DNA of 49,913 bases from Dehalococcoidia bacterium. GTDB taxonomy: Bacteria; Chloroflexota; Dehalococcoidia; Dehalococcoidales; UBA1222. Positions 1 through 49,913 of the stretch are shown in pieces (the first letter of the stretch is position 1; each line of letters starts with the position of its first letter). The position numbers were made by a program, and so were the translations under genes. The notes beneath the pieces were generated by a model. The model had not been told where the DNA came from. It saw only the letters and a list, made by a program, of their open reading frames with translations, and ran no database searches. The stretch covers positions 1-49,913 of the forward strand of contig WREQ01000005.1 of assembly GCA_009779255.1 (NCBI GenBank). Reading direction: 5' to 3'.

Positions 1-93
1 AAAGTACTTCCCAAACCGTCACAGCAATATTGCGTAAGCGGGGGGGGGCGGGGTGGAAGAGGGGAATGAATATTGGGGGGGGGGGGGGGTAGA
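1..93. repeat. Poly-G tracts upstream of the first gene
   Basis: The first 93 bases hold a run of 9 G (40-48) separated by one C from 4 more G (50-53), then a run of 15 G at 75-89. The 15-G run ends five bases before the ATG at 94 and lies inside the reading frame if the upstream TTG at 73 were used. Long homopolymers in front of a start codon can vary in length by slippage, but they are also a common sequencing or assembly error. No gene is otherwise seen here. Confidence 0.6.
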
Positions 94-2352
94 ATGCGAT
101 TAAGAAAGCTATTTGCTATTGAAAGGCCTGCAGAAATGACCAGAAAGAAAGTCGCCGTATTTGGAGATACTGCGCTCAACATATCGTTGGTTGGTAGCCA
201 CCAAAATAGCCCTGCTGTTAAAATGGGTGGCCGTAGTAACGGTGGCGCAGCCATGCTATACAACAATATGGTACAGATGTCCAATGTTAGTAGTATCATT
301 GAGCTTTTGCCAAACACTAAAGAGAGCAAAGACCGAGCCAAAGACTTAAGACAAATTCCAGAATCTGATACTTCCGTATTTGGGTATTCTAGCCAAATTC
401 AAGAATTTGATACTTCCGTATTTGGGTATTCTATCCAGGCAGTGGGAAGATGGGTTAAAAAAAAGAGTAAAATTAAGGATGAAGACGCCGACCGCTTCTT
501 TATAGCTGATACAATAAGCCTCGTTGAAATGAGCGACACTGCTGACGAAGGACCTGATGAGTACGATATACCCCATTCTAAGGAGATGATAAAAGAAGCT
601 GATATTGTGGGCATCTACAGTGTACACGCCACTGGAACGTTCCAATTTAGTGAGGATGACATCGCTAATTTGTTCAAAGAAGACGCAATTGTAGTAGTGC
701 GAAGCAAGCTGTTCGAAAAAACTAAATTTTCACAATTTGTGGAAATGATTAAGCCTCAATTACCAAAAGTCAATGCAATTTTATTATTAACCGCAGATAA
801 TCTTCGCGATGGAAATTTAAATATAAAAAAGCACGGATTGTCATGGGAAAAGTTAGCAGAAGAAACCATTACGGCCTTAAGTTTGACAAAAGCTTTCACA
901 ATTACCACTCCTGATAATCCTAAAGAACACGTTTTCAAATATGTACTGGTTTGCTTTGATAGCGAAGGATTTTTGTTGTGGAATACAAGTGGTGGCAATA
1001 AGGACTTCCAAATGTATGCCTATTGTGATGAGATAGAGAATGATTTTAGTATAAAGCACAACCATTTCCCACCTTGCAAAATGACTACCATGCAGACAGA
1101 GTTAATTGTTTCGTTGGCAGAGTCATCCAGCGACAACCGCAACCTTGATAATCTAATTATTAAAGCTGCCGCAAGAGGATTGTCCAAGATAAGAAAACTC
1201 ATTGTTGGTGGATTTACAAATCGATTTAAAGATTCTGAAGGAAATATATTCGAATCAGAATGGCCACTATATCCTGTGGCTGACTTATTTCCAAGTTCAC
1301 CATGGCCAAAAGATGACGCCAACCTATTACATTTTGACTTGCATAGCCTCGGCGAATATTTAAACCTAGTTGCTGCTGGCAATATGCTCCATTCCAACCA
1401 GTATTCAAGGCTTACTGTACATATAAGCAACGACAGCCCAAACGATTTTAGAGCAATCAATGATATGTGTATGAAAATTGTAAAAGATGGCATAGGCAAA
1501 GAACATAAGGACTTTCCATTTGCACATTATGGTAAGCTAATTTGTATAACCCGAAAAGAAATAGAGGAATTCAGGGGAATATACCATTCGTTGAATAACT
1601 ATAAAGCTAATGCGACAGATGTCCCATTGTCCATCAGTGTTTTTGGAGCACCTGGCACAGGAAAATCGTTCGGCGTCAAAGAAATATCTAAAGCTGTTTT
1701 TCCTGAGGCAGAAACTATAACAGCAAATCTCTCCCAAATTAAAGACCCTGATGAACTAGCAGATATCTTTCAGTTGGCTAGAGACGCAGGTCTCAAAGGA
1801 AAAGTCCCGGTTATCTTTTTCGATGAATTTGATTCTAATTTTGAGGGAAAGAATTTAGGCTGGCTAAAGTATTTTTTAGCGCCGATGCAGGATGGCCTAT
1901 TTTGGACAAAAGGGCGAAGCCATGTTGTCGGCAAAGCTGTCTTTGTATTCGCAGGCAGTATCTTCCATTCACGTGAAGAGTTTAATAGCGCTACAGGTGA
2001 CAACCATGATACAAGCAAACTGAGGGATTTTATTAGCAGGCTCAAGACAAACGTTAATATATTAGGACCGAATGAACCGAGTGGCACTACAATAGGAGCT
2101 ATTACAAGAAAAATCCGACGGGCAGCGCTGCTACGGTCCATGCTGGAGAAAAGGTTAAATATAAATGATAAAGACCACATTAATATCGCAGACAATGTAG
2201 TTCAAGCGTTCCTGGATGTAGAAAACTATATAAATGAGGCGAGGTCAATGGAGGCAATCCTATCGATGAGCTCCATTAATACGAGTGAATTGATTACTTC
2301 ATCATGCATAACACAATATGCGAATGAATTTGCTGAAGGTTTCAATCTTTAG
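94..2352 (+). CDS. AAA+ ATPase with an N-terminal sugar-kinase-like region
   Basis: A 752-residue protein. The C-terminal third is a clear AAA+ module: Walker A GAPGTGKS (about residue 520), Walker B VIFFDEFD (about 575), then a sensor-like stretch ending VFVFAG. The N-terminus (KKVAVFGDTALNISLVG followed by GGRSNGGAA) resembles the first strand and substrate loop of PfkB/ribokinase-type proteins. A stretch near 240-260 (ADNLRDGNLNI...GLSWEKLA) recalls a conserved block I associate with uncharacterised bacterial proteins that pair a kinase-like fold with AAA or RyR domains; this is recollection, not a search. The sequence is visibly more AT-rich than its neighbours, suggesting transfer. A 42-bp tandem duplication lies inside the coding region. 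ATG at 94 is preferred; TTG 73 and ATG 136 are alternatives. It sits alone on the plus strand, and partners may lie left of the window. The role is unknown; a defence or stress function is only a guess. Confidence 0.8.
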   Translation: MRLRKLFAIERPAEMTRKKVAVFGDTALNISLVGSHQNSPAVKMGGRSNGGAAMLYNNMVQMSNVSSIIELLPNTKESKDRAKDLRQIPESDTSVFGYSSQIQEFDTSVFGYSIQAVGRWVKKKSKIKDEDADRFFIADTISLVEMSDTADEGPDEYDIPHSKEMIKEADIVGIYSVHATGTFQFSEDDIANLFKEDAIVVVRSKLFEKTKFSQFVEMIKPQLPKVNAILLLTADNLRDGNLNIKKHGLSWEKLAEETITALSLTKAFTITTPDNPKEHVFKYVLVCFDSEGFLLWNTSGGNKDFQMYAYCDEIENDFSIKHNHFPPCKMTTMQTELIVSLAESSSDNRNLDNLIIKAAARGLSKIRKLIVGGFTNRFKDSEGNIFESEWPLYPVADLFPSSPWPKDDANLLHFDLHSLGEYLNLVAAGNMLHSNQYSRLTVHISNDSPNDFRAINDMCMKIVKDGIGKEHKDFPFAHYGKLICITRKEIEEFRGIYHSLNNYKANATDVPLSISVFGAPGTGKSFGVKEISKAVFPEAETITANLSQIKDPDELADIFQLARDAGLKGKVPVIFFDEFDSNFEGKNLGWLKYFLAPMQDGLFWTKGRSHVVGKAVFVFAGSIFHSREEFNSATGDNHDTSKLRDFISRLKTNVNILGPNEPSGTTIGAITRKIRRAALLRSMLEKRLNINDKDHINIADNVVQAFLDVENYINEARSMEAILSMSSINTSELITSSCITQYANEFAEGFNL
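352..435 (+). repeat. 42-bp in-frame tandem duplication
   Basis: Two adjacent 42-base copies (352-393 and 394-435), nearly identical, with a 26-base core identical in both (366-391 and 408-433). Each encodes 14 residues containing DTSVFGYS, so the frame is preserved. The unit lies in the N-terminal half of the ATPase gene. Confidence 0.85.
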
Positions 2353-2386
2353 CTGTCAAAAGTCCCAGTGACCACCCAAATTAACT

Positions 2387-2522
2387 GTGTAAAATGTAAT
2401 GGCGGCTATATTCGCCCAAAAACTTGACCAACTAATGGTGCGGTTTTCGGAACCGCGCCGGTTTATCCAAACGTTGATGTTGCTGCGGTGTTGCCAAGCA
2501 ACTCACAGCCGCCATTTTACAC
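2387..2522. repeat. Short element with imperfect terminal inverted repeats
   Basis: The left arm at 2387-2407 and the right arm at 2507-2522 are inverted copies of GTGTAAAATGGCGGCT; the left arm carries a 5-base insertion. Between them is a small hairpin GCGGTT-loop-AACCGC (about 2439-2455). The right arm supplies the last codon and stop of the protease gene. This could be a MITE-like insertion or a bidirectional terminator; the position at a GC-content boundary favours the former. Confidence 0.5.
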
Positions 2523-3662
2523 CCAGATTATCGTTACTATATCTTCAATGGCGGATTTAACGACGTTAATCGGTATCGCAAAACCCAGCCCTTCGATATC
2601 TGAACCACTCGATTTGGCGTTGACGATACCGATCAGCTCGCCATAGCGGTTGAACAAGCCGCCTCCGGAATTTCCGGGGTTTACCGCCGCTGATGTTTGC
2701 AATAGATTCATCATCTGCCCTTCGACCGAAATGTTGCGGCTGAGTGCGGAGATTATTCCATCCGTAACCGTACCGCCGAGCTTGCCCAACGGATTGCCGA
2801 TTGCCACCACCAGCTCTCCAACCACAAGTTTATCCGAATCACCAAAAACTGCCGACTGCAGTCCGCTTTCCTGAATTTTCAGCACGGCCAAGTCGGTTTT
2901 GCTGTCGCGCCCGATTAAGGCAGCTTCATGTTCAACCCCGTTTTTGAGCCGGACGGTAATCTTGCTCGCTCCCTCGATTACATGATTATTTGTGACGATA
3001 TATCCGTCTGATGAGATAATAACTCCGCTTCCGGCACCCTCCGCAATATACGAACCGAAGCGTCCGATATTGACTACAGTTTCGGTGTAAATTTCCACCA
3101 CGCTTTCTGAGGTAAGTGCGGCTATTTCCACGATTGTCAGCGCTTGCGACGGCTCCGTGACTGTTGTTGCCGGGGAGACGGGATTACCCCAAAGATAGTT
3201 GGCGAGATATGCACCGCCAAACCCAGAAGCCGCCGACACTATTAAGCACAATACGACCAGTGCCGTGGCGAATTCCATGCGGCCGGATTTCGGTTTTTTT
3301 GAGGACTTGGAAGCAATGGCATACAGCGCGGGGTAACCGGCCGTGTCTGCCGCAAACTTATACGTCCTGCCTGTTTCAACCCCGTAGCCTTCAGGATGGG
3401 TTTCAACAACAGTTGCATTATGTGCCTGATTCCTGGACGCAGGTTCTTCCTGATGACTAATCGCGGGAGTGGCCGTATATGGCGCGCTCGAATCGTCCGC
3501 ATCCTCCGCAGACTGAGGAGATATATCTGTTTCGCCGCCGGCGTTTTTCGACTGACTTTCCGCATCGGCTTCAGCAGATATCTGGCTCTCCGGCGTCTGA
3601 TTTTCCTGCTCCTGATTCTTTAACCCCAAATCCTCAGACCCGTGATTCTCTTCTTCAAACAT
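2517..3662 (-). CDS. HtrA/DegP-type membrane-anchored serine protease lacking a PDZ domain
   Basis: A trypsin-like protease of about 381 residues. A long acidic, low-complexity, probably cytoplasmic N-terminus (about 1-125, rich in E, Q, S) precedes one membrane segment (ATALVVLCLIVSAASGF), which places the protease domain outside. The catalytic triad is visible: His in TNNHVIEG, Asp in SKTDLAVLKI, Ser in NPGNSGG. The HtrA family normally continues into one or two PDZ domains that sense misfolded ends; here the protein stops just after the protease fold, with the last codon and stop provided by an inverted-repeat arm. The ATG at 3662 has a GGAAAGG ribosome site and overlaps the upstream MFS stop by eight bases; GTG 3701 and ATG 3680 are alternatives. 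A protein-quality-control role at the cell surface is inferred; loss of PDZ may alter substrate choice. Confidence 0.85.
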   Translation of the reverse strand: MFEEENHGSEDLGLKNQEQENQTPESQISAEADAESQSKNAGGETDISPQSAEDADDSSAPYTATPAISHQEEPASRNQAHNATVVETHPEGYGVETGRTYKFAADTAGYPALYAIASKSSKKPKSGRMEFATALVVLCLIVSAASGFGGAYLANYLWGNPVSPATTVTEPSQALTIVEIAALTSESVVEIYTETVVNIGRFGSYIAEGAGSGVIISSDGYIVTNNHVIEGASKITVRLKNGVEHEAALIGRDSKTDLAVLKIQESGLQSAVFGDSDKLVVGELVVAIGNPLGKLGGTVTDGIISALSRNISVEGQMMNLLQTSAAVNPGNSGGGLFNRYGELIGIVNAKSSGSDIEGLGFAIPINVVKSAIEDIVTIIWV

Positions 3663-4902
3663 ACTGGCCTGCCTTTCCATGTAATCCGGTATTGTCGCCA
3701 CCGGAAATTGTGCGCATATTTTTCATAAACACCACCAAAATCGCCGTCGCCACCAGCGACATTCCCGCCCCGAACAAAAACGGCACCTGTGCTCCGAAAG
3801 CTGTCCACAGCCCTCCCGCGATTACGCTGGCGGGCAAAAGCGCGATACCCGCGATGGTGGAGTGCAAACCGAGCATGGTTCCCTTTAATTCGGGCGGCGA
3901 TATTTCCGCGACAAAAGCGCGCTCAACACCGGTAATCATAGCAGTGTAAATCCCATAAAGCACGAACACGGCCACCATCGGAGCCAGACTGTCAGCAAAA
4001 GCGAAGCCCAGGTAACAGAGCGCAAATGAAATATACCCCGGTACGAGCAGATTTTTCCGTCCGATTTTGTCCGACAGCCTGCCGAACGGGAGCACCAGAA
4101 GCGATGCGATTATGCTGTAAATAAAATACAGCAGGATGACGTTTACATCGTCGAATCCTGCCGCTTTTGCTTTCAGCAGGATAAAAACATTCGATGAATT
4201 ACCCAGCGTAAAAATGAACACCACCAATAGATACAGTTTTAACTGCCCATCTATTTTTTTGACATTCTTCCAGAACGGCTCCCTCTTTTTCGTTTCACGC
4301 GGTTTATTATTCTGCCTGACGAATACGAACATCAACAGGCCGAGAACAGCGGGGATTATTGAAATTGCGAACAGTCTTTTGTAATCGAAACCATCCGCTC
4401 CGCCAAGCGAACGCAGAATAAAGTATGTAATCAGTATTCCGAGCGCAGTTCCGAGCATATCCATGGCTTTATGCAAGCCGAACGCCCTGCCCATACCATC
4501 CTTGTCCGCGCTTTCGCTGACAAGCACATCACGCGGTGCGGTACGTATACCTTTTCCTATTCTGTCAATGCAACGCGCCGCCAGAATACCCACCCATGAC
4601 CCAGCAAACAATAGCGCCAGTTTATAAAACAACCCCGCCGCATACCCCGAAAACGCAATCGCCTTTTTCTTCTGAGACCTGTCGGTGGCATAGCCGCTGA
4701 ACACCTTCAGCAAGCTTGCAAGGCTCTCCGCAATTCCCTCTATCACGCCGACCAGCACGGGCGTAGCCCCGAACGCCGAAACAAGATAAAGCGGAATCAG
4801 TGGATAGACCATCTCGGTGCTGATGTCCGTGAAAAAGCTGACCAGCCCGAGGAAAAATATGTTTATAATACCGGCGTTTTTTACCCGGTTTTTACGTTCC
4901 AT
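3655..4902 (-). CDS. MFS transporter
   Basis: A hydrophobic protein of about 415 residues with roughly 12 membrane segments, typical of the major facilitator superfamily. The cytoplasmic loop 2-3 motif appears as GYATDRSQKKKAI, and the second half repeats it as GRLSDKIGRKNLL. The N-terminus (FFTDISTEMVYPLIPLYL) resembles a subgroup of MFS permeases often annotated as drug or metabolite exporters; the substrate cannot be read from sequence. ATG 4902 is chosen because it lies one base after the stop of the CDF gene, with a G-rich ribosome site upstream; the longer reading frame to 4983 would overlap that gene. The 3' end overlaps the protease start, so the three genes are probably cotranscribed. 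Confidence 0.88.
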   Translation of the reverse strand: MERKNRVKNAGIINIFFLGLVSFFTDISTEMVYPLIPLYLVSAFGATPVLVGVIEGIAESLASLLKVFSGYATDRSQKKKAIAFSGYAAGLFYKLALLFAGSWVGILAARCIDRIGKGIRTAPRDVLVSESADKDGMGRAFGLHKAMDMLGTALGILITYFILRSLGGADGFDYKRLFAISIIPAVLGLLMFVFVRQNNKPRETKKREPFWKNVKKIDGQLKLYLLVVFIFTLGNSSNVFILLKAKAAGFDDVNVILLYFIYSIIASLLVLPFGRLSDKIGRKNLLVPGYISFALCYLGFAFADSLAPMVAVFVLYGIYTAMITGVERAFVAEISPPELKGTMLGLHSTIAGIALLPASVIAGGLWTAFGAQVPFLFGAGMSLVATAILVVFMKNMRTISGGDNTGLHGKAGQYV

Positions 4903-4903
4903 A

Positions 4904-5842
4904 TCATTTATCATTCCCCCCGCACATATCCTCTGCAGACAACCCAAACGCTTCATAGGCATTGTCGCCGCTCGGTTCGACATGAATTACTATGTCGAAA
5001 ACATTTTCAAGCCGCAGCTTGATTTCCCTCTCCACCTGCGACGCTATTTTGTGCGCTTCTATAACCGAACAGCACGGGTTCACTTCGATATCAAGGTCGA
5101 TGTCCCAGAAACCGGCAACACTGCGAATTCTGGCGCGGTGCGGATTAGACGCCCCCTCCACCGCATTTACAGCCTCGGTAATAATGCGGTACGGTTCTAC
5201 ATTTTTGTTGCCGTCCATCAATTCGAAATTGGATTCAAGAAAAATACTGATGGCGGTTTTGATAATCCACGCGCCTATCAGCAGCGCGATTATCGTATCA
5301 GCATATGCCGAGCCGGTGAGGAATGCTATAACCAGCCCTGCTAAAACGCCGAGCGAAATAAGCACATCGCCCGCCATATTTTTAGCGTTTGCTTTCAGCA
5401 TTGCGGAATCCGCACGTTTTCCGAAAACATGCTGACACCATGCCAGCAGAATTTTACCGACAATGGAAACCAGTGTTACCACGATAGCGATTGCCGACGG
5501 AACGATCTGCTGTTCACCCGAAACGAGTTTTGATATAGAAGTGATGATAAGCTGCGCGCCCGCAAAAAAGAGTATGAATGACAAAACGGCGGTCGCAACC
5601 GTTTCAGACCTGCCATGCCCCCAGGGATGTTCCTTGTCGGCGGGTTTGGAAATAATTCTGCCGATAACAAGCGTGATTATCCCTATAACCACATCCGTTG
5701 ATGAATCTATACCGTCGCCGATAAGCGCGCTGCTGTTTGAAATTATTCCAGCGATAATTTTAAGTATCGCGAGAACGGCATTTCCCGCAATCGCTATAAC
5801 AGCCGCAATACGAATGTATCTAGTCTTGCTGTAAACGGTCAT
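4904..5842 (-). CDS. Cation diffusion facilitator (CDF) metal exporter
   Basis: 312 residues: a six-helix membrane domain (about 1-205) followed by a cytoplasmic ferredoxin-like CDF C-terminal domain containing IDLDIEVNP and IHVEPSGD. The metal site in helix 2 reads as D46-x-x-x-D50 (IDSSTD) and in helix 5 as N-x-x-x-D (NMAGD) rather than the HxxxD pairs of zinc exporters; in this family Asp/Asn sites are associated with manganese or iron preference, so Mn2+ efflux is the best guess. The start has a GAGGAAG ribosome site. It is the first gene of a minus-strand trio with the MFS transporter and the protease. Confidence 0.92.
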   Translation of the reverse strand: MTVYSKTRYIRIAAVIAIAGNAVLAILKIIAGIISNSSALIGDGIDSSTDVVIGIITLVIGRIISKPADKEHPWGHGRSETVATAVLSFILFFAGAQLIITSISKLVSGEQQIVPSAIAIVVTLVSIVGKILLAWCQHVFGKRADSAMLKANAKNMAGDVLISLGVLAGLVIAFLTGSAYADTIIALLIGAWIIKTAISIFLESNFELMDGNKNVEPYRIITEAVNAVEGASNPHRARIRSVAGFWDIDLDIEVNPCCSVIEAHKIASQVEREIKLRLENVFDIVIHVEPSGDNAYEAFGLSAEDMCGGNDK

Positions 5843-5952
5843 TCAATGCTTCCTCGGTATTTTCGATGCCGGCGGAATACAACCAGCAGAACGTGAGCAA
5901 TCAGCACCGCCGCTGTAATTTACAGGTATATCATACCGCAAAATACCTTGCC

Positions 5953-6987
5953 TCACAGAATCAGCATGGCGTCACCGAAGCTGTAAAAGCGATATTTTTC
6001 CCGGACAGCTTCCGCGTATGCCTTTTTAATCGCGTCCGTGCCGGCAAAAGCGCTAACCATCATCACCAGTGTCGAGCGCGGCAGGTGAAAATTGGTGAGC
6101 ATGGCATCGGCGGCCTTGAACCGGTAACCGGGAAGTATCAACAGATCCACCCAACCGGCAAACGGAGCAGGAAGGCCGGTTTTGCTCTGCGCCGCGGCAT
6201 GTTCCAACACCCTTACCGACGTAGTGCCTACGCAGATGACGCGCCGTCCCTCGCTCTTCGCCAGCGAGATACGTGCCGCCGTATCTTCCGACACAACGCC
6301 GTATTCACGGTGAATGTGATGTTCAGCCGGATTCTCGACCGAAACCGGACGGAAGGTATCCAGCCCGATGTGAAGGGTCGTATACAGGCACTGCACCCCT
6401 TTGCCTTTCAACGCTTCCAGCAGCTGAGGGGTAAAATGCAGGCCGGCGGTGGGCGCCGCCGCGCTGCCTTCATCTTTCGCATATACCGTCTGATAGCGCT
6501 TAGGATCGGCAAGCGGCGCGTGGATATATGGCGGCAGTGGAATAACTCCAATCTCCCACAACGCGGTCTCGTTTGAGAATATAACCTCACGGATGCCGTC
6601 CGCCAGCACCGCGCAAACTTCAGCCGTAATCTCGCCTGACCCAGCGGCACCGACAAGATTTATACGGGTACCGACAGGTAACTTCCTGCCAGGCCTAACC
6701 AACGCTTCCCACACGCCCGGTTGCAATGAACGCCGTAATAACAGGATTTCGACAACGGCACCGGTGTCGGCCTTTTTGCCAAACAAGCGCGCGGGGATAA
6801 CACGAGAATTATTCATTACCAGCACGTCGCCGTCCCGCAGATAATCGCCGATTTCAAAAAACCGGTGGTGCTTGATTGAACCATCCGTTCTGTTCAGTAT
6901 CAGCAGGCGAGAGCTGTCACGTGGCTCAAGCGGCGTCTGGGCTATCAGTTCTGGCGGCAGCGAATAGTCGAAATCCGCAGTTTTCAT
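5953..6987 (-). CDS. queA: S-adenosylmethionine:tRNA ribosyltransferase-isomerase QueA
   Basis: 344 residues, normal length for QueA, which transfers and isomerises the ribosyl group of SAM onto preQ1 at tRNA position 34 to give epoxyqueuosine. Family stretches are clear: FDYSLPPELIAQTPLEPRD at the N-terminus, LLILNR, NNSRVIPARLFGKK, PTAGLHFTPQLL, and FHLPRSTLVMMVSAFAG near the end. ATG 6987 is preferred over the longer reading frame because AAGGGAA precedes it and the protein then begins MKTADFDY as in homologues. It is divergent from surE across a 55-bp gap. Queuosine synthesis partners are not in the window. Confidence 0.96.
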   Translation of the reverse strand: MKTADFDYSLPPELIAQTPLEPRDSSRLLILNRTDGSIKHHRFFEIGDYLRDGDVLVMNNSRVIPARLFGKKADTGAVVEILLLRRSLQPGVWEALVRPGRKLPVGTRINLVGAAGSGEITAEVCAVLADGIREVIFSNETALWEIGVIPLPPYIHAPLADPKRYQTVYAKDEGSAAAPTAGLHFTPQLLEALKGKGVQCLYTTLHIGLDTFRPVSVENPAEHHIHREYGVVSEDTAARISLAKSEGRRVICVGTTSVRVLEHAAAQSKTGLPAPFAGWVDLLILPGYRFKAADAMLTNFHLPRSTLVMMVSAFAGTDAIKKAYAEAVREKYRFYSFGDAMLIL

Positions 6988-7001
6988 ATTTCCCTTCCAT
7001 T

Positions 7002-7030
7002 TTGATTGAGGTAACATATCAGCCTATGTT
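7002..7030 (+). promoter_or_regulatory. Candidate promoter of surE with an inverted repeat
   Basis: TTGATT (7002-7007) and TATGTT (7025-7030) are 17 bases apart, a good sigma-70 layout. The -10 box forms the right arm of AACATA-6-TATGTT (7013-7030), a possible operator. The -10 lies 12 bases before the surE ATG and no ribosome site is visible, so the transcript may be nearly leaderless. Confidence 0.45.
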
Positions 7031-7042
7031 AAACTCTTTCCC

Positions 7043-7813
7043 ATGATACTGGCAACTAATGACGACGGCATCTTCGCGCCAGGGCTGTGGGCGCTTGTAA
7101 GAGAACTCAAATTACTGGACAGCGTTACCGCTGCGGCACCCGACCGCGAGCAGAGCGCCACCGGTACCGGCATTACGCTACGGCAGCCGCTCCGAGTGCG
7201 CACCGCCACCGCACTGGAGCCTGACGTAAACACCTACGGAGTGGAGGGTACCCCGGGCGACAGCGTCATCATGGCACTGGAACGACTGGCAACCGACGCG
7301 CGCGCCGTGATCTCCGGCATCAACAACGGGCACAACATGGGAGACGACATCCTGATTTCGGGGACCGTAGGCGCCGCGCTCCAGGGCTACCTGCGTGGAT
7401 TGCCGGCGATCGCTATGTCCATAGAAGAACCCAGCCCTGATAATTTTGCCACAGCCGCCCGATTGGGGCGCATCCTGCTGAAGCGCATTTTCGATGGGGT
7501 GTTGCCGGCGGATATCTTCCTGAACGTCAACGTACCGGATGTGCCGCTTGATAAAATCAAAGGCGTCATGGTCGCTCAGCCCGCCCACAAGACACATATC
7601 GACTCGGTGAAAGAGGGCAGCGACGGCAGACGCGAGTATTTCTGGCTGGTGCGCCGGAAACTCGATCGTCAGCCATCTGACAGCTCGGATATCTGGGCGA
7701 TAGAACACGACTACATAGCGATTACACCGCTGCATACCGCGCTGTTCCGTCGCCCGTCGCCCGAAATGGGACCAGACGTGTGTGCCGGCATATTCGAAGA
7801 ATTATGTCAATAA
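7043..7813 (+). CDS. surE: 5'/3'-nucleotidase SurE
   Basis: 256 residues, matching the SurE family, a metal-dependent phosphatase that hydrolyses nucleoside 5'- and 3'-monophosphates. The N-terminal metal site MILATNDDGIFAPG carries the paired Asp residues. DREQSATGTGIT, GTPGDSVIMAL and SGINNGHNMGDDILISGTVG are the other family blocks around the active site. It is transcribed away from queA. The 3' side opens into a 730-bp gene-poor stretch. Confidence 0.96.
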   Translation: MILATNDDGIFAPGLWALVRELKLLDSVTAAAPDREQSATGTGITLRQPLRVRTATALEPDVNTYGVEGTPGDSVIMALERLATDARAVISGINNGHNMGDDILISGTVGAALQGYLRGLPAIAMSIEEPSPDNFATAARLGRILLKRIFDGVLPADIFLNVNVPDVPLDKIKGVMVAQPAHKTHIDSVKEGSDGRREYFWLVRRKLDRQPSDSSDIWAIEHDYIAITPLHTALFRRPSPEMGPDVCAGIFEELCQ

Positions 7814-7945
7814 CCCAGTTGCATCGGTTTACTCTGACATCGCCAGTGCGAGGTTGGCACCCGGACATCATGACGTCATAATGTCGGTAGCACGTCCATG
7901 GAGGACATTCCGCCAAGCCCAGTAGAAACGAAGCACCAGTCTTGA

Positions 7946-8155
7946 CTATTCGCAGGGCTGGAGGAATACGGCTTTGTCACATACGAAGCTACCGTAGATG
8001 GTAGCGCTAAAAGATTTGACATCAGTCCGGCGACAACAGAGCGGTATTTGAGAAAACTCCGCAACACAATCAACGGTAAAATAGACCGCATCAATGCTAA
8101 GGGTTTTGTAATTCTGAGATTGCGCCAGCCGAATGATGACGACTTGCCAGAATAA
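7946..8155 (+). pseudogene. Remnant of a small, probably DNA-binding protein
   Basis: An open frame of 69 codons follows a stop at 7943 and has no start codon. It reads smoothly as protein (LEEYGFVTYEATVDGSAKRF, then DISPATTERYLRKL) and ends with an acidic tail and TAA at 8153. The ISPATTERYLRKL stretch looks like the recognition helix of a winged-helix domain. The missing 5' part and the surrounding repeat-rich DNA suggest a decayed gene rather than an active one. Confidence 0.4.
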
Positions 8156-8505
8156 GCCAACCAGCTTGGGGGAAGGATGGACTTGTGCGAAGCTGCCCCC
8201 AATAATCACAACTCCTGCCGTGTCATCGTGGACTTGATTCGCTTTCCCGAGCGATGACACCCATACATCCACCCCCACTAGATTCCGGCGCGGAGACCGG
8301 AATGACAGTAAGAAAACCGGAATAACAGGGAAGGGCAGGAATAGGCTCATAGCCCAAAATTGGCAACCACATCTGTTTGACAATCCCACCGATGCCGCAT
8401 AGAATAAACTTGCGAGTGATTCACGACAGTGAACATCCAGCACCCTTGAGGCATTTTAAACCATAACGTCGCCTGGATTCGCAGGAACTGGGACGGCACT
8501 ACGGA
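8156..8505. other. Gene-free stretch with REP-like palindromes
   Basis: No convincing gene is seen. It contains an inverted repeat with 9-bp perfect arms, GTGTCATCG at 8220-8228 and CGATGACAC at 8252-8260, and a shorter ATTCCGG-8-CCGGAAT hairpin near 8281-8302 followed by further CCGGAAT copies. These look like small interspersed palindromes. Confidence 0.45.
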
Positions 8506-8511
8506 GTACTT

Positions 8512-8548
8512 TCCCTCCGCCGTTTCCGGTGGAGGTCTTTGTTTTTTG
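8512..8548 (+). promoter_or_regulatory. Hairpin that covers the ribosome site of the DUF2520 gene
   Basis: CCTCCGCC pairs with GGTGGAGG (one G-U) around a six-base loop, followed by a T-rich run that ends in the TTG start codon. The right arm contains the only good ribosome site (GGAGG, about 10 bases before TTG 8546). The structure could therefore act as a terminator, or hide the ribosome site. Confidence 0.45.
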
Positions 8549-9409
8549 AGCCACCCAAAGCCCAATATTGGATTTATCGGAGCCGGCGCCTTGGCCAATG
8601 CGCTGACTTCCGGGTTGTCGGCGGCCGGCTATACCGTTGTCGCCGTAGCCAGCCGCAGCTTCAGCTCGGCAGGCAGACTGGCTGAACGCCTGCCTGCCTG
8701 CGTTCCATTTACCGACAATCAGGAAGTCGTTGACCGGTCCGATGTCATATTTATCACCACTCCGGATTCCGTCATCGCGCGGGTCGCAGGTGAAATTACC
8801 TGGCACACGGGACAAAGCGTCGTGCATTGCAGCGGAGCCGATACGGCGCGTTTGCTGACCGCCGCATCTTATATGGGCGCCATGACCGGGGTATTTCACC
8901 CGCTCCAGACCTTTGCCCAACCGGCAGCAGGCATCTTTAACGGCGTCACATTTTCTATCGAGGCAGAGGAACCGCTCCTGTCCGTACTCAAAACCATGGC
9001 GGAGGCGTTGGGCGGGCGGTGGATGGAATTGAAGCCGGACGACAAGCCGCTTTACCATGCCTCGGCGGTAATTGCCGGCAACTATCTGATAACGCTGGCA
9101 AAAATGGCCACCGACCTCTGGGAGGACTTCGGGGTCTCGAAAGAGGTAGCGCTTGCTGCTCTTCTGCCGCTTATAAAGGGCACCGTGAATAATCTGGAAA
9201 CCAAGGGGATTCCGGATGCCCTGACCGGTCCGATTGCGCGCGGGGATATTGATACCATCGCAAAACACACTCTGGCACTGAAAGCTTCACATACAACTTT
9301 GTTGCCCGCCTACCGTAAGATGGGCAGGCAGACGATACCGATAGCGTTGCAAAAGGGCGGCATCAATGCCGACAAAGCCGCCGAAATAGAATCGATTTTG
9401 AGGGATTAA
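8546..9409 (+). CDS. Rossmann-fold DUF2520 oxidoreductase, candidate ketopantoate reductase
   Basis: 287 residues. The N-terminus has a dinucleotide-binding turn (NIGFIGAGALANAL), and the rest fits the Rossmann-like plus DUF2520 architecture: VHCSGADTARLL, GVFHPLQTF, and YHASAVIAGNYLITL in the helical C-terminal domain. It starts the operon with panD, panB and panC (3 bases before panD). Pantothenate synthesis needs a ketopantoate reductase and no PanE is visible here, so this NAD(P)H-type enzyme is a good candidate for that step; a family of this general kind (PanG) has been reported as an alternative reductase. The family is seen; the reaction is inferred from context. The start is TTG, chosen for the GGAGG ribosome site. 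Confidence 0.88.
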   Translation: MSHPKPNIGFIGAGALANALTSGLSAAGYTVVAVASRSFSSAGRLAERLPACVPFTDNQEVVDRSDVIFITTPDSVIARVAGEITWHTGQSVVHCSGADTARLLTAASYMGAMTGVFHPLQTFAQPAAGIFNGVTFSIEAEEPLLSVLKTMAEALGGRWMELKPDDKPLYHASAVIAGNYLITLAKMATDLWEDFGVSKEVALAALLPLIKGTVNNLETKGIPDALTGPIARGDIDTIAKHTLALKASHTTLLPAYRKMGRQTIPIALQKGGINADKAAEIESILRD

Positions 9410-9412
9410 ATC

Positions 9413-9790
9413 ATGAGAACCATGCTACACAGCAAAATACACCGGGCGCATGTGACCGGCGTCTGCCTCGATTATGAAGGCAGCGTCGCGATTGATACCA
9501 CCTTGCTCAAAGCCGCCGACATCCTGCCACACGAAATGGTGCATGTACTGAACCTGAATAACGGACAGCGCTTCACCACCTACGCCATCGAGGGAGACCC
9601 TGGGCAGGTTGAACTCCGCGGCGCGGCGGCGCGGCTGGCGCAAAAAGGCGATATGGTGATTCTGCTGACTTATCACTATGTGACAGAAGAGGAAGCACGC
9701 GGCCATGAACCTCATATCGTCTATGTGGACGAACAAAACCGCGCCAAAAAGAGCATCCGGGATTTACTGTCTTTGGAAGTCGAAGGCTGA
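9413..9790 (+). CDS. panD: Aspartate 1-decarboxylase PanD
   Basis: 125 residues, standard length. PanD makes beta-alanine from aspartate for pantothenate and is a self-cleaving pyruvoyl enzyme. The cleavage site is present as YEGS with Gly23-Ser24, in the family position, so the proenzyme should process to a short beta chain and a longer alpha chain with a pyruvoyl cap. Conserved neighbours include KIHRAHVT, the Tyr of TTYAIEG and NNGQRF. A second ATG four codons in gives the length usual in other species. It lies between the DUF2520 gene and panB in one operon. Confidence 0.96.
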   Translation: MRTMLHSKIHRAHVTGVCLDYEGSVAIDTTLLKAADILPHEMVHVLNLNNGQRFTTYAIEGDPGQVELRGAAARLAQKGDMVILLTYHYVTEEEARGHEPHIVYVDEQNRAKKSIRDLLSLEVEG

Positions 9791-9811
9791 AGTTATTTCA
9801 AAGGAGGGCAT

Positions 9812-10654
9812 ATGCGATTCAGCATTACTCAACTCAAGGAAATGAAACGGCGCGGCGAGAAAATTCCCATGCTCACCGCCTACGACTATCCCACGGCCAG
9901 GATCGTGGATGCGGCCGGAGTGCCGCTGATACTGGTCGGCGACAGTCTGGGGATGGTGGTACTGGGCTACGATTCCACCATCCCGGTCACAATGGATGTC
10001 ATGGTGCATCACACCGCCGCCGTTTCGCGCGGAGCCAAAAACGCGCTGGTCATTGCCGATATGCCGTTTATGAGCTACCAGATAAGCATTGAGCAAACCA
10101 TGCACAACGCCGCACGGCTGATGCAGGAAGGCGGCGCGCAGGCGGTAAAACTCGAGGGCGGGGTAACCGTGGCGGATACCGTTCGCCGCATCGTTGACTG
10201 CGGCATTCCGGTCATGGGGCACATCGGGCTTACGCCGCAATCCATCCATCAGTTCGGCGGATTCAAGGCACAGGGCAAGACCCTGGCGACAGCCGCCAAA
10301 CTCATTGATGACGCAATCGCGCTGGAGCAGGCAGGGGCTTTTGCTGTAGTCGTGGAAACTGTTCCAGCAGAACTTTCAGAAATGATGTGTCGAAAAGTTT
10401 CCATTCCCGTCATCGGTATCGGGGCCGGCGCCGGATGCGACGGCCAAGTGCAGGTCATCAGCGATATGTTCGGCCTGTACACCGATTTCATACCCCGTCA
10501 TGCCAAACGTTACGCGCAGCTTGCCGACATTATGACGGAGGCGATTTCACATTATGTAAACGAGGTCAAATCGGGGGCATTCCCCACCGCCAAAGAAAGT
10601 CTATCAATGGACAAAGACATCCTGACCAAACTGGAAAGCCTCAGCTGCGAATGA
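9812..10654 (+). CDS. panB: 3-methyl-2-oxobutanoate hydroxymethyltransferase PanB
   Basis: 280 residues. PanB transfers a hydroxymethyl group from methylene-tetrahydrofolate to ketoisovalerate, making ketopantoate. Family blocks: MLTAYDYPTARIVDAAG, LVGDSLGMVVLGYDST (metal-binding Asp), KLEGG, GHIGLTPQS and PVIGIGAGAGCDGQVQV. A strong AAAGGAGG ribosome site precedes ATG 9812. The stop overlaps the panC start (ATGA). Its substrate comes from the valine branch encoded by the ilv genes elsewhere in this window. Confidence 0.97.
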   Translation: MRFSITQLKEMKRRGEKIPMLTAYDYPTARIVDAAGVPLILVGDSLGMVVLGYDSTIPVTMDVMVHHTAAVSRGAKNALVIADMPFMSYQISIEQTMHNAARLMQEGGAQAVKLEGGVTVADTVRRIVDCGIPVMGHIGLTPQSIHQFGGFKAQGKTLATAAKLIDDAIALEQAGAFAVVVETVPAELSEMMCRKVSIPVIGIGAGAGCDGQVQVISDMFGLYTDFIPRHAKRYAQLADIMTEAISHYVNEVKSGAFPTAKESLSMDKDILTKLESLSCE

Positions 10655-11499
10655 AAATCATCCGCAGCCTGTCCGAAATGAAGGCCGCCCGCGCCGCCGC
10701 AGGTGGAAGCGTGGGGTTTGTGCCAACAATGGGCTGTTTGCACAAAGGGCACATGTCGCTGGTCGAGTTATCGAAGAAAAATAACACGGCTACGATAGTC
10801 AGTATTTTTGTCAACCCAACTCAGTTCGGTCCTCGGGAGGATTTCGCCAAATATCCCCGCAATGAAACCCGCGATATCGCCATGATGGAGAATGTCGGTG
10901 TCAACATCGCCTTCCTGCCGCAAGCCGAGGAGATATATCCGGACGGCTTCGATACATGGGTGGAAGTCAAAGGCATTACCGATAAACTGGAGGGTGCGGC
11001 ACGTCTAGGACATTTCAGAGGCGTGACGACGGTTTGCAGCAAACTTTTCAATATCGTCCAGCCGGACAGAGCCTATTTTGGACAGAAAGACGCCCAGCAG
11101 GTGCTGGTAATCAAGAAGATGGTGAGCGATCTTAATCTGAATCTCGAAATTATCACAGGGCAAACGCAGCGTGAACCGGACGGGCTGGCAATGAGCAGCC
11201 GCAACATGTATCTCAATCAGGCAGAGCGCAGGGCGGCATCGGTACTCTGCAAGGCACTGGAAAAAGCAGCCGCGCTATACCTGTCAGGAGAGCACCATGC
11301 CGAACGTCTTAAAAAGGTCATGGCGGAACTTATCGTCGCCGAGCCTCTGGCAAATATGGAGTATATATCCATTGCCAATACTTCAAGTTTGCATGAACTG
11401 GAACTTATCGACTCACCGGCGCTGGTCTCTCTGGCAGTGCGCATCGGCAGGACACGGCTTATTGATAACATACTCCTCGCCCAGCCTGCTTGTGTTTGA
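10651..11499 (+). CDS. panC: Pantothenate synthetase PanC
   Basis: 282 residues. PanC joins pantoate and beta-alanine with ATP. Signature stretches: FVPTMGCLHKGHMSLV (HIGH-type nucleotide-binding motif), IFVNPTQFGPREDF, YFGQKDAQQ and MSSRNMYL. The reading frame is open further upstream (to 10387), but ATG 10651 gives the normal N-terminus and overlaps the panB stop by four bases, so translation is likely coupled. It is the last gene of the pantothenate operon; tRNA genes follow 36 bases later. Confidence 0.97.
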   Translation: MKIIRSLSEMKAARAAAGGSVGFVPTMGCLHKGHMSLVELSKKNNTATIVSIFVNPTQFGPREDFAKYPRNETRDIAMMENVGVNIAFLPQAEEIYPDGFDTWVEVKGITDKLEGAARLGHFRGVTTVCSKLFNIVQPDRAYFGQKDAQQVLVIKKMVSDLNLNLEIITGQTQREPDGLAMSSRNMYLNQAERRAASVLCKALEKAAALYLSGEHHAERLKKVMAELIVAEPLANMEYISIANTSSLHELELIDSPALVSLAVRIGRTRLIDNILLAQPACV

Positions 11500-11535
11500 C
11501 ACCAGAGGCGGCTAGAAGCTACAATAGCAATTCGT

Positions 11536-11612
<77 letters not shown>

Positions 11613-11645
11613 TGGATTGCACATTGACAACCAGACTTGCTCCGA

Positions 11646-11734
11646 GCCGGAGTGGCGGAACAGGCAGACGCGACAGTCTCAAAAACTGTTGAGGGGCGAC
11701 TCTCGTGTCGGTTCGATCCCGACCTCCGGCACCA
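11646..11734 (+). tRNA. tRNA-Leu (CAA)
   Basis: Class II tRNA with a long variable arm. Acceptor GCCGGAG/CTCCGGC, anticodon stem ACAGT/ACTGT with loop CTCAAAA giving CAA (reads UUG), T-arm GGTTCGATCCC, discriminator A and encoded CCA. Confidence 0.95.
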
Positions 11735-11748
11735 CGACCCTTGGGCTA

Positions 11749-11822
11749 TGCCGAGTTGTGTAGCGGTAGCACGAAGGACTTTGGATCCTTTTGCCCAGGT
11801 TCGAATCCTGGCTCGGCAGCCA
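11749..11822 (+). tRNA. tRNA-Gln (TTG)
   Basis: Acceptor TGCCGAG/CTCGGCA, anticodon stem AAGGA/TCCTT with loop CTTTGGA giving TTG, T-arm GGTTCGAATCC, discriminator G and encoded CCA. Confidence 0.95.
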
Positions 11823-11837
11823 GATTGTTTGTGGCAC

Positions 11838-11907
11838 TCCTCGATAGCTCAATGGTAGAGCGGGTCCGCTTGGGGCGGATTAACCGCTGACACGAGCCGT
11901 CGTGGTA
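11838..11907 (+). pseudogene. Defective tRNA, Pro-like (TGG) chimera
   Basis: The 5' half is tRNA-like: a 23-base block (11842-11864) is identical to the D-arm region of the tRNA-Asn just downstream. The anticodon arm GTCCG-CTTGGGG-CGGAT would give TGG (Pro). After it there is no TTCGA T-loop and no 3' strand that pairs with the 5' acceptor; only a CACGA-GCCG-TCGTG hairpin. It looks like a partial duplicate of tRNA-Asn with a replaced anticodon arm, and it is unlikely to fold as a normal tRNA. Confidence 0.65.
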
Positions 11908-11923
11908 GAGTAGAATAGGGCAT

Positions 11924-11998
11924 TCCCCGATAGCTCAATGGTAGAGCGGGCGGCTGTTAACCGCTAGGTTCTAGGTTCGAATCCTAGTCGGGGAGCCA
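11924..11998 (+). tRNA. tRNA-Asn (GTT)
   Basis: Acceptor TCCCCGA/TCGGGGA, anticodon loop CTGTTAA giving GTT, T-arm CTAGGTTCGAATCCTAG, discriminator G, encoded CCA. Last plus-strand tRNA of the cluster. Confidence 0.96.
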
Positions 11999-12387
11999 AC
12001 TCCAGACATATCCAAATATTTACCTCATATTCACAAGCGGCCTTTTTGGCTGCGTCTTCAAGAGATAGCATTAACGCGAAACCACCTGCTCCCAAATATC
12101 ATACATCTCGAATCAAGGTGACGCGTATAGAGGCCGATAAATGCGCGGCCAGCGCGTGCGCACCCTGCGGCGGTGGCCGTAAGGGTGCCGGCAGGTACAT
12201 TGATATATCTTGCCGGAGGTTGAGGCGATATTATCCAGGATATAGTGTATATCCGCATGAGTCGTGCCAATTAGCCACACCCGCGATTTGGCCAGCTGCC
12301 AAAGAGGCTGGGTTATCCGTATTTCGCGCTTTCCGCCATTTGGTGAGTTCGCGTTCATAGATGACGGTGTTCGAATTTCGAAGGAGA
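11999..12387. other. Gap between tRNA-Asn and tRNA-Lys, no gene recognised
   Basis: About 390 bases. Short overlapping frames exist on the minus strand (one at 12113-12358, containing WLIGTTHADIHYILDNI), which might be the relic of a protein with a frameshift near 12190, but I do not recognise a family and cannot support a gene call. Confidence 0.3.
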
Positions 12388-12463
<76 letters not shown>

Positions 12464-12475
12464 AAACGAAGGATA

Positions 12476-12504
12476 AGTTTATCAGATACGCCCTATATTG
12501 ACAA
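12476..12504 (-). promoter_or_regulatory. Candidate promoter of tRNA-Lys
   Basis: On the minus strand TTGTCA (12499-12504) and TAAACT (12476-12481) are separated by 17 bases and lie just upstream of the tRNA-Lys 5' end. Confidence 0.5.
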
Positions 12505-12526
12505 ACTTTCAAGGCCGCCGCCAGCT

Positions 12527-13798
12527 TTATTTTACCGCTTGCACCAACTCATCCGGAGTGGTGAGCGACGAAGCCATTTTTATGAAGGTTGCCAGCGACA
12601 CACTGTTCGCGCGCAATGTCTTGAAGTTCTCTGCGACCGGATTCTCGAAACCTGGTTGGTCGGCGTAGCTACCGTAAAAAGCAAAGTAGGCCTGATTCAA
12701 CTTCCGTATCAGATAGCCGTGTTCCGCCAGAATCAGCCGTCGCTCTTCCATATAGGTTTCCGCCTGTTCTGTCTGCCCCAGCGCCAGCAGATTATCGACC
12801 TCCAGCCGTGTTTCGCGCATGAAGGCGTTGAAATTGAAAACGTGGGAAGTGATCTCTCTGACAGATGCCTGAACCGGAGCGTAATAACTGGCATAATACC
12901 GCTCGTAAACGACAGCGGCTATTTCTGCGCTCACCATCCCGGCCAGTGTTTCATTCATGGTGGCTATGTAGTCCGGCTGTGAAAAGCCAGCTTCCGACAG
13001 TCCGTAACGAAAGCCTAACGGGCGGAAGAAAAGATACTGGTGAAACCATTCCTCGACCGCCGTGCTCAGTGCGAAACGCAACCCGTAGCGATTGGACACA
13101 AAAGACGGATAGGTGGCGATGCCACCCAAATCCACCACCAGCGCCGATACATCCAACTCGGAGACGGCCTCTTCCAGTTCGATTATCTCCTGCAAACCAA
13201 TCGTGTTATTCAGTGTGATGGTGGCAAGCCTACCGATGCGGTCACGCGGCGAAACTACTAGCAGCTTCGGCGGCTCCTGCAACCGCAATTTTACCGGCGG
13301 GAAAGTGGAGGTGAAATTGAACGCCCCGTCCAGAGGATTGTAAATGCCCAGCGAATTGAGCGTCTCCCTTATCTGTGCTTCAAGCACGGCCTCGGCGGCA
13401 GCGGACAGAGAATCGCGCCGTGCTTCGAGCGCCGCCAGATTAGCCAGATGTATTTCAGGATCACCATCCACCGTCCCAGAGATAATAGCCGCAATACGAT
13501 TCACTTCGCTGCCGATGCCTTCCATAACCTCAAAGTATTCAACTACTATCAAGGAATCGTCAGGGGAAACTCTGATGCCGCCAAACAAAAATTCATACAG
13601 TTCATGAGTAATCGCTTGAATCTCCCAACGCACAATGCTGAAACGATAAGGCTCGACAATCCTGTCCAGATTACTGTTAAAAGACTGCGATGGCGCGCAG
13701 GAGGACAGCAACACGAGCAGCAAAGCAATCGAAATACCTCTCGTCAGCCTTGTGCGGAAACGTGATGCGATTATTTGGCAGGATTCGGTTTTAGCCAT
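12527..13798 (-). CDS. Lipoprotein of unknown function with a degenerate metalloprotease-like motif
   Basis: 423 residues. A basic N-terminus and hydrophobic segment end in a lipobox (LLSSC, Cys about 34), so the protein should be lipid-anchored outside the membrane. The body is mostly helical with no named domain that I recognise. Around residue 245 the stretch [14 protein letters not shown] resembles the HEWxH zinc helix seen in some large membrane-associated peptidases, but the first His is replaced by Glu. A later stretch [14 protein letters not shown] is also reminiscent of such proteins. Whether it binds metal is uncertain. It is divergent from the DnaJ-like gene, with a 35-bp gap. Confidence 0.8.
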
Positions 13799-13833
13799 AT
13801 AATTTATTCAGTATAGACCATCGAGATGAAAAT

Positions 13834-14583
13834 ATGAAAGATTACTATAAAACACTTGGCGTGCCTGAGGACGCCAGCCATGACGACATCCGCAATGCCT
13901 TTCGCAGGCTGGCTTTCAAGCATCACCCCGACAAGAATCCCGGAAACGAAAAAGAAGCCGAAGAGAAATTCAAGGAAATAAACGAGGCCTATGCCGTGCT
14001 ATGCGACCCAGACAAACGCCAGCAGTATGACCTGTACGGCAATGGCGCGGCTGGTTCCGGTTTCGGAGGGTTCAATCAGGCCGACATATTCCGCAGCAGC
14101 TTCGCCAACCAGGCGACCTTTGCCGACATTGCAGCCATGTTTCGCCAGGCCGGGCTGCGCTTTGATGATGACTTTTTAAACCGCACCTTTTTCAGCGGAC
14201 AGAACTTCGTCTTCCATACCTACAACTATGGAGGAAAGACCGAGTCGCAAAATGCCACTCCGGACAACACTGTGCCAGCGACAGCCTTTGGCAGCGGATT
14301 AAGCGGAAAGGTAGCGCGTTTCATTGTCAGAAAAATTTTTGGCATCAACCTACCGGAGCCACCTAAAAATCTTGACACCGAAAAAGAAATCCGCCTGAAA
14401 TCAAAAGAGGCCGCCACTGGGCTGGAGAAAGAAATCAAGGTTAAACATGATGGTGCAGCCAAGAAATTGCTGGTGAAAATTCCTGCCGGCATTCAGAGCG
14501 GCACCCGCATCCGCCTGAAGGGCATGGGCAAACAGAAAAACGGGCGCAGCGGGGACATGTACGTCAGAATAAGAGTGTTTTAA
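13834..14583 (+). CDS. DnaJ-like J-domain protein without zinc finger
   Basis: 249 residues. The N-terminal J domain (1-70) carries [20 protein letters not shown] and the HPD tripeptide (HHPDKNPGN), so it should stimulate an Hsp70 ATPase. A Gly/Phe-rich part follows ([13 protein letters not shown]). There is no CxxCxGxG zinc finger, and only one short beta C-terminal domain is left ([19 protein letters not shown], ending DMYVRIRVF), making it shorter than DnaJ or CbpA. It is a specialised co-chaperone rather than the housekeeping DnaJ; no DnaK or GrpE is nearby. Confidence 0.9.
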
Positions 14584-14679
14584 TCGGATAATATCAGAGG
14601 GCAGCAAATCCAATTGTAACAGATTCGAGGCTCATCAGGGTTTGAGGGCAATCGTATGCATGAATCGCCGGATTATCCG

Positions 14680-15384
14680 TCAGCAGCGGCGAAACGCGGC
14701 CAGGAAGCGGTCCTGATAGGCCTCAAAAAGCCCCCAGTTTTCCAGCTCTTTCTGGAGTTCGCGGGGATCGATTGTTCTCGCGTGCAACCGCTGGAACATT
14801 TGCTCAATATGTAGCGTGGTCTGAGCCGGAATGCCTTCCCGAATACTGAGTAATCCGCGCGAACCCAGCTCCGCCGCGTTATGCGCCAGCGAAGCACTTG
14901 TCATCTCAAAGATGAATTTCATCACTGACACGTCCCACAGGGCGTCATCCCCGCAGATTACAGCCGACATCTGGTCGCCGCTGCGGTCAATATCTTCGTT
15001 TATTTTACACGCGGTTTCTTCCAGCCCGCCGGAAACTATTTCGGTGTTCTTCAGTTCATTGCGACAGGTATAAAAAATACCCGGAGCATTCGTGCCATGC
15101 TCTTCTACAAGTTTTTGGAAATAACGCGTGGCTTCACCGGAAAACCCTTCCAGCCGCGACAGATAATACGGCGTCACAATGCGTGGACGATCGGCAACTA
15201 CGCTCCCGACGCGCACCACCGTTTCAAGTCCCGCATCCATCGCATAAGAAGGTAGTGTCAAGAGATAATATTGAATAGTCGTGGTACCGAAGGTGGACAG
15301 CGCCTGTTTCGGCGGCCGTATGACACGAGTCTTTATGACCGCACGAATCATCTGTTCATCGGCATTTCCGGGCTCCACCATCAT
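14680..15384 (-). CDS. Conserved-looking protein of unknown function
   Basis: 234 residues, soluble, mixed alpha/beta, with no signal peptide or membrane segment. I recognise no family. Visible features: TTTIQYYLLTLPSYAMDAG near the start, a Cys pair in FYTCRNE and ETACKIN, and DDALWDVSVMKFIFEMT in the middle. The start overlaps the stop of the gene upstream by four bases (ATGA), so the two are cotranscribed and their products may work together. Codon use and GC content match the surrounding core genes. Confidence 0.75.
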   Translation of the reverse strand: MMVEPGNADEQMIRAVIKTRVIRPPKQALSTFGTTTIQYYLLTLPSYAMDAGLETVVRVGSVVADRPRIVTPYYLSRLEGFSGEATRYFQKLVEEHGTNAPGIFYTCRNELKNTEIVSGGLEETACKINEDIDRSGDQMSAVICGDDALWDVSVMKFIFEMTSASLAHNAAELGSRGLLSIREGIPAQTTLHIEQMFQRLHARTIDPRELQKELENWGLFEAYQDRFLAAFRRC

Positions 15385-15986
15385 TTCACCAGCCGCAATT
15401 CACGCTTATATTCTTCAATAAGTTGGATATACTGCCCCTCCATCTGGGAAGAAACATGTCGCCACTCTTCCTTAAACTGCGGCAGTGTTTCCACACTGAT
15501 GCCAAGCGCCTCATCATGGCCTGCTCCGAGCTTGTCAGCCGCCTGTTTCAATCTGGCCTCGTATTGCTGTTTGAGTGTCTCGTAGGTGCGTTGGCGCTGC
15601 TCCGCCCCCTGTCCGACATAGTGCTCAAGGATTTGTTTCAGCCGGTTCAGTAAGTCAGTGACAGCAGCTTTATCCATCTTCAGCGCAACCATGCCGTCCA
15701 TGGCAAGATTATTACGCGCCGCAATCGTTTCATTGCGCGGAACCTGTATGTTAGACAGAAGAACATTTTCGGCGCCGCTGGCTGCATATCGGCGGGCAGC
15801 TTCCGGCAAGGCGGCCAGCGCGGAGGTAATCTCCTGCCCCTCGTTAATAAACCTGAGCGCCATTTGTTCGCCATCCGGAACATATTTCCATTTGAGCCTA
15901 TCGCTTTCGGTGGCCTCTTCCATGGCAGCAATTTTTGCCATGGCAATTTCGCGGGCGCTCCTGATTTCATCATTCATCGTGTTCAC
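15381..15986 (-). CDS. Helical protein of unknown function
   Basis: 201 residues, almost entirely helical and charged, with heptad-like stretches (about 95-150, HYVGQGAEQRQRTYETLKQQ) suggesting a coiled coil. The N-terminal third contains KWKYVPDGEQMALRFINEG, and the first helices are acidic. I cannot name the family with confidence. An AGGAGTG ribosome site precedes ATG 15986. It forms a two-gene unit with the overlapping downstream gene, so a two-protein complex is possible. Confidence 0.75.
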   Translation of the reverse strand: MNTMNDEIRSAREIAMAKIAAMEEATESDRLKWKYVPDGEQMALRFINEGQEITSALAALPEAARRYAASGAENVLLSNIQVPRNETIAARNNLAMDGMVALKMDKAAVTDLLNRLKQILEHYVGQGAEQRQRTYETLKQQYEARLKQAADKLGAGHDEALGISVETLPQFKEEWRHVSSQMEGQYIQLIEEYKRELRLVK

Positions 15987-16085
15987 TCCTGATTAAACCA
16001 TTCTGCCTTGAGTGTATAGTGGCAATACGCTTTTTTCAAACATAAAGCGTGAAACATAGCCGGTAGTGGCGTCTTTCAGGGCGAT

Positions 16086-17684
16086 TTACTCTTCAGCAAC
16101 AGAGCGAGTTATCAGCCAATATTCCAAGCTATCGGCCAGCGCCAACCATGATGCTTCTATAATATTAGGGGAACTACCAACAGTGCGCCATTTGGTGGAG
16201 TTGTCACTGAACTCGATAAGCACGCGCACCTGGGATTCGGTGCCAATGCTTTCCTCCAGAATACGCACTTTGTAATCGGTAAGTTTAATAGCCGCCAGGC
16301 CGGGATAGAATTCAAGCAACCCCTTGCGCAACGCATTATCCAGGGCATTTACCGGGCCGTCGCCTTCGGCAGCGGTATGCATGACCGTATCGCCAACCTT
16401 TACCTTAACCATCGCCTCTGAGAGCACTCCGCTGTCATGTGCTTCGGTGCTTAATCGGCGCTTTTTTTCAACCACCACCAGATAATCGACTAGCTCGAAG
16501 GGCGGCTTATAGCCAGAACGGGCGCGGCGAACCAGAAGGTCAAATGACGCCTCGGCATTCTCATACTGAAAACCCCGACTCTCAAGATATTTGACCTGCT
16601 CAAGCAATCTGGCGGCCTCAGTGCCATTGGCCGACAGGTCAACCCCCGACTCCCTGGCTCTCTGCATGATATTAGCACGCCCTGACAGTTCTGAAACCAG
16701 TATCCGCGGGCGATTGCCCACCAGAGCTGGATCGACATGCTGATAGGCGCTTTTCCAGCGTGCCAGCGCGGATACATGCAACCCAGCTTTGTGACTGAAA
16801 GCCGAAGTGCCGACATAGGGCAAAAAAGCCTCGGGCGGCAGATTAGCGGCTTCATTGACGAAGCGCGACACCTCGGTCAGACGCCCAAGCTGCTCATCGG
16901 TAATACAATCAATGCCCATCCTGAGCTTGAGGGCAGGTATAATGGAACACAAATTGGCATTGCCGCAACGTTCTCCAAACCCATTTATCGTGCCCTGCAC
17001 ATGTACCACTCCTTCACGCACTGCTGCCAGCGTATTGGCCACCGCCAGTTCTGCATCGTTATGAGCATGAATACCCAGCTTGGCATTGACCGCCTGCCCT
17101 GCTTCTCTGACTGCGGCAATAACATCCTCAGGCAATGCGCCACCATTGGTATCGCACAACACCATACACCCGGCGCCGGCATTTTCCGCCGCCGCCAGCA
17201 CTTTAAGCGCATATTCTTTATTGTCTTTCCAGCCATCAAAAAAATGTTCGGCGTCGAAAAAGACGGTTATGCCCTTGTCCGCAATATAGCGAATGGATGA
17301 GGCAACCATTTCGATATTCTCTTCGAGAGTTGTCTCCAGCACCTGGGTAACCTGTCTTGCAGAGCATTTGCCCACCAAGGTAACCGTTTTGACACCAGAG
17401 TCCAACAACGCCCTCAGTCCGGGGTCATCTTCCGCCTTTACACCTTGCCTGCGGGTGCTGCCGAAAGCCACCAACACCGCGTTTTGCAGGTTCAACTCGC
17501 TGCGGGCAATGGCAAAGAACTCGCTGTCTTTTGGATTGGCACCCGGCCAGCCACCCTCGATATACTGCACACCCAGGTCATCCAGCTTGCGTGCAATGGC
17601 CAATTTATCGGCGACAGTGAAGGAAATACCCTCGCGCTGCGCACCGTCCCTGAGCGTCGTATCATAAAGCCAAATCTTCGACAC
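16086..17684 (-). CDS. cimA: Citramalate synthase CimA
   Basis: 532 residues of the LeuA/CimA family. It condenses pyruvate and acetyl-CoA to citramalate, opening the threonine-independent route to isoleucine. The TIM barrel starts DTTLRDGAQREGISF, and metal-binding HAHND and NGFGERCGNANL follow. KAGLHVSAL and the longer linker place it with CimA-type rather than leucine-type enzymes. The C-terminal 130 residues form the regulatory LeuA dimerisation domain (ALDNALRKGLLEFYPGL), likely the site of feedback control. It is the last gene of the ilv-leu operon, starting one base after the leuB stop. LeuCDB here can serve both the citramalate and isopropylmalate steps. Confidence 0.93.
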   Translation of the reverse strand: MSKIWLYDTTLRDGAQREGISFTVADKLAIARKLDDLGVQYIEGGWPGANPKDSEFFAIARSELNLQNAVLVAFGSTRRQGVKAEDDPGLRALLDSGVKTVTLVGKCSARQVTQVLETTLEENIEMVASSIRYIADKGITVFFDAEHFFDGWKDNKEYALKVLAAAENAGAGCMVLCDTNGGALPEDVIAAVREAGQAVNAKLGIHAHNDAELAVANTLAAVREGVVHVQGTINGFGERCGNANLCSIIPALKLRMGIDCITDEQLGRLTEVSRFVNEAANLPPEAFLPYVGTSAFSHKAGLHVSALARWKSAYQHVDPALVGNRPRILVSELSGRANIMQRARESGVDLSANGTEAARLLEQVKYLESRGFQYENAEASFDLLVRRARSGYKPPFELVDYLVVVEKKRRLSTEAHDSGVLSEAMVKVKVGDTVMHTAAEGDGPVNALDNALRKGLLEFYPGLAAIKLTDYKVRILEESIGTESQVRVLIEFSDNSTKWRTVGSSPNIIEASWLALADSLEYWLITRSVAEE

Positions 17685-17685
17685 C

Positions 17686-18780
17686 TCAGCCCTCCAAAGC
17701 TTTTATTACCAGATGTCCCATTTCGGATGTCCCTACCGGATTATTACTGGCGCCAATTATATCCCTGGTACGATGCCCCGCCTTGAGTACAGAGGAAACC
17801 GCTTTCTCAACCGCCGCCGCTTCGCGCTCAAGCCCTAGTGAAAAATGCAGCAACATCGCCACACTCAATATGGTGGCAATCGGATTGGCAACGTCTTTGC
17901 CGGCGATATCGGGCGCACTGCCATGTATCGGTTCATACAAACCGAAAGTACGCGCTCCTGGCTGCGGGATACCAGACAGAGAAGCCGATGCCAGCATACC
18001 CATCGAACCTGCCAGCATTGAGGCCTCATCGGTAAGAATATCTCCGAAGGTATTCTCGGTCACAAGCACATCGAAATCGCGCGGCGTGAGCAGAATACGC
18101 ATGGCGCAGGTGTCCACCAGCATGTGTTCCAGTGTAACGTCAGGATAGTCGCGGGCAACCTCGACAGCAACCTGCCGCCACAACCGTGACGATTCAAGTA
18201 CGTTGGCCTTGTCAACAGATGTGAGTTTTTTACGACGCGAGCGCGCCAGTTCAAAGCCAATACGTACGATGCGCCCGATTTCGCGGTCGTTATAGCACAT
18301 TGAGTCCACGCTTTTGCGCATGGTTGCCGTTTCCCATCGTTTCTTGGGTCTGCCGAAATAAAGTCCTCCGGTCAGTTCTCGCACAAAAATGAAATCGGCG
18401 CCCCTGATGACCTCCGGTTTAAAAACCGTACCGTCAACCAGCTCGTCATAGACCTTCACCGGACGCAGGTTGGCAAACAAATTCAACTCCTTGCGGATAG
18501 CCAGCAGGCCGTTTTCAGGGCGTTCTTTAATTTTGGGATCGTCAAATTTCGGGTCGCCCACGGCGCCAAGTAGCACCGCGTCGGAAGCTTTGGCCAGTTT
18601 TAGGGTTTCTTCAGGCAGGGATGACCCGGTCTTGTCTATGGCGATGCCGCCTATCAAGGCATTTTCCAGCTCAAAAGTATGCCCGTATATTTGGCCGACA
18701 GCCTTCAGCACCAAGGCGCCCTGAGCCATGACCTCTGGTCCGATGCCGTCACCTGATAATTGCGCTATCCTGAATCTCAC
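17686..18780 (-). CDS. leuB: 3-isopropylmalate dehydrogenase LeuB
   Basis: 364 residues. It oxidises and decarboxylates 3-isopropylmalate with NAD, and in this setting probably also 3-methylmalate from the CimA route. Family marks: [30 protein letters not shown], the [13 protein letters not shown] block, VDTCAM and [16 protein letters not shown], then [18 protein letters not shown] near the C-terminus. The start overlaps the leuD stop by four bases, and the stop abuts the cimA start. Confidence 0.97.
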
Positions 18781-19277
18781 TGCGCGCCCCCGGCCAGATT
18801 CCTGCGGGTATACTCTATCAACCCGCCTGAAGCAATAATACCAGCCATGAAACTGGGATACGGATTAGCGCGAAAAGTCTCGCCGCTGGTTACACTTCGA
18901 ATTATTCCGGCTTCAAGATCTATTTCAAGAGTATCCCCGGCGCTTGCAGCTGCGGCCGCCTCCGCCGATTCCAATAACGGCAGACCGATATTGATTGCGT
19001 TTCGGAAGAATATACGCGCAAAACTCGCCGCCACCACCGCCGACACACCAGCGGCCTTTATAGCAATCGGGGCGTGCTCACGCGAAGATCCGCACCCGAA
19101 ATTGGTGGAAGCTACGATAATATCGCCTTTATCAACCTTCTTCACAAAATCAGCATCAATATCTTCCATGCAGTGCTTCGCCAGCTCGGTAGGATCTGAA
19201 ACGTTCAGATAGCGCGCCGGTATAATGGCGTCCGTATCAACATTCGCCCCATACTTAAATACTTTTCCGCTTATCAT
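18777..19277 (-). CDS. leuD: 3-isopropylmalate dehydratase small subunit LeuD
   Basis: About 166 residues, the short form usual in archaea and many anaerobes. It forms the swivelling domain that partners LeuC to isomerise 2- to 3-isopropylmalate. Key stretches: [12 protein letters not shown] and [15 protein letters not shown], the substrate-binding loop. The reading frame extends to 19313, but ATG 19277 gives the normal start [10 protein letters not shown] and a 13-base gap after leuC. The 3' end overlaps leuB by four bases. Confidence 0.95.
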
Positions 19278-19290
19278 TTTCTCTGCTCTC

Positions 19291-20541
19291 TTACAGTTCT
19301 GCCGGCGAAGCAATACGTCCCAGCACTGCGGAGGCAGCCGTCACCGCCGGATTTGCCAGGTATACTTCGCTTTTGGGAGATCCCATCCGCCCCACGAAAT
19401 TACGATTTGTAGTGGAAACAGCGCGCTCTCCCGCCGCCAAAATGCCCATATGCCCGCCCAGGCACGGACCGCAGGTAGGCGTACTGAAAGCGCATCCGGC
19501 CTTGATGAAGGTCTCCACCAAGCCTTCCTTGATGGCATCAAGATATACTTGTTGGGAACCGGGTATGACAATACAACGCACGAAAGGTGCCACCTTGTGT
19601 CCTTTGATGACTGTCGCCGCCAGACGCAAATCCTCAATGCGCCCGTTGGTACACGAGCCGATAACTGCCTGATGAATTTTAACATCCCTGAACTGGCTCA
19701 CACCTTTAGTATTCGAAGGTAGGTGCGGCGCAGCCACCTGCGGTTCCAGCCCACTCACGTCATACTCTATGACATGCGCGCATTCATCGACATGGCCAAG
19801 TTCATACGCCTGATAAGCGCGCCGTGCACGCGGTTTGGCATAAGCTACGGTTTTGTCGTCTGCGCGGCACAACCCCACCTTACCACCGGCTTCAATGGCC
19901 ATGTTTGACATGGTAAAACGGCCGTCCATAGACAGACTATCGACGGCTTCGCCGGTAAACTCCATGGCGTTATACAGCGCGCCATCCACACCTATCTGAC
20001 CAATGGTATAAAGAATCAAGTCCTTGCCACCCACCCATTCCTGCAGCCTGCCGTGGTAAACGAATCGTATGGTTTTTGGCACCTTCATCCAGATTTCGCC
20101 GGTAGCCATCGCGACGGCAATGTCTGTCGACCCCATGCCAGTGGCAAATGCCCCCAACGCTCCATAGGTACATGTATGGGAATCGGCACCGATAACGACA
20201 TCTCCTGGCAGCACCAGCCCCTGTTCTGGCAGCAGTACGTGTTCAATCCCCATCTGCCCGCACTCGAAATAGTTGATGCCATGTTCAGCCGCGAACTCGC
20301 GCAACAGTTTGGACTGCTCAGCTGAGGCAATATCTTTATTAGGCACAAAATGATCGGGAACCATTACAATCTTGTGCGGGTCAAAAACCTTCTTCACACC
20401 CATCTTGTAAAACTCTCTGATGGCAATCGGGGCGGTAATGTCGTTGGATAGTATCATGTCCGGGCGCACACTTATAAAGTCCCCCGGGCTGACGCTCTTT
20501 CTGCCGCAGTGAGCGGCTAATATAGTCTCGGCTAAAGTCAC
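19291..20541 (-). CDS. leuC: 3-isopropylmalate dehydratase large subunit LeuC
   Basis: About 416 residues, an aconitase-family protein with a 4Fe-4S cluster. The cluster cysteines are visible in GSCTNGR and in [24 protein letters not shown] and [20 protein letters not shown] are active-site stretches. GTG 20541 ([12 protein letters not shown]) is preferred because it follows the leuA stop by one base; ATG 20562 upstream is possible. It works with LeuD. Confidence 0.96.
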
Positions 20542-20542
20542 C

Positions 20543-22069
20543 TTATTTATCCTGCCCTGCATTTTTAGCGCTTAACAGCCGGTTCAAGGCATTCATGTAT
20601 GCCTTGGCCGAAGCCACCACAATATCCGGGTCGGCGCCACGTCCGGTATAGCTTACGCCGTCACTTTCAATGCGAATGAACACCTCGCCGATGGCGTCTA
20701 TGCCCTCTGTTATCGAATTGACGGTAAACTCGGTCAGTTTGTTAGGCACCTGTACCAGCCGATTGATTGCCTTGTAGGCCGCGTCCACCGGTCCGGTACC
20801 TAAAGCAGCGTCAGCAAGCTCCCCGCCGCCCGGCCCTATCAGCCTCACCGCAGCTGTAGGTATACCGCGATCGCCGCAGGTCACCTGTATGCGATCAAGA
20901 TGATAATATTCGGAAAGTGTGCGCTTGTCCTCCGCCATCAGCGATTCTATATCGCGATCGGTAACATCCTTCTTTTTATCAGCCAGTTCCTTGAAGGCAA
21001 TGAATGCACGTTCAAAATCAGCGCCAGACAACGTGAATCCCAATTCAGACAGGCGCTGTTTAAAAGCATTTCTCCCGCTCAGCTTGCCCATTACAAGGCT
21101 GGAAGAAGGCACCCCCACCTTTTGCGGGTCGATGATTTCGTACGTATTGGACATCTTGATGACCCCGTCTTGATGGATGCCGGACTGATGACGGAAGGCA
21201 TTAGCGCCCACAATCGCCTTGTTCGGCTGCACGGGAAAGCCCGTCAGTTCGCTGACCAATCGGCTGGCACGATAAATCTGCCGGGTATCGATGCCGGTGG
21301 TCACATTGAACAGATCGGCACGCGTATCGATAGCCATGACGACCTCTTCAAGCGCGGCGTTACCAGCGCGCTCCCCGATACCGTTAATGGTGCATTCTAT
21401 CTGACGCGCACCGCATATTACGGCTTCCAAGCTGTTGGCCGAGGCCATACCCAGATCGTTATGACAATGAACACTCACGACAGCCTTGTCGATGTTCTTC
21501 ACATTTTCAAAAATATTGCGTATGAACCGTCCGAACTCAAGCGGAGTGGCATAGCCCACCGTATCGGGGATATTGACAGTCGTGGCACCCGCATCAATAA
21601 CATCCGTCAGCAGCTGATAGATATATTCCGGATTGGCGCGGGTGGCATCCATCGGCGAAAACTCTACGTCAGCCAGATATTTTTTTGCGTGCCTCACCAT
21701 TGCCGCTGCCGTTTCGCGCACCTGCTCATGACTCTTCTTGAGCTGGTGCATCAGATGAATATCGGATGCCGATATAAAAACATGAATGCGCGGGGAGATC
21801 GCCTCTTTGACGGCATCCCAAGCGACATCAATATCGGCGGCCATGGCACGCGCCAGACCACAAACAGAAGCATCCTTTATAGCGAAAGAAATCTGGCGGA
21901 CCGCTTCAAAATCGCCGGGGGAGCTGACAGGAAAACCAGCCTCAATAACGCCAACCTTCATACGCTCCAGTTGGCGGGCGATCTCCAGTTTTTCCTGTAC
22001 GTTCAGAGAGGAACCGGCGGCCTGTTCACCGTCCCTGAGTGTGGTATCAAAAATAACGATTTTATCCAT
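20543..22069 (-). CDS. leuA: 2-isopropylmalate synthase LeuA
   Basis: About 508 residues. It condenses acetyl-CoA with ketoisovalerate, the first step of leucine synthesis. The barrel begins DTTLRDGEQAAGSSLN and carries VHCHNDLGMASANSL and NGIGERAGNAALEEVVMA; HQSGIHQDGV lies in the subdomain. The C-terminal regulatory domain (about 385-508) should bind leucine for feedback inhibition. ATG 22069 has a GGAGG ribosome site six bases upstream. Upstream is a 200-bp gap holding a CCCCTCC-6-GGAGGGG hairpin (22110-22129), and beyond it the inserted LRR gene; leuA may therefore depend on a promoter of its own. Confidence 0.96.
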   Translation of the reverse strand: MDKIVIFDTTLRDGEQAAGSSLNVQEKLEIARQLERMKVGVIEAGFPVSSPGDFEAVRQISFAIKDASVCGLARAMAADIDVAWDAVKEAISPRIHVFISASDIHLMHQLKKSHEQVRETAAAMVRHAKKYLADVEFSPMDATRANPEYIYQLLTDVIDAGATTVNIPDTVGYATPLEFGRFIRNIFENVKNIDKAVVSVHCHNDLGMASANSLEAVICGARQIECTINGIGERAGNAALEEVVMAIDTRADLFNVTTGIDTRQIYRASRLVSELTGFPVQPNKAIVGANAFRHQSGIHQDGVIKMSNTYEIIDPQKVGVPSSSLVMGKLSGRNAFKQRLSELGFTLSGADFERAFIAFKELADKKKDVTDRDIESLMAEDKRTLSEYYHLDRIQVTCGDRGIPTAAVRLIGPGGGELADAALGTGPVDAAYKAINRLVQVPNKLTEFTVNSITEGIDAIGEVFIRIESDGVSYTGRGADPDIVVASAKAYMNALNRLLSAKNAGQDK

Positions 22070-22109
22070 ATTATCCTCCATCGAAAAATAATCCTGCGCC
22101 CGCCCGATA

Positions 22110-22129
22110 CCCCTCCTTAAATGGAGGGG
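22110..22129. repeat. Perfect 7-bp hairpin upstream of leuA
   Basis: CCCCTCC (22110-22116), six-base loop, GGAGGGG (22123-22129). It lies about 40 bases before the leuA start on the minus strand. It could be a small REP-type palindrome or a leader hairpin; no T-tract follows directly. Confidence 0.45.
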
Positions 22130-22223
22130 ACGGTAAGCGCAAGATTAATACCGATTGCGAGGGTATACGGATAACTGTTCATTGTTGTATCTACGTTAAA
22201 CTGTACACGATTGGAGGAACCAA

Positions 22224-22256
22224 GTCAAACGCCCGTATGAGTCCAGCGCATACCTA
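22224..22256. repeat. Interspersed repeat, copy A (left of LRR gene)
   Basis: GTCAAA, six bases, then TATGAGTCCA (22224-22245), followed by CGCATACCTA (22247-22256). Both parts recur on the other side of the LRR gene. The rest of the element (AATATGT...) is missing in this copy. Confidence 0.55.
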
Positions 22257-22277
22257 GCTTGCCAACGAACCTTGTAT

Positions 22278-23120
22278 CTAAAAAGTCTTGTTGAAAATAT
22301 TTAGCTTGTTGAAGACGTTTAGAAAGAATTCCATTAGGCAGTGCCGCCCCTGAGTTAGCTGGAACTTTATATTGTTCTCCACGCAGTACTGGTGAACGTA
22401 AGAATTTGGGGAGCAGGTGACGGTGAGGTTGGGGCACCTGGCAAAAGCATGATCTCCAATACTCTTTACGCTGCTCGGTATAGTTATACTTGTCAGCGCG
22501 CGGCAATGAGTAAAAGCATAATCTCCAATACTTCTTACACCATTCGGTATGGTTATACTACGCAAATTTACACAATTGGCAAAAACGCCATTCCCAATTT
22601 TCGTTAAGCCTTTTGGAATAGTTATGTCAGTTAGAAACATACACAGGCCGAAGGCGTAATCTCCGATACTCTTTACGCTTTCCGGTATGGTTATGCGCTC
22701 CAGGAAAAAGCAATAGTAGAAAGCCCCTTCTTCAATACTGGTTACTCCGTTTGGAAGTTTTATAGTTGTCAAACGTGAGGTGCCGCTAAAAGCCTCTTTA
22801 CCTATACATGTTACACTCTTGCCTTCGATTTTATCAGGAATAACAACATCGCCATCTCTGCCAACATATCCTGTTATAGTTACGCTATTGCCCTTGATTT
22901 CATAGAGAAAATCCGAAGCAGGATTTGGCTCGGTTCTGTCTGGATTGGTAGGGCGAGGCCACCCTGTGCTGATAAGTGGGATTGTGTTATCAGGTGGCGG
23001 CGTATATGATGGTGTGAGTGTTGACGAATAAAACGCGGCATCAACATTACCGACGCAAGAAGCCATCATTGCCGTCACACTTACGGTTAATATGGCACAA
23101 AACAATTTATGCTTTGCCAT
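22278..23120 (-). CDS. BspA-type leucine-rich-repeat lipoprotein
   Basis: 280 residues. The N-terminal signal ends with a lipobox-like MMASC (Cys about 22), then a Pro/Thr-rich linker (TPSYTPPPDNTIPL). About five BspA/LRR_5 repeats of 23 residues follow, each of the form SIxIPxGVxSIGDYAFxxC, closing with a typical cap (SPNSYVHQYCVENNIKF). Such proteins are surface-exposed and usually bind other proteins or cells. It lies in the same direction inside the ilv-leu operon, between ilvC and leuA, with 196- and 222-bp gaps and flanking direct repeats. It has no evident link to amino-acid synthesis, so it is probably an insertion. Confidence 0.9.
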   Translation of the reverse strand: MAKHKLFCAILTVSVTAMMASCVGNVDAAFYSSTLTPSYTPPPDNTIPLISTGWPRPTNPDRTEPNPASDFLYEIKGNSVTITGYVGRDGDVVIPDKIEGKSVTCIGKEAFSGTSRLTTIKLPNGVTSIEEGAFYYCFFLERITIPESVKSIGDYAFGLCMFLTDITIPKGLTKIGNGVFANCVNLRSITIPNGVRSIGDYAFTHCRALTSITIPSSVKSIGDHAFARCPNLTVTCSPNSYVHQYCVENNIKFQLTQGRHCLMEFFLNVFNKLNIFNKTF

Positions 23121-23232
23121 AGTTCTATCCCTGGGGAAGCAAATATTCTTTTCAGACTGGATTTAGGGGAAAGTTTCATGATAGAGACTCATCCTAAAGG
23201 TACCATGCTTTCTCAGGCTCACGATTAAGCAT

Positions 23233-23297
23233 CGCATACCTAAAGCAGGGCTGTCAAATTCCTATATGAGTCCAATATGTATTGGGCTTGTGCATGG
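23233..23297. repeat. Interspersed repeat, copy B (right of LRR gene)
   Basis: CGCATACCTA at 23233-23242 repeats the 10 bases at 22247-22256. From 23253 follows GTCAAA-6-TATGAGTCCAATATGT and the palindromic AGTCCAAT-4-ATTGGGCT. It matches copies A, C and D. Confidence 0.6.
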
Positions 23298-23342
23298 CAG
23301 GGCAAAAATATCTGCGCCCCACTCGGCCATCAGTTCAATCTA

Positions 23343-24338
23343 TCATGGATTCTTCAGCCAGGGCATCATCTCCCTGATATTAGCCCCCACATCTTCAATT
23401 GGATGCTCGGATTCCATACGTTTAAGCGCGTTGTATACCGGACGCCCCGCTTGATTCTCCAGCACCCACTCGCGGGCAAACCGGCCGTCCTGAATTTCCG
23501 CCAGGATTTCATCCATTTCGGCATAGGTCTCATCAGTCACAACACGCCCGCCGCGGGTGTAATCCCCGTACTTGGCAGTGTCGGAGATGGAATTTCGCAT
23601 ATAGGCGATACCGCCCTTGTAAATAAGGTCTACAATCAATTTGAGTTCATGCAGGCATTCGAAATAGGCAACCTCCGGCTGATAACCGGCAGCCACCAGC
23701 GTTTCAAAGCCGGCTTTAATCAGCGATGTGCATCCGCCGCATAGCACCGCCTGCTCGCCAAAGAGGTCTGTCTCGGTTTCCTCCGCAAAAGTTGTTTCCA
23801 GGATTCCGGCACGGGACGAGCCGATGCCTTTGGCGTAAGCCAGCGCAATTTGCAAGGCCTGCCCGGATGAATCCTGATGCACCGCCACCAGAGACGGCAC
23901 ACCGTTGCCCTGGGTATACACTTCACGCACCATCTGACCGGGGGACTTCGGCGCAATCATGACCACATCCACATCAGTGGGCGGTACAATCTGGCCGTAG
24001 TGAATATTGAAGCCATGCGCAAACTGCAGCACCTTGCCGGCACTGAGCGCCGGAGCAATCTCATTCTGATATATGGCCGGCTGGGCGGTATCCGGAGCCA
24101 GCAGGACAATTACATCCGATTTTTTGGCCATCTCTGCCACCGTATACACGACAAATCCCGCCGCTTCGGCTTTCTTCCATGAGAAAGAGTCTCCGGGCAA
24201 ACCGATGATAACATTGAGACCGCTGTCACGCAGGTTCTGCGCCTGCGCAGCGCCCTGACTCCCATAACCCACGATACCAATAGTTTTGCCACTGATAAAC
24301 GCCAGATCACAATCATTATCGTAATATATAGTCGCCAT
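23343..24338 (-). CDS. ilvC: Ketol-acid reductoisomerase IlvC
   Basis: 331 residues, class I length. It converts acetolactate and acetohydroxybutyrate to the dihydroxy acids with NADPH and Mg2+. The Rossmann turn is [17 protein letters not shown]; the cofactor-specificity loop reads [13 protein letters not shown], with Ser residues consistent with NADPH. Metal ligands sit in [10 protein letters not shown] and the C-terminal knotted helices ([19 protein letters not shown]). It is third after ilvD, ilvB and ilvN, 11 bases downstream of ilvN. After it the operon is broken by the LRR gene. Confidence 0.97.
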
Positions 24339-24349
24339 AGTTACTCCTT

Positions 24350-24868
24350 TTAACCTCTTCCATCAGACTCATCAGATGGGACAACCACCCCACGCATCAT
24401 GCCTATAATACCGGTGCGGCTGACTTCCCTGATGCCGAATTCCTTTAGCAAATTATACAACGAAGCAATCTTGGCTTCATCTCCTGTTACCTCCACCGTC
24501 AGTGAGTCAAGCGCTACGTCCACGATCTTGGCGCGGAATATGCTCACTATCTGCATGATTTCGCTACGCGTGGATACAGAACTTTTTACCTTGATAAGCG
24601 CCAGTTCACGGGTAATAGTACCGGGGGCAGTTATGTCTGTGACTTTTATAACATCCACAACCTTGTCAAGTTGCTTGCGCACCTGCTCGACCAGAGTCGC
24701 GGAGCCATTCACCACAATGGTCATGCGCGATACTTCCGGCAGCTCACTGGCACCTACGGCGATGCTGTCGATGTTAAACCCGCGGCGGCGGAACAGGCTG
24801 GCGACACGACTGAGAACACCGGGCCTGTCGGCCACCAATGCGGTTATAATGTGCTTTGTCGAGACCAT
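24350..24868 (-). CDS. ilvN: Acetolactate synthase small (regulatory) subunit
   Basis: 172 residues. An N-terminal ACT domain ([30 protein letters not shown]) binds valine for feedback control, and a C-terminal ALS_ss domain ([28 protein letters not shown]) contacts the catalytic subunit. The length fits the IlvH/IlvN type of one ACT domain plus one C-terminal domain. An AAAGGAGG ribosome site precedes ATG 24868. It lies 37 bases after ilvB. Confidence 0.95.
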
Positions 24869-24905
24869 GCCGGCACCTCCTTTCGCGGTTCTTCAATAAA
24901 CTCAT

Positions 24906-26552
24906 TCAGCGACGCCCGGGCGGGACCATCGGATAAACATTCTCTTCAGGCTCGACCTCGAAATTGATGATGTACGGGCCGTCGTGCGCCATCGCGCGTT
25001 TGATTGCCGGCGCGACATCCTGTTTCCGGCTGACTTTTTCCGCCATGATGCCATAGGCCTCGGCTACCTTGACAAAGTCCGGACAATTCAGCGGAGTGGC
25101 AATATAGCGCCTTTCGTAGAAAAGCTGCTGCCACTGCCGCACCATGCCAAGGTAGTTGTTGTTCATAATGGCAATTTTGACGGCAACGCCCTCGTGGGAA
25201 ACTGTAGCAAGCTCCTGGATGGTCATCTGCAAACTGCCGTCGCCGGCGATGCACCACACCGTTTCATCCGGTTTGCCTATTTTTACCCCTATGGAAGCCG
25301 GCAGTTCAAAACCCATCGTGCCCAATCCTCCAGAGGAAATAAAGCTGTTGGGCTTATCGTAAAAAAAGTGCTGGCCGGCGAACATCTGGTGCTGCCCCAC
25401 ACCGGTTACGATAATGGCATCGCCTTTTGTCGCCTCCCATATCTTGCGCACCACGAACTGGGGCAGCAATTCTTTGCTGTCCCGTATATCAAGCAGCGGA
25501 TGCTCGCGCCGCCATGTGTCCAGCAGTTTCAACCATTCCAAATGTTCCAGCGGAGCGACTTGCTTGTTAAGCGCGGCGAGAACATTTCCTGCATCCCCGA
25601 CTATCGGCACGTCAACACGCACGTTTTTGCCGATTTCGGCGGGGTCAATATCAATATGTATAATCTTTGCGCGCGGCGCGAAACCGCTGACTTTGGCGGT
25701 GGCGCGATCGCCAAAACGCATACCGATTGCGATCAGCAAGTCACAGTCGGTTACCGCCATGTTGGCATACGCCATACCGTGCATTCCCAGCCAGCCGTAA
25801 GAAAGCGGGTGAGATTCCGGGAAAGCACTGATGCCCTGCAGTGTGGTGACGACGGGTATCTGCGCCTTTTCGGCCAGCGTTTTGAGTCCATCGAAGGCGC
25901 CGGAGATGATAACGCCATGTCCGGCTAATATAAGCGGCTTTTTAGCCGCGGAGATGAGCTTTATAGCCCTGGCGATTTGAGACGGGTGCCCGTTGAGCGT
26001 AGGTTTATAACCCGGTAAATTCACCTTCTCCGGATAGTTGAATTCCGCCTGCTCCACCTGAATATCCTTAGGCAAGTCAATCAACACCGGACCGGGGCGG
26101 CCGGTTCGAGCCAGATAAAAAGCCTCCTTGATGGTAGCAGCAAGATCGGCGACGTTGGTCACCAGATAGTTATGTTTGGTAATCGGCAGTGTTATACCCG
26201 TAATATCAACCTCCTGGAAGGCATCCTTGCCGATAAACGGGCACCCAACCTGACCGGTAAAAGCCACCATGGGAATTGAGTCCAGATAGGCGTCAGCGAT
26301 GCCGGTAACCAGATTGGTAGCACCCGGCCCAGAAGTGGCAAAGCACACACCGACCCTACCAGTGACGCGGGCATAGCCCTCCGCAGCGTGAGCCGCCCCC
26401 TGCTCATGGCCTGTCAGCACGTGACGAAGCTGCGGGTACTGAGTCAGGGTATCATAAAGAGGCAATATCTGCCCTCCAAGGATGCCAAAGATGGTATCTA
26501 CACCCTCTTTGAGCAGGCTTTCACACACGATTTGAGCGCCAGTAAGTTTCAT
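24906..26552 (-). CDS. ilvB: Acetolactate synthase large (catalytic) subunit IlvB
   Basis: 548 residues. A thiamine-diphosphate enzyme that makes acetolactate from pyruvate and acetohydroxybutyrate from pyruvate plus ketobutyrate. The catalytic Glu is in [17 protein letters not shown], the FAD/central domain follows, and the ThDP-Mg motif is [15 protein letters not shown]...[10 protein letters not shown]. The C-terminus is PPGRR. The start overlaps the ilvD stop by four bases (ATGA). Confidence 0.97.
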
Positions 26553-28225
26553 ATCTGCCCCAAGGTAAAAACTGCTCCACTGCCCGCCGGCGCCACATTC
26601 TCCATATATCGCGCCAAGTAGCCTGACCTGACTGGAGACGTGAACACTGGGAGTTTAGCCAGACGTTCTTTGATTTCAGCCTCCGACAGCTTTGCGTTAA
26701 GACTGTAACATGGAATGTCGATTTCGATAATATCGCCCTCGCGGACGACGGCAAGTGGACCGCCCAACGCCGCCTCAGGCGAAACGTGCCCGATGGAAGC
26801 GCCTCGGCTGGCGCCAGAAAAACGTCCGTCAGTGATGAGCGCAACCGACTTGTCCAGCCCCATTCCGGCCAGCAGAGCAGTCGGAGTTAGCATCTCCCGC
26901 ATACCAGGACCGCCTTTCGGCCCCTCATAGCGGATGACAACTACATCCCCATGCCTGATTTTGCCGGCCATAATCGCTCCGGTGGCCTCGTCCTCGGAAT
27001 CAAACACCCTCGCCGGGCCGCTGTGCCGCATCATTTCTGCAGCCACCGCCGAGCGCTTGACCACCGCTCCTTCGGGCGCGATATTACCAAACAATATTGC
27101 CAGCCCGCCATTTTGCGAATAAGCCGTCTCTAGTGCACGAATGACATCATTGTCTTGAATCGCCGCCTGCGCCGTAATTTCGAAAATGGTGCGCCCTGAG
27201 ACCGTATTCTTCCCCTGATGCAGCCGCACATCAAGCTGCTTCATAACCGCCGGAATACCGCCGGCGCGGTCAAGATCCTCGATATGGTAATCGCCGGCAG
27301 GCCGAATTCTGGCAAGACACGGCGTCTTATCGCTGAGTTCATTGACTCGTTTCAGACTGAAGGGAATACCGGCCTCATGGGCAATCGCCATAAGATGCAG
27401 CACCGAATTGGTGCTACCGCCGAGCGCCATGTCGACAATAAAGGCGTTTTCTATCGCTTTGTCATCTATAATGTCCCGCGGTTTTATATCCGCCGCAAGC
27501 AGCCCGAGTACCCGCTTTCCGGCTTCCAGCGCCAGTTTGCAGCGACGCTGATCAACTGCGAGGATAGTTCCGTTGCCCGGAAGCGCCATCCCCAGCGCCT
27601 CCATCAGACAGTTCATGGTATTGGCAGTAAACATCCCAGAACAGCTGCCGCATCCGGGACAGGCTTCGTCCTCCAGTATTTCGAGTTCGTGTTCACTCAT
27701 CTGTTTGGTCAAAACCTGCCCAACCGCTTCAAAGACCGAACTGAGATCCGCCGTTTTGATGCCATCACCGGTTTTAACCTTGCCAGCCAGCATCGGCCCG
27801 CCGGATACGAATATGGCGGGAATATTCAGTCGCAGCGCCGCCATCAGCATACCGGGAACGACCTTGTCGCAGTTGGGGATGAAAACCAGCGCGTCAAACC
27901 GGTGTGCCTGCGCCATAACCTCAACACTGTCGGCGATAAGCTCGCGGGACGGCAGGGAATACCTCATGCCAGCATGGTTCATGGCGATGCCGTCGCAAAC
28001 GGCAATGGTATTGAATTCAAACGGCACCCCGCCGGCCTGACGCACACCATCTTTGACCGCCTGCGCGATTTCGCGCAAATGAACATGCCCAGGCACTATT
28101 TCGGTAAAGGAATTGACCACGCCGATGAAAGGGCGCGCAAAATCGTTTGAACTCACACCCACAGCGCGCAACAGGGCACGATGCGGCGCCCTTTCAATAC
28201 CTTTTTTGATAGCTTCGCTTCTCAT
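26549..28225 (-). CDS. ilvD: Dihydroxy-acid dehydratase IlvD
   Basis: 558 residues. It dehydrates dihydroxyisovalerate and dihydroxymethylvalerate to the keto acids. Iron-sulphur ligands are visible in [12 protein letters not shown] and [34 protein letters not shown] and the C-terminal [21 protein letters not shown] are family marks. It is the first gene of the ilv-leu operon, with a promoter-like sequence about 60 bases upstream and a weak ribosome site. The leader is too short for a T-box or leucine-peptide attenuator. Confidence 0.97.
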
Positions 28226-28283
28226 TTTTAGTTCTACCTAAAAACAGCAAACCGACCATCGCGGCAGGAGGATCGAATAGTAA

Positions 28284-28312
28284 AAGTTAACACAGGCTCA
28301 TACGAGTGTCAA
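28284..28312 (-). promoter_or_regulatory. Candidate promoter of the ilv-leu operon
   Basis: On the minus strand a perfect TTGACA (28307-28312) and a weaker TAACTT (28284-28289) are 17 bases apart, about 59 bases before the ilvD start, in the gap after rpiB. Confidence 0.45.
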
Positions 28313-28323
28313 GAACAGCGTGC

Positions 28324-28758
28324 CTACCCGTTTTCGATGCCAGTCAGCTTTTCCAGCCGCCGCTGATGACGCCCGCCCTCGAACTGTGTATTCAGAAAGC
28401 TGCGTACTATTTCCGCAACACCCGTGGTTTTTTCTGCACCGACACACAGCACGTTGGCGTTATTGTGTTGTCTGGAGCGCCGCGCCATCCATTCATCAAA
28501 GCACAACGCCGCGCGAATACCTTTAACCTTGTTGGCGGAGATACTCATACCGATGCCAGTGCCGCATATAAGAATACCCCGCTCCAACCGCCCGTCCGCC
28601 ACCATGACGCATAATTCACGTGCTATATCAGGATAGTCCACGCCGGCAACGCCATCGGCGCCGCAATCGCATGCGGTATGCCCCATTTCCCCAAGCAGCG
28701 CCAGAATATGCGCCTTCATTTCCACCCCGCGATGGTCGCAGCCTACACCAACGATCAT
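28324..28758 (-). CDS. rpiB: Ribose 5-phosphate isomerase B
   Basis: 144 residues, normal for RpiB, which interconverts ribulose 5-phosphate and ribose 5-phosphate. The N-terminus carries GCDHRGVEMKAHI; the catalytic Cys lies in ICGTGIGMSISANKV, and the phosphate-binding stretch is RQHNNANVLCVGA. It follows tsaC with a 7-base gap. Together with the transketolase and epimerase-like genes further along it would complete the non-oxidative pentose phosphate interconversions. Confidence 0.96.
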   Translation of the reverse strand: MIVGVGCDHRGVEMKAHILALLGEMGHTACDCGADGVAGVDYPDIARELCVMVADGRLERGILICGTGIGMSISANKVKGIRAALCFDEWMARRSRQHNNANVLCVGAEKTTGVAEIVRSFLNTQFEGGRHQRRLEKLTGIENG

Positions 28759-28765
28759 ATCGCCC

Positions 28766-29395
28766 TCACTCTATGCGACAGAATTTTTCCAGCTCCGCGC
28801 GCGCCAGCGCACCCTGCCTAATGATTCTGATTTTATCAGAACTTACGTCAAGGATGGTGGATTCAACTCCACCCAGCAATCTGCCGGCATCTATAATCAA
28901 TTCAACATGCGCGCCAATCTGGTCAAACACCTCCAGCGCGGTGAGTGGGTTTGGTCTGCCGTGAATATTGGCGCTGGTACCCACTAACGGCACCTCGGCG
29001 CGCCGCACCATTTCAATGGCCACAGGGTGCGCGGCCACACGCACCGCCACGGTATCGCCGCCGGCAGTGACAATGTCTGAAACTGCCGCAGTCTTTTTGA
29101 AGACCAGCGTGAGTGCCCCCGGCCAGAAACTGCGCATCAGCTCCACGGCAATATCAGGCACCTCGCGGGCAACCATCCCGATTTCAGCACTGTCCGCCAG
29201 CAGTACTGGCAGCGCCTGACTGAAAGGACGTTGCTTAATCTCAAACACCCTTGAGACGCCGACGGCGTCATTCACCGAAACACCCAGTGCATATATCGTG
29301 TCGGTAGGAAAAGCAACGGGGCTTCCGGATTTCAGCAGTGCCACCCCGCGGGTAAGTACTTCCGGCGATATTGGAGAAGGCAAAGACGCAGGCAC
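28766..29395 (-). CDS. tsaC: Threonylcarbamoyl-AMP synthase (TsaC/YrdC/Sua5 family)
   Basis: 209 residues, the single-domain YrdC form. It makes threonylcarbamoyl-AMP from Thr, bicarbonate and ATP for t6A at tRNA position 37. Family marks: PVAFPTDTIYALGVSV (usual PTDTxYGL, here Ala for Gly), KIKQRPFSQALPVL-like block (IKQRPFSQALPVL), RSFWPGALTLVFKK, VAVRVAAHP, and GTSANIHGRPNPLTALEV. No C-terminal Sua5 extension. It is the first gene of a pair with rpiB, divergent from guaA. Confidence 0.93.
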   Translation of the reverse strand: MPASLPSPISPEVLTRGVALLKSGSPVAFPTDTIYALGVSVNDAVGVSRVFEIKQRPFSQALPVLLADSAEIGMVAREVPDIAVELMRSFWPGALTLVFKKTAAVSDIVTAGGDTVAVRVAAHPVAIEMVRRAEVPLVGTSANIHGRPNPLTALEVFDQIGAHVELIIDAGRLLGGVESTILDVSSDKIRIIRQGALARAELEKFCRIE

Positions 29396-29423
29396 TTTTT
29401 TTCCCCCTGATTACTTGACCATC

Positions 29424-29432
29424 AGTATAACA
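29424..29432 (-). promoter_or_regulatory. Candidate extended -10 promoter of tsaC-rpiB
   Basis: On the minus strand TGTTATACT forms an extended -10 (TG-N-TATACT) about 29 bases before the tsaC start, in the tsaC/guaA divergent gap. Confidence 0.4.
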
Positions 29433-29449
29433 CAATGCTAAGCTAACAT

Positions 29450-31132
29450 ATGTCTGAACAATCCATTGAACCCACTGATTCCACATCTCGCATCAACGCC
29501 AGCGGAGACCTTGAAGTTTCGGCCTATCTTGAAATCGCCCGCGAAAAACAGGGCCAGCAGCCGGTAACCACTGGCAAACCTGTTTCCAGCGCCGGGCAGG
29601 AGGCCGTCGTCGTCTTCGATTTCGGCTCGCAGTACAGCCTGCTGATTGCCCGTCGCATTCGTGAACTGCACGTCTACTGCGAACTTGTACCCCACGATAC
29701 CCCATGGGAAAAAATCGCGCACCTGAATCCCAAAGGCTTCATCCTTTCTGGTGGCCCCTCCAGCGTCTATGAAGAGAACGCCCCCATGGCTCCGGCTTAT
29801 ATATATGAAAAGAAACTGCCAGTACTCGGCATTTGCTACGGAATGCAGGTGCTGGCCAAACAGCTCGGTGGGCGAGTGGCCTCCGGTCTCAAAAAGGAAT
29901 ACGGCCACGCAGTACTGCATATCGGGGACACTGGTTCACCGCTGTTCGCCGACCTACCGGGGTCATCGCCGGTATGGATGAGCCACGGCGACCGCATTGA
30001 GGAGATTCCGCCAGGCTTCAAACCGCTGGCCTATACCGAAAACTCGCCTGTAGCTGTCATGGGCAGCGAAAACCGCATCTTCGGACTGCAATGTCATCCC
30101 GAGGTAGCCCACACCATCTACGGCACCACCATTCTGAAAAACTTCGTTTATAACGTGTGCGGGTGTCAGGGAAACTGGACCATAGGCAACTTCATCGCCG
30201 ACAGCCTGATGCGCATCAAGGAGCAGGTCAGCGACCGCAAGGTAATCAGCGCCATCTCTGGCGGGGTTGACTCGTCGGTTGTCTCCACTCTGATTCATCA
30301 CGCCATCGGAGACCAGCTCACCTGCATTTTCGTCAACAACGGTCTGCTCAGGCGTGACGAGGAAAACCGCACCCTGGCGATCTTCCGAAACTACCTAAAA
30401 ATGAACGTCAACTATGTGGACGCCACCGACCGTTTTCTGGAGCGCCTCAATGGCGTCACCGACCCCGAAACCAAGCGCAAGGCTATCGGCAACGAGTTTA
30501 TCAAGATTTTCGAGGAAGAAGCGACCAAACTGGATAAGGTTGACTTTCTGGCGCAGGGAACCCTTTATCCGGACGTTATCGAAAGCGAATCCTCAACCAG
30601 CAACGTTTCGGCCAAGATAAAAACGCATCATAACGTCGGCGGCCTGCCCACCAATATGACGTTGAAACTAATTGAACCCCTACGCTATCTGTTCAAAGAT
30701 GAGGTGCGGCAGTTGGGACTTGAGCTCGGACTGCCAGAGGAGATGGTCTGGCGGCAGCCATTCCCCGGGCCTGGGCTGGCCATCCGCATCATCGGCGAAG
30801 TGACCCGCGAGAAACTGGACATCCTGAAGGCTGCCGACTGGATTGTAATGAGAGAAATCAAGAAGGCCAATATGTACCGCCAGCTCTGGCAGAGCTTCGC
30901 CATACTGACCGACGTAAAGAGCGTGGGTGTCATGGGAGACTTCCGCACCTACGGACACTTGGTGGCTGTTCGCGCCGTAACCTCCAACGACGCCATGACC
31001 GCCGACTGGGCGCGGCTGCCCTACGACCTGCTGGCTTCTATTTCATCCCACATCGTCAATGAAGTTCCCGGCGTAAACCGCGTGGTTTACGACATCACCT
31101 CCAAGCCACCGGGGACGATAGAGTGGGAGTAG
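29450..31132 (+). CDS. guaA: GMP synthase (glutamine-hydrolysing) GuaA
   Basis: 560 residues. It aminates XMP to GMP. The glutamine amidotransferase domain (about 52-245) has nucleophile Cys129 in GICYGMQV and its His/Glu in LQCHPEVAH. The ATP-pyrophosphatase domain has the P-loop SGGVDSS (about 271), and the C-terminal dimerisation domain ends [15 protein letters not shown], the canonical GuaA end. Odd: a polar 50-residue N-terminal extension precedes the usual start, and no ATG or GTG closer to the domain is available in frame. No strong ribosome site is visible at ATG 29450. Confidence 0.97.
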
Positions 31133-31185
31133 GAGCATGCTGCCGCAATATTGGAACGTTACTTAGAGATTGTTGAGCCTACCCC

Positions 31186-31353
31186 CGTACAAGCACAAAG
31201 GCCGGGATCACGTTTGTAATCAGTGAGGATGACTACAACTGATTGACAGAAACCCTGTATCTCTCTTCCATACCTGATGTGAAAAATGCCATTCTCGAGG
31301 GACTGAATACACCTGTTTCCGAGTGTATCCCAGAAAACGAGATTGAGTGGTGA
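31186..31353 (+). pseudogene. Decayed YefM/Phd-type antitoxin
   Basis: The frame reads TFVISEDDYN, a TGA stop at 31240, then LTETLYLSSIPDVKNAILEG and ENEIEW before a second TGA at 31351. This matches the conserved middle and C-terminal part of YefM antitoxins, where the stop replaces a Ser codon (a single TCA to TGA change would do it). The N-terminal DNA-binding part is not recognisable and no toxin gene follows. It is a relic of a toxin-antitoxin pair. Confidence 0.7.
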
Positions 31354-31390
31354 GGTAAACCGCTCAAATCGGCAGCCGTCATGCGATAAA

Positions 31391-31399
31391 TGGTAAAAT
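31391..31399 (+). promoter_or_regulatory. Extended -10 motif before the SdpI-family gene
   Basis: TGGTAAAAT, an extended -10 (TG-N-TAAAAT), 22 bases before ATG 31422. The same nine bases occur before purD. Confidence 0.4.
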
Positions 31400-31421
31400 A
31401 AGGCAAGGAGAAAAGCTGCTT

Positions 31422-31784
31422 ATGATGTTCGTATCATGCATGATAATCCCCCTGTTGATGCTGTTAGTCGGATTGTATTTTTCAAATAACAAGCAGGGGA
31501 AGATCAATCACCTGTTCGGCTACCGGACAGGAATGTCGATGAAAAACCGCGATACATGGGAATTCGCGCATGAGCTGTTCGGCACAATCTGGAAATGGGT
31601 CGGGATGATACTGTTGCCAGCTTCGGTCGTGGCCATGCTGTTTACACTCGGTAAAGACATCGAATTCACCGCTTACTTCGGTCTCGCGGTTCTGACCGTG
31701 CAGCTTGTTGTGCTGGTCCTGACCATCGTCCCGATCGAACGCGCTTTAAGGTCCACTTTCGACAAAAACGGCAAAAGAAAATAA
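31422..31784 (+). CDS. SdpI-family membrane protein
   Basis: 120 residues with three membrane segments (about 3-20, 60-78, 84-103). The loop GYRTGMSMKNRDTWEFAHEL after the first helix is the hallmark of the SdpI/YhfL family. The Bacillus SdpI protects against the SdpC toxin, but most family members are uncharacterised and this one lacks a toxin partner nearby, so an immunity role is only possible. An AAGGAG ribosome site precedes ATG 31422. It sits beside a decayed antitoxin gene, between guaA and purD. Confidence 0.88.
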   Translation: MMFVSCMIIPLLMLLVGLYFSNNKQGKINHLFGYRTGMSMKNRDTWEFAHELFGTIWKWVGMILLPASVVAMLFTLGKDIEFTAYFGLAVLTVQLVVLVLTIVPIERALRSTFDKNGKRK

Positions 31785-31858
31785 CATCTTATTGATTTGC
31801 CCACGGTAACCATCCGATATTTTTCCTGCCGCCCTCTTTCCTTTTCGGTGGCATTCAA

Positions 31859-31867
31859 TGGTAAAAT
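31859..31867 (+). promoter_or_regulatory. Extended -10 motif before purD
   Basis: TGGTAAAAT lies 15 bases before the purD ATG at 31883 and would start the purDEBC operon. No clear -35 is seen. Identical to the motif before the SdpI-family gene. Confidence 0.4.
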
Positions 31868-31882
31868 TATCCGGGAGATAAA

Positions 31883-33139
31883 ATGAAGATACTTGTCATC
31901 GGTTCGGGCGCGCGCGAGCATGCCATCGTATGGAAACTGAAACAGAGCCGGCAGGTGGAGCGCATCCTGGTCGCACCCGGCAACGCCGGCACAGCGCAGA
32001 TTGCTGACAACCTCCTCATAGATGCCACCGACATTCCAAGGTTGCTCGCTGCCGCTAGGCAGAACAAGGTGGATTTCACATTCGTCGGCCCGGAAACACC
32101 TCTGGCTGCCGGCATCGTGGACGAGTTTCAGAAGAACGGGCTGGCGATTTTCGGCCCGTCGCAGGCCGCCGCCCGCATCGAGTCAAGTAAGGTCTTCTCC
32201 AAGAATCTGATGCACACATACGGCATACCGACCGCCGCCAGCCGCAGCTTCACGGCCTTTGAAGACGCCGAGGCTTATGTAAAATTGCAGAAGCCACCGA
32301 TTGTACTGAAGGCCGACGGGTTAGCCGCCGGCAAGGGCGTTGTCATCGCACAGAGTGTGGAGGAGGCAGTTTCCGCGCTCAACTCCATGATGCGCGACAA
32401 AGAGTTCGGCGAAGCAGGCGCGCAGGTCGTCATCGAAGAATACCTCTCTGGACGAGAAATGAGTATATTCGTTTTCAGTGACGGTGTGACCATTTCGCCA
32501 CCGGTTACCGCCTGCGACTACAAACGGGTCTTCGATGGCAACAACGGCCCCAACACTGGCGGAATGGGTTCATTCAGCCCGCCAGATTTTTATACCGATA
32601 TTCTTGGCGAGCGTGTCATGAATGAAGTCATGCGCCCGACCATCGCCGCGCTGGCGCAAGAGAATTCAACCTACTCCGGCGTCCTCTACGGCGGATTGAT
32701 GATCACCTCGGACGGACCGAAAACCATCGAATTCAACTGCCGGCTGGGAGACCCCGAAACACAAGTTATTCTGCCGCGGCTTGAGACCGACCTGGCCGAT
32801 ATCGCGGCGGCAGTCATTGAGCGCAGGCTGGATAAGCAGGAAATCGCCTGGAGCCGAAAGGCCTGTGTAGGGGTGGTTATGGCCTCCGGCGGCTATCCCG
32901 GCCATTATCGCACCGGACTGCCCATTACGGGACTAACCGACCTTGACAAGGATGTTACCGTTTTTCATGCCGGCACGAAGCTAGACCCCATGGGACAGGT
33001 GGTTACCGCTGGCGGACGGGTGTTGACTGTGGTCGCAAGTGGAGAAACTCTGGCTCAGGCGCGCCAGAAAGTGTATAATAACATTTCACGCATCGGCTTT
33101 GAGGGCGCGCATTACCGTAGCGACATCGCCAAATTTTAA
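31883..33139 (+). CDS. purD: Phosphoribosylamine-glycine ligase PurD
   Basis: 418 residues, ATP-grasp fold. It joins phosphoribosylamine to glycine. Family marks: MKILVIGSGAREHAIVWKL, FVGPETPLAAGIVDEF, SSKVFSKNLM, the ATP-binding VLKADGLAAGKGV, NTGGMGSFSPP, and NCRLGDPETQVILPRL with the metal ligands. It is the first gene of the plus-strand purD-purE-purB-purC operon. Confidence 0.97.
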   Translation: MKILVIGSGAREHAIVWKLKQSRQVERILVAPGNAGTAQIADNLLIDATDIPRLLAAARQNKVDFTFVGPETPLAAGIVDEFQKNGLAIFGPSQAAARIESSKVFSKNLMHTYGIPTAASRSFTAFEDAEAYVKLQKPPIVLKADGLAAGKGVVIAQSVEEAVSALNSMMRDKEFGEAGAQVVIEEYLSGREMSIFVFSDGVTISPPVTACDYKRVFDGNNGPNTGGMGSFSPPDFYTDILGERVMNEVMRPTIAALAQENSTYSGVLYGGLMITSDGPKTIEFNCRLGDPETQVILPRLETDLADIAAAVIERRLDKQEIAWSRKACVGVVMASGGYPGHYRTGLPITGLTDLDKDVTVFHAGTKLDPMGQVVTAGGRVLTVVASGETLAQARQKVYNNISRIGFEGAHYRSDIAKF

Positions 33140-33156
33140 TTTACTGGAGGAGAACT

Positions 33157-33615
33157 ATGCCGCTTGTATCTGTAGTTATGGGTTCCAAATCGGACGCCGA
33201 AGCCGTTCAGCCCTGTCTGGACGCGCTGACCAATCTCGGCATCGAACATGAGGTAAATGTCATTTCGGCGCACCGCATGCCTGAAAGGGCGCGCACCTTC
33301 GGACAGACAGCGCGAGAGCGCGGCATTGAAGTCATCATCGCCGCCGCTGGTAGCGCCGCACACCTGCCCGGCGTAATGGCAAGCTGGACGACTTTACCAA
33401 TCATCGGCGTGCCCATGCCAACCAGCGACCTGAAGGGCGTGGACGCCCTCTACTCCATCGTGCAGATGCCGGCGGGTATTCCGGTAGCAACTGTGGCCAT
33501 CGGCGCCGCCGGAGCCAAGAACGCCGCCTTCCTCGCCGCTGAAATACTGGGGCTGAAGTATGACAATATCAGAGCCGCCTATGAAAAATACCGGCAGGAA
33601 ATGGCCGGGGGTTAA
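33157..33615 (+). CDS. purE: N5-carboxyaminoimidazole ribonucleotide mutase PurE
   Basis: 152 residues. The N-terminal MGSKSDAEA and VISAHRMPERARTF with the catalytic His, plus AAAGSAAHLPGVMAS, identify PurE. Class I forms shift the carboxylate of N5-CAIR and normally need PurK, which is not in this window. A GGAGGAG ribosome site precedes ATG 33157. It is 17 bases after purD and 6 before purB. Confidence 0.96.
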   Translation: MPLVSVVMGSKSDAEAVQPCLDALTNLGIEHEVNVISAHRMPERARTFGQTARERGIEVIIAAAGSAAHLPGVMASWTTLPIIGVPMPTSDLKGVDALYSIVQMPAGIPVATVAIGAAGAKNAAFLAAEILGLKYDNIRAAYEKYRQEMAGG

Positions 33616-33621
33616 AGGGGC

Positions 33622-34974
33622 ATGATAGAACGCTACAGCCGCCCGGATATGAAACGGGTGTGGTCTGACGAAAACAAATTCAGCAAATGGCTGGATGTTG
33701 AAATCGCCGTCTGCAGCGCTTGGACCGAACACGGGCGCATCCCGCGCGCTTCACTCGACAAAATCAAACAGGCGCACTGCGACCTCGATCGCATGCAGGA
33801 GATTCTGGCCGAGACACACCATGACATGACCGCCTTTCTGGGCTCCATCGCCGATTCGGTAGGCCCCGATGCCCGATACATTCACCTCGGGCTGACCTCT
33901 AACGACGTCATGGACACCGCCCTCTCTCTGCAGCTGGTGGAAGCATCTAAAATCCTGCTGGATGATTTGAAGGAGCTTACCACCGCCGTAGCGGTATTGG
34001 CCATAAAACACAAGCACACGATTGCCATCGGACGCACGCATGGCATTCATGCCGAACCGACCACGTTCGGGCTTAAACTGGCGATATGGTTCGAAGAACT
34101 GCAACGCCACCGCCGTCGGCTGGAGGAAGCAGCCCGCGTTATCGCATACGGCAAAATTTCCGGAGCGGTAGGCACTTACGCCACCGTTCCGCCTGAGATT
34201 GAGGAGATGACCTGCGCCAAGCTGGGACTTGAACCGGCGCCCGTCTCGAACCAGATTTTACAGCGTGACCGCCATGCCCAATTCGTGACCACACTGGCGC
34301 TCGTGGGCGCCTCTCTGGAGAAATTCGCCACCGAAATAAGACTCCTGCAAAAAACCGAATCCCGCGAGGTGGAAGAGCCTTTCCAGGAAGGCCAGACCGG
34401 TTCTTCGGCCATGCCGCACAAGCGCAATCCGGAGCTGTGCGAGCGTATCTGCGGTATGGCGCGCCTGCTACGCGGCTATGCCGTGACCGCCATGGAGAAC
34501 GTCTCTCTGTGGCACGAGCGCGACATCTCACACTCATCAGCCGAACGCATCATCCTGCCCGATGCCACACTGCTGCTGGATTATATGCTGGACATCTTCA
34601 CCAAAGTTATCCGTGGACTCAACGTCTATCCCGAAAATATGCAAAATGGTCTTGATATCACCCGCGGGCTGGTTTTCTCACAACGGGTCATGCTGGCGCT
34701 CATCGACAAGGGTATTTCACGCCAGGAAGCATATAAATTCGTGCAGCGCAACGCCATGAAAAGCTGGAGCACCGGCGAGAAGTTCCTCACCCTGCTGGAA
34801 GCCGATGAAGAACTGATGGCGCGCATTGGCAAAGAGGAGCTCAAGGCCATCTTCGATTACAGGTTCTACCTGGAGCATGTCGACACCATCTTCAGGCGCC
34901 TGGGGCTGACCGAAGCTCAATGGAAAGACTGTGACACATTAAAAGACGCCAGACTGGCACCAGGAGCGATATAA
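33622..34974 (+). CDS. purB: Adenylosuccinate lyase PurB
   Basis: 450 residues of the fumarase/aspartase superfamily. It cleaves SAICAR and adenylosuccinate with release of fumarate. Marks: MIERYSRPDMKRVWSDENK at the start, HHDMTAFL, GRTHGIHAEPTTFG with the catalytic His, and the superfamily signature GSSAMPHKRNP, followed by WHERDISHSSAER. It lies between purE and purC, two bases before purC. Confidence 0.97.
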   Translation: MIERYSRPDMKRVWSDENKFSKWLDVEIAVCSAWTEHGRIPRASLDKIKQAHCDLDRMQEILAETHHDMTAFLGSIADSVGPDARYIHLGLTSNDVMDTALSLQLVEASKILLDDLKELTTAVAVLAIKHKHTIAIGRTHGIHAEPTTFGLKLAIWFEELQRHRRRLEEAARVIAYGKISGAVGTYATVPPEIEEMTCAKLGLEPAPVSNQILQRDRHAQFVTTLALVGASLEKFATEIRLLQKTESREVEEPFQEGQTGSSAMPHKRNPELCERICGMARLLRGYAVTAMENVSLWHERDISHSSAERIILPDATLLLDYMLDIFTKVIRGLNVYPENMQNGLDITRGLVFSQRVMLALIDKGISRQEAYKFVQRNAMKSWSTGEKFLTLLEADEELMARIGKEELKAIFDYRFYLEHVDTIFRRLGLTEAQWKDCDTLKDARLAPGAI

Positions 34975-34976
34975 AT

Positions 34977-35891
34977 ATGACAAAACAAGACGTGCTGCTT
35001 CAGAGCAACCTGCCACTGCCACCATTCATCAAGGGAAAAGTACGCGATACCTATACTCTGGATGATCATCTGCTGATAGTGGCCAGCGACCGCATCTCGG
35101 CCTTTGATGTAGTGTTGCCATGCGGCATCCCTGCCAAGGGCGCGGTTCTTACCCAGCTTTCAGCCTTCTGGTTCGAAAAAACGCAGCAGGTAATCCCGAA
35201 TCATATGGTGGAGGTGGTTTCGGAAAATACCGACCTGACCGCCTACGCCGACGGCGCAAATATGTCCGATTTTCTCCGTGATATTGTCGGACGCTCAATG
35301 ATCGTCAAACGCGCCGAAAGGCTCGCCGTCGAATGCGTGGCGCGCGGCTTTCTGGCAGGCTCCGGTTGGGCAGAATACAAAAAACAGGGCACTGTTTGCG
35401 GTGTAAATCTGCCAGCTGGTTTGCAGGAAAGCGAACAATTGCCGGAACCCATTTTCACACCAACCACCAAGGCCGATACCGGGCACGACATGCCAATGAC
35501 CTTCACCGAGGTGCAAAACCAGTTCGGCGCGGAGATGGCGCAAAAGCTGAAGGATACCACCCTGGCGCTCTACAATTTCGCCCGCGACTATGCCAGAACA
35601 CGCGGCTTTATCATCGCCGATACCAAAATGGAATTCGGCATCAGAAACGGTGAACTCATCCTTATCGACGAGCTACTAACCCCTGATTCCAGCCGCTTCT
35701 GGGATGTAAATCTCTACAAGGCTGGACAGGCGCAAGACAGCTTCGACAAACAGCCGGTGCGCGACTGGCTGGAAAATTCCGGTTGGGATAAGGCGCCTCC
35801 CGCGCCCATGCTGCCGGAAAATGTGATTTCAGAGACAGCGCAGCGATATGTCACAGCCTTTGAAAGGCTGTCGGGCAGGAAACTCGCATAA
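34977..35891 (+). CDS. purC: SAICAR synthetase PurC
   Basis: 304 residues, the longer form of the family. It joins aspartate to CAIR with ATP. Marks: GKVRDTYTLDDHLLIVASDR, ISAFDVVLPCGIPAKG, the second half block VECVARGFLAGSGWAEY, TKADTGHDMP, IADTKMEFG and IDELLTPDSSRFWD. Last gene of the operon; a decayed restriction-modification gene and hairpins follow. Confidence 0.97.
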   Translation: MTKQDVLLQSNLPLPPFIKGKVRDTYTLDDHLLIVASDRISAFDVVLPCGIPAKGAVLTQLSAFWFEKTQQVIPNHMVEVVSENTDLTAYADGANMSDFLRDIVGRSMIVKRAERLAVECVARGFLAGSGWAEYKKQGTVCGVNLPAGLQESEQLPEPIFTPTTKADTGHDMPMTFTEVQNQFGAEMAQKLKDTTLALYNFARDYARTRGFIIADTKMEFGIRNGELILIDELLTPDSSRFWDVNLYKAGQAQDSFDKQPVRDWLENSGWDKAPPAPMLPENVISETAQRYVTAFERLSGRKLA

Positions 35892-35922
35892 AAGCTGGGT
35901 AAGCATTGGCGGATTGGAAACA

Positions 35923-36132
35923 ATGCTCTCATGGGATAACATCCAATCCAAAGCCGTCACATTTTCAAAACGCTGGGAAAAGGCTCAAAAATAGGAAGCC
36001 AAGGCACAGCCTTTCACCATTGATTTTTTGCGTGTTTTCGGCGTGTCCGACCCCGAAGCCACCGGCGATTTTGAGTACAAAGTGCTCCTGTCGGATGGCA
36101 GAGCGGGCTACATAGATTACCTCTGGAAACAC
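35923..36132 (+). pseudogene. N-terminal relic of an MmeI-like (class IIL) restriction-modification protein
   Basis: From ATG 35923 the frame reads MLSWDNIQSKAVTFSKRWEK, then hits a TAG at 35992 (one base from GAG), and continues as EAKAQPFTIDFLRVFGVSD and GRAGYIDYLWKH before running into REP-like DNA at about 36130. The order, rWe...F..dFf.vFGv...GyIDllWk, is the conserved start of large MmeI-type enzymes whose N-terminal nuclease domain precedes an adenine methylase. Everything after the first 70 codons is gone. The family is from recollection; the frame and stop are seen. Confidence 0.65.
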
Positions 36133-36245
36133 CCCCCGCCGCCTGCGGGCGCCACCCCCTTTGAAAAGGAGGCTGGGGAGAGTGCATTTCCAACACCCCC
36201 TTCGCAAAGGGGGTGTCAGCGTAGCTGACGGGGGTTTGCCTCAAC
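36130..36245. terminator. Paired hairpins between purC and hisB (REP-like)
   Basis: ACACCCCCTT-4-AAGGGGGTGT (36193-36216) is a perfect 10-bp stem, immediately followed by GTCAGC-3-GCTGAC (36215-36229). They stand between convergent genes and may terminate both ways, although no long T-tract follows. A related CCCCCTTT...AAAGGGGG palindrome occurs near 45350. Confidence 0.55.
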
Positions 36246-36265
36246 TAAAGAACGCGAAGGCCTGT

Positions 36266-36856
36266 CTAGCCCTCCAGCCACTCCTTGGTGGACGGCAGTT
36301 CTCCTGCCCTGCGGGAGTCTACGCGCACAGCGGCGTCAAGCGCCCTCCCCAGCGCCTTGAACAGCGCCTCGGCCTTGTGGTGGTCGTTGGCGCCATACAG
36401 CGTGCGGGCATGTAAATTAAGGCGTCCTTCGATGGCGAACGTCTCCAGAAAGTGCCGTATCAAATCGGTGGGGAAACCCGTCATATCATTATCTGCAAAC
36501 GCCAGGTCTAGCTTGGCATATCCGCGCCCGCTTATGTCAACCGCCACCATTGAGAGGGCTTCATCCATCGGCACACTGGCATCTGCCATACGCACGATGC
36601 CTCTGCGTTCTCCCAGTGCCTCCAGCAGGGCTTTACCCAGACAAATCGCCACATCCTCCACCAAATGATGCGCATCGTCGCCGGTCGCCGAAACGCTCAA
36701 GTCAAAAGCGCCGTGACGCGCCAACTGCGCCAGCAGGTGGTCAAACATGCGAATCCCGGTAACAATTTCGTATTTCCCGCTTCCGTCCAAATCCAGATTC
36801 AGGCTGATGTTGGTTTCCGCTGTTTCACGCTTGATATTCGCCTTGCGTTCTGACAT
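36266..36856 (-). CDS. hisB: Imidazoleglycerol-phosphate dehydratase HisB
   Basis: 196 residues, monofunctional form (no phosphatase domain). It dehydrates imidazole glycerol phosphate. Marks: [31 protein letters not shown], the metal-binding [27 protein letters not shown], and [23 protein letters not shown]. It is the last gene of the his cluster, three bases after hisC. Confidence 0.96.
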
Positions 36857-36859
36857 TGA

Positions 36860-37957
36860 TTACCTCCCGATTTCCTTAAACGCCGCAATTAGCGCGTCAT
36901 TCTCTTCCGGCCTGCCGACACTCAAACGCAGGCAGTTTTTGAGACGTTGATCGGCATAGTAACGCACCAGAATCCCCCGCTCTTCCAAGGCAGCCTGCAA
37001 CTCACGCGCATCGCCCTCAAGAACATCGCACAAGATAAAATTAGCATGCGACGGATGAGGTTTGAGCCACCTGATTTTGACAAGCTCACCGGAAAGTCTT
37101 TCCCGTTCCGCAACTATCTTTCTTACATTACCCATCAGGTAATCTACATCCGCCAGCGACTCGCGCACTGCCACAATCGCCGAGGCGTTGACGTTGTACG
37201 GGTCGCGCACGGCATGCAGGCGGCATGCGATATAAGCGGGGAAAACGCCGTATCCCACGCGCAAACCGGCCAGTCCGGCCCATTTCGAAAAAGTCCTCAG
37301 CACCATGATATTGGGATAGCTCGCCATCAGCGGTATCGCCGATTCGCCGGTGAATTCGTAATAGGCTTCATCCACAACCAAAGGCATGCCGGTTTCTGCC
37401 AGTTCTATAATCGTCTCTTTGGTGGTGAGCGTGCCAGTGGGATTGTTGGGATTGGCCAGCATTATCAGCTTGGTTTTCGGCGTGACAGCCTGCCTGACAG
37501 ATGCGGTATCAAATTGGAAATCCGCATCGCGTGAAACATCAATCACCCTAACACCGTGCAGTTCGGCATAAAAGCGGTACATGGGGAAAGTGGGCGGCAG
37601 GTTAATGATTTCATCGCCGGGCGCGCAAAACAGCTTTATCAAAAGCTCGATAAGCTGGTCGCATCCGGCTCCGGCAGCAATCGTCTCCGGCGGCATGGCG
37701 GTATATCCAGCCAGCAGCTCGCGCAATTCGGCCTGCGCGGCATCGGGATAAATGTTATACGCGCCGCAAGCTCCCAGCGCCGCGCTCACACGTGGCGACG
37801 GGCCGTAATTGTTTTCATTGGCGTCCAGCTTGACCACGCTTGAGGGCGGTATCCCCAGTTTTTTACCGATTACATCCGGCGACTTGCATGCGGCATAGCC
37901 CTTGAAAGCCGCCAGCTCCGGACGTATAAATCGCTCTATTGACATTGCATCACTCAT
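36860..37957 (-). CDS. hisC: Histidinol-phosphate aminotransferase HisC
   Basis: About 365 residues, fold-type I PLP enzyme. It transaminates imidazole acetol phosphate. Marks: KLDANENNYGPSP, GAGCDQLIELLIKLF, LANPNNPTGTL, DEAYYEF, and the PLP lysine in TFSKWAGLAGLRVGYG. The reading frame is open to 38035, but ATG 37957 has an AAAGGAGA ribosome site and lies one base after the hisD stop. Confidence 0.95.
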   Translation of the reverse strand: MSDAMSIERFIRPELAAFKGYAACKSPDVIGKKLGIPPSSVVKLDANENNYGPSPRVSAALGACGAYNIYPDAAQAELRELLAGYTAMPPETIAAGAGCDQLIELLIKLFCAPGDEIINLPPTFPMYRFYAELHGVRVIDVSRDADFQFDTASVRQAVTPKTKLIMLANPNNPTGTLTTKETIIELAETGMPLVVDEAYYEFTGESAIPLMASYPNIMVLRTFSKWAGLAGLRVGYGVFPAYIACRLHAVRDPYNVNASAIVAVRESLADVDYLMGNVRKIVAERERLSGELVKIRWLKPHPSHANFILCDVLEGDARELQAALEERGILVRYYADQRLKNCLRLSVGRPEENDALIAAFKEIGR

Positions 37958-37958
37958 A

Positions 37959-39281
37959 TTATGTCTCCTTTCTATCAGGCAAAACCGCACGAGCATGAGC
38001 CGTAAGCCCCTCGGCTTCAGCCAACCTGGCGGCAACAGCCCCCAGTTCGCTCATCATTCTGTCATCCACGTCAACTATGTTCATAAGGCGCACGAAATCT
38101 GTCACGTTGAGAGGGGAGGCGAACCGTGCGGTGCCAGAAGTCGGAAGCGCGTGGCTGGGTCCCGCGATATAATCCCCCATGACGACCGTGGCATGCTTGC
38201 CTACAAACACACAGCCGGCATTTCTAATGTCTGCAGCCAGACCGGACGAATCCACGGTCAGGATTACCAGATGTTCGGGGGCATAATCGTTGGCCAGTTC
38301 AACCGCCTGCCGCAGATTTTCGACCACGCAGATAACCGCGGCTCGCGCCAGCGATTCCTCTATGGTAGCCTGCCGTTCAAACGTCTTTGCCGCGGACTCA
38401 ACCTCCTCTTGAACCTTCCGCGCCAGCAACTCGGACGTGGTAACCAACACCGACTGCGCCAGGCTGTCGTGCTCGGCCTGAGCCAGCATGTCGGCGGCAC
38501 AGCGGGATGGATCGGCGTACTCGTCGGCAATAATCAGCACCTCACTGGGACCCTGCAGCCCGTCGATGTCCACCGTTCCATAAACCTGCTTCTTGGCCAG
38601 CATAACAAAAATATTTCCCGGTCCGCAGATTTTATCCACCGGCGGAATGCTTTCGGTGCCGTAGGCCATGGCTGCCACCGCCTGCGCGCCGCCGACGGCA
38701 AATACCCTGGCGTTGCCGACGATTTTTACCGCAGCCAGCGTCATATCCGGTATTCTGCCATCCTTTCCCGACGGGGTGCAAATGATGATTTCCCCGACAC
38801 CGGCTGAAAGGGCAGGGATTGCCGTCATCAGCACCGACGAAGGATAGCTGGCGGTGCCTCCGGGCACATAAAGGCCTACCCGCTCCAGAACACGAAAAAC
38901 TGTCCCCGGCGCCATGCGCCCGAGCCCCTCGTGATATGCGGCAAACTGCTTGTCGTGAAAATATTTTATTTGTCCGGCGGCGGTTTGAAGATCCGAAAGC
39001 AGCCCCTGCGGTACGCGCGCCGCTGCAGCCTCGATTTCGTCATGCGAAACCTCAATGGCATCCAGTTTCACGCCGCTGATTTTCAGGCTCAAGTCCCGTA
39101 GCGCGGCGTCGCCACGCTTGCGCACGTCTGCAATGATGATACCGACCGCCTGTTCCGGCTGTTCGGTGCCGAACATGTTTTTCAGGCCGGCGGCGAGATT
39201 CGGAGATACGGATGCGTCCTGCGCCGCCACGCGCCGTGACAGTGCGCGCTTGGCATCCTCGAAACCTCTGACTATTTTCAT
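37959..39281 (-). CDS. hisD: Histidinol dehydrogenase HisD
   Basis: 440 residues. It oxidises histidinol to histidine in two NAD-dependent steps with a zinc ion. Marks: YVPGGTASYPSSVLM, CGPGNIFVMLAKKQVYG, GPSEVLIIADEYADP, DMLAQAEHDSLAQSVLVT with the zinc-binding His, and PTSGTARFASPLNVTDF. The start overlaps the hisG stop by four bases. Confidence 0.97.
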   Translation of the reverse strand: MKIVRGFEDAKRALSRRVAAQDASVSPNLAAGLKNMFGTEQPEQAVGIIIADVRKRGDAALRDLSLKISGVKLDAIEVSHDEIEAAAARVPQGLLSDLQTAAGQIKYFHDKQFAAYHEGLGRMAPGTVFRVLERVGLYVPGGTASYPSSVLMTAIPALSAGVGEIIICTPSGKDGRIPDMTLAAVKIVGNARVFAVGGAQAVAAMAYGTESIPPVDKICGPGNIFVMLAKKQVYGTVDIDGLQGPSEVLIIADEYADPSRCAADMLAQAEHDSLAQSVLVTTSELLARKVQEEVESAAKTFERQATIEESLARAAVICVVENLRQAVELANDYAPEHLVILTVDSSGLAADIRNAGCVFVGKHATVVMGDYIAGPSHALPTSGTARFASPLNVTDFVRLMNIVDVDDRMMSELGAVAARLAEAEGLTAHARAVLPDRKET

Positions 39282-40690
39282 CCCATCACGTCCATGGTTC
39301 GCCGCATCAATTCGACAAACGCATCAATACGCGTCGTTTTTACGGCGCTTTGAGATTCCCGTGTGCTGCCTATAATGCAGGCTGTCGATTCAAACAGCGT
39401 CTCGATGATTTTAAGATTATGTCTCGCAATTGTCGAACCAGTCTCGGTGTTCTCGACAAGCACGTCGGCATCCTCCGGAATATAGGCCTCGGTCGCCCCC
39501 CAAGTCGGCACTATCCTGTATGCCCCCAGACGGTTAGTGCGCGCATAGTAATCTGCAATATTGACATACTCGGCGGCGATACGGCATGCACCACCCTCCC
39601 GTTGGCGCAGATCCGAAAGCTCGGCGGTAGTGTCAGCGAGAACTTCATTGGCCACCACAGCGACAATGCGCACACGGCCGTATTTCAAATCAAGCAATTC
39701 CTTCACTGGACTGCCCGGAAACTGGTAATGATGGTCGGTCAGCCAGTCCCTGCCGGTAATCGCCAGGTCGAAGTTTCCGGCAGCCACCTGCAGTGGCATG
39801 TCTTGGGGGCGAATCACCGTAATGGCAAACCCTTCCAGCGAGCTTTTGGGACGGCGGACACCCGTCGTCGAGGGATATTCCTCTATCATCACACCGGCGG
39901 CATCCAGTATTTTCCGCACATGTGCCTGTTGATGTCCATCGGGAAGCGCCAGCCTCACAACAGAGGCATCGCCCTCGGACAAAGTGCGTTTGCGCTGCGC
40001 CAGTGCAGTCAAATTGAAGATATCGGCAGAAGAATCACCGGCAGCAGCTGTGCCTTTCAGCGAATCCAGCAGAGGCGACAGATCTTTCTTGGACAGGCTC
40101 TTCCGGTTGACAATCAGGCAGGCGCGCGCCGTTTTCAGCATTCCCAGCGATACCAGTCCGGCTGAAGCTATCTCCGCTTCGCTCCGGCGCGACAGCAACA
40201 CGATTTCCGCGTTTTCCGGAGGATAGGCATCAGCGGCGCCCCACACGGGGTAAATACTGAAACGCCGCAACCGCAGCGCCAGCGCCAGCGATTCCGCCAG
40301 ATTGGGATATTCCGAAGCAATGCGCACGTTCTCCCCGCTCGTGGTGATGACGCCGTCCGCAATCAATCCTGGCGGGGCGGCGGCATACACCGCTCCCTCG
40401 CCATATCCCAGCTCCCGAAGTAAACACAACTCGGTCGACGGGAAGCGCGCCGTGTACTCCGCCAGCCAGTCCAGCCCGCAAACACCCATGTCATAGTTGC
40501 CGATAGCCACCTGAATGGGAATATCCTTCTCCTGAAACATTTTGGCGGTAAGCTCCGGATAGATGTGGCTCTTCAGGCGATACAGGCGCGCCTTTTCGGA
40601 GTAGTCCTCCAGCCCCCAGCCAGCCTTATCCAGCAGCGCGGCAGTGGGTGCAAGCAGCCTGCCTTTCGGCAACGCCACACGCAGATTCAT
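39278..40690 (-). CDS. hisG: Double-domain ATP phosphoribosyltransferase HisG
   Basis: 470 residues, about twice the short HisG length. Two HisG-like catalytic domains are fused: residues 1-235 and 243-470. Parallel blocks are clear: RVALPKGRL (4-12) versus RLALPDGHQ (246-254); QVAIGNYDMGVCGLDWL versus QVAAGNFDLAITGRDWL; RIASEYPNLAE versus RIAAEYVNIAD; YPVWGAADAYPPENAE versus VPTWGATEAYIPEDAD. The first copy keeps the KGRL motif but has lost the PRPP loop (SRRSEAEI in place of ETGST); the second keeps TETGST but has lost KGRL. HisG starts histidine synthesis from PRPP and ATP. Start ATG 40690 overlaps the hisZ stop by one base, fitting the HisG-HisZ complex of short HisG enzymes. Histidine feedback probably acts through HisZ. 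Confidence 0.92.
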   Translation of the reverse strand: MNLRVALPKGRLLAPTAALLDKAGWGLEDYSEKARLYRLKSHIYPELTAKMFQEKDIPIQVAIGNYDMGVCGLDWLAEYTARFPSTELCLLRELGYGEGAVYAAAPPGLIADGVITTSGENVRIASEYPNLAESLALALRLRRFSIYPVWGAADAYPPENAEIVLLSRRSEAEIASAGLVSLGMLKTARACLIVNRKSLSKKDLSPLLDSLKGTAAAGDSSADIFNLTALAQRKRTLSEGDASVVRLALPDGHQQAHVRKILDAAGVMIEEYPSTTGVRRPKSSLEGFAITVIRPQDMPLQVAAGNFDLAITGRDWLTDHHYQFPGSPVKELLDLKYGRVRIVAVVANEVLADTTAELSDLRQREGGACRIAAEYVNIADYYARTNRLGAYRIVPTWGATEAYIPEDADVLVENTETGSTIARHNLKIIETLFESTACIIGSTRESQSAVKTTRIDAFVELMRRTMDVMG

Positions 40691-41928
40691 TATCCCAACC
40701 CCACAATCGTCGCCAGCTCCATGGAGTTCTGACAGATACAAGTCTCGCCCGTAGCCAGATTAGTCACACTAAGCTGTGGCTCACCGGCACGCACCTTCAC
40801 ATCCCAGCCGCAGTCCGCGGCGACATTGCCGCAAAACGCCGTCAGTACCACAAACTCCAGCCGGCGCAGTATATCTGCAACCTCCATCCCCGCTTTCATC
40901 GCCGACGGCTCAATATCCATGCTGACCCGCTGCGCCACCGGAATATACAGGCGATCGATATTCACAAGCGCAGACAGGCGATCGATATACAGACCAAATC
41001 CGGCAGCAGAGGTGTCTGCGCCACCCATCATGCCCACCAGACGATCGTACCGCCCACCCCCACCAACGTTAACATCGGAGGCAAACAGGCGGAAAATAAA
41101 CCCTGTGTAATACTCGAATCCCTTGCCGGCAGTAAAGTCTATCTCATAATCGAGGCCGGCAGCCTCAACCAGCTCTATGGTGGCGATGAAATCCGTAAAC
41201 GCAGACTTCATATCAGGGGCGGAATCATCAAAGAGTGATTGCAGATTTTTCAGAAAACCGACGGAGCGCCCGCGAGTTTCCAGCATCAGTTTCAACGCCT
41301 CCGCCACACCCGGAATTTGCGCCGTAAGACCAGCGAATACTGTTTTATCGCCGTCCAGGAGACGGTTGAAAGCCGCGTGCTGCTCCGCCGCACTCAACCC
41401 CAGGCCTGAAAGAACCGCGCGAATAAGCCCTGCATGAGAAAGCCTGAGGCTATAATGTCCGATACCCATGCGCTTCAGACTGTCGCAGGCCAGATTGATC
41501 AACTCTGCGTCAGCCGGTGCGGAACCGGCGCCAATCAGCTCGGCGCCGCACTGCCAGCGCTCACGGTTCTTACCGCCGGCAGCATCAAAGACGAAGGTAT
41601 TGGTAACGTAAGACAAGCGCGCCGGCTGGCCTTTATCAGCCAGTTGCTCAATATACAACCGCGCCGCCGGAATGGTGGCATCCGGCTTGAGTACCACGCG
41701 CTCGCCACTCCAGCCGTCCCAGTCCAGAAAAGAATAGACTCGTTTTAACATGCCCGAAGTGAGCGTCCCCGCCGAGGTGAATAGGTGCAGATATTCAAGT
41801 GTAGGAGTACGAACCTCCGAATAGCCGTATCCCCTGGCGGTTTCCTGGAACGCCGCCTCCACACTACGAAAACGCGTCATTTCCTGCGCGTTCAGATCGC
41901 CGAAACCTTTGCAACGTTGTGTTCGCAT
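40690..41928 (-). CDS. hisZ: ATP phosphoribosyltransferase regulatory subunit HisZ
   Basis: About 412 residues, related to histidyl-tRNA synthetase. The N-terminus (RCKGFGDLNAQEMTRFRSVE, YGYSEVRTPTLEY) and GGGGRYDRLVGMMGG are class II synthetase-like. The position directly upstream of hisG, and GLDYEIDFTAGKGFEYYTGF in place of the usual HisRS motif, favour HisZ, which lacks aminoacylation and activates short HisG. A C-terminal part of about 90 residues resembles an anticodon-binding domain, which many HisZ proteins lack, so HisRS cannot be fully excluded. ATG 41928 is chosen for its GGGGAAAAG ribosome site. First gene of the his cluster. Confidence 0.82.
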   Translation of the reverse strand: MRTQRCKGFGDLNAQEMTRFRSVEAAFQETARGYGYSEVRTPTLEYLHLFTSAGTLTSGMLKRVYSFLDWDGWSGERVVLKPDATIPAARLYIEQLADKGQPARLSYVTNTFVFDAAGGKNRERWQCGAELIGAGSAPADAELINLACDSLKRMGIGHYSLRLSHAGLIRAVLSGLGLSAAEQHAAFNRLLDGDKTVFAGLTAQIPGVAEALKLMLETRGRSVGFLKNLQSLFDDSAPDMKSAFTDFIATIELVEAAGLDYEIDFTAGKGFEYYTGFIFRLFASDVNVGGGGRYDRLVGMMGGADTSAAGFGLYIDRLSALVNIDRLYIPVAQRVSMDIEPSAMKAGMEVADILRRLEFVVLTAFCGNVAADCGWDVKVRAGEPQLSVTNLATGETCICQNSMELATIVGLG

Positions 41929-41980
41929 TTCTTTTCCCCGTTCAGGTAGTGACACAATTCTACACTAATGGCGGGAAAGC

Positions 41981-42131
41981 GTCCAAATAATGTATGCGTC
42001 CAATATCTGTTTGGACTTATACAGCCGTGTTTCAAATTATGAGTTTTGAATGGCAAAAGGAAGATGCCAGGCAAAACACAAAAAGCCCGGCCCTCTATAT
42101 TTTCGGTGAACAGGTTCTTTAACTGAATAAC
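41981..42131. repeat. Interspersed repeat copy C and duplicated 3' flank
   Basis: GTCCAAATAATGTATGCGTCCAA with the palindrome GTCCAA-6-TTGGAC (to 42023), then about 105 bases that are nearly identical to those after copy D (42834-42940). Together they form the left end of a duplicated unit that includes the small membrane-protein gene. Confidence 0.65.
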
Positions 42132-42608
42132 CTATACCACAACGATGGTAATGGGGTCTAATTGACCACCGAAACTGACGTGATTATCAGAATCGTCATA
42201 CACACTCATGCCATAGTGGACATCCAGGATATATACCCCAGGTATCACTAACCAGATATTTTGCGTTCTGGTCAGGCCTTCGCCGGCTTTAAGGATACCC
42301 TTGTACCGCAGCCCTGAAGGATCGGCATGGCCAAGGAAGCTATCTATCGGGCGCAGCATGAAATAGAAGCATGGCTGCGATCCATTGGTCACGATATTAA
42401 CGTCTTGCCCGCTGTTATTAGTCACCGTAATCGTAAAAGACAGCACTTCACCACGGAAAAAGACTGTCCTATTCAAATCAATAGCCAGGGGAAATTCATT
42501 TGGGTATACGCCAGCGCTTTGAGGTACCTTGATAAAGGCATTTACGGCAAGTACATACACAATCACGACTGGGATAATCAGGCACACCCAATACTTGCGC
42601 ATTTTCAT
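42132..42608 (-). CDS. Small membrane-anchored Ig-like protein, copy 1
   Basis: 158 residues. One N-terminal membrane segment (YWVCLIIPVVIVYVLAVNAF) anchors a beta-rich outer domain: PLAIDLNRTVFFRGEVLSFT, ITVTNNSGQDVNIVTNG and IWLVIPGVYILDVHYG. The pattern (G-E-x-L-x-F-x-I-x-V-T-N-N-S-G) is that of an Ig-like or BsuPI-type domain. Function unknown. ATG 42608 is chosen for GGAGGT ten bases upstream. It is a tandem copy of the next gene (over 80 percent identical by eye), but lacks a 14-residue stretch (about IVLTCDTGDCWISI) near the end. A perfect 17-bp hairpin lies 32 bases upstream. Confidence 0.8.
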   Translation of the reverse strand: MKMRKYWVCLIIPVVIVYVLAVNAFIKVPQSAGVYPNEFPLAIDLNRTVFFRGEVLSFTITVTNNSGQDVNIVTNGSQPCFYFMLRPIDSFLGHADPSGLRYKGILKAGEGLTRTQNIWLVIPGVYILDVHYGMSVYDDSDNHVSFGGQLDPITIVVV

Positions 42609-42639
42609 CTGATTTGGCACCTCCAATTTTAACGGTGGT

Positions 42640-42682
42640 GACCATAAAATAAGACTGCCGTTGAAAGTCTTATTTTATGGTC
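42640..42682. repeat. Perfect 17-bp inverted repeat
   Basis: GACCATAAAATAAGACT (42640-42656), nine-base loop, AGTCTTATTTTATGGTC (42666-42682). It lies upstream of copy 1 of the Ig-like gene and is AT-rich. No coding frame. It may be a terminator-type hairpin or an insertion scar. Confidence 0.75.
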
Positions 42683-42789
42683 AGATCGAATTACAGTTAC
42701 ACCATCAGAACTACAGTGTTACTACTTTTATTAACAGCCTTTTGATGATGTCATTTTCATGGGAAGGATACAATGCTGTAACACCATAT

Positions 42790-42940
42790 GTCAAAGCCGT
42801 GTATGAGTCCAATATGTGTTTGAACTTATGCAGTCGGGTTTCAAATTGTGAGTTTTGAATGGCAAAAGGAAGATGCCAGGCAAAACACAAAAAGCTCAGC
42901 CATCTATATTTTCGGTGAACAGGTTCTTTGACTGAATAAC
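42790..42940. repeat. Interspersed repeat copy D and duplicated 3' flank
   Basis: GTCAAA-6-TATGAGTCCAATATGTG with TTTGAACTTATGCAG (to 42833), then the same downstream block as after copy C. The gap 42609-42940 contains this, the 17-bp hairpin and no gene. Confidence 0.7.
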
Positions 42941-43456
42941 CTATACCACAACGATGGTAATGGGGTCTAAGTGACCACCGAAACTGACATGATTATCAGA
43001 TATGCTTATCCAGCAATCACCTGTGTCGCAAGTTAGTACAATATCGTCATATATCATCATGCCATAGTGGACATCCAGGATATATACCCCAGGTATCACT
43101 AACCAGATATTTTGCGTTCTGGTCAGGCTTTCGCCGGCTTTAAGGATCTCTTGGCGCGGCATTGTAAACTCGCCGTGACCAATGAAGTTATCTATCGGGC
43201 GCAGCATGAAATAGAAGCATGGCTGCGAGCCGTTGGTCACGATATTAACGTCTTGCCCGCTGTTATTAGTCACCGTAATCGTAAAAGACAGCACTTCACC
43301 GCGGAAAAAGACTGTTCTATTCAAGTCAATAGCCAGGGGGAATTCATTGGGGTATACACCGGCGCTTTGAGGCACCTTGATAAAGGCATTTACAGCAAAG
43401 ACATACACAATCACGACAGGGATAATCAGGCACACCCAATATTTGCGCATTTCCAT
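42941..43456 (-). CDS. Small membrane-anchored Ig-like protein, copy 2
   Basis: 171 residues. The membrane segment and outer beta domain match copy 1 almost throughout; differences are a changed loop (EFTMPRQEI) and 14 extra residues (IVLTCDTGDCWISI) that contain two Cys, possibly a disulphide. ATG 43456 is used; the third codon, also ATG, is better spaced from AAGGGGG. It starts seven bases after the birA stop, so it may be cotranscribed with birA. Confidence 0.8.
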   Translation of the reverse strand: MEMRKYWVCLIIPVVIVYVFAVNAFIKVPQSAGVYPNEFPLAIDLNRTVFFRGEVLSFTITVTNNSGQDVNIVTNGSQPCFYFMLRPIDNFIGHGEFTMPRQEILKAGESLTRTQNIWLVIPGVYILDVHYGMMIYDDIVLTCDTGDCWISISDNHVSFGGHLDPITIVVV

Positions 43457-43463
43457 TTCCCCC

Positions 43464-44246
43464 TTAACCCCTGAGTGTCACGTCCCCGGCAGGTATTTCC
43501 TTCAGCGTTCTATCTGATAGCCTCAGCATCAAGCTGCCTGAAGCATTCACCGCCTCCGCCACCCCCTCGAACACCCCACCACCTGATTTCACCGTCACCT
43601 GCCTGCCGATGGTATCCAGTCGCTCCTGCCACTCCCGCCATACGAACTCACCGGACTGAAGTTGGTTCAGTCGAGATTCTAAATGTCGTAGCATGGCGGC
43701 GATTACATTCAACCGCGAAACGGTACGCCCGGTGGCATCTGACAGGCTGGCAGCCGTACCGGATATCTCAGGATATGCCGCGACATCGAGATTAACGTTA
43801 ATCCCGATGCCAATGACAGCGTAAGATACGCCGCGGGAAGTGCCGCTGACGGCCAGAATACCGGATACCTTTTTCCCGCCGATGAGAACGTCATTCGGCC
43901 ATTTTAGCCGTGCTTCAATCCCGCAAAGCTCCGCAATAGCGTCGGCAACAGCCAGCCCGGCAGCCATGGTCAGGGAGGGTATAATACAGTCAGGCGGAAA
44001 AAGGATGAGTGACAAATATACATTGCCGGCGGGAGACAGCCATTCCCTGCCCAAACGCCCCTGCCCGCCGGACTGCTCTTCCGCCACAACCAGCGTTCCA
44101 GACGGCGTGCCATCTTCGATTTCACGGCGCGCCGCCTCCATGGTGGAAGCCACCGTATGATAAAAGACCACCCGACGCGCGATTGTTATGCCTTCCAGAT
44201 GCGCGCGAATAGCCCCGGCTGATAACGATTCTGCAGTCATGTTCAT
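43464..44246 (-). CDS. birA: Biotin-[acetyl-CoA-carboxylase] ligase BirA, short form
   Basis: 260 residues. It activates biotin with ATP and attaches it to carboxylase carrier proteins. Marks: STMEAARREI, SGGQGRLGREWLSPAG (biotinyl-AMP loop), RLKWPNDVLIGGKKVSGIL, and AVIGIGINVNL. A small C-terminal SH3-like domain follows. There is no N-terminal winged helix, so it is a catalytic-only form and not the biotin repressor. Lys-R gene 36 bases upstream, in the same direction. Confidence 0.95.
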   Translation of the reverse strand: MNMTAESLSAGAIRAHLEGITIARRVVFYHTVASTMEAARREIEDGTPSGTLVVAEEQSGGQGRLGREWLSPAGNVYLSLILFPPDCIIPSLTMAAGLAVADAIAELCGIEARLKWPNDVLIGGKKVSGILAVSGTSRGVSYAVIGIGINVNLDVAAYPEISGTAASLSDATGRTVSRLNVIAAMLRHLESRLNQLQSGEFVWREWQERLDTIGRQVTVKSGGGVFEGVAEAVNASGSLMLRLSDRTLKEIPAGDVTLRG

Positions 44247-44282
44247 CCCGTACCGGTTTTTGCAGACGTCTGTGACGACTTG

Positions 44283-45188
44283 TCAGAGGCCGGCGGAGGC
44301 TTTTTCACGCATGAAGTCCACGAATTCATGTGTCAGCCGCGTCGCCAGCCGTTCGGTGTAGAAGATGCAGAAGAAATCCCGTTTCAAGCGAATTTCCCTG
44401 ACAGTCAGCTGCCTGACAGTGCCCAATTCAAGACTCTTCCGGGCGGCCAAGCCGGAAACAAACGCGATACCCGCGTGGGCTTCCACAGCAGACAGAATGG
44501 CATGGCTGGAGCCTAATACCAGCCGGGAGCGCAGACTGCCGGTATTCAATCCAGCTTCAGACAGCAGCACCTCGATGCTTTTCTGCGTTCCCGATGTCGG
44601 TTCGCGGACTATCAGCGGCTCTTCCGCCAGTTCGACAAAATCCACCTGCTTCCTGCGGGCAAACGGATGCGCAGGCGAAACCACCAGCACAATTTCATCT
44701 TCGGCTATCCTGAAGGATTCCAGCCCTTGGCCTTTGGGAGGCACCGTGCCGCAAAAACCAACCTCATACGCGCCTTCTTTTACCCCGGAGATGACCGCCG
44801 TCGAATCGACCACCGCCACGCCGGCCGTCACCGCCGGATTCCGATTCAGGAATTCACCCAACAGCGGCGGCAGGATGTACTCCCCCGGAGTCGTGCTGGC
44901 GGCAATCGACAACTCTCCGCCGACCTCGGCGCGCAAATGCCCCAAGTCGCGCAAAAGACTGGTTTCCTCCCCATCCACCGCTTTGGCGAACTCCAGCAGC
45001 CGGCGCCCCGCCTCTGTCAACGAAAACTTCTTATGATTGCGGTTTATAAGCCGCAGCCCCAGGTCGTGCTCCAGTTTCTGTATCTGGAAAGAAATCGCCG
45101 GCTGGCTGACGGAGAACTTCTTGGCCACCGCCGAAAAACTGCCCAGCTTGGCCAGTTCCAGATAGGTCTTCAGATAATCGAGGTTCAT
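44283..45188 (-). CDS. LysR-family transcriptional regulator
   Basis: 301 residues. The N-terminal winged helix (MNLDYLKTYLELAKLGSFSA, VSQPAISFQIQKLEHDLG, SLTEAG) is a typical LysR DNA-binding domain, and the rest is a periplasmic-binding-fold effector domain (SIAASTTPGEYILPPLL, REPTSGTQKSIEVLL). The effector domain resembles CysL/CbbR-type regulators. The ligand is unknown. GGAGG precedes the start. Its target is likely close by: its own promoter region, or the tkt side across the 570-bp gap. Confidence 0.93.
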   Translation of the reverse strand: MNLDYLKTYLELAKLGSFSAVAKKFSVSQPAISFQIQKLEHDLGLRLINRNHKKFSLTEAGRRLLEFAKAVDGEETSLLRDLGHLRAEVGGELSIAASTTPGEYILPPLLGEFLNRNPAVTAGVAVVDSTAVISGVKEGAYEVGFCGTVPPKGQGLESFRIAEDEIVLVVSPAHPFARRKQVDFVELAEEPLIVREPTSGTQKSIEVLLSEAGLNTGSLRSRLVLGSSHAILSAVEAHAGIAFVSGLAARKSLELGTVRQLTVREIRLKRDFFCIFYTERLATRLTHEFVDFMREKASAGL

Positions 45189-45760
45189 GTCGCAACCTCC
45201 TCAAAACCAATATGCGTCATTTTATGCTATCGGCACACAATCGGCAAGAAGCCGGACTGGTTATCAGTTACGAGTAGTGAGTTATTTTTTACTGTCACTC
45301 CGGTTCGCCCGGGCGAACGCCGGGCAGCAATTAGTCTTCTAGTTTTCGCCCCCTTTGGTCAAAGGGGGGTTAAGGGAGGATGTTCCCCCAACTCCCCACC
45401 GGATGCTATGACCAAGTCCATCCTGTTGGGGACACAAGGTCGAAAGTAATCAGTTTTCAGTTTTCAGTGGTCAGTTATGAGTTTGGAGTGATGAGTTTCG
45501 TGCAAGTCCATCCTGGAGGGAGCGTAGCGACCGAAGGATCTGGTGGCGGGGTGCAACCATCCACCGCCCCTCCGGATGCTTCGTCACTTGCAGGCTCGTT
45601 CCTCCAGCATGGATTTACGACGGTTCTGGATTGCGGGTCAAGCCCCAAGTGACACGACCAAAATATCATTTCATTCCCAAAACCCCTCACTCAAGACCCG
45701 CATTTGAAATAGTTATTTTAATTGGGCTAGAATTGATTATTACCGGGCTGGAGAGGCAAT
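45189..45760. other. Repeat-rich gap between the LysR gene and tkt
   Basis: No gene. It contains the 14-bp palindrome TTCGCCCGGGCGAA (about 45304), a CCCCCTTT-loop-AAAGGGGG palindrome near 45350, a TTTTCAGTTTTCAGTGGTCAG stretch near 45455 of the kind common in small repeats, and a larger imperfect hairpin around 45530-45580 (GGTGGCGGGG against CCGCCCCTCC). The tkt promoter probably lies after 45700 but no clear boxes are seen. Confidence 0.45.
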
Positions 45761-47770
45761 ATGTCGCAAGATTTTGAAGAGCTATGCGTCAACACCATAC
45801 GTTTTCTCTCGATTGATGCCATCGAGAAGGCCGCCTCTGGGCACCCGGGTGCGCCTATGGGCATGGCCGCCATGACCTACAGCCTGTGGCAGCATTTCCT
45901 GAAGCACAACCCCACCAACCCCGAGTGGCCGGACCGCGACCGATTTGTCCTCTCCGCGGGACATGCCTCAATGCTGTTGTATTCAATACTACATCTCACC
46001 GGCTACAACATTACCCTCGACGACATCCGGCAGTTCCGCCAGTGGAACAGCCGCGCACCCGGTCACCCTGAGTACGGCATTACGCCGGGAGTCGAAACCA
46101 CAACAGGCCCGCTCGGGCAGGGTTTCGCCAATGCTGTGGGTATGGCGCTCGCCGAACGGCATCTGGCCGCCCGTTACAATGAGGATGGGTTTGAAATAGT
46201 AAACCATTACACATATTGCATATGTTCCGACGGCGACCTTATGGAAGGTGTATCTGCCGAGGCCGCCTCGCTGGCGGGGACGCTGAAACTGGGGAAGCTG
46301 ATATGCCTTTACGATGCCAACGGAATTTCCATCGAAGGCAGTACGGATATAGCGTTCGACGAGGATGTGGGACAGCGTTTCAGGGCATACGGCTGGCAGG
46401 TAATCGGCCCGGTTGATGGCATGAGCATCGCCGCCGTTGACGAGGCCATCACGCAGGCGCAAAGCGATACCGGACGCCCCAACCTGATTATCTGCAAAAC
46501 CACTATCGGCTACGGCGCTCCCCACAAAGCCGGCACAGCGCACGCCCACGGCGAGCCACTGGGCAGAGACGAAGCCGCTCTGACCAGACAGGCACTTGGC
46601 TGGGAATACACCGAGCCATTCAGCATACCAGTCGATGTCCTGCAGCACTTCAGAAAGGCAACCGATAACGGACGGCAGCTGGAGATGGACTGGAACAACC
46701 TGTTTGAAAGATACCGCATGGCGCATCCGTTAAAGGCGGCCAAGTTTGAACAAGCCCTGAACGGCACACTCCCCGAAGACTGGCAGGATGGTCTTGATAA
46801 CCTTTTCAGCCCGGATATGAAGCCTGTGGCCACCCGTGAAGCATCTGGAATAGTGCTCAACGCGCTTGCGGCAAAAATTCCTGCGCTGATGGGCGGCTCT
46901 GCCGACTTGGCGCCCTCAACCAAAACACTGATAAAAGACGGGGGAGACTTCGGGGCTGGCAACTACGGCGCGCGCAATCTGCATTTTGGCATCCGCGAGC
47001 ACGCCATGGGTTCCATCGCCAACGGCATGGCGCTACACGGCGGAATTATCCCATATACCGCCACTTTCCTTGTTTTTTACGACTACATGCGCCCACCGGT
47101 GAGACTGGCGGCACTAAGTAAAATCCGAAACATTTTCATTTTCACTCACGATTCAATCGGAGTGGGGGAAGACGGCCCCACCCATCAACCAATTGAGCAC
47201 GTCGCTGGATTGCGCTCGGTGCCAGACCTGACCACATTCCGCCCGGCTGACGCTACTGAAACCGCTGAGGTCTGGAAACTGGCGCTGGAAAAACGTGACA
47301 GACCCAGCGCTATAGTTCTGACACGACAGGCATTACCAGTGTTCGACCGGACGAAACTTGCCGCAGCTGCCGGAACCAGACGCGGGGCTTACGTTCTCTG
47401 GCAAGCATCCAGCGCCCCGCAACTGATACTGCTTGCTACCGGCTCAGAGGTGCACATCGCCATGGAAGCCGCCATACTGCTCGGCGAGGCCGGCGTTGCC
47501 ACCCGCGTGGTATCCATGCCGTCATGGGAGCTTTTCGAGGCACAGGACGAAGACTACCGACTGTCCGTACTGCCTCCATCCATAAAAAACCGCATTTCGA
47601 TTGAAGCCGGCACGACTTTTGGCTGGTGCCGTTACACCGGAGACAGCGGCATCAACATCGGCATCGACCGATTTGGCGCCTCGGCGCCCGGAAAAGTCCT
47701 CTACGAAAAACTCGACATCACCGCGAACCGCGTGGTGAATGAAGCCTTGCAGCTGCTAGGCATGAAGTAA
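45761..47770 (+). CDS. tkt: Transketolase
   Basis: 669 residues, full length. A thiamine-diphosphate enzyme that moves two-carbon units between sugar phosphates. Marks: AIEKAASGHPGAPMGMAAM, VLSAGHASMLLYS, TGPLGQGFANAVGMA, the ThDP-Mg motif SDGDLMEGVSAEAAS, FGIREHAMGSIANGMA, and THDSIGVGEDGPTHQPIEH. GGAGAGG precedes ATG 45761. Its 3' end overlaps the opposite epimerase-like gene by 15 bases. Confidence 0.97.
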   Translation: MSQDFEELCVNTIRFLSIDAIEKAASGHPGAPMGMAAMTYSLWQHFLKHNPTNPEWPDRDRFVLSAGHASMLLYSILHLTGYNITLDDIRQFRQWNSRAPGHPEYGITPGVETTTGPLGQGFANAVGMALAERHLAARYNEDGFEIVNHYTYCICSDGDLMEGVSAEAASLAGTLKLGKLICLYDANGISIEGSTDIAFDEDVGQRFRAYGWQVIGPVDGMSIAAVDEAITQAQSDTGRPNLIICKTTIGYGAPHKAGTAHAHGEPLGRDEAALTRQALGWEYTEPFSIPVDVLQHFRKATDNGRQLEMDWNNLFERYRMAHPLKAAKFEQALNGTLPEDWQDGLDNLFSPDMKPVATREASGIVLNALAAKIPALMGGSADLAPSTKTLIKDGGDFGAGNYGARNLHFGIREHAMGSIANGMALHGGIIPYTATFLVFYDYMRPPVRLAALSKIRNIFIFTHDSIGVGEDGPTHQPIEHVAGLRSVPDLTTFRPADATETAEVWKLALEKRDRPSAIVLTRQALPVFDRTKLAAAAGTRRGAYVLWQASSAPQLILLATGSEVHIAMEAAILLGEAGVATRVVSMPSWELFEAQDEDYRLSVLPPSIKNRISIEAGTTFGWCRYTGDSGINIGIDRFGASAPGKVLYEKLDITANRVVNEALQLLGMK

Positions 47771-48403
47771 TTTAGACAGGTTGCGATAGGCAGCGGCCCG
47801 GTCCGATTGCGCGAAAACCGCGCTGCCCACGCAGATTTCATTCACTCCCGTACTCGCCACCCGACCGATATTGTCCATCTTGACGCCGCCGTCAATAGCA
47901 GTGCACATACAAGGAAAGCGGCGGCGGAACTCCGCGATTTTTTCCAGCGTCTCCGGAATGAACTGTGCCCCATAGTATCCGGGATGCACAGCCATAAACA
48001 ACACCGTTTGCAGCCGGCTCAACAGATTGTCGCTGAGGACCGAAATATCAGTTTCGGGATTGAGCGCCAGACCCGCCCTAACACCCAGCGCCGTAATTAC
48101 GGAGATGGACTCCTCGATGCTATCCGGCGCGGATTCGTAATGGACTATAATCCGGCTTGCCCCTGCACACGCAAAATCCTCCAGGTACTTCACCGGATTT
48201 TCCACCATAAGATGCGCTTCCCAGCCAGTTTTGAGGCCAGCCGCAGCGACATCGGCAGCGCTGATACTGCGCGAAGGAACAAAGAATCCGTCCATGATGT
48301 CCACCTGAACCCAGTCGGCAAACGTTTCCACCGACCGAGCCATCGCCGTGAACGCGGCGGCGTCATCAGTCAGAATGGCCGGAACAACACGCTGTACACT
48401 CAT
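47756..48403 (-). CDS. Ribulose-phosphate 3-epimerase-like protein
   Basis: 215 residues, a TIM barrel of the Rpe family. Recognisable blocks: VDIMDGFFVPSRSI, EAHLMVENPVKYLEDFACAG, GLALNPETDISVL, MAVHPGYYGAQF and the catalytic TAIDGGVKMDNIG. Odd: the first metal-ligand His of the family (H-x-D-x-M-D) is Gln here (VQVDIMDG), while the other His (HLMV) and both Asp remain, and the usual NPGFGGQ reads HPGYYGAQ. It may still be the cell's Rpe, given tkt and rpiB in the same window, or a relative with another sugar substrate. It overlaps the cyclase-family stop by four bases. Confidence 0.85.
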   Translation of the reverse strand: MSVQRVVPAILTDDAAAFTAMARSVETFADWVQVDIMDGFFVPSRSISAADVAAAGLKTGWEAHLMVENPVKYLEDFACAGASRIIVHYESAPDSIEESISVITALGVRAGLALNPETDISVLSDNLLSRLQTVLFMAVHPGYYGAQFIPETLEKIAEFRRRFPCMCTAIDGGVKMDNIGRVASTGVNEICVGSAVFAQSDRAAAYRNLSKLLHA

Positions 48404-49050
48404 AACGCCCTCAATATCACCCTGGCCGGCGCGCCGTCACTGCTTTCAAGTTTTAACGGCAGACACAGCAACTCATATTCGCCCACCGGAACTCCGCGCA
48501 AATCCACGCCTTCCACAACCACCACCCCCGCGCCAAGCAAAATTTTATGCACCGGATAATCGTCGCTGTCAAAAACGTCTACGGAAAGAGAATCCAGCGC
48601 CATAAGCTGAATACCGTGTTCGACGACGTATTCTGCCGCACCTGCATCCAGCGCCACATAATTTTTGTCGAATGTCCCGCTGGCCAACAGCTCGGAGTTG
48701 GACGTCTTGAGCAACAGTCTGGACGCGCCCCCAAAATCGATACCGCGCAGTATATCGTGGGTAATCATCGTGCAATGCGGAACCTCGACCACCCTCGCCG
48801 GACCAACAAGCCGGCACAAGTCGACATCCTCGGTATACGCACCATTTTCCAGCATATGCGCCGGCGCGTCAAGATGTGTTCCAGCATGCACGCTCAAGCT
48901 AATATCAGTAACAGACCCTGCGCCGTGGACTTTTGACTTACAGAAGACGACAGGTGCATCGCCCGGCCACGTCAAAATGCCAGGCCGCAGCGGTAAAGTC
49001 ACATCATATAGCTTGCCCTGTTTCAATTCACCACTCCAATCTGACATCAT
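48400..49050 (-). CDS. Cyclase-family hydrolase (kynurenine-formamidase-like)
   Basis: About 216 residues of the putative-cyclase family (PF04199 type). The metal-binding signature HAGTHLDAPAHM is intact, preceded by DVTLPLRPGILTWPGD and followed by LDSLSVDVFDSDDYPVHKILL. Members hydrolyse cyclic amides or N-formylkynurenine, and many have no known substrate. No ribosome site is seen at ATG 49050 (or the next codon ATG 49047); TTG 49074 is less likely. It is the upstream gene of a pair with the epimerase-like gene. Confidence 0.88.
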   Translation of the reverse strand: MMSDWSGELKQGKLYDVTLPLRPGILTWPGDAPVVFCKSKVHGAGSVTDISLSVHAGTHLDAPAHMLENGAYTEDVDLCRLVGPARVVEVPHCTMITHDILRGIDFGGASRLLLKTSNSELLASGTFDKNYVALDAGAAEYVVEHGIQLMALDSLSVDVFDSDDYPVHKILLGAGVVVVEGVDLRGVPVGEYELLCLPLKLESSDGAPARVILRAL

Positions 49051-49247
49051 TTCAGAATAGAGATCTGATACCAAGCAACGATTCTTCCCATTAGCTTACT
49101 TTTTTGCCCGCCTTTTAGCAACTCGAAGCAGTGCTCTCGCCAAGCTGCAAAAGCTGTCTTACGTGATTTATATTCAGCCCCATTATAGATAAACATAAAC
49201 ACCTTCAACTATTGGGGGTGTTGCGACGTTCGCTAGAACCTAAGAGT

Positions 49248-49278
49248 TTGACAAAGTCGGGGGGGAGTAGAATACAAT
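49248..49278 (+). promoter_or_regulatory. Candidate promoter with a G7 tract in the spacer
   Basis: TTGACA (49248-49253) and TACAAT (49273-49278) are 19 bases apart, with seven G (49259-49265) in the spacer. It lies 26 bases before the terminal lipoprotein gene. Confidence 0.5.
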
Positions 49279-49303
49279 TCCCTGTTGGAGGATCAACAAA
49301 CAT

Positions 49304-49913
49304 ATGAACAAATTTGCAGTTGCAGTCTCGGCTTTGCTAGTAGCCTCTCTGTGCGTCATATCAAGTTGCGGGCCAATAAAAAGAGACAACCTGCAGGATT
49401 ATTATGGCGAATATACATTTACATTGCCGTTTGATTATACTTTCGTCCATTGGTCCGGCAATGTTTATTTTGATACAAACTATTCTATGGAACAAATGGC
49501 CGAACTAGTCAATGAAGCCGGCTACAATACGAGCCTACATGCAATCGGCAATGTCAAAACTATATTGATTTCAGCCCAAAAAGACGGCTTCACCTATTAC
49601 TTCGTTATTTGCGATAAGAATTATCCTTATTCTAGCAATGTTTATACCCTAATGAGTGCTTCAGCAAGTATTAGCATCGGTGCTTCTGGTAATGTCCCGA
49701 CAGACTTTCCATTCGACCGTCCTATTCCATGCAGATTCCTGGCGCCGCTTCATATACTGGAGAGTAGTAGTGGTATGGATCTTTCCGACGTTAGACGCGT
49801 GTACGGTTCATTCGAAGACATAGCGGAGTTTTATCGCGCTACCGGAAAAGATGATTTTATAATTGACGATGTCAACAAGACGATTAGATTTGGGAATAGG
49901 GGTAATCCTGCTT
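49304..49913 (+). CDS. Lipoprotein of unknown function, cut by the window end
   Basis: Open frame from ATG 49304 to the end of the window, at least 203 residues. The N-terminus MNKFAVAVSALLVASLCVIS leads into SCGP, a clear lipobox (Cys about 22), so the protein is exported and lipid-anchored. The rest is polar and Tyr/Asp-rich (LQDYYGEYTFTLPFDYTFVH, DTNYSMEQMAELVNEAGYN) with no family I know. GGAGG lies 12 bases before the ATG. It is more AT-rich than the adjacent core genes, like the first gene of the window. The 3' end is not seen. Confidence 0.8.
   Translation, partial: MNKFAVAVSALLVASLCVISSCGPIKRDNLQDYYGEYTFTLPFDYTFVHWSGNVYFDTNYSMEQMAELVNEAGYNTSLHAIGNVKTILISAQKDGFTYYFVICDKNYPYSSNVYTLMSASASISIGASGNVPTDFPFDRPIPCRFLAPLHILESSSGMDLSDVRRVYGSFEDIAEFYRATGKDDFIIDDVNKTIRFGNRGNPA

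What the first reader, a model, noticed from the sequence alone, without database searches (positions are those of the whole stretch)
94..2352. AT-rich AAA+ ATPase with a kinase-like N-terminus, possibly part of an undescribed system
A Walker A/B AAA+ module is joined to a long N-terminal region with sugar-kinase-like sequence and a GLSWEKLAEE block. The composition differs from all neighbours and the gene sits at the window edge, so partner genes may lie to the left. Proteins that couple sensor-like and AAA+ domains are common in prokaryotic conflict systems, but no function is shown here.
Basis: partly seen in the sequence, partly recalled or inferred. Interest (0 to 1): 0.6.

Follow-up and report, generated by a model that had tools for sequence, protein, structure and literature searches.

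The report
Lone AAA+ ATPase from signalling operon family
The gene at the contig's left end encodes a very divergent member of an undescribed bacterial ATPase family whose relatives sit in operons with TIR, SLOG and ryanodine-receptor-domain genes that look like a nucleotide-signalling immune system, but this copy has lost, or been cut off from, those partners.

Summary
An intact 738-residue ORF (best start 136) with an AAA+ module and a long N-terminal region opens contig C5 of a 77%-complete Chloroflexota MAG. Its GC (39%) is the lowest of the long ORFs in the window. The window starts at the contig end, so no DNA to the left exists.

The protein belongs to a sporadic family (about 1-3% of genomes per Chloroflexota class searched; also two plasmids and one mobile-element-like contig). 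Pfam covers only part of its AAA domain. In 17 of 21 Chloroflexota loci the family gene lies beside or is fused to SLOG-like (13), TIR (11) or TM-TrkA_N-(RyR) channel (9) genes, against none in 521 kb of control DNA. Sixteen members carry C-terminal RyR domains; 12 keep the exact H-W-H-D residues that phage RyDEP uses on cADPR immune signals.

The N-terminus is weakly similar to PfkB kinases. In the aligned motif every homologue lacks the catalytic Asp, so it would be a sensor or scaffold, not a kinase. Both structure predictions failed.

This copy has no RyR domain, and no SLOG, TIR or RyR gene was found in its assembly. Short relatives carry SLOG-TIR divergently upstream, which here would lie off the contig. 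Family: new variant of a known kind. This copy's function: unproven.

The parts
1..93 (.). contig end with G-runs of 9 and 17; unreliable sequence, probably a read or assembly end effect
   Evidence: 8 overlapping GGGGGGGGG matches, 0.67 expected
136..2352 (+). CDS, 738 aa: N-terminal degenerate PfkB-like domain plus AAA+ module, no RyR domain (the ATG at 94 is an alternative start)
136..1224 (+). N-terminal domain, conserved across the family, no Pfam match
   Evidence: own profile E=5e-85
160..180 (+). FGDTALN, equivalent of the family's GDVTxDW strand
352..437 (+). two in-frame tandem copies of a 42-bp unit, 93% matching, seen in no relative
   Evidence: alignment
835..864 (+). GLSWEKLAEE, family motif [LI]SWERTAQD
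1069..1104 (+). position equivalent to the PfkB GAGD motif; reads PPCKMTTMQTEL, catalytic Asp and motif Gly both absent
1462..2325 (+). AAA+ module
   Evidence: Pfam AAA 1.5e-6; family AAA profile E=5e-122
1645..1668 (+). Walker A GAPGTGKS
1810..1836 (+). Walker B VIFFDEFDS
2026..2043 (+). DFISRL, near-invariant family motif with a possible sensor or arginine-finger Arg
   Evidence: role inferred
2517..3701 (-). degQ/HtrA-like serine protease gene, convergent neighbour, not seen beside the relatives examined
   Evidence: neighbourhoods

Best explanation
The gene encodes a short, divergent member of a family of [degenerate PfkB-like]-AAA+ proteins that form the regulatory core of a TIR/SLOG/RyR nucleotide-signalling conflict (anti-phage-type) system. 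Shown here: the family, its domain architecture, and its recurrent linkage or fusion to SLOG, TIR and TM-TrkA_N-RyR genes. Inferred: TIR proteins turn NAD+ into ADPR/cADPR-type signals on infection. SLOG and RyR domains bind (or, where the H-W-H-D quartet is complete, could cleave) that signal. The AAA+ module, with a catalytically dead ribokinase-like domain as ligand or partner sensor, uses ATP to set the threshold for effectors: the TM-TrkA_N channel (membrane leak) and TIR (NAD+ depletion). In this copy the RyR part is absent. As in the short relatives L047 and L113, a SLOG-TIR pair is predicted on the minus strand just left of the contig end.
For: Family membership: the window protein matches the family N-terminal (5e-85) and AAA (5e-122) profiles; these were built with the window included, but pairwise tblastn to two plasmid homologues is also strong (3e-39, 4e-38). 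Linkage: 17 of 21 Chloroflexota loci have at least one of SLOG (13, four as C-terminal fusions: L106, L109, L110, L111), TIR (11) or TM-TrkA_N channel (9); none of these profiles hits 521 kb of control DNA. In L045 the SLOG gene overlaps the AAA gene by 4 bp. Pfam confirms TIR_2, TrkA_N and RyR; YAcAr (SLOG family) is the commonest match of the SLOG set, 6 of 13 members, best 0.0027. Ligand: phage RyDEP binds and cleaves 2'/3'cADPR with H75, W78, H100, D117 (PMC13232231); 12 of 16 RyR-bearing AAA proteins keep H-x2-W-x21-H-x16-D (shuffled 2 of 20,000). Geometry: in short members L047 and L113 SLOG+TIR are divergent and upstream, with SLOG starting about 160-190 bp or more from the AAA start, further than the 135 bp available here.
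Against: No partner is visible for this copy, and RyR, SLOG and TIR searches of its own assembly are empty; the assembly is incomplete and the RyR and SLOG searches had no positive control. The window protein sits on the longest branch of the tree (5.8 changes per site, no close relative, unusual composition) and has lost motifs that almost all others keep (DDANLGFR, the Gly of GxxT). One short member, L114, is a true orphan beside comM and his genes. None of the 8 channel RyR proteins has the exact quartet. The PfkB relation is weak and the fold was not obtained. No function has been tested.
Confidence: 0.5

Rival explanations
1. The window copy is an orphan or decaying remnant: a horizontally acquired regulator that has lost its RyR domain and partners and no longer serves the system.
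For: L114 is an orphan short member; the window copy has the longest branch, lost motifs, a 42-bp internal duplication, and no partner in the assembly.
Against: The ORF is intact over 738 codons with all AAA motifs conserved; the left flank is simply missing.
Confidence: 0.25
2. The end of contig C5 is an assembly chimera or contaminant fragment: an AT-rich foreign gene joined to Chloroflexota DNA.
For: G-runs at the contig end, lowest GC of the long ORFs, no orthologue in 60 relatives.
Against: A complete gene plus 164 bp of intergenic DNA before degQ argues against a simple read-end artefact; family members occur in four other genomes of the same class; other AT-rich ORFs lie within the contig.
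Confidence: 0.12
3. The gene is cargo of a plasmid or integrative element and serves that element (inter-element exclusion or plasmid maintenance) rather than chromosomal phage defence.
For: Homologues on plasmids of Methylobacterium and Streptomyces and on a contig with a VirD4/TraD-like ATPase, a ParB-like protein and a DNA methylase (L044).
Against: No mobility gene was seen in this window; most relatives are on chromosomal contigs in TIR/SLOG operons.
Confidence: 0.1
4. An ordinary housekeeping AAA+ ATPase (proteasome or chaperone type) with an unrelated N-terminal domain.
For: The AAA core resembles proteasomal ATPases best in Pfam and PDB searches.
Against: Patchy distribution of about 1-3% of genomes, absence from all relatives, and recurrent TIR/SLOG/RyR partners.
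Confidence: 0.03

Closest known systems
Thoeris (TIR ThsB making cADPR isomers; ThsA effectors such as SIR2-SLOG)
   Same: TIR and SLOG-type genes co-occur; a NAD+-derived signal is likely
   Different: SLOG is separate or fused to AAA-RyR, not to SIR2; an AAA+/degenerate-kinase protein and a RyR channel are added; the window copy has none of the Thoeris genes
Phage RyDEP (RyR-domain anti-Thoeris protein, PMC13232231)
   Same: RyR/R12 domain PF02026 with the H-W-H-D ligand quartet at the same spacing in 12 of 16 family members
   Different: RyDEP is a phage counter-defence protein; here the domain lies on the bacterial side, fused to AAA+ and to channels; absent from the window protein
SLOG-TIR conflict systems of the Burroughs/Aravind type (named in PMC7824862 and PMC7159879)
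   Same: same domain vocabulary and operon logic
   Different: no account of a PfkB-like-AAA-RyR core was found in the papers searched; the 2015 founding paper was not held, so prior mention cannot be excluded
IetAS
   Same: weak IetA profile match around Walker A (PADLOC E=0.0057, residues 493-541)
   Different: only about 49 residues match; the neighbouring degQ-like protease is convergent and not found beside relatives
PfkB/ribokinase family kinases
   Same: GD start strand, GG segment, VVVSxGxxGA segment and GxxT block in PfkB order
   Different: catalytic Asp of GAGD absent in all members; no Pfam PfkB match

Membership tests
AAA+ ATPase | Walker A and Walker B, Pfam AAA over cut-off | tested here: met
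PfkB/ribokinase | GAGD motif with catalytic Asp | tested here: not met
   Asp absent in 22 relatives and the window
PfkB/ribokinase | sequence-profile membership (PF00294) | tested here: not met
   no Pfam match for the N-terminal domain; only weak profile-profile similarity
PfkB/ribokinase | ribokinase fold | tested here: inconclusive
   AlphaFold models unusable, pLDDT 40.7 and 33.6
[PfkB-like]-AAA(-RyR) family defined here | both N-terminal and AAA profiles match along one protein | tested here: met
[PfkB-like]-AAA(-RyR) family defined here | C-terminal RyR domain (16 members; not in the short forms L038, L044, L047, L113, L114) | tested here: not met
TIR/SLOG/RyR operon | adjacent SLOG, TIR or TrkA_N-RyR gene | tested here: inconclusive
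   none to the right or elsewhere in the 77% assembly; left flank missing
Thoeris | ThsB (TIR) plus ThsA effector | tested here: not met
   no TIR in G000
IetAS | IetA over its model length plus protease IetS | tested here: not met
   49-residue Walker A match only

The most novel reading that the evidence does not exclude
A bacterial immune system in which TIR-made cADPR-type signals are read by host RyR domains on an AAA+ switch with a dead ribokinase-fold sensor and on a TrkA_N channel: a prokaryotic counterpart of the cADPR-ryanodine receptor axis, of which the window gene is a divergent core component.
Probability: 0.3. Interest if true: 0.82.

Novelty: new variant of a known kind. Interest (0 to 1): 0.5.

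Why it matters
RyR domains were recently shown to bind and cleave TIR-made cADPR immune signals on the phage side, while their role in bacterial hosts and the cADPR-RyR link in animals remain open. Operons that place RyR domains on an AAA+ switch and on a channel next to TIR and SLOG genes give a compact bacterial setting in which to test whether RyR domains gate channels in response to cADPR-type signals.

Tried and rejected
AlphaFold of the window protein (3-row alignment, pLDDT 40.7) and of the L044 N-terminal domain (single sequence, 33.6) failed, so no fold search was run. Relatives obtained through the genome search, the fetch from genomes and the fetch of an annotated region were not handed to structure prediction because its stated rule lists other sources. 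phmmer of L113 and L047 N-termini against PDB: nothing. A 17-member profile: no significant hit. hhalign of a smaller N-terminal set against PfkB: not distinguishable from reversed PfkB. Viral-collection scans gave one true relative, L044. The 33 archaeal proteasome-type hits share only the AAA core and were set aside. PADLOC: no known defence model matches the family protein beyond a short Walker A stretch. Synteny of the degQ-queA block in relatives is not conserved enough to date an insertion. IetAS and proteasome-type identities rejected on profile extent. SLOG was not matched by PDB profiles and rests on weak Pfam matches.

Full report
Observation. The ORF is real and intact: 73-2352 is open on the plus strand; the likeliest CDS is 136-2352 (738 aa). 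GC is 39.4% against 42-60% for the other long ORFs. The window is contig G000:C5 from its first base, so partner genes to the left cannot be inspected. The first 93 bases contain G-runs of 9 and 17 and should not be trusted.

Host. G000 is a 1.14-Mb, 77%-complete MAG of 60 contigs.

Family. No orthologue exists in 60 relatives. Homologues were found on a Methylobacterium plasmid, a Streptomyces plasmid, a mobile-element-like contig (L044) and, by profile, in 5 of 350 phylum genomes, and in 6 of 396, 5 of 343, 6 of 177 and 5 of 158 genomes of the classes searched (counts include the query genome or centre genome, and one distant AAA-only hit). A Bradyrhizobium protein has the AAA part fused to an LD_cluster2 SLOG domain. 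Identity of the window protein to relatives is 23-28% overall and 33-42% in the AAA part. In the tree it has the longest branch (5.8) and no supported sister.

Architecture. Members share an N-terminal domain of about 330 aa and an AAA module; 16 proteins add one to four RyR matches (PF02026), and four of these add a SLOG domain at the C-terminus. Short forms without RyR are the window, L038, L044, L047, L113 and L114. The N-terminal domain has no Pfam match worth the name in any of 12 members.

Is the N-terminus a kinase? With 23 sequences, hhalign against 8 PfkB kinases gives score 25.8, E=0.015, above 60 of 60 column-shuffled controls (max 22.6). It aligns the block GxMIGYTTCLTAG with DTTGAGDAFAAG. 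At the Asp position the family has T, S or another residue, never D; L047 reads GAGS and L113 GLGT. A smaller set gave no signal, PDB profile hits to 1-phosphofructokinase are E=0.25, and structure prediction failed. I conclude: probable ribokinase ancestry, catalytically dead if so; moderate confidence only.

Neighbourhood. Of 21 Chloroflexota loci, 17 carry at least one of three partners: SLOG-like 13 (four fused), TIR 11, TM-TrkA_N channel 9, most of the channels with RyR repeats. The four without are L059, L088 and L115 on contigs of at most 4.1 kb, and L114, a genuine orphan. The same profiles found no SLOG, TIR, channel or RyR in 521 kb of other DNA held here; much of that control is archaeal, so it is a rough control. 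Pfam supports the TIR_2, TrkA_N and RyR calls, and YAcAr (SLOG) is the commonest match for the SLOG set, best E 0.0027. L056 and L058 have a nucleoside-deoxyribosyltransferase-like gene where others have SLOG. A SIR2-family gene lies near the Methylobacterium member.

RyR ligand. [quoted passage not shown] Twelve of 16 RyR-bearing AAA proteins contain H-x2-W-x21-H-x16-D, the same spacing; shuffled regions gave 2 in 20,000. The preprint reports the ligand residues to be conserved in PF02026 generally, so this shows competence, not specificity. None of 8 channel RyR proteins has the exact quartet.

This copy. It has no RyR domain and its right-hand neighbour is a convergent degQ-like gene. Searches for RyR, SLOG and TIR in its assembly were empty. 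The RyR search rang in no control genome and the SLOG search had no control, so those two absences are weak; TIR rang in 4 control genomes. In short members L047 and L113 the SLOG and TIR genes are divergent and upstream of the AAA gene. In the window that place is beyond the contig end. L114 shows that an orphan is also possible.

Mechanism. Shown: domains, motifs, linkage and fusions. Inferred from established TIR, SLOG and RyR biochemistry: TIR makes an ADPR-type signal, SLOG and RyR domains read or clear it, the AAA module switches, and the channel or NAD+ loss stops growth. The direction (activation or signal removal by RyR) is not determined.

Verdict. Observation confirmed; interpretation partly supported; the family is a new variant of a known kind (TIR/SLOG nucleotide-signalling systems). 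The founding SLOG paper was not available, so earlier mention of the family cannot be excluded.

Noticed in passing
window 42132-42626 and 42941-43456 (-): Two near-identical AT-rich small ORFs (MRKYWVCLIIPVVIVYV...) in tandem between the his operon and a birA-like gene; a recent duplication.
   Followed up: no
window 352-437: In-frame 42-bp tandem duplication inside the N-terminal domain, absent from relatives.
   Followed up: partly
window 22278-23120 (-): AT-rich (43% GC) lipoprotein-like ORF between ilvC and leuA-type genes of a branched-chain amino-acid cluster.
   Followed up: no
L047 (9288-14887) and L114 (3758-5968): In two genomes of one family the short AAA gene sits at the same place, after comM-like and before his genes; one has SLOG and TIR there, the other does not, a natural presence/absence pair.
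   Followed up: partly
L056 11618-12820 and L058 11049-12244: Nucleoside 2-deoxyribosyltransferase-like gene in place of SLOG in the operon, next to several TIR-type proteins with WD40 or other repeats.
   Followed up: partly
L116 and L111: The AAA gene appears broken (fragments or two overlapping frames) although SLOG, TIR or channel partners remain; decay or sequencing error.
   Followed up: no
L044 6240-9134: Family member on a contig catalogued as viral that carries VirD4/TraD-like, ParB-like and methylase genes; looks like a plasmid or integrative element rather than a phage.
   Followed up: no
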